This document shows, piece by piece, positions 1 to 36,111 of a stretch of DNA of 36,111 nt; position 1 is the stretch's first letter; each line of letters begins with the position of its first letter. The notes below the pieces were generated by a model that had not been told where the DNA came from, made no database searches, and saw only the letters and a list, made by a program, of their open reading frames with translations. The stretch spans positions 1 to 36,111 of the forward strand of contig JACRBX010000148.1 in assembly GCA_016219225.1 (NCBI GenBank), in the 5' to 3' direction. The translations under genes were made by a program, and so were the position numbers. This DNA is from Deltaproteobacteria bacterium. GTDB lineage: Bacteria > Desulfobacterota > RBG-13-43-22.

Positions 1-2
1 AG

Positions 3-1280
3 ATGGGCACTGTAAGCGCCTCTTATTATAATAATTCCTGGGCCGTTGAACTGAAGTGCCCTCAATGCGGAGCCCCGGTTACCCTGGAAGAGGCCGACCG
101 GATCCTTTTATGCGCTTTTTGCCGGGTCCGGCTGCTCATCCTTTATCCTGGCCATCCCTGCTATTATTTGGAACCCTATCAGGACCGAAAACTAGATCAG
201 GGGTTAATCTATGTCCCTTACTGGCGATTTAGAGGGATTACCTATACCTGTTCTCAACCAAACCAGGAAAACCGGTTTATTGATACGACCTTCCTGGCGA
301 CCGAAATCCCTTTTTTACCGGTCTCTTTGGGGCTCCAGGCCAGGGCCTTCAAGTTGCGGCTCCTTTCCTCCCAAAAGAAGGGGCGATTTCTTCAGCCCCA
401 TCTACCTGTTAAGGAATTTTTAACCCGGATTACCGAAGAAAGGATTTCTCCCCCGGAATCGGAAGAGGTGCCGGCCCTTCATCGGCAAGTTTTTGTCGGC
501 GAGACCGTCAGCCTGGTCTATGCCCCTATTTTATTAAGAGAAGGGAGGGTCTTTGACGGACTCGGAGACCGTATCCTGGGTAAGGCCAGGGAAGCCGATT
601 TCGAGCCATTTCCTGTCCATGTTCAGGAAGAGTCCTGGCAGGTCCAATTTATTCCCATCCTTTGTCCCTATTGCGGGGCGGACCTGCAAGGAGAGAAGGA
701 TACCCAGGTCCTGTTGTGCCGGAATTGTGACCGGGTCTGGGAATATTCAAAGGAGGGATTAAAAAAGCTGGATGCCGGGATCATAGATGCTTTAGGGGGG
801 CAGCCCCCTTATTTTATCCCCTTTTGGAGGATCCGGGCCAGGGTCAGCGGAAGGTCCCCCCGGGGAATAACCAAACTGGCCCGGCTGGTTGTCCCTCCGG
901 AAGAAAAGGGGGCCAACGGAGAAAAGGAAGAATTATTTTTCTGGTTGCCGGCCTTTAAAATTTCCCCTTCCCTTTTCTTAAACCTGTCCAAAGCGGTCAG
1001 CTTTCGCCGGCCTCTAAAGGTTCAGTTCCTGGAAAAGGTGCCCAAAGGCAATTATTATCCGGTCACCCTTTCCTGGGATCAGGTCAGGGAAGGGTTGGAG
1101 GCTGTTTGGGCCGACCTTTCCAAAGACCATCTTTCCCTTAATCTTCCCGAAATAAAAATCGAGCCCCTGGATCATCTCCTGGTTTTTATCCCTTTTCATC
1201 TCCAGGGCGGCGAATTGGTCCAGGAGGAAATGTCGGTCGGAATCAACCGGAAGGCCCTCCATTTCGGGAGATTCCTGTAA
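3..1280 (+). CDS. Double zinc-ribbon protein of unknown function
   Basis: Predicted soluble protein of 425 residues that I do not recognise as a named family. It holds two four-cysteine zinc ribbons: CPQC...CAFC near residues 19-40 and CPYC...CRNC near residues 222-243. Each ribbon is followed by a similar short block, VPYWRFRG near residue 71 and IPFWRIRA near residue 271, so the chain looks internally duplicated (ribbon plus beta-rich segment). A further related stretch, LLVFIPFHL, lies near the C-terminus. There is no signal peptide or membrane segment. The ATG lies at base 3, so the true start may be outside the window and no ribosome site can be judged. The 3' end overlaps the convergent YwbE-family gene by 38 bases. 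The reading frame is certain; function is not assigned. Confidence 0.75.
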   Translation: MGTVSASYYNNSWAVELKCPQCGAPVTLEEADRILLCAFCRVRLLILYPGHPCYYLEPYQDRKLDQGLIYVPYWRFRGITYTCSQPNQENRFIDTTFLATEIPFLPVSLGLQARAFKLRLLSSQKKGRFLQPHLPVKEFLTRITEERISPPESEEVPALHRQVFVGETVSLVYAPILLREGRVFDGLGDRILGKAREADFEPFPVHVQEESWQVQFIPILCPYCGADLQGEKDTQVLLCRNCDRVWEYSKEGLKKLDAGIIDALGGQPPYFIPFWRIRARVSGRSPRGITKLARLVVPPEEKGANGEKEELFFWLPAFKISPSLFLNLSKAVSFRRPLKVQFLEKVPKGNYYPVTLSWDQVREGLEAVWADLSKDHLSLNLPEIKIEPLDHLLVFIPFHLQGGELVQEEMSVGINRKALHFGRFL

Positions 1281-1467
1281 GGATTTCTTGCACCCGGCCC
1301 ACCAGGCCGTTTGTCAGGCGCACCTTGATTCCATGAGGATGATGAGGAGATTTCGTTAGAATGTCCTGAACGATTCCTTCGGTCAGTTTCCCGGATCGTT
1401 GATCCTGTTTCTGGACGACCTGCACCCGGCCCCCCGGTTTAATATCGGCCCTATTTTTTCCATTCAT
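1243..1467 (-). CDS. ywbE: YwbE family protein
   Basis: Small conserved protein of 74 residues. The blocks KQDQRSGKLTEGIVQDILT and HPHGIKVRLTNGLVGRVQ match the YwbE family (DUF2196) as I know it, a short beta-rich protein of unknown molecular role found across bacteria. The frame is open further upstream to 1545, but the conserved N-terminus is MNGKNRADIKPG, so I place the start at the ATG at 1467; the extra 26 residues would be atypical. No clear Shine-Dalgarno sequence precedes this ATG. The stop lies inside the 3' end of the convergent zinc-ribbon gene. Confidence 0.85.
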   Translation of the reverse strand: MNGKNRADIKPGGRVQVVQKQDQRSGKLTEGIVQDILTKSPHHPHGIKVRLTNGLVGRVQEILTGISRNGGPSG

Positions 1468-1790
1468 TAGAGGTTCTTTCAAAAGTCTAAATTTTCCCAA
1501 AGGCTCTTTTTTGAGGAGTTTAAATATTGCCGGAAGAAAAGTCAAGGTCGATCATCCGCTGGCCTACCACTCACATTTTATACTTCGGCAAGAGTTTGGG
1601 GTTGAGGCCCTTGCCAAGGATAAAAGGTAAAAGGAATTGAGTAGATGATCCTTGGCCGTTATGCTACTATAGAATCCGTCAGAGTAAAGGATTTTTTGCA
1701 AGACCGGCAAGTTATCTATCCTTAAATTTTTGTAGAGGATTCACCTGAATTATCCAAAAAACAATTTCTGCCGACCCAAAGGAGGATGAA
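1468..1790. other. Intergenic region with a weak coding-like stretch
   Basis: This 323-base gap has no recognisable gene. On the + strand an open stretch from TTG 1511 to TAA 1630 encodes 39 residues containing KVKVDHPLAYHSHFILRQEF, which reads like real protein but has no ribosome site and no homologue I can name. It may be a gene remnant. The rest contains a good Shine-Dalgarno (AAAGGAGG, about 1780) for the following lipoprotein gene. Confidence 0.35.
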
Positions 1791-2081
1791 ATGAGCCCCA
1801 AAAATGCGATACTTTCGGTGATGTTCGTTCTTTGCATCTTGACGCTGGTTGGCTGTGCCGCCGGTCCGAACTCCGCTCTCCATACGGCTGCCGCCAATGG
1901 AACTATCGCCGGGTTCTGGCTTGGCCTGTGGCATGGGATAATCTCGCCGATCACATTCATCCTCTCGCTCTTCTCGAACAGTGTGAACTTCTACGAAGTG
2001 CATAACAACGGCGGGTGGTACAACTTCGGTTTCGTGCTCGGTGCAGGCATTCTTTTCGGCGGCAGTGGAAAGGCCTTCTAA
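1791..2081 (+). CDS. Small predicted lipoprotein with hydrophobic segments
   Basis: A 96-residue protein with a lipoprotein signal peptide: a short polar N-terminus, a hydrophobic core and the lipobox LVGC with the acylated cysteine at about residue 22. The mature part has one strongly hydrophobic aromatic segment around GFWLGLWHGIISPITFILSL and a second glycine-rich one near the C-terminus (NFGFVLGAGILFGG). It is probably anchored to the envelope. A strong Shine-Dalgarno, AAAGGAGGATGAA, sits directly upstream and fixes the start. I know similar short hypothetical lipoproteins but no function. The SDR gene follows after 50 bases on the same strand. Confidence 0.75.
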   Translation: MSPKNAILSVMFVLCILTLVGCAAGPNSALHTAAANGTIAGFWLGLWHGIISPITFILSLFSNSVNFYEVHNNGGWYNFGFVLGAGILFGGSGKAF

Positions 2082-2131
2082 TCAGAATTAATTTTTCAGT
2101 AAAATAATTATGAGAACCCTCGGGGGGGAAA

Positions 2132-2890
2132 ATGATGAATTTAAACGGCAGGGTGGCTATGGTGACCGGAGGTGGAAGGGGAATCGGCCGGGGGATCTCA
2201 CTGGCGATGGCGAAGGCAGGGGCCGACATCGCTGTTGTTTACCGAAAGGATGAAAAAGCTGCCGAAGAAACGATAAGGGAGATCCAATCACTTTCACGAA
2301 AAGCCGCGGCCTTTCGAGCCGACGTAACGGATTATGGTAGCGTAAAAGAGGCCGTTAACCTGGCTATCGGTCTCTTTGGAAAGATCGATATTCTGGTCAA
2401 CAACGCCGGTATCGCTTCACGGGGCAATGCCGTTTACGATACGGACGCCCAGGAGATGGAAAGGGTCATCAGGACCCATGTTTTCGGGTCTTTTTATTTT
2501 ACGCAAGCCGTGTTGCCGAGTATGCGTCAACAACCCCGAGGCGATATCTTATTCATTTCTTCCATTGCCGCGGAAGTGATGATGCCTAACGGGTCTCCCT
2601 ACAATATGGCCAAGACGGCCATGGAAGCCCTGGCCCTGACTCTAGCCAAGGAAGAAGTGGTCCATGGAATTCATGTGAATGTTATTCGGCCGGGGCTTGT
2701 GGAAACCGACATGGGGGCTCGTCTGGCGAAGGCGACAGCAGGAGTCAAGGACATCAAAGAGCTTTATGCCCATTCACCCTTTAGGCGGGTTGGCCAGCCC
2801 TATGACATCGGGAATGCCGCCGCCTTCCTGGCTTCCGATAAAGCGGCCTATATCACGGGAGCGATTATTAAAGTCAGTGGAGGGGCGTAA
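2132..2890 (+). CDS. Short-chain dehydrogenase/reductase (FabG-like)
   Basis: NAD(P)-dependent oxidoreductase of 252 residues, the classical SDR length. It shows the cofactor motif TGGGRGIG at residues 12-19, NNAG near residue 90, a catalytic Ser in the ISS segment near 144, and the YxxxK catalytic pair in YNMAK near 157-161. The C-terminal ITGAIIKVSGGA is typical of FabG-like enzymes. The substrate cannot be told from sequence; 3-oxoacyl thioesters or secondary alcohols are the usual choices. Two ATG codons (2132 and 2135) are possible starts, behind a GGGGGGG purine run. It appears to be transcribed alone or with the upstream lipoprotein. Confidence 0.9.
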   Translation: MMNLNGRVAMVTGGGRGIGRGISLAMAKAGADIAVVYRKDEKAAEETIREIQSLSRKAAAFRADVTDYGSVKEAVNLAIGLFGKIDILVNNAGIASRGNAVYDTDAQEMERVIRTHVFGSFYFTQAVLPSMRQQPRGDILFISSIAAEVMMPNGSPYNMAKTAMEALALTLAKEEVVHGIHVNVIRPGLVETDMGARLAKATAGVKDIKELYAHSPFRRVGQPYDIGNAAAFLASDKAAYITGAIIKVSGGA

Positions 2891-2891
2891 G

Positions 2892-2925
2892 AAGCCGATC
2901 TCAAGAAAATTGGATTTCGGCTTTT
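2892..2925 (+). terminator. Weak terminator-like hairpin after the SDR gene
   Basis: A 7-bp stem AAGCCGA / TCGGCTT with an 18-base loop is followed by only TT. It starts two bases after the SDR stop codon. The stem is short and the U-run poor, so this is a weak candidate. Confidence 0.25.
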
Positions 2926-2980
2926 GCCAGAATGGCTCCAATGCTTTGAAATAAGACAATAAGTTCTTAAGTTAACGGCA

Positions 2981-3100
2981 TTAGGCCGGACCAACCGAAC
3001 GTATTGAATTCTCTAAAGTTTCCTCGGTAAAGCCAGGTTGGCCTGTTTTAACAGCGGCCACCGCATCGAGGACCACTTCGTTAATGTTACCGAAAGGGTC
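2981..3100 (-). pseudogene. C-terminal relic of an unidentified gene
   Basis: On the minus strand 39 consecutive sense codons run from 3100 to a TAA at 2981-2983. They read like a conserved protein C-terminus (NINEVVLDAVAAVKTGQPGF followed by TEETLENSIRSVGPA). Immediately upstream in frame is a TAA at about 3104-3106, and there is no start codon or ribosome site, so this can only be the tail of a broken gene. It lies directly downstream of the sulfotransferase on the same strand, and the sulfotransferase stop is 12 bases away. I cannot name the parent family. Confidence 0.5.
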
Positions 3101-3114
3101 CCTTTATTTTTGAA

Positions 3115-4260
3115 TTAACCCCCTATATATTGCCGTTTGATGCAGAAATGGCTTTTCCATCTTGCCGGGGCCCGGAAACCCACAATATATTCTTCGTCCG
3201 GGTGTCCGACCGGGAACTCATGGGTTGCATCGGTATCACTCCAGATGCCCTTTTGCTTACGGATTTCCCTCTGCTCAACCAGCCAGTCTCTATAGCTCTC
3301 AAATACGATGTGTCCACCCGGACCATCCAGACGTGCCGCCCTGATGCGGCCATTTAATTCTATCCACAGGGCCCTGTCCTTTTCCGAAATCTTCAGGGGT
3401 TTCACATCTAATTCGTAGCCGAGTTTCTTATGCGTTTGTCCGGCCACGGCGGCGTAGATCTGTTGATCCCGGAGGCTGAGCAGATCCTTATAGATGCCGA
3501 CATATTTATCGGAGACCGGAAGACCCAGCGGCGCATGATCCCTCTGGCTTCCCCGTTTTCGGGCCATGGGGGTCTTATAAAATGCCAGCATATTAGGAGA
3601 ATAGGACTCTCCCAGGAAATCACAAATAGTCTTGAGGATTTTTACAGGTGCCCGGACCAGTTCTTCATAACGTATGTCCAGCCAGGTCGAAGAGTCATAT
3701 TTGCGGCGGAAGGGTTTTACAAAAGTATTGGCCAGGTTCCAGGTTTGGGCCGCGTCGTACAGGTTCCCCGCGCCGAAGGCCGACTCCAGGCTGGTGGCGC
3801 AGGCATCCCGGCCGTCCCGAACGATAAAAATAAACTGGGCATTAGGAAAATTCTCCAGTATCTGAGGAACAAAGAAGAGATTATTGGGGGTCTTTTGTCC
3901 CCATCGGGGTTTGTTTCCAAACTCTTTAGCATAGCGAAGATGCATGGCGGTGTAAAGGCCTGCGAAACTGCGTTCAGGGGACAGGGAAATAATTTCGTCC
4001 ACTGCGGTTGTCGGGTTCAACCCCATTCCCCACAGGGGCTGATTCAGGCCGAAAAGCATCTCCGCAGCCATTGTCCGGAAATTGCGGTCAAGAGAAAGGG
4101 CGCCGTAAGTATGGCGCCAGGGATAAATGCGGGGGAAAAGCCATCCCACTTCAGGGATGGCCAGGCGTGGATGGCAGCCCAGCATAGCCATTAATAAAGT
4201 GGTGCCCGATCGTTCGTATCCTATGATAAAAACTGGTTTTTCTTTTAACTCGATGGTCAT
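3115..4260 (-). CDS. Sulfotransferase family protein
   Basis: Predicted PAPS-dependent sulfotransferase of 381 residues. The 5'-phosphosulfate loop is seen as GYERSGTTLL at residues 14-23 and the 3'-phosphate-binding motif as IVRDGRDACATSLESA around residue 145. These are hallmarks of the P-loop sulfotransferase fold, which moves a sulfuryl group from PAPS to an alcohol, amine or sugar. The acceptor cannot be inferred. There is no signal peptide or membrane anchor. A strong purine-rich ribosome site (AGGAGGAGGG) precedes the ATG at 4260. The gene is divergent from a Crp/Fnr regulator, and its promoter region carries a palindrome placed as expected for an activator site. Confidence 0.88.
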   Translation of the reverse strand: MTIELKEKPVFIIGYERSGTTLLMAMLGCHPRLAIPEVGWLFPRIYPWRHTYGALSLDRNFRTMAAEMLFGLNQPLWGMGLNPTTAVDEIISLSPERSFAGLYTAMHLRYAKEFGNKPRWGQKTPNNLFFVPQILENFPNAQFIFIVRDGRDACATSLESAFGAGNLYDAAQTWNLANTFVKPFRRKYDSSTWLDIRYEELVRAPVKILKTICDFLGESYSPNMLAFYKTPMARKRGSQRDHAPLGLPVSDKYVGIYKDLLSLRDQQIYAAVAGQTHKKLGYELDVKPLKISEKDRALWIELNGRIRAARLDGPGGHIVFESYRDWLVEQREIRKQKGIWSDTDATHEFPVGHPDEEYIVGFRAPARWKSHFCIKRQYIGG

Positions 4261-4381
4261 AAACCCTCCTCCTGGAGCGGTCAGCCCTCAGCTTTTAGCT
4301 ATCAGCAAAATCCATTACCATTAATGGGTTAACTGAAGGCTGAAAGCTTCACTCGGAACTCTTTGATTTCCGTATGGTTTA

Positions 4382-4387
4382 ATTATA
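4382..4387 (-). promoter_or_regulatory. Probable -10 element of the sulfotransferase gene
   Basis: On the minus strand these bases read TATAAT, a perfect sigma-70 -10 hexamer. No good -35 hexamer lies 16-18 bases upstream, which is typical of promoters that need an activator. The implied transcription start is about 4375, giving a leader of roughly 115 bases before the sulfotransferase ATG. Confidence 0.45.
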
Positions 4388-4409
4388 CACCATCTTAAAA
4401 TTTATAGGT

Positions 4410-4423
4410 ATCGTCTAAACGAT
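4410..4423. promoter_or_regulatory. Palindromic Crp/Fnr-type operator candidate
   Basis: The sequence ATCGT-CTAA-ACGAT is a perfect 5-4-5 inverted repeat, the same geometry as FNR-type sites (TTGAT-N4-ATCAA) but with different half-sites. Its centre, 4416.5, is exactly 41.5 bases upstream of the start implied by the minus-strand TATAAT at 4382-4387. That is the class II activator position of the Crp/Fnr family. It also lies just upstream of the divergent Crp/Fnr gene, so autoregulation is possible. Confidence 0.45.
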
Positions 4424-4453
4424 AAATGGGAGATCCGTTACATTTAAATTTAG

Positions 4454-4481
4454 TTGACATATTTTTAATTTTATATATAAA
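4454..4481 (+). promoter_or_regulatory. Sigma-70-like promoter for the first Crp/Fnr gene
   Basis: A consensus -35 TTGACA (4454-4459) is followed after 16 bases by TATAAA (4476-4481) in a very AT-rich tract. The implied start is near 4488, so with translation at ATG 4492 the mRNA would be nearly leaderless. This supports 4492 over the upstream ATG at 4426 as the translation start. Confidence 0.5.
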
Positions 4482-4491
4482 ATTCAAACAA

Positions 4492-5196
4492 ATGGGAGCC
4501 TCCAACAAACATACCCACTGGCATCTGAATAAAGATGATTTTTTTTGGGAACTCGCTTCTGAAAAGGAAGAATTCGTCGCTTTATCGATAAAACGGAACC
4601 TTAAAAAGAATCAATCCATTTTTTTAGAGGAAGATCCCGGAGATTCTGCTTTTTATCTGGAGAATGGCGCAGTCAAAATCTTCCGTATCAGTTCCTGTGG
4701 GAAAGAATCCATCGTTTTTATTCGGCATCCGGGTGAGATGTTCGGATTGGCCGAAGCCATCTGCAATAAGAACAGGGCCTGCAACGCCCAGGCAATGACC
4801 CATTGCACCCTTTATGAGATTAAACGGAAAGAGCTTGAAATACTTCTTTCCCGTCACTTTCCCCTTGCCAAAAGGGTGATGGAGATCATGGGTAAACGAC
4901 TCAGGTATCTCGGTGAACAGGTTGAAAATCTTATGGTCTGCGATGTGACCACCCGATTGTTAAAACTCTTGATTTACCTCAGTTACTCCAGTGCATTTGA
5001 TTCCGATGTCCTCAATGATCCCATAACCGTTCCGACGCACCTGACCCAGGAGAAGATTGCCGAGATGATCGGTTCCTGTCAACAGACCGTGAGTGAAACC
5101 TTGAAGCAACTGGAACAGGATGGAATTATAAACATATCCAGAAAAAAAATTACCCTGCTCAAACCTGCCGAGATCATGGCCCGCCTTTATCTTTAA
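4492..5196 (+). CDS. Crp/Fnr family transcriptional regulator (first copy)
   Basis: Dimeric regulator with an N-terminal cyclic-nucleotide-binding-type beta-barrel (FLEEDPGDSAFYLENGAVKI through the FGLAEAIC segment) and a C-terminal winged helix-turn-helix (LTQEKIAEMIGSCQQTVSET). The recognition helix SCQQTVSE lacks both the Arg-Glu pair plus second Arg of CRP and the E-xx-SR of FNR, so its DNA site should differ from both. Cysteines are clustered in ICNKNRACNAQAMTHC, not in the N-terminal FNR pattern; redox sensing is possible but unproven. The frame is open from an ATG at 4426, but that would add 22 hydrophobic residues encoded by the promoter tract. The gene stands upstream of the PhnD-like and SLC13 genes, and divergent from the sulfotransferase. 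Confidence 0.85.
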   Translation: MGASNKHTHWHLNKDDFFWELASEKEEFVALSIKRNLKKNQSIFLEEDPGDSAFYLENGAVKIFRISSCGKESIVFIRHPGEMFGLAEAICNKNRACNAQAMTHCTLYEIKRKELEILLSRHFPLAKRVMEIMGKRLRYLGEQVENLMVCDVTTRLLKLLIYLSYSSAFDSDVLNDPITVPTHLTQEKIAEMIGSCQQTVSETLKQLEQDGIINISRKKITLLKPAEIMARLYL

Positions 5197-5241
5197 ATAA
5201 AGTTTCAAGTCTATAAAACCTCGAAGCGGCTACAGCAATAA

Positions 5242-5306
5242 GCTATGGGCGACATAACCTATAAATTTGTTTCTTTACTTATAGCCTCTGGCCCATTGCC
5301 CATAGC
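5242..5306. repeat. Dispersed GCCCATAGC-type inverted repeat (copy A)
   Basis: The 9-bp arms GCTATGGGC (5242-5250) and GCCCATAGC (5298-5306) are perfect reverse complements around a 47-base AT-rich loop. Related sequence occurs near 13853-13918, 21523-21590 and 26922-26948. The surrounding stretch 5197-5480 holds no gene that I can see. Confidence 0.55.
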
Positions 5307-5480
5307 CCTCTTTTGATCTATTTTCATCCTTTGTGGCGCCCCTGCCCCATCCCCCTTCACCAAGGGGCCTGTAAAAACTTGACAGATAACCCGCCCGTCA
5401 GCCATTTATCGGCTATCCGATAGAATTTTTATTTCCCTTTAGGCAGAATCGCCGTTAGAAACAAAAAATTGGGACATTTT

Positions 5481-5574
5481 GTCATTCCGGACTCCATCCC
5501 GGAGGGCGAAAGCCGGAATCCAGTGTTTTTTGATAAGTTTGCCCGGCCTGGATTCCCGCCTGCGCGGGAATGAC
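5481..5574. repeat. GTCATTCC...GGAATGAC dispersed palindromic repeat
   Basis: A 94-base element begins GTCATTCCGG and ends CGGGAATGAC. Inner arms CCGGAATCCAG and CTGGATTCCCG pair around a short spacer. A second, shorter member lies at 21860-21923. This is the well-known type of non-coding repeat with 'GGAATCCAG' arms found scattered in many proteobacterial genomes; it encodes no protein. Confidence 0.7.
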
Positions 5575-5607
5575 GACTTCCAAATAACTTAGCTTTTTGA
5601 AAAACAA

Positions 5608-5885
5608 TTTTCACCGCAGAGCTGCAAAGGGCGCAAAGAGGGAATAAATTTTCCTTTCTGTTGAGAGGACAGAAAGGAAAAAGCTTTCGCAACCCTCCGG
5701 GGTGTAGGCCCCTACGGGCCGGAAACCCTTCTGCCGGCTTCCAAACGGAAGCCTTTGTTTAAGGTCGACGAAGTCGACCGCGTAATTATTTGGTCGGAGG
5801 CCAGGGATGTTTTGTTCAATCCCGCCTCTCACGGGATTGAACAAAGATGTTTCTCTCTGCGTTCTTCGCGCCTTTGCGGTGAAAA
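5608..5885. repeat. Bracketed multi-hairpin composite repeat upstream of the PhnD-like gene
   Basis: The 278-base element is bounded by perfect 11-bp inverted ends, TTTTCACCGCA (5608-5618) and TGCGGTGAAAA (5875-5885), with imperfect extension of the type GCAAAGGCGC. Inside lie at least five hairpins: a 13-bp perfect stem at 5649-5681, GTAGG/CCTAC at 5704-5715, GGCTTCC/GGAAGCC at 5736-5753, GGTCGAC/GTCGACC at 5763-5779, and a 14-bp perfect stem at 5811-5845. Minus-strand open frames here translate to low-complexity repeat-derived peptide and are not genes. It ends about 100 bases before the PhnD-like ATG. Confidence 0.7.
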
Positions 5886-5982
5886 AGGGTCTCTTTTCAA
5901 ACAACTAAAGTGTTACAATTTTTAGAATAAGCCAAGTAAGAATCAGTTGCATAAACAGAAAAAAACGAAGGAGGAGAAAAAA

Positions 5983-6816
5983 ATGAAAAGAATTTTGATG
6001 CTTTTTTTATCGGTTCTGTTACTTATCACCCCTGTAATCGGATCGGCGGCAGAAATCAAGTTCGGGTTGCTTCCGAGGCTTCCGGAAAAACAACTACTTG
6101 AAATGTTTACCCCTTTAGCCCAGTACCTTGAAAAGGAAACAGCTATGAAGGTTAATTTAATCATCCCCAAGGATTTTGAGACCTATACCAAACAAGCCAT
6201 AGCGGGCGATTTTGATATCGGATTCACCAATCCCAATATTTATATCGTGGTCAAAAAAGAGGTGCCCCAGGTGGAACCGCTGGCCTTGGCCTCTGAGCCC
6301 GGGGTGGGTACCAAATTGAAAGGGGTCTTCTTCGTTGTTAAGGAGAGTCCTATCAAGACGATAAAAGAGCTTAAAGGAAAGAAGGTCAGTTTTGTTGATC
6401 CGGGCTCGGCGGCCGGCTATGTGGCCCAGATGCTCGCACTCCAGAAGGCCGGTATCCGGAAGGAGGAACTATCCATAAGCTTTGCCGGGAAACCGCCAAA
6501 GGTCGGTGAGGCCGTCCGGGATGGAAAAGTTGACGCCGGCGGAATGCCGGAATCGGTCTTTAAGAAACTCCCCTTCGAATTCATGCTGAAGGAGATAGGA
6601 AAGACGATTGACCTTCCCAACTGGCCGGTCCATACCACCAAGAAGACCGACAAAAAGGTAGCCTCAAAAATAAAAGACGCCTTCCTGAAACTGAAACCAA
6701 ATTCGACCCAGGCAGAAAATGCGCTGAACAAAGCCAACCTGGAGGGGTTTGTTGCTACCAGTGATAAGGACTTTGACCCCATGAGGGAAGCGGCCAAGGC
6801 CGCCGGTACTTTTTGA
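5983..6816 (+). CDS. PhnD-like periplasmic substrate-binding protein
   Basis: Predicted secreted binding protein of 277 residues. A Sec signal peptide occupies about residues 1-23 (MKRILMLFLSVLLLITPVIG, cleavage near SAA-E). The mature protein has the PhnD/TIGR01098 layout: an opening IKFGLLPR strand, the DFDIGFTNPNIY segment, IKTIKELKGKKVSFVDPGSA, and a DAGGMPES segment. The family binds phosphate, phosphite, phosphonate and sometimes other oxyanions or organic anions outside the cell. The start at 5983 is set by a strong AAGGAGGAG; an upstream TTG would spoil the signal peptide. No ABC ATPase or ABC permease gene is nearby. Instead an SLC13/DASS permease follows after 33 bases, so the two are probably co-transcribed. 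Confidence 0.85.
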   Translation: MKRILMLFLSVLLLITPVIGSAAEIKFGLLPRLPEKQLLEMFTPLAQYLEKETAMKVNLIIPKDFETYTKQAIAGDFDIGFTNPNIYIVVKKEVPQVEPLALASEPGVGTKLKGVFFVVKESPIKTIKELKGKKVSFVDPGSAAGYVAQMLALQKAGIRKEELSISFAGKPPKVGEAVRDGKVDAGGMPESVFKKLPFEFMLKEIGKTIDLPNWPVHTTKKTDKKVASKIKDAFLKLKPNSTQAENALNKANLEGFVATSDKDFDPMREAAKAAGTF

Positions 6817-6849
6817 TCGGATAAATTAACGGGTAAAAAGGAGGATTAG

Positions 6850-8343
6850 ATGGAAAAAAAGCATCCGAAACAAGAGACCTATCTGGAAGAGAAGATGAAG
6901 GCCATTGAAGAGGCAGAAGAAAAAGAAGTTGCCCAGCCTAAAAAAGCCATCATCGGCCTGATTATCGCCTTTGCGATTCTCTTCATAATTCATTTCAGCC
7001 CAACCCTTCCGGGCCTAAGGCCCACTTCCCAGTCAGTGCTGGCCGTTTTCCTCTGGTTTATCACGATTATGGTAACGGACGCCCTGCCAAAGGCCATCGT
7101 GGGGTTTGCCTCGCCCATGCTGGTAGTCTTGTTTGCCGGGATCAAACCGGGTGTGGCCTTCAAGGCCTTTTCCACCGATATATTTTTTCTGGCCGGCGGA
7201 GCCTTTGTCATTGCCGGGATTATGATGGGAACACCTCTCGGGAAAAGGATCGCCCTGAAAATAGTCACGATGATGAAATCAAGCCGGGTGACAAAAATCC
7301 AGACTGGCCTTGGACTGGCAGACGTAGCGGTCGGCTCTGTTTTGCCTACGGTCTCTGAAACGGCCCTTTTCTTGCCGGTTACCAAGGCCATCGGAACCTT
7401 AATGAATGGCAAAGAACATTTGCCGGAAGTTAAAAGGATCAACACCGCCTTGCTGCTCCAGACTCCGGGCTTGACCCCCCTTTTTACCGGGGTGCTTATC
7501 CTGACCAGCCATTTCCCGAATATCATCCTGGCCGGTCAACTTCAGGCTGAAGGGATTTATATTTCCTGGGTCAAGTGGTTCTGGCTTAATCTGCCTCTCT
7601 GGGGGCTCCTCCCTATCATGTTTTGGTACGTTTTTACCTATTTCAAGCTGTGGAAACTCGAAATACCGGGCGCCGAAAAAGAGATACCGAAACTGAAGAA
7701 AGAATTAGGCAAGATCAGTTTTGGAGAGATCTGGGCGGTTATCTGTATCCTGATCGGGCTGGCCCTCTGGATAACAGAAGAGTGGCATCAAATAAAATCA
7801 GGCATGGTCGCCTTGATAACGGCGACTCTGTTATTTATGCCCTGGGGAAAGATCAAATTTGCAGAAGTGAATAAACATATCATGTGGGACACCTGGGTTT
7901 TGCTTGGAGGGGCCATTTCTCTCGGCACCATTCTTTATGATGTAGGAACGGTAACCTGGCTGGCCAATATTATCGTAGAGCCCGTAAGGGATCTCGGTTT
8001 GCCCACCTTTCTGATGATGTTTGTCCTGGCCGGTGCGCTGCACATTGCCAGGGCCGGGATAGTCAGCGCCGTGGCCATGGGTGCCGCCTTTATTCCCTTA
8101 TTGATCGGAATGGCTAAGACCCTTAACCTCGGGGTATTGCCCTTCTCTTTGGTTTTGACCAACTGCCTGAGTTATGCCTTTTTTCTGCCCATATCCATCA
8201 CCGCCTTTCTCATTGCCTGGGGCGCTTCAGGGGCATCCGGGTGGACGATAATCCGGTTCGGGGCCATCCTTTCCATAATAGCCAATGTCTATGTTCTGGT
8301 TGTCCAGACAGCCTGGCTGGCCTTGATCGGATATCCTTTGTAA
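6850..8343 (+). CDS. SLC13/DASS family anion permease
   Basis: Integral membrane transporter of 497 residues with about 11-12 hydrophobic segments after a charged cytoplasmic N-terminus of roughly 35 residues. It matches the divalent-anion:Na+ symporter (SLC13/DASS, ArsB/NhaD superfamily) layout, including two re-entrant hairpin regions: PTVSETALFLPVTK near residue 172 and NCLSYAFFLPISITAF near residue 438. In the well-studied di- and tricarboxylate carriers these hairpins carry SNT motifs; here they read SET and LSY. The ion or substrate site is therefore probably altered. Sulfate, C4-dicarboxylate or another anion are all possible. A good ribosome site (AAAAAGGAGG) lies upstream. It sits between the binding-protein gene and the second Crp/Fnr gene. 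Confidence 0.85.
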   Translation: MEKKHPKQETYLEEKMKAIEEAEEKEVAQPKKAIIGLIIAFAILFIIHFSPTLPGLRPTSQSVLAVFLWFITIMVTDALPKAIVGFASPMLVVLFAGIKPGVAFKAFSTDIFFLAGGAFVIAGIMMGTPLGKRIALKIVTMMKSSRVTKIQTGLGLADVAVGSVLPTVSETALFLPVTKAIGTLMNGKEHLPEVKRINTALLLQTPGLTPLFTGVLILTSHFPNIILAGQLQAEGIYISWVKWFWLNLPLWGLLPIMFWYVFTYFKLWKLEIPGAEKEIPKLKKELGKISFGEIWAVICILIGLALWITEEWHQIKSGMVALITATLLFMPWGKIKFAEVNKHIMWDTWVLLGGAISLGTILYDVGTVTWLANIIVEPVRDLGLPTFLMMFVLAGALHIARAGIVSAVAMGAAFIPLLIGMAKTLNLGVLPFSLVLTNCLSYAFFLPISITAFLIAWGASGASGWTIIRFGAILSIIANVYVLVVQTAWLALIGYPL

Positions 8344-8391
8344 TTTTTCAGCTTCCCTTTATTCCCTCCTGCCAAGGGAGGAGAACCTTGA

Positions 8392-8418
8392 CACCCTCTC
8401 CCATCGTGGGAGAGGGTG
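8392..8418. repeat. CCCTCTCCC-type perfect hairpin
   Basis: CACCCTCTCCCA (8392-8403) and TGGGAGAGGGTG (8407-8418) form a perfect 12-bp stem with a 3-base loop, 48 bases after the permease stop. No U-run follows, so it is not a classical intrinsic terminator, although it could block 3' exonucleases. A related hairpin lies at 30622-30643. A smaller stem (CCCTCC/GGGAGG) is just upstream at about 8365-8382. Confidence 0.6.
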
Positions 8419-8495
8419 CGGGTCGGGTGGGTGCAGTTCTATGATGAAGGATTGCCGGGTCTTTCATTGGAGGACATTTTGTTAGGCGGAATTAC

Positions 8496-9194
8496 ATGGA
8501 AAAACGTTGGTACCTTGATAACCTCGATTTTATCAAAGAATTAACGGAAGACCAGAGAACCTTTTTTTATAAAAACGCTTATAAGAAAAGTTATCCCAAA
8601 AATACGGTTATCTTTTCCCCTGGGGACACAGGTAATCTTATCTATTACGTGGAAAGCGGCCGGGTTAAAATTTATAATTTGTCCCCGGGAGGCCGGGAAA
8701 TTATTTATTGGTTCTGCAACCCCAAGGACCTGTTCGGTCTGGCGGAACTTTGTGGGGGCGAGATGAGGGCTGTCTTCGCTGAAGCCGTTGAAGATACCCA
8801 GACACTGGCCATCAATAAAATGAATTTCGTAGAACTCATCAGTAAAAACCCTGAAATTTCCCTGTTGATCATGAGATTATACGGCAGCCGAATCCGTCAG
8901 GCCCATGAAACCATCAGGGACCTGGTGGCCTGCGACGTCTCCTCCCGTTTAGCCCAATTGCTCATCAAACTCGGCCAGATCAGCGGTGAACCGACGGAAG
9001 GCCGGATCCTGCTGAAGGACAAATTAACCCACCAGGAAATGGCGAATATGATCGGGGCAACCAGGACAACGGTAACGGAGATCATCAATCAATTTAAAAG
9101 GGAAGGATTTGTTAAATACGAGGCCGGTAAGATCACCATTCTGAACCTGGAAAAGCTTACCGAACTCATCGATTCATCCGGTTTTATTTTTTAA
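8496..9194 (+). CDS. Crp/Fnr family transcriptional regulator (second copy)
   Basis: A 232-residue regulator paralogous to the one at 4492. The N-terminal effector barrel includes NLIYYVESGRVKIYN and DLFGLAELC; a long dimerisation helix passes through LVACDVSSRLAQLLIKL, and the winged helix reads LTHQEMANMIGATRTTVTEI. Its recognition helix ATRTTVTE keeps one Arg but lacks the second Arg of CRP and the SR pair of FNR, and differs from the first copy, so the two probably see different operators. No FNR-type N-terminal cysteine cluster is visible. Its position just upstream of the AprA-like gene (98-base gap) makes that cluster the likely target. Start ATG follows AGGCGG. Confidence 0.87.
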   Translation: MEKRWYLDNLDFIKELTEDQRTFFYKNAYKKSYPKNTVIFSPGDTGNLIYYVESGRVKIYNLSPGGREIIYWFCNPKDLFGLAELCGGEMRAVFAEAVEDTQTLAINKMNFVELISKNPEISLLIMRLYGSRIRQAHETIRDLVACDVSSRLAQLLIKLGQISGEPTEGRILLKDKLTHQEMANMIGATRTTVTEIINQFKREGFVKYEAGKITILNLEKLTELIDSSGFIF

Positions 9195-9292
9195 AAAAAT
9201 TAAAAATGTCGTCCAGTCAACATCTTTTATCTTCTTTTACTGATAAATATAGAAAAAATACTGACCAACTTTTTTCAGCAAGGAGGGAATAA

Positions 9293-11044
9293 ATGGCAGA
9301 GAAAACTTTTAAAAGCCTGGAAGAGATCCCCACCGAGGTAATCGAAACCGATTTACTGGTTGTGGGGGGAGGTAATGCCGGCTGCTTTGCAGCTATTGAG
9401 GCCAAAAAACTTAACCCTGATCTGCGCGTCACCATTATGGAAAAGGCCCATATCAGCAGGAGCGGCGCTACCGCAGCCGGGATGGATGCCATTAATACGT
9501 ATATCCCCGAGGGAAAGACCCCGGAGGATTTGGTGCGCTGGAGCCGTTCCCAGGTGGGCGGTGGACCCATTCGGGAAGACCTGGCCTTAAGCAATGCCCA
9601 GAACCTCAATGAAGCCGTGGAGGATCTGGAAAAGTGGGGTCTGCCCATCATCCGGGATGAAGAGGGCAAGCCCCAATATCGCGGAGGCTGGGATATTTCC
9701 ATCCACGGCGAACAACTCAAACCCATCATGGCCGAAAAGGCCATGGAGATGGGAGCGGAAGTCTACAATCGTGTGGTGGCCACCAACTTGCTGATGGACG
9801 GTGATAGATGCGTCGGGGCCATGGGTTTTGGGGTCAAAGACGGCAAGTTTTACGTCTTTCGGGCCAAGGCCACGGTGGTTTCAACCGGTGGGGCCTGCGG
9901 CCTGTATAAATCGTACACCAGTGATGCCACCAGCGCCCACCACCAAACCTGGATGTGTCCATTTAATGTCGGTTCGGGATATGCCGTGGGGATTCGCCAG
10001 GGCGCGGAAATGACTTCCCTGGAGCAGAGATGGGTAGCCACCCGGACCAAAGATCACTGCGGACCGGTGGATACGATTTCGGTAGGGTACAAATCCAATA
10101 TCATCAACGCCAAAGGCGAACGCATTTTGCAGAAACACTATGCCCACCTGGGCGGGGATAAGGCCCCGCGATATATTCGTGCCAATGCCCCCATGGAAGA
10201 ATGGCTGGCCGGAAGAGGGCCTACCTATGCCGATACCACCCACTTGTCACCGGAGGATGTTAGAGACCTCAAGATAGATTATCTCAATGAGCGCCCCTCC
10301 TTCGTCCTCTTTTTAGCCAGCCGGGGGCAGGATATCTCCAAGGATCCCATTGAAATCTACGGAAGCGATCCCTATGTAGTGGGCGGGCATACCCAAAGCG
10401 GCTACTGGGTGGATATTAAAAGGATGACGACGATTCCCGGTCTGTTCGGGGCCGGCGAAACAGCAGGAGGCACCCCTAACAAGTTTGTGGGGGGGTGCGC
10501 CGCAGAAGGAAAGCTGGCGGCCCGGGGTGCGGTAGAATACCTGAGTACCCTTTCCCTGCCTGAATTGGATGGACAGCAGGTGGAACAGGAGAAAGAGCGG
10601 GTATTTGCACCTTTACTGCGAGGACCTGAGTTTGACGGGGTCTCCCCTCTGGAAATGGAAGAACGGATGCAACGACTGATGGATGAGTATGCCGGGGGCA
10701 CCTCCCAGTTTTACCGGACCAATGAAGAAAGGCTGGATTTCGCCCTAAAGCATCTGAAAATGTTGCACGATCAGGTTGAATACCTCTATGCCAAAAACCT
10801 TCATGACCTGATGAATGCCCATGAGGTCATCGACCGTCTGGATGTGGCTGAAGTGCTGGTCCATCATCTGAAATTCCGCAAGGAAACCCGCTGGAAGGGT
10901 TGGCAGACCCGGTCGGATTATCCCGAGATGGACCCGAAATTCGACTGTTTCGTGGAGAGTCGCCGGAATCAGGAAACCGGTGAAATTGAAACGTTTACCA
11001 GGCCCTATGAACAAATTGTTCCGGGGGATCGTTATCAACCCTAA
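9293..11044 (+). CDS. AprA-like flavoprotein (APS reductase alpha/fumarate reductase superfamily)
   Basis: FAD flavoprotein of 583 residues. The dinucleotide-binding fold is at the N-terminus (VVGGGNAG at residues 23-30, then RSGATAAGMDAIN near 58). The middle holds RTKDHCGPV at residues 251-259, which corresponds to the RxKDxxGPV block I associate with dissimilatory APS reductase AprA. Further on are GGHTQSGYW with His366 and a C-terminal FAD segment (GLFGAGETAGGTPNKFVGG). True AprA is longer, about 640-670 residues, so this is a shorter, divergent relative. The electron partner is the AprB-like protein encoded 31 bases downstream. The reaction is uncertain: reduction or oxidation of APS, or a fumarate-reductase-like reaction on another acid. 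The ATG follows a strong AAGGAGGG. Confidence 0.8.
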   Translation: MAEKTFKSLEEIPTEVIETDLLVVGGGNAGCFAAIEAKKLNPDLRVTIMEKAHISRSGATAAGMDAINTYIPEGKTPEDLVRWSRSQVGGGPIREDLALSNAQNLNEAVEDLEKWGLPIIRDEEGKPQYRGGWDISIHGEQLKPIMAEKAMEMGAEVYNRVVATNLLMDGDRCVGAMGFGVKDGKFYVFRAKATVVSTGGACGLYKSYTSDATSAHHQTWMCPFNVGSGYAVGIRQGAEMTSLEQRWVATRTKDHCGPVDTISVGYKSNIINAKGERILQKHYAHLGGDKAPRYIRANAPMEEWLAGRGPTYADTTHLSPEDVRDLKIDYLNERPSFVLFLASRGQDISKDPIEIYGSDPYVVGGHTQSGYWVDIKRMTTIPGLFGAGETAGGTPNKFVGGCAAEGKLAARGAVEYLSTLSLPELDGQQVEQEKERVFAPLLRGPEFDGVSPLEMEERMQRLMDEYAGGTSQFYRTNEERLDFALKHLKMLHDQVEYLYAKNLHDLMNAHEVIDRLDVAEVLVHHLKFRKETRWKGWQTRSDYPEMDPKFDCFVESRRNQETGEIETFTRPYEQIVPGDRYQP

Positions 11045-11075
11045 GACTAACCAAGTGTTCAAAGGAGGAAAAAAT

Positions 11076-11402
11076 ATGCCACCGAAAATTAATAAGGAAA
11101 AATGTGACGGCTGCAAGGCCGAGGAAGAGACCTTATGCGAACAAATCTGTCCGGGTGATCTGATGGCCCTGGGGGAAAACATGAAGGCCTATTGCCGCCA
11201 ACCGCGCGATTGCTGGGACTGCATGTCCTGTACCAAGGTCTGCCCTGTGGGGGCCATTGAGACCCGGATTCCCTACCAGTTGGGATACCACAAGGCCCAA
11301 CTGATCCCCATGATGGGCACCGACAATATTACCTGGACCTGTATCGATATCCATGGAAACGTAGAACGATTTCGCTATAAAAACAGGGTGGAACCGGAAT
11401 AA
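11076..11402 (+). CDS. AprB-like iron-sulfur subunit (two [4Fe-4S])
   Basis: A 108-residue electron-transfer subunit. Cluster I ligands are in KCDGCKAEEETLCEQICPGD and cluster II ligands in CWDCMSCTKVCPVGAIE, the two-cluster arrangement of AprB. What makes it AprB-like rather than a generic ferredoxin is the C-terminal tail, MMGTDNITWTCID and NVERFRYKNR, which matches the beta-strand tail of APS reductase beta subunits as I recall it. It should pass electrons to or from the FAD of the preceding protein. The frame is open upstream, but AAAGGAGGAA just before ATG 11076 and the conserved PPKINKEKC beginning decide the start. The stop overlaps the next start by one base (TAATG), indicating tight translational coupling. 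Confidence 0.85.
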   Translation: MPPKINKEKCDGCKAEEETLCEQICPGDLMALGENMKAYCRQPRDCWDCMSCTKVCPVGAIETRIPYQLGYHKAQLIPMMGTDNITWTCIDIHGNVERFRYKNRVEPE

Positions 11403-13798
11403 TGGATAAAGTCGTACCGAAAATCGGAATATTCATCCGGGATCAAGGCGGCCGACTGGCCCAGGCCATCGACCTGGCGGCATTGGTCCAAAAGATCGGC
11501 AAGGCCAAAAATGTGGGTCGTTGTGAGGTCATAGAGGATCTGTGGGCCCCGGCCTTCCTGGATTCTTTAAAAAATGGGCTGGGGGAAAAACAGGTGGATC
11601 GCATCCTGTGGGTGGGACGTTTCACCCCCTATCAAATGAAAAGCCTCAAAGACGAACTGGCTTCAGCCGGGCTGAATCCTTGCCTTCATGGCTGGTGCGA
11701 CCTGGAAGAACAGGGGGTCTGTTTAATGGAAACAGATCCGAAAATCCGGGCCGCCAAGGCCTTGATCCTGGTCCAGATGGCCCTGGCCCGGGTCCGCCTG
11801 CTGGAATCGTTGGAACCTCTGGAACTTCCGGCTTCGGAAGCCATTCTGATTATCGGAGCCGGAGTGGCCGGTCTTCAGGCCGCTGAATCTCTGGCCGGGC
11901 TTGGCAAGCAGGTCATTCTGGTAGAAAAGGAAAGCGGGGTAGGCGGAAAGGTGGCCCTGCTTTCCCGTTTCTATCCCCGGATCTGCGACCCCCGCTGTGG
12001 ATTGGAATTTATCCTTCAAAGGCTTGGCGACGCAGGTCGCCTGCAACTGATCACGCTGGCCGAGGTAGCCGCCATCGAGGGGGGCCCGGGAAATTTCATC
12101 GCCACCGTTCAAAAACAACCCCGTTTTGTTTTGGAGAAACGCTGCAACGGCTGCGGAAAATGTCAGACGGTTTGCCCGGTGGAGGTCCAAGAACCTTTTC
12201 CTTTGATGCCGGATGCGACACCCCACCTACCGGGTTTCGAAGCTTCCCGGCAAAAAACCCGGAAGGCCATTCACCCGGCTTCCCCCATGGCCTTTCCGGC
12301 CGCTTTCGTCATTGAACGGCAGCACTGTCCCCCGGAGTGCCGGGAATGCGAAAAGGCCTGTCCGGCCGGGGCTGTCGAATTGGATCAATCAGCGTCAGAG
12401 GAACAGCTCCGGGTGGGGGCCGTGCTCATTACCACCGGCTGGGACCCCTATCCCCTGTCCAACGTGGAAGAATATGGCTACGGCCGTCTAACCAACGTCA
12501 TCAGCAACCTGGAAATGGAACAACTCCTTTCCCCGGACAACCGCCCCCCTACCCCTCTGGCAAAATTTCCTTTAAACAGTCTAAAAGAAGTGGGGTTCAT
12601 CCAGTGTGCCGGAAGCCGGGACGAAAGACACTTAAATTATTGTTCTTCGGTTTGCTGCTCGGTTACCTTAAAGCAAATCTTTTATTTTAAAGAATTGGTC
12701 CCGGAGGCCAAGTGTTATGTCTTCTACCAACATATTCGTACCCCGGGCTTCGAAGAGGATCTTTATCGCAAGGTCCGGGAATCAGGAGATGTCACCTTTG
12801 TCCGTGACCGGCCGGCCCGGGTGGAAGCCGACCAAAATTCAGGGAAGTTGAATATAACCGTCCTGGACCCCCTGCTTGATAAAAAGATTGCAATCAACCT
12901 GGACCTGCTTGTTTTGGCCGGGGGGATGTGCCCTTCCAAAGGCTCGCAGAAAATGGCTCAGACCTTCAACCTTCCTCAAAATCAATATCACTTTTTTGAA
13001 TCCCATCGACAATGCCATCCCGAGGAAAGCCAAAGGACCGGCATTTATACCGGAGGAAGCTGCCGGGAGCCGATGAATGTAGCCCAATCCATCGAATCCA
13101 GTCAGCGGTCGGCCCTGGAGGCCCTGAAATTTATGGGCGGTACGGTCCTGATCGAACCTTATTATCCGGTGGTCAATAAAACCAAGTGCGATCAGTGCAA
13201 ACGCTGCATGGAAGAATGTCCCTTTGGAAGTTTCGTCTTTGATGAAAAAAATTTCCCTTCTCCGGATCTGGCCAAATGTCGGCAGTGCGGGAATTGCATG
13301 GGTATCTGCCCTCTGGCCGTCATATCCTTACGTAACAACACCATCAAACAGATGGCGGTCCAGATCGAGGCGATCAATGCTTCCTTTATGGGCAAGGGCG
13401 AGCCGGTCATTCTGGCCCTCTTGTGCGAAAATGATGCCTATAAGGCCGCCCAATCGGCCGTAAACCAGGGTTTGCCGGTCCCGCCCAATGTCATCTTCAT
13501 TAAAGTGTCTTGCGCCGGTTCCATAAACAATGCCTTAATCGCCGACGCCCTTTCTTCGGGGATTGACGGGGTATTGATCGGCGGTTGTAAAGACGACCAG
13601 TGTCATTATGTCAAAGGGAACCAACTGGTCCAGAAACGCAGTGGGGATTTGAGCGATAAATTAAAAACCATGATGATCGAACCCGAACGGGTCCGTTTCG
13701 TGGGTCTCGAAATAAGAGATTCGCAACACTATGTGGATGTGCTTGATGCCTATATCCAGGACCTAAAAAAGATGGGGCCGAATCCGTTTAAGATTTAA
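11402..13798 (+). CDS. HdrA-MvhD-like fusion (QmoB-like) electron-transfer flavoprotein
   Basis: A 798-residue protein. Residues 1-140 match the HdrA N-terminal domain in layout, but its usual cysteines are replaced (IFIRDQGGRL and WVGRFTP where CxCG and CSP-type motifs are expected). An FAD fold follows (IIGAGVAGLQAAESL near residue 150), then CDPRCG near 196, a first ferredoxin (CNGCGKCQTVCP near 250), CPPECRECEKACPAG near 310, and the HdrA block QCAGSRD...YCSSVCC near 402-420. Two further [4Fe-4S] motifs lie at about 596-650 (CDQCKRCMEECP, CRQCGNCMGICP). The C-terminal MvhD-like domain has SCAGSI and GCKDDQCHYVKGN. HdrA/Qmo proteins route electrons between a flavin and multiple clusters and can bifurcate or confurcate. 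Here it would link the AprAB-like pair to the Hdr subunits encoded downstream. Confidence 0.85.
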   Translation: MDKVVPKIGIFIRDQGGRLAQAIDLAALVQKIGKAKNVGRCEVIEDLWAPAFLDSLKNGLGEKQVDRILWVGRFTPYQMKSLKDELASAGLNPCLHGWCDLEEQGVCLMETDPKIRAAKALILVQMALARVRLLESLEPLELPASEAILIIGAGVAGLQAAESLAGLGKQVILVEKESGVGGKVALLSRFYPRICDPRCGLEFILQRLGDAGRLQLITLAEVAAIEGGPGNFIATVQKQPRFVLEKRCNGCGKCQTVCPVEVQEPFPLMPDATPHLPGFEASRQKTRKAIHPASPMAFPAAFVIERQHCPPECRECEKACPAGAVELDQSASEEQLRVGAVLITTGWDPYPLSNVEEYGYGRLTNVISNLEMEQLLSPDNRPPTPLAKFPLNSLKEVGFIQCAGSRDERHLNYCSSVCCSVTLKQIFYFKELVPEAKCYVFYQHIRTPGFEEDLYRKVRESGDVTFVRDRPARVEADQNSGKLNITVLDPLLDKKIAINLDLLVLAGGMCPSKGSQKMAQTFNLPQNQYHFFESHRQCHPEESQRTGIYTGGSCREPMNVAQSIESSQRSALEALKFMGGTVLIEPYYPVVNKTKCDQCKRCMEECPFGSFVFDEKNFPSPDLAKCRQCGNCMGICPLAVISLRNNTIKQMAVQIEAINASFMGKGEPVILALLCENDAYKAAQSAVNQGLPVPPNVIFIKVSCAGSINNALIADALSSGIDGVLIGGCKDDQCHYVKGNQLVQKRSGDLSDKLKTMMIEPERVRFVGLEIRDSQHYVDVLDAYIQDLKKMGPNPFKI

Positions 13799-13806
13799 AA
13801 TAAGTT

Positions 13807-13825
13807 GCAAGATGCAAGTTTCAAG
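13807..13825. repeat. 19-base exact dispersed repeat (first copy)
   Basis: GCAAGATGCAAGTTTCAAG occurs here and again, in the same orientation, at 24089-24107. Both copies lie in short gaps between genes that look co-transcribed. Confidence 0.6.
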
Positions 13826-13852
13826 TTTCAAGGTTAAGTACGAAAAAAAATA

Positions 13853-13918
13853 GAGGCACGAGGCTATTGGCGAATAAAAGACCATAAACCCGTTTTACAT
13901 TGCCCATCGCCCATTGCC
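13853..13918. repeat. Dispersed GCCCATCGCCC-type repeat (copy B), inside the operon
   Basis: About 66 bases here are homologous in inverted orientation to 21523-21590: both share AAACGGGTTTATGG, TTATTCGC and ATAGCCTCGTGCCT or their complements. The repeat lies between the HdrA-like and membrane-subunit genes and ends 10 bases before the ATG at 13929. That leaves no Shine-Dalgarno for the downstream gene. Confidence 0.65.
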
Positions 13919-13928
13919 TGACAAGTTT

Positions 13929-15683
13929 ATGTTTTTTACAATCAGTTTATATACGGCTCTGACCATTTTTGCCATAGGTCTCCTTTATAAGGGATCGACC
14001 TGGTTTCGCTACGGTTTTGATCCGGCGCTTAAAGAATTCTCGCCCACAAGAAGGGTTTATGCGGCCATCCGGGGAATCTTTCTAACCCTTTTCAGCCCGA
14101 AGATCCTGACTCTTTTCAAGGTATTTGTTCTGGAGGTCGTCCTGCAGAAGAGAATCCTTAAGGAGAGTCGGCTGCGCTGGTGGATGCACCAGCTCATCTA
14201 TGGCGGGTTTATCCTGCTGCTGCTCATGCACGCCCTGGATAAGGTCGTCACCGCTTCTTTCTTTAAGGAGTATTACCCCACCCTGAATCCGTTCCTGTTT
14301 TTGAGAAACCTGTTTGGGGGCATGATACTCTTTGGGGTGGGGCTGGCCGTCTACCGGCGCTTTCTAATAAAATCCCCACGTCTGCAAAACAGTCCCATGG
14401 ATGTTTATGCCATCTTCATCCTGGTCTTCATCATTATATCGGGCTTTTTATTAGAGGGGATAAAAATAACCTCTTACACCCGTTACCAGGAAATGGTGAA
14501 GGAATATGCCGGTATTGACGACGAAAAGGCATTGAAGTCCCTGGAAATGGTCTGGGTCAAAGAGTACGGCATGGTTTCCCACAAACTTAAAGAGCCCTTT
14601 GAGGAAGAAGCCCTCATAAAGGGACGGGTGATTAATGAAAGTTGCCTGTCCTGTCATTCCCGGCCCCAGTGGGCCTTTCTGGGGTTTGGCGCGTCCAGGG
14701 TCATGACACCCATTGCGCCCGGTTTAGACCGGGCCGGTTTGCCTAACCTGCTCTGGCATCTTCACTTTCTGGCCTGTTTCGTGGGCCTGGCTTATCTGCC
14801 CTTCAGTAAAATGATTCATATCCTGACCGGCCCCTTAAGTTTGCTGGCCAATGCGGTCATGGATCAGCGGACATCGGATCCGGCTAATTGGGTTACCAAA
14901 CAAATGATAGAACTGGATGCCTGTACCCATTGCGGCGCCTGCACCCAGCGCTGTGCCGTCGGTATTGTTTATGAAGCCATGCCCAACAGGAATATCCTTC
15001 CTTCCGAAAAGATGGCTTCCCTCAAATCCTTGACGGCCGGGGAAAATATCACACCGCAAGACACCCGAAGGATTCAGGAAGGTCTCTGCCTGTGTACCAA
15101 TTGCCTGCGCTGCACAGGGGTATGTCCTGTTGGAATCAATCTCCATGAATTATGGGTCAGCGCCAGGGAGGCCCTGCTTCAAAAAGGGTATCCGGAACCG
15201 CTGATCCTGTCCCCTCTTTCCCTGTACCGGGGGCTCATGCGTCCCGGGCTGGAGTCGGGACAATACCAAAAACCCATTGCCTGGTCTCAAGAAGCCCTTT
15301 CAATAGAATTTAATAAAGGATCTCAAGGGGAAATGATCCTTAAACCCCACAGGGATTACACCCTTAAAACCAGGCTGCACCAGGCTGTCCAAAGCCAGAC
15401 CTTCTCCTTTTGCTATAATTGTAAAACCTGTACCAACGCCTGCCCGGTTATGGACGTTTATGATAAACCCCAAGAGGCCCTGGGCCTCCTTCCCCATCAG
15501 ATCATGCAGGGATTGTCCTGGGGATTGACTGATCTGGTCATGCGTTCCAGGATGTTGTGGGTTTGCCTGGGGTGCTATCGCTGCCAGGAGCAATGTCCGC
15601 AGGGTGTTCAGATTACCGATGTGTTTTATCAATTAAAAAACCTGGCCATTAAACAGGTTAAGAGCCGATTAAATGCCGGGTAA
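13929..15683 (+). CDS. Membrane HdrE/HdrC-like fusion with a c-type haem motif (QmoC-related)
   Basis: A 584-residue membrane protein. The first half is NarI/HdrE-like, with predicted helices near residues 4-24, 86-105, 122-141, 158-177 and 280-300 and several histidines suited to haem b. Between helices 4 and 5 is a loop of about 100 residues with CLSCH at 239-243, a c-type haem motif. With the Fe-S half inside, five helices put this loop outside, where haem c is attached. The cytoplasmic C-terminal half has two [4Fe-4S] motifs (CTHCGACTQRCAVG, CTNCLRCTGVCPVG), then an HdrC-like pair (CYNCKTCTNACPV and CLGCYRCQEQCPQG). It should exchange electrons between quinone or periplasmic carriers and the soluble Hdr subunits. 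The start is poorly marked: ATG 13929 or TTG 13914, neither with a ribosome site. Confidence 0.82.
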   Translation: MFFTISLYTALTIFAIGLLYKGSTWFRYGFDPALKEFSPTRRVYAAIRGIFLTLFSPKILTLFKVFVLEVVLQKRILKESRLRWWMHQLIYGGFILLLLMHALDKVVTASFFKEYYPTLNPFLFLRNLFGGMILFGVGLAVYRRFLIKSPRLQNSPMDVYAIFILVFIIISGFLLEGIKITSYTRYQEMVKEYAGIDDEKALKSLEMVWVKEYGMVSHKLKEPFEEEALIKGRVINESCLSCHSRPQWAFLGFGASRVMTPIAPGLDRAGLPNLLWHLHFLACFVGLAYLPFSKMIHILTGPLSLLANAVMDQRTSDPANWVTKQMIELDACTHCGACTQRCAVGIVYEAMPNRNILPSEKMASLKSLTAGENITPQDTRRIQEGLCLCTNCLRCTGVCPVGINLHELWVSAREALLQKGYPEPLILSPLSLYRGLMRPGLESGQYQKPIAWSQEALSIEFNKGSQGEMILKPHRDYTLKTRLHQAVQSQTFSFCYNCKTCTNACPVMDVYDKPQEALGLLPHQIMQGLSWGLTDLVMRSRMLWVCLGCYRCQEQCPQGVQITDVFYQLKNLAIKQVKSRLNAG

Positions 15684-15716
15684 GGGGAAGATCCGGGGGT
15701 TGGAGACAAGAAAGAA

Positions 15717-16586
15717 ATGAAGGATTTTGCCTTATTCCGGTGTTGCCCCACAGCCGTCTTTCTTAAGCAATACGAAACCTCCACGGAGGCCGTGCTGAGA
15801 AAATTGGGGGTTTCATTCTCGGATATCCGGGAGTTTAGCTGTTGCGGTTATCCCTTGAAGAATTTTGATTTTAAGGCCTACCTCCTGGCTTCAGCCCGGA
15901 ACCATGCCCTGGCTGAAAAAAACGGGAGTCCTATCCTGACCTTCTGCAACTGCTGTTTTAACAGCCTCAAGCAGGCCCGGCACCATCTAAACCGGGATGA
16001 AGTCTTAAGGGAAGAAATCAATAAAACGCTGGGGAAAGAGGGACTGGGCTATGAACAGGGGGTGGAAGTCAAACACCTCTTCGAGGTTCTTCTGGAAGAC
16101 ATCGGTCTTGAGCACATCAGGGCCCGGGTGATCAAGACCTTTAAAGGCCTGAAAATAGCCACCCACTATGGTTGCCACCTGCTACGTCCAAGCCAGATCG
16201 TTTGTTTTGATAAAGCCATGAACCCTTCCAAATTCGATCAACTCGTGGAAGTCACCGGTGCCGAAAGCATACCCTGGAGATTAAAGTTGGAATGTTGCGG
16301 CTCCCCATTATTGGGTATCGATGACGATCTTTCCCTGGACTTAACCCGAAAAAAAATACTTGACGCCGCCCAGTCCGGGGCCGATCATCTCTGCAGCGCC
16401 TGTGTTTATTGCCAAATCCAATTCGACCGGGTTCAAGAAAGGCTAATATCCGACCGGTCTTTCCATCCCCTTCCTTCCATACTTTATACCCAGCTTTTGG
16501 GGTTGAGCCTCGGAATTAGCGAGGAAGATCTTGGGATCAACCTCAATGCCCTGGACCTATCCGGAATGGTAGCCTTTTTGTCTTAA
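15717..16586 (+). CDS. HdrB-like subunit with two complete CCG domains
   Basis: A 289-residue protein of the heterodisulfide reductase B type. Two CCG modules are complete. Module 1 has Cys9-Cys10, Cys42-Cys43 (FSCCGYP) and Cys77-x-Cys79-Cys80. Module 2 has HYGC, then CCG after 39 residues (LECCGSP), then CSAC after 31 residues. In HdrB these bind two noncubane [4Fe-4S] clusters that split disulfides, so this subunit may be catalytic and not merely an electron relay. It follows the membrane subunit by 33 bases, behind GGAG, and ends the + strand cluster; the convergent D-2-hydroxyacid dehydrogenase stop lies 13 bases on. QmoABC complexes lack HdrB, although some Gram-positive sulfate reducers use HdrBC beside QmoAB. 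Confidence 0.85.
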   Translation: MKDFALFRCCPTAVFLKQYETSTEAVLRKLGVSFSDIREFSCCGYPLKNFDFKAYLLASARNHALAEKNGSPILTFCNCCFNSLKQARHHLNRDEVLREEINKTLGKEGLGYEQGVEVKHLFEVLLEDIGLEHIRARVIKTFKGLKIATHYGCHLLRPSQIVCFDKAMNPSKFDQLVEVTGAESIPWRLKLECCGSPLLGIDDDLSLDLTRKKILDAAQSGADHLCSACVYCQIQFDRVQERLISDRSFHPLPSILYTQLLGLSLGISEEDLGINLNALDLSGMVAFLS

Positions 16587-16598
16587 GTACCCCTGGTC

Positions 16599-17624
16599 TC
16601 AATCCTTCTTACCCCACCGGGCCATCCACTTTGGTTTCACCTCACTATTGACGGTATAATCCGGCCATTCCCCATTGAGGGCCCGTACCACCTGGGTCAT
16701 GGGTCTCCGGTGCAGATCCTTATCCGCCGTAATCGAATACCAGGCGCTATGACCGGTGAGAATAACATTGGGCATGGTGAGTAATTCGTTATCCGGGGCG
16801 ATCGGCTCGTCAACGGTTACGTCGATAGCGGCCCCGGCGATAAGACCTTCCCGCAAAGCCCTTTTGAGTCCCTCTGGTTCGACGCAGCCCCCTCTGGCGG
16901 TATTAATAAAATAGGCCGTGGGCTTCATCTTCTTGAATTCCTGATAGCCGAACAGGTTGCTTGTTTCAACAGTGAGGGGGGTATGGATACTGATGAAATC
17001 CGATTCCCTGAGGAGTGTATCGAAATCAACGGGTTTTACGCCCCGGCTTTCCATCACCGGACCGAGGACATAGGGGTCATAGGCGATCACCCGCATTCCC
17101 AGCCCCCTGGTTTTCAGGGCCGTGACGAACCCTATCTTGCCCAGACCGACGACGCCCAGGGTCTGATCCTGCATTCGGAATATCGGTTTGGCTATTTCAT
17201 TCAAGGCCTTTCGGTCGGTGGTGAAAACGACCCGTCGTTCCCGGACGGCTTTATCGATCGGAAATAACCTGTGACCCAAGGCCAGCATTAACGATACGGC
17301 CGTCCCTGAGACCTCGTCAAGGCAGTAATCGGGCACATTAGTAATAGCGATTCCGAGGTCGGTGGCTGCTTCCAGGTCGGTTTTATCGTACCCGATGCCG
17401 ATACCGGCAATAAGCCGGCACCGGGGAAGGGCCTTAAGCAGACGCCGGTTAAAAGGATGGATGGAGACCACGCCGATCAGGGCGTCGGCGTCATGGGCCT
17501 GAGCGATAATTTCCTCTTCCGTCATCCAAAGCCCCTTGATCAGCGTCGCCGCCGAAGGGTCCAACAGATCATCTCCAAAATCCAGCTCAGGCTGTCCGAA
17601 GATATTCACTACCTTAAACTTCAT
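16599..17624 (-). CDS. D-2-hydroxyacid dehydrogenase family protein
   Basis: NAD-dependent dehydrogenase of 341 residues in the PGDH/D-lactate/glyoxylate reductase family. The Rossmann motif GVVGLGKIGFV begins near residue 156, with an acidic residue in AYDPY suggesting NAD(H). The catalytic triad is visible: Arg in INTARGG, Glu in VTVDEP, His in TGHSAWYS. It interconverts 2-oxo acids and (R)-2-hydroxy acids; the natural substrate is not determined. The start is well marked by AAGGAGGT seven bases before the ATG. It is divergent from the acyl-CoA ligase, across a gap with a hairpin and direct repeats. A role in making 2-hydroxy acids for the nearby dehydratase is possible but speculative. Confidence 0.88.
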   Translation of the reverse strand: MKFKVVNIFGQPELDFGDDLLDPSAATLIKGLWMTEEEIIAQAHDADALIGVVSIHPFNRRLLKALPRCRLIAGIGIGYDKTDLEAATDLGIAITNVPDYCLDEVSGTAVSLMLALGHRLFPIDKAVRERRVVFTTDRKALNEIAKPIFRMQDQTLGVVGLGKIGFVTALKTRGLGMRVIAYDPYVLGPVMESRGVKPVDFDTLLRESDFISIHTPLTVETSNLFGYQEFKKMKPTAYFINTARGGCVEPEGLKRALREGLIAGAAIDVTVDEPIAPDNELLTMPNVILTGHSAWYSITADKDLHRRPMTQVVRALNGEWPDYTVNSEVKPKWMARWGKKD

Positions 17625-17672
17625 AGACTACCTCCTTCTTCATATTAATCTCTCATTCCCCGATGGGGACCC

Positions 17673-17798
17673 CGAATCATGAAAATCTCTTTCGCCATGC
17701 GTCGATTGAATCGTTTTGGGTTTGCTTTGACCTTTGAGCTATTTTCGTACAAAACCGTCATGCCACGATAGTGGCGTGACACCACGAATCATGAAAAT
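17673..17798. repeat. Direct repeats and hairpin in the divergent intergenic region
   Basis: CGAATCATGAAAAT occurs exactly at 17673-17686 and 17785-17798. Between them GTCATGCCAC (17757-17766) and GTGGCGTGAC (17771-17780) form a 10-bp stem with one wobble pair and loop GATA. The rest of 17625-18006 holds no gene. These could be regulatory or another small dispersed element. Confidence 0.5.
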
Positions 17799-17915
17799 AG
17801 CACAGTTGATGATTGAACTCGAACTCTATTTTCGAACTAAAAGATACTACTCATCAAAATCATTTTTTATCCACGGTCAGCAAAATTGTCAAGCTAAATA
17901 CCTCCTTTTTTCTCC

Positions 17916-17945
17916 TTGACCTTTGTTCCTTTACCATTTTATGAT
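17916..17945 (+). promoter_or_regulatory. Promoter candidate for the acyl-CoA ligase gene
   Basis: TTGACC (17916-17921) and TATGAT (17940-17945) are separated by 18 bases. The distance to ATG 18007 leaves a leader of about 55 bases. An upstream GTCAAG (17888-17893) is the complement of the CTTGAC that overlaps the -35, so the two could pair or bind a dimeric regulator. Confidence 0.4.
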
Positions 17946-18006
17946 GCCTCGGAGTCTATCTTTTCATAGATCAAGAGAAAAATATAATAAACACAATGGG
18001 GATGGA

Positions 18007-19614
18007 ATGGAAACCTTAAAAAGTAAAATGGGCTGGGAACTCATCGAGGAAGAGGGACCGGACTTTAAAGGTCCGGTTTTCAGGGACAGGCCGAAGAATG
18101 TGGTGGAGTTGCTGGAAAAAACCGTCAAAAGGTATCCGGAGAAAGAAGGCTTTATTGCCGGTGACCGGCGTTTGACTTACCGGAAATTCGACGAGACCGT
18201 CAACCGGATTGCTGCCGGACTGGGAAAATGGGGGGTAAAACGGGGAGACCATGTGGCCCTGCTCCTGGGCATACAACTTGAATTTCCTTTATCTTTTTTC
18301 GCTTTGATGAAACTGGGGGCCGTTGTGGTGCCTCTCAATACCCGGTTCAAAGGAGAGGAACTGGCCTATGAGATAAACGATTCGGAAAGCAAAGTCCTGA
18401 TCGTTGATGAAGAGTACTGGCCGTTTATCTCATCAGTGCGGGACCGGCTGAAAACGATTGAGAAGATTTTTTTTATTGGATCTCAGACGCCCGAGGGAAC
18501 AGCCCCTTTTTCCATATTGCAGGAACATCAGGAAGAGGGTTTTACACGAGCCACCTTATCGGAATCCGATGAGGCCGCTATTTTGTATACTTCAGGCACC
18601 ACCGGAAAACCGAAGGGCGCCTTACTCCATCAACAGGGTCTGACCCTGACGGCCATGCTGGTCAGTGACTTTGTTCTTTTTCAACCGGAAGATAAGATGA
18701 TCTGCTGCATCCCCCTGTTCCATATCACCGGACTGGCCTGCGTGATGCTTCCTCCGATTTTCAGCGGCGTGGCCTGCGTCTATCTGCGACAATTTAAGAC
18801 CCTGGATTTTTTAGAGACCCTTTCCAGGGAAAGGGTGACCCACTATATGGGCGTCGTGAATGTCATCTGGCTCATGATCAATCATCCGGATTTTGATCAG
18901 TACAATTTTTCTTCTTTTAGAACAGCCCTGTTTGGCGGCTCTTTTGCTACCGAGGAAATGGTCAAGGGTATTTCCAGCAAACTGCCGCAACTTCAGATCA
19001 GTGTGGGATACGGGTTGACGGAAAGTTTTGCGATTATTACCTCGACACCCTTTGAGGATGTTTATCGCAAGATAAACGCGGTCGGAAAATTGCTTCCCAT
19101 GTCGGACGCTAAGATCGTGGATGAAGAAGGTCGGGAACTGCCCCCGGAAAACACGGGGGAAATTCTGCTGAAAGGCCCCAAAATCTTTAAAGGCTACTGG
19201 AAAAACCCGGAAGCCACCAGGGCGACGATTGTGGATGGCTGGCTGCACACGGGAGATATAGGGAAAATCGATCAGGAAGGCTTTATTTACTTATTGGACC
19301 GTAAGAAAGATATGATCAACCGTGGCGGGGAGAAAGTCTATTCCCTGGAAGTGGAAAATGCGCTGTCGAGTCATTCCAAAATACTGGAAGTAGCCGTCGT
19401 GGGGGTTCCGGATAAGGTTATGGGGGAAGCGGTAAAGGCCTGTGTGGTATTAAAAACCCAGGAAACCGCCACCGAACAAGAGATCAGACAATACTGTGCC
19501 GAATGTCTCGCCGATTACAAGGTTCCGAAGTTTGTGGAATTTAAGGACAGCCTTCCCCGAAACCCGGCCGGTAAGGTGTTGAAAGCCGAGCTGCGGTATA
19601 TTCCGGAGAATTAA
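18007..19614 (+). CDS. AMP-forming acyl-CoA ligase
   Basis: A 535-residue member of the ANL adenylate-forming superfamily: acid + ATP + CoA gives acyl-CoA + AMP + PPi. The P-loop is seen as YTSGTTGKPKGA, followed by CCIPLFHITG, YGLTES, the TGD motif in GWLHTGDIGKID, the hinge in DRKKDMINRGGEKV, and the catalytic lysine in RNPAGKVLKAELR. The chain specificity (fatty, aromatic, hydroxy acid) cannot be fixed. The frame extends upstream to 17923, but that part overlaps the promoter candidate and has no family similarity, so METLKSKMGWEL is taken as the N-terminus. The gene is convergent with the ThDP enzyme, with a long inverted repeat between them. Confidence 0.9.
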   Translation: METLKSKMGWELIEEEGPDFKGPVFRDRPKNVVELLEKTVKRYPEKEGFIAGDRRLTYRKFDETVNRIAAGLGKWGVKRGDHVALLLGIQLEFPLSFFALMKLGAVVVPLNTRFKGEELAYEINDSESKVLIVDEEYWPFISSVRDRLKTIEKIFFIGSQTPEGTAPFSILQEHQEEGFTRATLSESDEAAILYTSGTTGKPKGALLHQQGLTLTAMLVSDFVLFQPEDKMICCIPLFHITGLACVMLPPIFSGVACVYLRQFKTLDFLETLSRERVTHYMGVVNVIWLMINHPDFDQYNFSSFRTALFGGSFATEEMVKGISSKLPQLQISVGYGLTESFAIITSTPFEDVYRKINAVGKLLPMSDAKIVDEEGRELPPENTGEILLKGPKIFKGYWKNPEATRATIVDGWLHTGDIGKIDQEGFIYLLDRKKDMINRGGEKVYSLEVENALSSHSKILEVAVVGVPDKVMGEAVKACVVLKTQETATEQEIRQYCAECLADYKVPKFVEFKDSLPRNPAGKVLKAELRYIPEN

Positions 19615-19666
19615 CTGCATAGTATAGGAATTTAAATTTAACAAGATGCGGAAAAACTCCTTTTTC

Positions 19667-19793
19667 ACAGGTTGCTCAAAAAGGTTCAGGTACAAGGCGC
19701 CAGAAATCCTGAGGAATGAGGCGTACATTGAAGTACGTCGCAATGACGAAGGATGAGGGCAACGCAGTAGATGGGCCTTTTTCAGCAACCTGT
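19667..19793. repeat. Long inverted repeat between convergent genes
   Basis: ACAGGTTGCT (19667-19676) and AGCAACCTGT (19784-19793) are perfect complements, and the pairing continues inward through AAAAAGG / CCTTTTT with one mismatch each side. The 90-base interior contains GCGTAC...GTACGTC and reads like a dispersed element common in Desulfobacterota genomes. It could act as a two-way transcription stop between the CoA ligase and the ThDP enzyme, whose last base it touches. Confidence 0.65.
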
Positions 19794-21421
19794 TAATATC
19801 TTATAAAAGGATTTTTGGTAAAAGAGGCCGCCAGTTCGATAAGCCGCATTTCCTTTGACGTCAGGGCATACTTCAGTGCCTGCTCCAGCCCCTGGGGGCT
19901 ATCGACCCGCTCGGCGCCGATGCCGAAGGAGGCGGCAAAAGCCGGAAGATCGGGATTGATCAGGTTCGTTTCGAAGTCCCCCCGGCCGTAAAACTGTCGT
20001 TGCAGGAGATCGATCATCCCGTAAGCCCCATCATTGACTACAACCACGGGAAAGCCGATCCCGTGACGACGACAGGTGGAAAGTTCCTGGGCGCCATAAA
20101 AAAACCCGCCATCTCCGCTTACTGCAACCACCGGCCGTTCAGGACAGGCGATTTTCAGACCGATGGCGGCGGAAAATCCGAAGCCGATTATGGCCGAACC
20201 CTTGGCGGTCACCAATCCGCCGGGCATTAAGGAAGGGTAGAAATATTCGGCCCAGTATCCCAGCATGGTGTTGTCGACCACCAGGCTGCCGTTGGGGGGG
20301 ATGACCCGGCGCAGGGTGTCGAGGTATCCTATTTCCAGGCATTCTTTGGTGATAATCTCCCGTTCCTTCCTGATCCTGTCTTGCAAGGCCGGAATCCGCT
20401 CTCCCCTGTTTCCCATCCCATGAACCTTGGCTGTGACCATTTCCGAAAGCCGGCGGGCAATGGTCCGGATATCGCCGGTGAATCTCATCTCGGCAGGATA
20501 ATTCTTGCCGATCCAGGTGTCGTCCCAGTCCACATGAATCAGCCGGGGCAGGGACACGCCCCGCCGCTGATAATCCACGTTACGCAGCCGGGTCCCGATG
20601 GCCAGGGCTACCGTACAGGACCCCAGTATCTCCCGGACCGTCCCGCGTCGGGCGGCGTTGCCGAAGGCCAGATCATGATCTTCGGGGACCAGGCCTTTCC
20701 CCTCGGCACCGGTGACTATCGGCGCCTGGAGCGCCTCGGCAATGACCCGTATCTCCTCACCGATCCCGGCCCGAACCGCACCGGTACCGGCAACGATCAC
20801 GGGCCGTTCGGCCTCGCAGAGGAGACCGGCCGCCTGATCGAGATTTTCGTATCCTTGATCCGGATCGATAGCCGGCCCCTGAGAAGACCCTGCCACTCCG
20901 TTCCTGGGGACATTCTGGTCCCAGAGGTCTGTCGGGATTTCCAGATAGACCGGACCGGTTCGACCGGAAAAGGCCGTTTGAACGGCCATGGACACCATCG
21001 TAACTACGTCGTCCCCTGGCCGAATGCAAAATCGTTTCTTGGTCATGTTTTTGAAAATAAGGTCCTGCTCTTCCAGTTCATGGAGGGTCCCCGTGCCCTT
21101 TCCGATCTTGTTGGCGGCAATATTCGTCGTGATGGCCAGGACCGGGGAGGAGCTTCCCCAAGCCTCGATGAGGGGGGCCGTCAGATACCCGGCACCGGGA
21201 CCGGTAGAGGTAATGACGACCCCTACCCCTTTTCCGGCCCGGGCGTAACCGTCGGCCATATGGGTGGCGCTGGATTCATGCCGGCAAAGGATGTGCCGGA
21301 TTTCCGGTTCTTCCCGCAGGGCATCGTAAAGCCCGATATTGTGAATGCTGGGGATACCGAAGACATGGCTTACCCCCGCTTCTTTTAATGCCCGAACAAA
21401 AACTTCCGATACCCTGGCCAT
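19793..21421 (-). CDS. Thiamine diphosphate-dependent enzyme (acetolactate synthase-like)
   Basis: A 542-residue ThDP enzyme with the three-domain layout of acetolactate synthase, benzoylformate decarboxylase and related lyases. The catalytic Glu is in CRHESSATHMADGYAR near residue 50, and the ThDP/Mg motif GDGGFFYGAQE...NDGAYG near 432-465. No FAD-specific or quinone-binding tail is visible. It could decarboxylate a 2-oxo acid or ligate/cleave an acyloin or 2-hydroxyacyl-CoA; the sequence alone does not decide. The start is set by AAAGGAG eight bases before ATG 21421; the frame is open nine codons further up. No small regulatory ilvN-type subunit is present, which argues against a biosynthetic acetolactate synthase. 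Confidence 0.85.
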   Translation of the reverse strand: MARVSEVFVRALKEAGVSHVFGIPSIHNIGLYDALREEPEIRHILCRHESSATHMADGYARAGKGVGVVITSTGPGAGYLTAPLIEAWGSSSPVLAITTNIAANKIGKGTGTLHELEEQDLIFKNMTKKRFCIRPGDDVVTMVSMAVQTAFSGRTGPVYLEIPTDLWDQNVPRNGVAGSSQGPAIDPDQGYENLDQAAGLLCEAERPVIVAGTGAVRAGIGEEIRVIAEALQAPIVTGAEGKGLVPEDHDLAFGNAARRGTVREILGSCTVALAIGTRLRNVDYQRRGVSLPRLIHVDWDDTWIGKNYPAEMRFTGDIRTIARRLSEMVTAKVHGMGNRGERIPALQDRIRKEREIITKECLEIGYLDTLRRVIPPNGSLVVDNTMLGYWAEYFYPSLMPGGLVTAKGSAIIGFGFSAAIGLKIACPERPVVAVSGDGGFFYGAQELSTCRRHGIGFPVVVVNDGAYGMIDLLQRQFYGRGDFETNLINPDLPAFAASFGIGAERVDSPQGLEQALKYALTSKEMRLIELAASFTKNPFIRY

Positions 21422-21522
21422 CGCTAAGACTCCTTTCCCAATCCGCAAAATCTTTCGTGTTAAGCCCCCATGCCCCTCAGTGCGCTACGAAGGATGAAAA
21501 TTTTTTTTAGGGGCTAAGTTCA

Positions 21523-21590
21523 ATAGGCGATGGGCATGGTTAAACGGGTTTATGGGTTCTTATTCGCATATAGCCTCGTGCCTATAGCCT
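21523..21590. repeat. Dispersed GCCCATCGCC-type repeat (copy C)
   Basis: This is the inverted counterpart of 13853-13918 (shared TAAACGGGTTTATGG, TTATTCGC, ATAGCCTCGTGCCT). The surrounding gap 21422-22058 contains no gene; besides this repeat it holds the composite element at 21793-22010. Confidence 0.65.
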
Positions 21591-21792
21591 GAATTTTTCT
21601 ATTTTCAAACTAAAAACTACTAAATCGATGTCTTTCTGTCAACAGGGTTTCCAGAGTCAACCCCTCCTAGATATGGAACATTCAGAACTTGCTTTTTTCT
21701 TCAGTCAAGATAGAATAGGGGCCGAAGATGATTAAAGAAGAAACCATGCTGGATAAAAGTACTTAGCGCCCTTCAGGCGGACTATAAAAACA

Positions 21793-22010
21793 TCTCACGC
21801 GAAGGCGCAAAGACGCAAAAAATGATCAATTCGTAACAAGTCGCCGAACCACGCGAAACGTCATTCCGGTGGAAACCGGAATCCAGGTTCAATGGTCTGG
21901 TTCCCGGTTTCCACCGGGGTGACGGCCGGAGAGACTTTTTACGAGTCCATAAAAAATGATTAATAACAAAGCAATGCCATAGTCATTTATCTCCTTGCGC
22001 CTTTGCGAGA
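21793..22010. repeat. Second bracketed composite repeat, upstream of the outer-membrane protein gene
   Basis: The ends are imperfect inverted repeats: TCTCACGCGAAGGCGCAA at left and TTGCGCCTTTGCGAGA (21995-22010) at right, the same GCAAAGGCGC theme as the ends of 5608-5885. Inside are direct repeats starting AAAAAATGATYAAT near 21817 and 21951, and the nested GTCATTCC element at 21860-21923. It ends 48 bases before the outer-membrane protein ATG. Confidence 0.55.
21860..21923. repeat. GTCATTCC-type palindromic repeat (second copy)
   Basis: A 64-base element starts GTCATTCCGGTGGAAACCGG and ends CCGGGGTGAC-like, with inner hairpins CCGGTGGAAACCGG and CCGGTTTCCACCGG, which are also reverse complements of each other. 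It is the shorter relative of 5481-5574. Confidence 0.65.
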
Positions 22011-22058
22011 CAAAAAAGGAAATTCCTATACCATCAAGTTAAAGGAGTCTAAAATAAA

Positions 22059-22820
22059 ATGTTTAAGAAGAAGACCTTTTTCTGGTCAATGATTATAGGG
22101 CTTCCCTTGTTGTTGTTTCCCCGACTCAGTCTGGCTATTGGCCTTGAGGCGGCTATCGGCATCTGGAATCAAGAGCCGCAGGGAAAGGTGGGTTATAAAG
22201 GGGATTCCCTCGACTTGATTAACGATCTGAAATACTCATCGGGTACCCAATTTTTTGGCCGGGTTAAAATTGACATGCCCCTCCTTATCCCCAATTTTTA
22301 CATCCTGGCCACACCCCTTGGCTTTGATGGAACGGCTACTAAAAATGTCTCCTTTAAATTCGGCAATCAAACATTCAATGCCGATATCCCTTTTTCGTCC
22401 ACTCTTAGGCTTGATCACTATGATCTGGCCTTATTTTACGGAGTACCTTTTCTGAAACAGGCCACCCTGGGGAAAATTAATATCGATGGGGGATTGAATA
22501 TGCGGGTTATGGATATAAAAGCCGGGATAACCCAGGGCGGCAATTCAGAAGCCAGAAGTTTTTATTTGGTTATGCCTATGGTTTACCTTGGATTCCAGGT
22601 CAAACCCGTAGACTTTTTTTCCCTGGAGGGAGAAGTCCGGGTGGTTGCTTACAATTCCAATCATCACTATGATCTGATTGGTCGGGTTAAATATAAAATT
22701 TTTGACTTTATCTTTGTTAGTGCCGGGTACCGCTATGAAGAAATTGCCATCGATCAGAGTGATGTAAAATTGGATAGCAGGGTGAGCGGACCTCTGTTGG
22801 AAGCAGGATTTCAATTCTGA
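22059..22820 (+). CDS. Outer membrane beta-barrel protein (TIGR04219-like)
   Basis: A 253-residue exported protein. A signal peptide covers about residues 1-26 (LLLFPRLSLA, then IGLEAAIGIW). The mature part alternates polar and hydrophobic residues in short strands and ends in a C-terminal aromatic (EAGFQF), the signature of an outer-membrane barrel. The opening IGLEAAIGIWNQEPQG and the middle resemble the TIGR04219 outer-membrane family as I know it; the function is unknown. AAAGGAGTC lies upstream, with a rather long spacing to the ATG. It appears to be a single gene, with a hairpin at 22839-22866 just after it. Confidence 0.8.
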   Translation: MFKKKTFFWSMIIGLPLLLFPRLSLAIGLEAAIGIWNQEPQGKVGYKGDSLDLINDLKYSSGTQFFGRVKIDMPLLIPNFYILATPLGFDGTATKNVSFKFGNQTFNADIPFSSTLRLDHYDLALFYGVPFLKQATLGKINIDGGLNMRVMDIKAGITQGGNSEARSFYLVMPMVYLGFQVKPVDFFSLEGEVRVVAYNSNHHYDLIGRVKYKIFDFIFVSAGYRYEEIAIDQSDVKLDSRVSGPLLEAGFQF

Positions 22821-22838
22821 CAACCCCTCTATGCACAA

Positions 22839-22866
22839 CCGGATCGCCGGAAAATTCGGCGGCCGG
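22839..22866 (+). terminator. GC-rich hairpin after the outer-membrane protein gene
   Basis: CGCCG (22845-22849) and CGGCG (22857-22861) pair, extended by CCGG/CCGG after a small bulge, with loop GAAAATT. It starts 19 bases past the stop but is not followed by a U-run, so termination is uncertain. Confidence 0.3.
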
Positions 22867-22941
22867 CAAACAGGATGTTCTCTGAAAATTAAGGAGGATG
22901 AAGGTTGATTTTAGAAAGTTTTATGGGTTAGGATAGGGGGC

Positions 22942-24066
22942 ATGACAGAATCTATCCAAGCATTTATGGAATGGATTGAAGGGTATCCGGAAAAGCACCG
23001 CGCCCTGTCCCTTCAAACTCCGCTTGTCGGCTATTTCTGCACCTATACCCCGGTTGAACTGATTCATGCCTCGGGGTTTATCCCTGTCAGAATCCTGGGT
23101 GAATCCGGTCCGATTCAAAAGGCCTATACCCTGGCCCCATCCTTTATCTGTCCTTATATGCGACGGGCCCTGGAAAAGGCCCTGGAAGGCAGATACGATT
23201 ATCTTTCCGGGATGGTCCAGGGCTATACCTGTGATGTGGCCTGTGGTCTGACCAACATCTGGGAAGAAAATATCCGGCTCGGATTTTATCATACCCTGCC
23301 CCTTCCTTATAACCGAAACCCGGAGGCCCGGGCCTTTTTCCGTTCCATTTTTTCAGAGCTCATTCAAAAATTAGAGGCCCATGGCGGCCGGTTCAGTCTG
23401 GAGGCCCTGTCGCAATCCCTAAAAATATATGAAAGGGTCAGAGGCCTGCTGGCGGATCTTTATGAAAGGCGCTATCAGGGTCGTCTGATGCTGTCGGCCA
23501 AAGATCTATTCTCTATCGTGCTGGCCGGATTTGTCGCCCCGCCGGAAACCTACCTCCAGCTTCTTGAAGCCCTGGTTAAGGAGGTACAAGGCCAGGAAGT
23601 TATAAAGGCGGCCCGGGGATTTCCGATTTTGATTTCCGGAAGTCTCCTCGATGATCCCAAGACCTTGGAGGCCCTGGAGGATCTGGGAATGGATGTCGTA
23701 GCCGATGACCTGTGTACCGGCCTGCGCTCTTTTTATCCCCCGGCAGGTGAAGGACCCGGTGAAAAAAATGACCCTCTGGATCGTCTCACAGACCGTTATC
23801 TCCATCGTTTTCCCTGCCCGGCCAGGCAAAGGGCCAGGGATCGTTTCCCATTGTTGATGGATCTGGTCAGGCATTCCGGCGCCGGAGGGGTGATCTTTCT
23901 GCTACAAAAATTTTGCACCCCCCATTTAGCGGACTACCCCATTCTCTCTGAGGCTTTTAATAAAGAAGGCCTGCCCCATATCCTTTTGGAGATAGAGGAT
24001 TCGGGTTTGACCGAGGCCCAACGGACCCGTTTGGAGGCCTTTCTGGAGATCCATGGGCGGGGTTAG
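22942..24066 (+). CDS. 2-hydroxyacyl-CoA dehydratase / benzoyl-CoA reductase-type subunit (first)
   Basis: A 374-residue member of the HgdB/BcrC family. Conserved cysteines that would hold a [4Fe-4S] cluster are in FCTYTPVELIHASGF (about residue 33), YTCDVACGL (about 94-99) and KFCTPHLADYP near residue 333. DLCTGLRSF near 255 is also typical. In this family two such subunits form a heterodimer that dehydrates (R)-2-hydroxyacyl-CoA or reduces an aromatic ring, after one-electron activation by a separate ATPase. The partner gene follows 112 bases later. No activator gene (HgdC/BcrA/D-like) is in the window. The best Shine-Dalgarno-like sequence, AAGGAGG at 22891, is about 45 bases upstream and in front of a tiny ORF; only GGATAGGGGG precedes the ATG itself. 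Confidence 0.85.
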   Translation: MTESIQAFMEWIEGYPEKHRALSLQTPLVGYFCTYTPVELIHASGFIPVRILGESGPIQKAYTLAPSFICPYMRRALEKALEGRYDYLSGMVQGYTCDVACGLTNIWEENIRLGFYHTLPLPYNRNPEARAFFRSIFSELIQKLEAHGGRFSLEALSQSLKIYERVRGLLADLYERRYQGRLMLSAKDLFSIVLAGFVAPPETYLQLLEALVKEVQGQEVIKAARGFPILISGSLLDDPKTLEALEDLGMDVVADDLCTGLRSFYPPAGEGPGEKNDPLDRLTDRYLHRFPCPARQRARDRFPLLMDLVRHSGAGGVIFLLQKFCTPHLADYPILSEAFNKEGLPHILLEIEDSGLTEAQRTRLEAFLEIHGRG

Positions 24067-24088
24067 TTCGAAAATGAAGTTTAAAGAT

Positions 24089-24107
24089 GCAAGATGCAAG
24101 TTTCAAG
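24089..24107. repeat. 19-base exact dispersed repeat (second copy)
   Basis: This is an exact, same-orientation copy of GCAAGATGCAAGTTTCAAG at 13807-13825, here in the gap between the two dehydratase-type genes. Confidence 0.6.
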
Positions 24108-24177
24108 TGTGAACACCTTGGACCTTGAATCTATTTTCCTGTTTCATTGGTGACTCATAGGGGCATAAGGGTATAAC

Positions 24178-25425
24178 TTGAAAATGAGACCTCCTTCTCA
24201 AAAAAGGCTGCAAGCCGCCAAGGCCTTGAACCAGTTGGTCCTTCGATTTTATCAGGAATGTCTGGAGGCCAGGGCCAAGGGCAAGCCCGTAGGCTGGATG
24301 CCCCCTATGAACGGGGCCATTGAAATCTTTTACGCCATGGACCTTCAACCGGTCTTTCCGGAAAACTGGTCCCCCCTTTGTGCCGCCTTTGGCTATGCCC
24401 CGCAAAACTTCCGGATTGCCGAGGCGTTGGGATATTCCAGGGACCTTTGCGGTTATCTCAGAAATATTATCGGCTATGTGCATGGGCTGATGAAGGAAGG
24501 CGGCACCCCTCTGGCCTTACCGGAACCGGACCTCCTCCTTTCCTTTGGCGGGGGCTGTGTGCCGGCCATGAAGATCTTCCATATCCTGGAAGACCGCTTT
24601 CCGGAGGCCAGGATCTTTTCGGCCGATTTACCGCAAGTGGCGGCGGAACAGGTGCAGGACCATCATGTCCGATATGCGGTCAGCGAGATGTACCGGCTGA
24701 TCGATTTTTTAACCAAGACCACCGGGAAGAAATTGGATTATGACCGGCTTAAGGAAGTCGTGGGCTTATCGAATCAGGCCTCTATCCTCTGGGAGGAGAT
24801 TATGGCCTATCGCCGTTATATTCCTTCCCCTTTTTCAGCGGCCGAGATCGGTATCATGTTTGTCATGGTCACCCGCCAGGGGACCCGGGAAGCGGTTGAT
24901 TTTCTAACCCAGGTCAGGGACGAGGTTGCGGCCCGGGCGGAAAACAAGATCGGGGTCATAGAAGAGGAGCAGGTGCGGCTCTTCTGGGACAATATCCCTC
25001 CCTGGTACAACCTGGGACTCTTAAAGTCCTTTGAAAAGATGAACGGCGTGGTAGTGGCTGAAACCTATTCTTCGGCCTGGTCCATCAGACTGGAGGGGGA
25101 TGATCCGATCGAGGCACTGGCCCGCAAAAGCCTTTTGTCCTATTCCCTGGTTTCCTGCGTCTCCATCAAAAAAAGGAAAGAAATGGTCCTCAAAGCTTGC
25201 AGAGATTACGTTATTGACGGGGTCGTCTTCCATCGGAACAAATCCTGCGCTCCCATTACCCTGGGTCAGATGGATATCAAACGGGCACTGGAAGAAGAAT
25301 TGGGCATCCCGTCGGTCATTATCGACGGGGACCACATGGATGAGCGCAACTTTTCCCTGGCCCAGTTTCAAACCAGGACCGAAGCCTTTATGGAGATGCT
25401 CAAGCATAAAAAAGGTTTATGGTGA
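24178..25425 (+). CDS. 2-hydroxyacyl-CoA dehydratase / benzoyl-CoA reductase-type subunit (second)
   Basis: A 415-residue partner of the preceding protein, closer to the BcrB/HgdA branch. Typical blocks are GWMPPMNGAIEIFYAMDLQP near the N-terminus, SFGGGCVPAMKIFHIL near 121, FHRNKSCAPITLGQMDIKRA near 345 and PSVIIDGDHMDERNFS near 379, followed by QTRTEAFMEML. The conserved Cys of NKSC and that of GGGC are candidate cluster ligands. The start may be TTG 24178, six bases after AAGGG, or ATG 24184; the first fits the ribosome spacing better. Together with the upstream subunit it would act on a CoA thioester; whether as dehydratase or ring reductase is undecided. Confidence 0.85.
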   Translation: MKMRPPSQKRLQAAKALNQLVLRFYQECLEARAKGKPVGWMPPMNGAIEIFYAMDLQPVFPENWSPLCAAFGYAPQNFRIAEALGYSRDLCGYLRNIIGYVHGLMKEGGTPLALPEPDLLLSFGGGCVPAMKIFHILEDRFPEARIFSADLPQVAAEQVQDHHVRYAVSEMYRLIDFLTKTTGKKLDYDRLKEVVGLSNQASILWEEIMAYRRYIPSPFSAAEIGIMFVMVTRQGTREAVDFLTQVRDEVAARAENKIGVIEEEQVRLFWDNIPPWYNLGLLKSFEKMNGVVVAETYSSAWSIRLEGDDPIEALARKSLLSYSLVSCVSIKKRKEMVLKACRDYVIDGVVFHRNKSCAPITLGQMDIKRALEEELGIPSVIIDGDHMDERNFSLAQFQTRTEAFMEMLKHKKGLW

Positions 25426-25518
25426 TAGGGCAACCCCACTTTGGAAAAACGGTCTTCGCGTCCTTTGTCCACCCGGTCCACCAAGTCCACTCCATCCACT
25501 GACGATTAAGGAACCCCC

Positions 25519-25596
25519 ATGCTCGACACCGAAACCAAAGGCCGCTTCGACACCGCCCGGGACATCCTCGTCGGCAAAGCGCTTGCATTGTCCTGA
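25519..25596 (+). pseudogene. Truncated 5' end of a type I restriction methylase gene (hsdM relic)
   Basis: ATG 25519 opens a 25-codon frame encoding MLDTETKGRFDTARDILVGK and then ALALS before a TGA at 25594. The first 20 residues match the well-conserved N-terminus of HsdM-type N6-adenine methylases (MLDTETKxRIDxARDILVGK as I recall). After the lysine the similarity stops at once, so only about 60 bases of the gene are left. The upstream stretch 25460-25500 is a run of GTCCACC-like units. No other hsdM, hsdR or hsdS sequence is in the window. Confidence 0.65.
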
Positions 25597-25640
25597 TAAA
25601 TCAGATAAAATAAAAAAAGAGCAGGTCAGAAAAACATACC

Positions 25641-26387
25641 ATGTTGCAAGATAACCCGATTAAATTAAGGCCTTTAAAAGCCGATTTGCATATCCATACA
25701 GCAGAAGATCCTTTGGATAGGGTCCACTATACAGCCCGGGAACTGATCCTTGGCGCGGCAGAGGAAGGCTTTGAGGTTCTGGCTATCACCAATCATCAAC
25801 GCCGGACTTTCGACCAGGAGCTCTTCTCCTTTGCCAGGGACCTGGGTATACTGCTCATCCCCGGCATGGAGATCACTGTTCAAAACCGTCATGTCCTTCT
25901 TTTGAATCCTCCTCCTAACACCTTTTTCCCGGATTTCCCTTCCCTGGCCGCCATGAATCGTCCCGATAGTCTGGTCATTGCGCCCCACCCCTATTTCCCG
26001 GGACTCCATTCTTTAAACGGTTTTTTGAAGGACAATCTCAATTTTTTCCATGCCTTGGAATATTGCCATTTTTATTCTCCCCATATAGACTTCAACCAAC
26101 GGGCTATTGAATTGTCCCGTTCTTCCGGTCTGCCCCTTTTAGGAAATTCGGACGCCCATTTTTTAGAGCAATTAGGGACCACCTTTTCTCTCATTTACGC
26201 CTCAAAAGATATGGAATCGATTTTTTCAGCCATCCGCCAGGGAAAGGTGGATGTAGTGACCACCCCCCTTTCCATTTTACAGATGGGAAATTTTATAGGA
26301 CGATTTTTGAGGTGGAAGATGCGAGGGAAAAAATCGCGTTCCCAGAGGAGAAAAATGGGGAGACCCTATTCAGGTGTCCATTTATAA
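25641..26387 (+). CDS. PHP-domain metal-dependent phosphoesterase
   Basis: A 248-residue PHP superfamily protein. The metal-binding motifs are in order: DLHIHTAED near residue 15, ITNHQ near 49, PGMEIT near 75, APHPYFPG near 113 and GNSDAH near 168. Such stand-alone PHP proteins hydrolyse small phosphoesters or nucleotides; the substrate is not known here. The C-terminal 25 residues are unusually basic (RWKMRGKKSRSQRRKMGR). That tail is partly encoded over the 3' end of the convergent VOC gene, with a 22-base overlap, and may be a read-through extension. No close ribosome site is visible before ATG 25641. Confidence 0.85.
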   Translation: MLQDNPIKLRPLKADLHIHTAEDPLDRVHYTARELILGAAEEGFEVLAITNHQRRTFDQELFSFARDLGILLIPGMEITVQNRHVLLLNPPPNTFFPDFPSLAAMNRPDSLVIAPHPYFPGLHSLNGFLKDNLNFFHALEYCHFYSPHIDFNQRAIELSRSSGLPLLGNSDAHFLEQLGTTFSLIYASKDMESIFSAIRQGKVDVVTTPLSILQMGNFIGRFLRWKMRGKKSRSQRRKMGRPYSGVHL

Positions 26388-26794
26388 TCGATAATCTCGG
26401 TCAGGACCCCGTTCAATTTTTTGGGGTGGACAAAGGCGAATTCGCAATCCCGGAAAGGGCGGGCGATTTCTCCTTTGGAATCAGGGATAAAGGGGTAGCC
26501 CTTGCCTTTCAACTCTTCCACGGCTGCCCGGGTGTTATCCACATTAAAACTGAGCAGCATGACCCCTTCGCCCCGTTTCTCGATAAATTTGGCCACATCG
26601 CCCTCCGGGGTAGTGGATTCCATGAGCTCAAAACCGACTTCGCCTATCCAATAACGGGCCACCCGGATCTTTTCGGATTCATCGATATAGGCATCATCCG
26701 GTCCCGACTTGCCCAGGAAAGGTTCCCATCGCTTCCTGGCCTCTTCCAGGTTCTTAACGGCGATACAGATATGATCGATTTTATTGACTTTCAT
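26366..26794 (-). CDS. VOC family protein (methylmalonyl-CoA epimerase-like)
   Basis: A 142-residue vicinal-oxygen-chelate fold protein. The opening MKVNKIDHICIAVKNLEEAR gives the first metal His, GFELMES a glutamate, and FVHPKKLNGVLTEIID the C-terminal Glu block, all typical of methylmalonyl-CoA epimerase. In the third beta-strand, where epimerases usually have a His (HIAF-like), this protein reads VMLLSFNVDN, so one metal ligand appears to be missing or moved. A different acyl-CoA or lactoylglutathione-like substrate is possible. The frame is open to 26833, but MKVNKIDH is the family start and AAAGGAG lies 12 bases before it. Confidence 0.82.
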   Translation of the reverse strand: MKVNKIDHICIAVKNLEEARKRWEPFLGKSGPDDAYIDESEKIRVARYWIGEVGFELMESTTPEGDVAKFIEKRGEGVMLLSFNVDNTRAAVEELKGKGYPFIPDSKGEIARPFRDCEFAFVHPKKLNGVLTEIIDYKWTPE

Positions 26795-26921
26795 AATGGC
26801 AGTGGTCTCCTTTAGTTCGATAATAGATTCCAATTTCGGATTTCGGAATTTAAAAGAAACTCTCTTTCAACATTCATGATTCGATATTCGCTTTTTCATG
26901 CTTCGTGGTGACCCAAGCTAT

Positions 26922-26948
26922 TGCCTCTTGCCCATCGCCTATAGCCTC
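26922..26948. repeat. Dispersed GCCCATCGCCTATAGCC-type repeat (copy D)
   Basis: TTGCCTCTTGCCCATCGCC continues into TATAGCCTCGG; this matches the ends of copies A, B and C. It is followed by GGAAAAAGC and TTTTTTCC, a small palindrome near 26949-26965. No coding sequence lies in 26834-27045. Confidence 0.5.
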
Positions 26949-27045
26949 GGGAAAAAGCTTTTTTCCTTTTGTTACCAACGAATTTATATTACCATTCTAA
27001 TATCATTAAGATCCATTTAAAAAAAATATAGATCGGTTAAAAAAA

Positions 27046-28266
27046 ATGAAACCCAAAATGACTTTCCCGGACTTTTACCAATCTACCCTGACCCCCAAAG
27101 AGGAAATAGGGTCTAGAATATCAGCTTTTCAGGAGATCTTAAGGGATAAGGACCTTGATGCCGCTTTAATCTACCAAAATGTAGATCTCTTTTATCTCAG
27201 CGGCACCATGCAGCAAGGCTTCCTTTTGGTTCCCGGTCAGGGACAACCCGTACTGCTGGTCAAAAAAGACCTTTCCAGAGCCCTGGCCGAATCCCCTTTA
27301 TCTCTGATTAAGCCGTTGTCTTCCTTAAGCAAATTAGCCGAGACCCTTTTGCACTATGGGCACAAGATCCCGGACCGGATCGGGCTGGAAATGGATTGCC
27401 TGCCGATCAATACGGTTCAGTTTCTTGAAGATCAGCTCAAGTGGAAAAAAGCCAAGGATATTTCAACCGACCTTCGCCACCTGCGGGCAGTCAAATCCGG
27501 CTTTGAAATCAGGCAAATGCAAAGGGCCGGAGAGATCGGCTCTCAGGTATACCGGGCCGTTCCGGAACTCTTAAGAGAAGGTTTAACGGAGATGGAACTG
27601 GCCGGCTCGATGATCCAAAAAGCCCTGGCACGGGGGGACCAGAATATTTTGCGCAGCCGGGGGTTTAACAGTTGGGCCTTTAATTGGCATGTGATCAGCG
27701 GCCAGAGCGGGACCTTTCAAAGTCGTAACGATGCCCCCTTCGCTGGCTTAGGTCTCAACCCGGCCTTTCCTATGGGAGCCGGTTTAAAACCCATCCAGAC
27801 CGGGGAGCCTGTTCTGATCGACTTTGGTAACTGTTACAACGGCTACCAGGTGGATCAGACCCGCATGTTCTCCATCGGGAAACCTTCAAAGGAATATTTA
27901 AAGGCCTACCGGGCCCTTGTGGAGATAGAAGGCCGTCTCCTGGAACATCTTCGCCCCGGCAACTCAGCCGAATCCCTCTACCGGCTTGCCTTGAAAGCGG
28001 CCAAAGAGCTGGGGTATGAAGACTCATTTCTCGGGCCCAAAGGTCAGAAGGTAAAATTCGTGGCTCATGGGATAGGTCTGGAAATCGACGAATTCCCTTT
28101 TCTGGCCCAGGGCCACGCCTACCCCCTGAAAGAAGGGATGACCATGGCCCTGGAATTAAAAATAGTTTTGGAAAAGGCGGCCATAGGGTTTGAAAACACC
28201 GTGGTTATCTTAAAAGAGGGGGTGGAAAAACTGACTCCCGCCGATGAGACCTTTATTATCGTTTAA
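27046..28266 (+). CDS. M24 family metallopeptidase (Xaa-Pro aminopeptidase-like)
   Basis: A 406-residue protein with a creatinase-like N-terminal domain (residues 1-155) and a pita-bread M24 catalytic domain. The five metal ligands are visible: Asp in LIDFGNCYNGY (about residue 263), Asp in QVDQTRMF (274), His in VAHGIGLEIDE (about 345), Glu in MALELKI (about 367) and Glu in GFENTVVI (about 386). It should remove N-terminal residues before proline or act as a related dipeptidase. There is no signal peptide, so it is cytosolic. The ATG at 27046 follows an A-rich tract and has no evident Shine-Dalgarno. It appears monocistronic. Confidence 0.88.
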   Translation: MKPKMTFPDFYQSTLTPKEEIGSRISAFQEILRDKDLDAALIYQNVDLFYLSGTMQQGFLLVPGQGQPVLLVKKDLSRALAESPLSLIKPLSSLSKLAETLLHYGHKIPDRIGLEMDCLPINTVQFLEDQLKWKKAKDISTDLRHLRAVKSGFEIRQMQRAGEIGSQVYRAVPELLREGLTEMELAGSMIQKALARGDQNILRSRGFNSWAFNWHVISGQSGTFQSRNDAPFAGLGLNPAFPMGAGLKPIQTGEPVLIDFGNCYNGYQVDQTRMFSIGKPSKEYLKAYRALVEIEGRLLEHLRPGNSAESLYRLALKAAKELGYEDSFLGPKGQKVKFVAHGIGLEIDEFPFLAQGHAYPLKEGMTMALELKIVLEKAAIGFENTVVILKEGVEKLTPADETFIIV

Positions 28267-28316
28267 CCTTCACATTCTATCCAAAACTAATGGCAATTTA
28301 AGAATCAAACGGATAC

Positions 28317-30584
28317 TCAGTTAGCTGATTGATGGGAGTCCGGAACCCGAAGCGGAGTTTGGTAAAAGGGCAGAGAGATGGTGATCTTTATCCGATGGTC
28401 GTCTTCCTTGATGATGGTGATCTTCCCGCCATGCCTGTGGATGACCACCTTGGGAATGGAGACATCTACCAGGTCCGAAACAGGCGCATTGGTTACAGTC
28501 GAGTAGTCGACTGTGAAAGGGTAAAAGTAATGGTCAATGTCGTCAGCAGCAATATAGGGGACCTGATAGGCCAGCGTCACGATGGCGACCCCGCCGTTTT
28601 TGTGGGTAGTCAATTCCAGCGCACCTGTTTCTCCCATCCGACTCCAGGCGTTCTCCATCAGGTTGGCCAGGGCTTTTTCCAACAGGTTTTCGTCCATTGA
28701 AATCAGCCCCAGACTTGGATCCAGGTTTAATTTAACAGAAAAGCCGCTGTCCTGTAATTTCATTCGCAGTCCTTCAATAGCCTGTATGATTAACTGGTTC
28801 AGGTTCCCGGGCTGCAGGGCTACCGCCTGGGGTGCGATATAAGTCAGCATCATGGTCAGGATCTTTTCCAGTTTTTGTACCTGTTCCAGGATCATCTGCC
28901 CTTTCTCCGCCCGGTCGTCGGCTGCTTCGAACGATTTGACGATTCGCCGGGCCAACCCTCCGATGGAAACCAGCGGATTGCGCAATTCATGGGCCAGGCG
29001 AGATGAAATCTGTCCCAGGGTTTCCAATTCCTGGGCTTGAAGACTTTTTTCCTGGAGTTCCTTTTGAACCGTCACATCAATGATGATACCGTCCATCCGG
29101 TAAAATTCCCGGTTTTCATTAACTACCGGGACCGCATGGTCAAAACAATAAACCAGGGTGCCATCCTCATGGACCAGTCGATATTCAACGTGGAGTTCCT
29201 GTCTCCTGTTCAGGCTTTCCTCCCGCAGAGATAAGACCCGGGCCCGGTCGTCGGGGTGAATATGGCGGGCCAAAATTTCGTAATGTCCGTTTAACTGTTC
29301 CTGGGCTATTCCAATCATTTGGTCCGTAGCCCGGTTTAAAAACAGAGTCTCCCCGTCAGGTCTGATCATATAGACAATCACAGGTACGTTTTCAACCAGG
29401 GTCCGATAGGTCTGCTCGGACTCCTTAAGGCTCCGGGTCCTTTGTTCCACCATCAACTCTAAATTCTGGGCGTATTCCCGGAGCCGGCTTTGGGAGGCTT
29501 CCAGGGATCCCAGCATTCGATTGATGGCCCGGGCCATGACATCGAGTTCATCGCCGCTTTTTACCGGCATCCGGGTATCGCTGCGGCCCGAGGCAATTTC
29601 ATCGGCTCCTTTTATGACCGCATCGATGCGCCGGGTAAAGACGACCGAGATGAACCAGACGAAAAGGATCGAGGCGATCAGGCCGATCAATCCCAGGGCA
29701 GCGGCCAACAGGGCATACCGGTGGAGCAGGGCCAGGGAGGGACTGCGATCCACACTTATTTTTACCAGGCCGATGATACGCCCCGAAAAATCCCGTATGG
29801 GCCCGAAAATCACGGCCATCTTCCTCATAGCCTGCGTTTCCGTCTGAACCAGTATCTCTCCCGAACGCAACAAATGACGGAAAAGTGTCTCCGGGGGAAC
29901 AGGCTGGTCCACGGTGGCCGCAAATACCCGGGGGATTTCCCGACCGGTTTTCTCCTGCAGGAAGAGGACTACTTCGGCATTGTATTTTTTCTTGAACTCC
30001 TCCAACAACGGCTTTTCCAGGGAGAGTCCGAATTCCACCGTACCGGCTTGGCGGCCACGGTAAAAAACGGGCGCCACGCTGCGGATACTCAACCCCAGAA
30101 CCCCCATTTCAATGCCTCCCACCCCGATCCCGGTCTCCCGGGCGCGATTGATCGTCGGTCGAAAGGCCTCCATTTTTTCCCCGTGTTGACCCGGGGCATG
30201 GAGTCTGAGGAAAGAACGGGCCGGCGGCACATGAAAATGGAACTGCCGGACACCGAAATCCCGATGCAGGATGGTATAAGCCGGGGAAAAGAGTGCGATC
30301 AGTCGGGGGCGGTCCCTGCGAGCCAGGGCCGCAGCCCCGGCAGGGTTCCGGGCCGTCAGATAGGCCAGGCTCAAGGCCATATTCTTTTTAAGGGTAATAT
30401 CATTCAGAAAAACCTGATACAGATTTTTAAGCCTCTGCTCTTCATTGACCTGAATCAGGCTGGACTGAAAGCGATAGGAAACCAGAAACAGTGTAGCCGC
30501 TCCCATGGCGGCCAGAAAAAGAAAAGGAATGATCAGCTTCCATTTGAGGCTGATGTCGCCGATTCGTTTTAAATTCAAAAGCAA
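28317..30584 (-). CDS. Membrane PAS sensor histidine kinase with degenerate ATPase domain
   Basis: A 755-residue sensor. In order: a transmembrane helix near residues 15-35, a periplasmic Cache-like sensor to about 270, a second helix near 285-310, a HAMP domain with coiled coil to about 380, a PAS domain near 390-510, and a HisKA domain with phospho-acceptor His532 in RLAHELRNPLVSIGG. The ATPase part keeps an N-box-like ALANLMENAW, but the G1 box (DxGxG) reads YQVPYIAADD and the G2 box (GTGLGL) reads APVSDLVDVSIP. ATP binding is therefore doubtful. No response regulator gene adjoins. No ATG lies at the start; TTG 30584 or TTG 30578 (behind AAGGA) are the likely initiation codons. Confidence 0.82.
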   Translation of the reverse strand: MLLNLKRIGDISLKWKLIIPFLFLAAMGAATLFLVSYRFQSSLIQVNEEQRLKNLYQVFLNDITLKKNMALSLAYLTARNPAGAAALARRDRPRLIALFSPAYTILHRDFGVRQFHFHVPPARSFLRLHAPGQHGEKMEAFRPTINRARETGIGVGGIEMGVLGLSIRSVAPVFYRGRQAGTVEFGLSLEKPLLEEFKKKYNAEVVLFLQEKTGREIPRVFAATVDQPVPPETLFRHLLRSGEILVQTETQAMRKMAVIFGPIRDFSGRIIGLVKISVDRSPSLALLHRYALLAAALGLIGLIASILFVWFISVVFTRRIDAVIKGADEIASGRSDTRMPVKSGDELDVMARAINRMLGSLEASQSRLREYAQNLELMVEQRTRSLKESEQTYRTLVENVPVIVYMIRPDGETLFLNRATDQMIGIAQEQLNGHYEILARHIHPDDRARVLSLREESLNRRQELHVEYRLVHEDGTLVYCFDHAVPVVNENREFYRMDGIIIDVTVQKELQEKSLQAQELETLGQISSRLAHELRNPLVSIGGLARRIVKSFEAADDRAEKGQMILEQVQKLEKILTMMLTYIAPQAVALQPGNLNQLIIQAIEGLRMKLQDSGFSVKLNLDPSLGLISMDENLLEKALANLMENAWSRMGETGALELTTHKNGGVAIVTLAYQVPYIAADDIDHYFYPFTVDYSTVTNAPVSDLVDVSIPKVVIHRHGGKITIIKEDDHRIKITISLPFYQTPLRVPDSHQSAN

Positions 30585-30621
30585 ATCCTTCTTAAGTTCG
30601 TGGCGTCCCTCCCCACCCCTG

Positions 30622-30643
30622 CCTTCTCCCTCAAGGGAGAGGG
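30622..30643. repeat. CCTTCTCCC/GGGAGAGGG hairpin
   Basis: A 9-bp stem (one wobble) with loop TCAA, related to the hairpin at 8392-8418. It lies in the gap between the divergent kinase and ilvE genes. Confidence 0.5.
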
Positions 30644-30731
30644 TGAAGGGGGAGGACAGGTCGGTTTACTACCTGCCTCTATATGTGGATCTAAAAGAAA
30701 AAATTGTCAAGTTAATCTACAGAGGAAAGGG

Positions 30732-30762
30732 TTGACATTTTGCAGCTTCATAAATATATAAT
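30732..30762 (+). promoter_or_regulatory. Sigma-70 promoter for ilvE
   Basis: Consensus TTGACA (30732-30737) is followed by TATATA at 30755-30760 (17-base spacer) overlapping TATAAT at 30757-30762. The implied start is near 30768, giving a 27-base leader with AAAGGAG before ATG 30795. Confidence 0.65.
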
Positions 30763-30794
30763 GCCCTATCGATTTTGCCAGGCAAAGGAGACTG

Positions 30795-31871
30795 ATGGCT
30801 ATGGAGAAATCCATCTCAATAGAAAGAACCAGGTTATCCAAACCCAAGCCGGATCAAACCCAGTTGGGATTCGGGAAGTATTTTACCGATCACATGTTTA
30901 TTATGGATTATTCAACCGATAAAGGTTGGTTTGACCCCAGGATCGTCCCTTATGCCCCCCTGCGGCTGGATCCTTCCACCATGGTGTTCCACTACGGGCA
31001 GATTATTTTTGAGGGATTAAAGGCCTACCGCACGGCGGATGGAAGGATATTAATGTTTCGCCCGGACAAGAACATGGAACGGCTTAATCTTTCCAATGAC
31101 CGACTCTGTATCCCTTCCCTGGACCCGGCCATGGGAGTCGAAGCCATTAAGACCATAGTCTCCGTGGATAAAGACTGGGTGCCTGCGGAAGAGGGCACTT
31201 CTTTATATATCCGTCCCTTTGTGATTCCCACAGACCCTTACCTGGGGGTGAGACCCTCCAATACCTATCAATTTATTATCATTCTTTCTCCTGTGGGGGC
31301 CTATTATCCCGAGGGGATCAACCCGGTAAAAATCTACGTTGAAGAACAATACGTGCGGGCCGTGAAAGGCGGAATGGGCTATGCCAAAACCCCTGGGAAT
31401 TATGCGGCCAGCTTGAAGGCCCAGGTGGAGGCCAATCAAAAAGGATTTACCCAGGTTTTATGGCTCGACGGGGTGGAGAAAAAATATGTGGAAGAAGTGG
31501 GGACCATGAACGTCTTCTTCAAAATCAATGGGGAGGTGATCACCCCGGCCCTGGAAGGGAGCATTCTCCCCGGCATTACCCGGGAATCAACGATTCAATT
31601 ACTGAACAGTTGGGGGATTCCGGTTCGGGAAAGAAAGATTTCCGTCCAGGAATTGTATGAAGCCCAGGCCGACGGGTTGTTCGAAGAGGCCTTTGGAACA
31701 GGAACCGCGGCGGTCATTTCTCCTATTGGTGAACTGAGCTGGAACGGCTCAAGTATTTCCATAAACAACGGCGAAATCGGCAAGTTGTCGGCCGACCTCT
31801 ACCAAACCATTACCGGCATCCAAAAAGGAACTTTGAAAGACGAATGGCGTTGGACCGTGGAGGTGGAGTAA
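30795..31871 (+). CDS. ilvE: Branched-chain amino acid aminotransferase
   Basis: A 358-residue class IV PLP aminotransferase of the longer BCAT2-like type. Marker blocks are FHYGQIIFEGLKAYR near residue 66, IRPFVIPTDPYLGV near 140, the PLP-binding Lys208 in NYAASLKAQ, the EEVGTMNVFF phosphate-site segment near 230, and GTGTAAVISPIG near 299. It transfers the amino group between leucine, isoleucine or valine and 2-oxoglutarate. Expression from the strong promoter just upstream is likely. It stands alone, without other ilv or leu genes, so it could serve synthesis or supply 2-oxo acids for breakdown. Confidence 0.92.
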   Translation: MAMEKSISIERTRLSKPKPDQTQLGFGKYFTDHMFIMDYSTDKGWFDPRIVPYAPLRLDPSTMVFHYGQIIFEGLKAYRTADGRILMFRPDKNMERLNLSNDRLCIPSLDPAMGVEAIKTIVSVDKDWVPAEEGTSLYIRPFVIPTDPYLGVRPSNTYQFIIILSPVGAYYPEGINPVKIYVEEQYVRAVKGGMGYAKTPGNYAASLKAQVEANQKGFTQVLWLDGVEKKYVEEVGTMNVFFKINGEVITPALEGSILPGITRESTIQLLNSWGIPVRERKISVQELYEAQADGLFEEAFGTGTAAVISPIGELSWNGSSISINNGEIGKLSADLYQTITGIQKGTLKDEWRWTVEVE

Positions 31872-31958
31872 GTTTTTGAGTTCGGAGTTCGGAGTTCAAA
31901 AGGTTCGCTTCTCTTTGCTCCGCGCTCTGAACGCATCACTCCGAACTAATCAGAGCTA

Positions 31959-32303
31959 TCAACTCTCCAGGGCCAGGGAGACCTCGTTCAATAATGTATT
32001 GAAGGTCTCCAGGGCTTCCGACAACTGGCCCTCCAACTCCTGAATCCGCTGCATGGAATCAGCCAGGTCCCCCTGGAGCCGGTCCACTTCCTGGGAGAGG
32101 GCCTCTTTTTCCTGGCCGGTGAGTTCTAAATTTTCCCTCAAGTATTGAATCTTATCGATGACCTCTTTTTTCCAGCGCTCTACGGTTTCTTTCACCGGCG
32201 GGGCCTTCAGGACCCCTCCCTCCATGGATTCCTGTTCCAGGGCGGGCTGTTCCTTAGGGGAAGGGAACTGCATGGGGGCATTTGCTTCATAAATATCGTT
32301 CAT
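31959..32303 (-). CDS. Small coiled-coil protein, probable partner of the ParA-like ATPase
   Basis: A 114-residue protein I cannot assign to a family. The first 40 residues are proline- and glutamate-rich and probably disordered. Residues about 45-110 show a heptad pattern (LRENLELTGQEKEALSQEV, then LADSMQRIQELEGQLSEAL) typical of a long coiled coil. AAGGAG lies about 10 bases before the ATG. The gene starts 16 bases after the stop of the ParA-like gene, so the two should be co-transcribed. This arrangement recalls adaptor proteins that couple a ParA/MinD ATPase to a cargo. Confidence 0.7.
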   Translation of the reverse strand: MNDIYEANAPMQFPSPKEQPALEQESMEGGVLKAPPVKETVERWKKEVIDKIQYLRENLELTGQEKEALSQEVDRLQGDLADSMQRIQELEGQLSEALETFNTLLNEVSLALES

Positions 32304-32319
32304 GGGCCGATCTCCTTGG

Positions 32320-33108
32320 TTATAGACGTTTGAGGGGTTTTGATTTCGCTAACATCCCTTCTAAAAAATGGACAACTTTCCTCAAATCCCGGGCCGCTGA
32401 TGACTGAGGGGCATAGGTGGTAACGGGTGTTTGGTGTTTTATGGCTTGAGAAAATTTTAAGTCTTCCCGGACCATGACCGGCATTAAAAATTTTTTATAA
32501 TACTTTATTAAGGCATCCCGGTTTTCCCGATCCAGGGGGCGGTGATTATTCAACTTATTCATCAGGACCCAGATCATCTTAAAATTAAATTTAAAATCCT
32601 TGCAGGTTTTCTCTAAAAAAGTAAAAAGGTTTTTCAGGCTGAGATAAGAAAAGACGTCGGGTAAAACCGGAATAATAAGGACCTGGGCGGCAAACAGGGC
32701 ATTATAAGTCACCAAACTCAAACTGGCCCCGACATCTATAACCACCAGATCATACGGAAAGGGATACATGGCACATAAAGCATCTTTTAGTTTCCATTCC
32801 CTCCAGGGCTTGGAAATCAGGGCATTATTCAAATAAAGGTGGTCCTCCGTAGCCGGGATTAAAGAAAGCTTCGGATGGGAGGTGGGGACAACCGCTGCGG
32901 TCAGGGGGCGTTCATGGATCAGGGCATAATACAGGGAAGTTTGATTTTTTGCGGGCTTCCCCCGGAGCGATTGGGTTAAATGGCCCTGGGGATCCAGATC
33001 GATCATCAAAACGGAACGACCTTCTTCGGCCAGGAGCCAACCCACGGAACTACTGAGGGTCGTTTTTCCGGTCCCCCCTTTTAGACTGAAAAAGGTGATG
33101 GCGTTCAT
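32320..33108 (-). CDS. ParA/MinD-family ATPase (orphan)
   Basis: A 262-residue deviant-Walker ATPase. KGGTGKTTLSSSVG at residues 10-23 is the Walker A' loop with the signature Lys, MIDLDPQGHLTQSL near 35 is the A' strand, and LVVIDVGASLSLVTYNAL near 120 is the Walker B region, with Val-Gly-Ala where ParA often has a DxxP. Basic residues toward the C-terminus (KFLMPVMVREDLKFSQAIKH) could bind DNA non-specifically. No parB gene or parS site is nearby, so this is probably not chromosome segregation but positioning of another cargo through the coiled-coil protein encoded next. Confidence 0.87.
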   Translation of the reverse strand: MNAITFFSLKGGTGKTTLSSSVGWLLAEEGRSVLMIDLDPQGHLTQSLRGKPAKNQTSLYYALIHERPLTAAVVPTSHPKLSLIPATEDHLYLNNALISKPWREWKLKDALCAMYPFPYDLVVIDVGASLSLVTYNALFAAQVLIIPVLPDVFSYLSLKNLFTFLEKTCKDFKFNFKMIWVLMNKLNNHRPLDRENRDALIKYYKKFLMPVMVREDLKFSQAIKHQTPVTTYAPQSSAARDLRKVVHFLEGMLAKSKPLKRL

Positions 33109-33217
33109 CGCATTTCCGTCCCCCGGCCATTCACTATTGGTCTCAAGGTTAAATTCTTTTAAAACCCATCTGCAAATTTATCTCAAACCGTTTCAATGTT
33201 ACGGGTTGCGGCAGTTC

Positions 33218-33246
33218 GTTGCTCGTTAAAACGAGTAACGAGCAAC
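33218..33246. repeat. GTTGCTCGTT/AACGAGCAAC hairpin
   Basis: Two perfect 10-base arms with a 9-base loop lie in the gap downstream of ruvB. On the minus strand T's come before, not after, the stem, so it is not an intrinsic terminator in that direction. The sequence resembles dispersed GTTGCTCG repeats. Confidence 0.5.
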
Positions 33247-33314
33247 CAGTAACCAGCAACAAAAAAATTTCAAATATCTTTCGTTAGTTTTTTACCATAT
33301 AGACGACTGAAAGA

Positions 33315-34346
33315 TCAAGGCCCTTCAAACAGGTTTCCTTGAAATTCCTGGGGGCATTTTTTCCCGAAATGGCCATAGGCCAGAGGGGTGGCTACCCTGC
33401 CCCTGGGCGTCCGGTTCAGGAATCCGCATTGGATCAGGAATGGTTCATAGACATCCTCCAGGGTGTCTTTTTCTTCGCCGAGGGCCACGGAAAGGGCCTC
33501 AACCCCCACCGGACCGCCACTGAATTTTTCGATAATCGTCAATAAAATTTTACGATCCATCTTGTCCAGGCCCAGCCGGTCCACCTCCAGCATCTTCAAG
33601 GCTTCCTGGGCCACCTTGAGGGTAATGCAACCATTGGCCCGGACCTGGGCAAAGTCTCTGACCCGTCTTAAGATCCGATTAGCCACCCGGGGAGTTCCCC
33701 TGGACCGTCGGGCGATTTCCATGATCCCGGCTTCTTCCGCCGGTATCCTCAATATCTCTGCCGATCTTATTAAAATCGTCTTTAATTCATCCGGAGAATA
33801 AAAATCAACCCGCAGGACCACTCCGAAACGATCCCGCAAGGGCGGAGTAAGCAGACCGGCCCGGGTCGTGGCACCGACCAGGGTGAATTTGGGCAGGTCC
33901 AGCTTGATAGACCTGGCGCTGGGCCCTTGTCCGATCATGATATCCAATTGAAAATCCTCCATGGCCGGATAGAGGATTTCTTCCACCACATGATTTAAGC
34001 GGTGGATCTCATCGATAAACAGGCAATCTTTGGCATGTAAATTGGTCAAGAGGGCCGCCAGGTCCCCGGGCCGTTCGACCACCGGGCCTGATGTGCCCTT
34101 CAGATTAACCCCCAGTTCCTGGGCAATAATATTGGCCAGCGTGGTTTTCCCCAGTCCCGGAAACCCGTAAAGGAGAACATGGTCCAGGGCCTCTCCCCTT
34201 TCCAGGGCGGCCTGAATAAAAATCTTTAAATTATTCTTGACCTCTTCCTGACCGATGAATTCAGAAAGGCCCTTGGGCCTCAGGCCGATATCCAGGTGTC
34301 TTTCTTCTTCGGTAATTTCGGGGTTGATAATCCGTTCGGAATTCAT
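33315..34346 (-). CDS. ruvB: Holliday junction branch migration ATPase RuvB
   Basis: A 343-residue AAA+ motor. Walker A is in [18 protein letters not shown] near residue 58, Walker B in [11 protein letters not shown] near 108, sensor 1 in [13 protein letters not shown] near 153, and the arginine-finger/winged-helix part follows, ending near [12 protein letters not shown]. RuvB hexamers pull DNA through the RuvA-bound junction. The start overlaps the ruvA stop by four bases (ATGA), so translation is coupled. The length and N-terminus ([15 protein letters not shown]) are standard. Confidence 0.97.
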
Positions 34347-34945
34347 CTCGACAATGACTTTAATGCTTTTCGAAGAAGGTCTTCAAGGGAAATCGTATCT
34401 TCGGTATCATTTTTTATCAGCCCTAAGGCCTTCTCGGCGATGGCCTTAGGATAGCCCAGATTGACCAGGGCGGAAAGGGCATCCTCCCAGGGGGTTCCCT
34501 CTTTGACCTGCCGGACCAAATCAGGCAAGGAACCTGAACTCAATTTTTTTATCTTGTCTTTCAATTCCAGTACGATCCGTTCCGCCGTCTTTTTGCCTAT
34601 CCCTGGAATCCTTTGAATCCGGGCGCTGTCTTCGGCCATCAGGGCCTGGGAGAGTTCCTGGGAAGAAATGCCGGAAAGGATGTTCAAGGCCACCTTCGGG
34701 CCGATTCCGGAGACCCCGAGAAGGAGCAGAAATATTTCTTTTTCGTTGGGGGTCAGAAAACCAAAAAGCTGAATGGCATCCTGTCGGACATGGGTATAAA
34801 TATGGAGTCGGACCCCTTGCTCCAGGGCCGGAAGGTCGTAAAAGGAAGAGAGGGGAACCGCCACCTGATAGCCGATCCCCTGGGCCGAAACAATGATATA
34901 TTCAGGCGATTTGGATAACAGGCGGCCTTCCAGGAAAGCGATCAT
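34343..34945 (-). CDS. ruvA: Holliday junction DNA-binding protein RuvA
   Basis: A 200-residue protein with the RuvA layout: an OB domain starting [10 protein letters not shown], tandem helix-hairpin-helix motifs ([17 protein letters not shown] near 70 and [16 protein letters not shown] near 105), a flexible linker, and a C-terminal UBA-like domain ([20 protein letters not shown]) that contacts RuvB. The frame is open 13 codons upstream, but ATG 34945 gives the family N-terminus, has GGAAAAGGA before it, and overlaps the ruvC stop by four bases. Confidence 0.96.
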
Positions 34946-35445
34946 TCCTTTTCCTTGACAGGATAAAACCAGTTTAAATGGCAAATCCCCGCTGCCAGGG
35001 CATCGGAAATATCTTTATTTTGGATGGATGAGACCCCTAACAGGATCTTAACCATTTCCTGGACTTGATTTTTATCGGCCCGGCCGTAGCCGGTAACAGC
35101 CTTTTTGATCTCCAGGGCGCTGTATTCAAAAACCTCCATTCCTGACTCCACGGCGGTCAACAAAACCACACCGCGAACATGGCCCAGGGTCAAGGCGCTA
35201 TGAACGTTCTTGGCAAAAAAGACCTTTTCTACCGCCAGGTCGGTTGGCCGGTATTCATCAATCACCTGCTTTAGGGTTTGGTGCAAATGCTCAAGCCTTA
35301 GAGAAAGAGAGGGGGAAGGGGTCAGGCGGACAAATCCCATGTGGACCTGCTTGATCCGGGCCCCGTTTTTTTCCAAAACCCCGAATCCGGTTATTTGAGA
35401 ACCCGGATCGATACCCAGGGTGCGGCCAGGCTGCCTGGAGGCCAT
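34942..35445 (-). CDS. ruvC: Crossover junction endodeoxyribonuclease RuvC
   Basis: A 167-residue RNase H-fold resolvase. Acidic catalytic residues are seen in LGIDPGSQITGFGVLE (Asp12 region), LAVEKVFFAKN (Glu near 73) and the C-terminal ISDALAAGICH (Asp near 148). It nicks the junction held by RuvAB. It follows yebC by three bases and overlaps ruvA, forming the common yebC-ruvC-ruvA-ruvB order. Confidence 0.96.
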   Translation of the reverse strand: MASRQPGRTLGIDPGSQITGFGVLEKNGARIKQVHMGFVRLTPSPSLSLRLEHLHQTLKQVIDEYRPTDLAVEKVFFAKNVHSALTLGHVRGVVLLTAVESGMEVFEYSALEIKKAVTGYGRADKNQVQEMVKILLGVSSIQNKDISDALAAGICHLNWFYPVKEKE

Positions 35446-35448
35446 TCT

Positions 35449-36111
35449 CTATCCCATGGCCTCCATGACCTTGTCGGGGATATCAAAATTGGCATAAACA
35501 TTCTGGACGTCCTCATTATCCTCCAGGGCTTCCATCAACCGCAACATTTGTTCGGCGTTTTTCCCGTCCAGGGTCACCGTATTTTTAGGGAGCATGGTCA
35601 TTTCCACCACCTGGGGAGTCCATTTCTTGGCCTCCAGAGCAGCCCGGATCTTTTCTAAATTTTCCACCGCGGTAATGACTTCCCACTCGCTTTCCTGTTC
35701 CCGGATATCGTCCACCCCGGCCTCCAGGGCCCATTCCATCAGGGCCTCTTCATCGATCTTGCTTTTATCAAAAACAATATAGCCTTTTTTTTCGAACATC
35801 CAGGCCACGCACCCCGTCTCCCCCATGCTGCCATTGTTTTTGGTAAAAATATGCCGGATGTCGGCCACGGTCCGATTTTTATTATCCGTCAACACCTGGA
35901 CCAGGATGGCCACGCCTCCGGGACCGTACGCTTCGTAAACCACCTCTTCATAGGCTGCACCATCTAAACTCCCGGTCCCTTTTTTAATGGCCCGGTCGAT
36001 ATTATCCTTGGGCATATTTTCACTTTTGGCCAAGGCGATGGCTGCCCGCAACCGGGGATTTCCCTCCGGGTCTCCCCCTCCGATTCGGGCGGCGATAGTA
36101 ACCTCTTTGAT
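35449..36111 (-). CDS. yebC: YebC/PmpR family regulator, 5' end outside the window
   Basis: The frame stays open to the last base of the window and encodes [20 protein letters not shown] ahead of [20 protein letters not shown], so an internal ATG at 36051 is not the true start; about 25-30 N-terminal residues (the MSGHSKWANIKHRK region of the family) are missing. Other marks are [19 protein letters not shown] and [16 protein letters not shown]. YebC proteins bind DNA as regulators and some are reported to act at the ribosome on proline-rich stretches. The linkage to ruvCAB is classical. Confidence 0.94.

Follow-up and report, generated by a model that had tools for sequence, protein, structure and literature searches.

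For sulfate reducers and syntrophs, a central energy question is by what path electrons travel across the membrane that separates periplasmic cytochromes from cytoplasmic Hdr-type enzymes. The known connections, Hmc, Tmc, DsrMKJOP and Qrc, rely on separate cytochrome subunits or on the quinone pool; DsrM works with the c-type haems of a separate subunit, DsrJ. The nearest solved relative of the protein described below is EtfD, in which five transmembrane (TM) helices are followed, on the cytoplasmic side, by Fe-S and CCG domains and a single haem b, with His78 and His241 as ligands, lies 7 Å from the nearest Fe-S cluster (PMC13083937). The HdrF-type fusions of Desulfobacterium autotrophicum are of the same EtfD type (PMC2702500). 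The closest published idea concerns a multi-haem analogue in HotSeep-1, where HdrA together with a haem-c/CCG protein (AMM42179-AMM42180), forming an HdrA/CCG complex with a haem-c-binding protein, was proposed to take electrons from cytochromes c and hand them on to DsrC or ferredoxin; in the passages of that paper that deal with this complex, a single protein binds the haems c and contains the CCG domain, and a loop motif is not described (Murali et al. 2023, PMC10553843). Searches of the open-access literature on haem-c HdrE/QmoC proteins found no account of a haem-c loop with a single haem.

The window analysed here, which is the whole stretch of 36,111 nucleotides, carries a gene for a membrane protein with a putative loop of this kind (Table 1). 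The open reading frame extends from 13914 to 15683, and its first ATG, at 13929, was preferred over the TTG at 13914, since the aligned homologues begin at the same ATG. In Pfam, the predicted product matches Nitrate_red_gam (NarI-type) and Fer4 domains, the latter with 4Fe-4S sites in two pairs, and the AlphaFold2 model has five TM helices, with TM4 at residues 156-181 and TM5 at residues 271-292. The four Fe-S motifs reported by the first-pass annotation are present, but they are arranged as two dicluster domains, and the constant partner of the protein is a CCG protein, HdrB. All eight cysteines of the first dicluster domain are kept in the aligned members, except for C395, which is lost in a few, and the C-terminal 4Fe-4S pair is closest to HdrC.

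Table 1 Features of the putative haem-c protein and of its neighbourhood in the window
Feature	Position	Strand	Basis
AprA-like flavoprotein	9293..11044	+	Closest solved relative is PAPS reductase 8a8o, from a methanogen
AprB-like ferredoxin subunit, start uncertain	10980..11402	+	-
HdrA with fused MvhD/FlpD domain	11402..13798	+	Domain searches
Membrane/Fe-S protein, HdrE-like with two dicluster domains and haem-c loop, 584 aa	13929..15683	+	ORF, Pfam, homologue alignment
TM2 histidines H87 (inner haem b) and H101 (outer haem b), putative ligands	14187..14231	+	55/55 sequences
Extracytoplasmic loop TM4-TM5, residues 182-270	14472..14738	+	AlphaFold2 helices; few positive charges, mean net charge -6
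Met189, invariant loop residue, candidate sixth ligand of haem c	14493..14495	+	55/55 sequences; ligation inferred
CLSCH, C239-H243, putative c-type haem attachment motif	14643..14657	+	CxxCH in 54/54 homologues; loops match c-type cytochromes
TM5 histidines H279 (outer haem b) and H297 (inner haem b), putative ligands	14763..14819	+	Conservation; EtfD alignment
First [4Fe-4S] dicluster domain, cytoplasmic (C332..C342, C389..C399)	14922..15125	+	Pfam, alignment
Second [4Fe-4S] dicluster domain, HdrC-like (C495..C505, C546..C556)	15411..15596	+	Likeness to HdrC of solved Hdr complexes
HdrB-like protein, two CCG domains (CCG E=9e-19), constant family neighbour	15717..16586	+	Pfam; neighbourhoods

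The sequence CLSCH at residues 239-243 of this HdrE/HdrC-like membrane subunit was confirmed from the reading frame; the interval first given for it, 14640-14660, contains the motif but exceeds its true span, 14643-14657, by one codon on either side. Its placement in a loop between helices 4 and 5 also stood, and the length of that loop, earlier put at about 100 residues, is 89 residues by the AlphaFold2 helices. Homologues were searched for among 99 relatives and then among 395 genomes of the same phylum, and family members were found in 54 of the 395 (about 14%), although some of the matches cover only part of the protein. Fifty-four homologous reading frames were taken, full-length or nearly so and all including the loop, which gives 55 sequences with the window protein. 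The homologues in one of the alignments are 38-84% identical to the latter, and every one of the 54 carries CxxCH at the same alignment position, while the two residues between the cysteines occur in 22 combinations across the 55 sequences. Such complete retention of the motif with freely variable intervening residues means that CxxCH is not a chance occurrence, and it is the pattern expected of a haem site, where only the two cysteines and the histidine matter. The insertion noticed in the window is thus real, but it is a family-defining feature with members in about one-seventh of the sampled phylum genomes, and not a peculiarity of one protein. W25, H87, H101, M189, G232, H279 and H297 are invariant in all 55 sequences.

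Ordinary proteins of this kind had been assumed to carry haem b only, and the comparison agreed with this: CxxCH occurred at the loop position, or elsewhere in the membrane part, in none of 30 other NarI-domain loci of related genomes, and in the Fe-S part in one, the reading frame chosen for one of these loci (L138) being probably the wrong one. When a quick tree was drawn from the membrane domain without the loop columns, the CxxCH proteins clustered together (support 87); their neighbours there were the EtfD-type proteins, with DsrM and NarI lying apart. A pattern search of the named genomes returned one locus only, on a contig of the sister species, and the plasmid records gave no match.

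The nature of the motif was examined further by means of the loop itself. A loop profile compared with the PDB had c-type cytochromes as its top matches (the haem subunit of flavocytochrome c, E=6e-5; the bc1 cytochrome c; CcoP of cbb3), the similarity spanning D..LL..G..L....C..CH, and 37 of the 54 single loops matched Pfam Cytochrome_CBB3 weakly (E<=1). The genome also has two strong PF01578 matches, which are cytochrome c assembly proteins. At the same time, the window's own loop taken alone matched no cytochrome family in Pfam. Modelled alone with AlphaFold2, it forms four helices, the third of which is closed by CxxCH; Foldseek found no match for this model at E<1, a class I cytochrome c fold included, so that the loop would be at most the CxxCH helix of such a fold. 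Both of these results could be taken to mean that CxxCH forms a disulfide, binds a metal or belongs to a cytoplasmic loop, as could the second CxxCH that 5 of the 54 members have within the cytoplasmic Fe-S region, which is plainly not a haem site. Against this stand the cytochrome matches of the loop profile, the position of the loop outside the membrane (see below) and the strict C-x-x-C-H with free xx in every member, and we regard a role other than haem binding as very improbable. As far as sequence tests go, conservation and profile matches bear out the first-pass assignment of CLSCH as a putative c-type haem site. M189 would then be the sole invariant loop residue outside the motif able to serve as the sixth ligand.

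Three lines of evidence agree in placing the CxxCH loop on the extracytoplasmic side. The content of K+R per 100 residues is 14.9 in loop 1-2 and 28.1 in loop 3-4, compared with 3.4 in loop 2-3 and 8.6 in loop 4-5, as the positive-inside pattern would have it. The best fold match of the membrane protein is EtfD (9ojn), with its five TM helices and cytoplasmic Fe-S part. Finally, in four relatives from another group of the phylum (L099, L100, L101 and L118), seven CxxCH motifs are fused directly before TM1; because haems c must be outside, TM1 of these proteins begins on the outer side, and a count of five helices would then bring the TM4-TM5 loop to that side as well. The outward-facing loop predicted by the first-pass annotation is accordingly what each approach to the topology indicates, and neither of the two refuting outcomes named there, a cytoplasmic loop or close homologues without CxxCH, was borne out.

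The histidines of the membrane domain suggest what lies beneath this loop. The alignment pairs His78/His241 of EtfD with H87/H297, H87 being common to the EtfD type. H101, at the same time, is present in 55 of 55 family members versus none of 13 relatives (10 EtfD-type and 3 seven-haem proteins), and CxxCH follows the same all-or-none distribution, so that the putative extra haem b and the putative loop haem c co-occur. We propose that the loop holds one covalent c-type haem at the outer face of the cytoplasmic membrane, and that the five-helix NarI-like domain binds two b-type haems, an outer one between H101 and H279 and an inner one between H87 and H297. Electrons would then pass along haem c, outer haem b, inner haem b, the four [4Fe-4S] clusters and HdrB, and we consider it probable that these elements form a continuous transmembrane electron wire. 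A periplasmic cytochrome c would be the redox partner at the outer end of the wire, probably alongside the menaquinone pool, which NarI and EtfD use; the inner end would serve HdrB at its thiol/disulfide site and also HdrA where that protein is present. The gene for HdrB follows the family gene wherever the contig reaches far enough, and HdrA often adjoins.

The direct route from periplasmic cytochrome c to the cytoplasm, as the first-pass annotation had it, is in this light one candidate partner and one direction among several; menaquinol, or both, may equally be the partner. It is possible, if on the whole unlikely, that haem c is real but internal, an accessory that relays electrons or tunes potential beside an outer quinone site, in an enzyme that resembles EtfD or QmoC and acts as a menaquinone:HdrB oxidoreductase. 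In EtfD, the nearest solved relative, menaquinone is reduced close to the haem b (PMC13083937). The neighbourhood of most family members contains no cytochrome c gene, a multi-haem cytochrome gene in particular being absent beside most of them, and the CxxCH domain is small and, in the model, would sit directly above TM5. However, the menaquinone of EtfD is 4-5 Å from its single haem b, whereas here the second haem b (H101/H279) is probably further out, towards haem c; moreover, a related lineage fuses seven c haems to the same membrane domain and has a six-haem cytochrome gene adjoining, which points to exchange with cytochromes.

The wire could also work in the opposite direction, with cytoplasmic thiols or an oxidatively working Apr-like enzyme delivering electrons through HdrB and haem c to periplasmic or extracellular acceptors, a possibility that we hold only tentatively. 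Compared with the cytochromes c3 of sulfate reducers, which have bis-His ligation, a haem with His/Met ligation tends to have a higher potential; the candidate ligation by M189 would thus suggest a fairly high potential, with which inward flow sits uneasily. One paralogue has a DUF1641 gene in its vicinity as well as one for a pyridine nucleotide-disulphide oxidoreductase-like protein. On the other side, DsrA is encoded in the host genome, and a further contig carries a second AprA-like protein, both of which would suit a sulfate reducer.

The paralogue just mentioned (L045, 12376-14320) is a putative haem-c protein whose surroundings are possibly sulfide-linked. Another (L048, 10722-14022), in the single-contig genome G018, has as its neighbours a ferredoxin protein of NapG/NapH-like type and two further proteins with no match in Pfam. 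As to the multi-haem relatives, L099 (5044-8078) encodes a 721-aa protein whose N-terminal membrane part is cytochrome b-like and which also contains seven CxxCH motifs and a NarI-like 5-TM domain, and L100, L101 and L118 are like it; in all four, the loop motif is absent, the Fe-S part is a separate double-dicluster gene with HdrB, and a six-haem cytochrome gene adjoins. In L022, at least 11 CxxCH motifs are fused before a NarI-like domain, and an HdrD-like protein that has CCG motifs comes next; this is probably another cytochrome-linked Hdr.

Compared with the described systems, the window protein shares with EtfD/EMO/HdrF (DUF224) the NarI-like 5-TM domain, the inner haem b pair and the succession of cytoplasmic [4Fe-4S] dicluster and CCG chemistry. 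In those proteins, however, CCG is in the same chain and there is a single haem b, whereas here CCG belongs to a separate protein, HdrB, and four haem-b histidines are present; the family also has an extra dicluster domain, H101 and the haem-c loop, and H101 and CxxCH were absent in the 10 EtfD-type proteins examined. With QmoC and HdrE/HdrC, it has in common a diheme HdrE-like membrane part and an HdrC-like Fe-S domain, but it differs in the putative haem c, in the extra dicluster domain and in a domain order unlike that of QmoC. It failed the curated models of both QmoC (NF038018, 72.1 bits against a cut-off of 300) and HdrC (TIGR03290, 72.8 bits against 160). A plain QmoC of an Apr-Qmo operon was rejected as an identification, since the qmoC cut-off is missed by far and the Apr-like module occurs elsewhere without the haem-c protein. 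DsrM and NarI are similar in their two haems b with four histidines on two TM helices and differ in having no CxxCH loop in the loci examined. Judged by these shared modules, the window protein is one that would work as a NarI/EtfD/Hdr-type membrane oxidoreductase, with the separate HdrB, H101 and the haem loop setting it apart from EtfD.

Upstream of the haem-c gene, the AprA-like, AprB-like and HdrA-MvhD proteins form, together with a DASS-type transporter, a PhnD-type binding protein and a CRP regulator, a conserved module at 5947-13798. In 16 other sampled genomes, the AprA-like protein has counterparts of 72-96% identity, accompanied by the AprB-like protein, the transporter, the CRP regulator and often HdrA; in the stretches of those genomes that were examined, the haem-c protein was absent beside the module, except in the sister species, so that the module adjoins the haem-c protein and HdrB pair in one genus only. 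The 130-bp gap upstream of the haem-c gene is replaced in the sister species by about 500 bp of unrelated, partly masked sequence. A single fixed operon of Apr, HdrA, HdrEC and HdrB in the window is unsupported, because this gap between the gene groups is not conserved.

Contig C80 of the same genome encodes another AprA-like protein, which we take to be the ordinary AprA and with which the window AprA-like protein shares 37% identity; DsrA is also encoded in this genome, and Sat was seen only as a fragment at a contig end. The window AprA-like protein scored 610.6 with PRK06854, over the cut-off of 557, and 394.9 with TIGR02061, under the cut-off of 641.75. Gln145 of the A. fulgidus AprA, an APS-contacting residue (PMC10322725), corresponds in the alignment to Asp134, and by this comparison the predicted APS site is not canonical. 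Of the route to Hdr and Apr proteins suggested earlier, the putative HdrB link has a constant neighbour gene behind it, while the Apr link is weak, given this site, the unconserved gap and a module usually found without the haem-c protein. A link between haem c and Apr is possible in this genus and would be outside the general function of the family.

If the Hdr membrane subunit itself contains the outer haem, as proposed for a family present in about 14% of the sampled phylum genomes, the question of how electrons cross the membrane would come down to one protein and two cysteines. More speculatively, such proteins may represent a widespread class, so far undescribed, of transmembrane cytochrome c:thiol/disulfide oxidoreductases that work independently of quinone. 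The built-in outer haem would then give electrons from the periplasm or from outside the cell direct access to HdrB/HdrA and flavin-based bifurcation, with the multi-haem version serving extracellular exchange. If haem c is bound, direct passage of electrons between cytochromes outside and the cell interior could follow, in an overlooked protein family of sulfate-reducing bacteria and their relatives.
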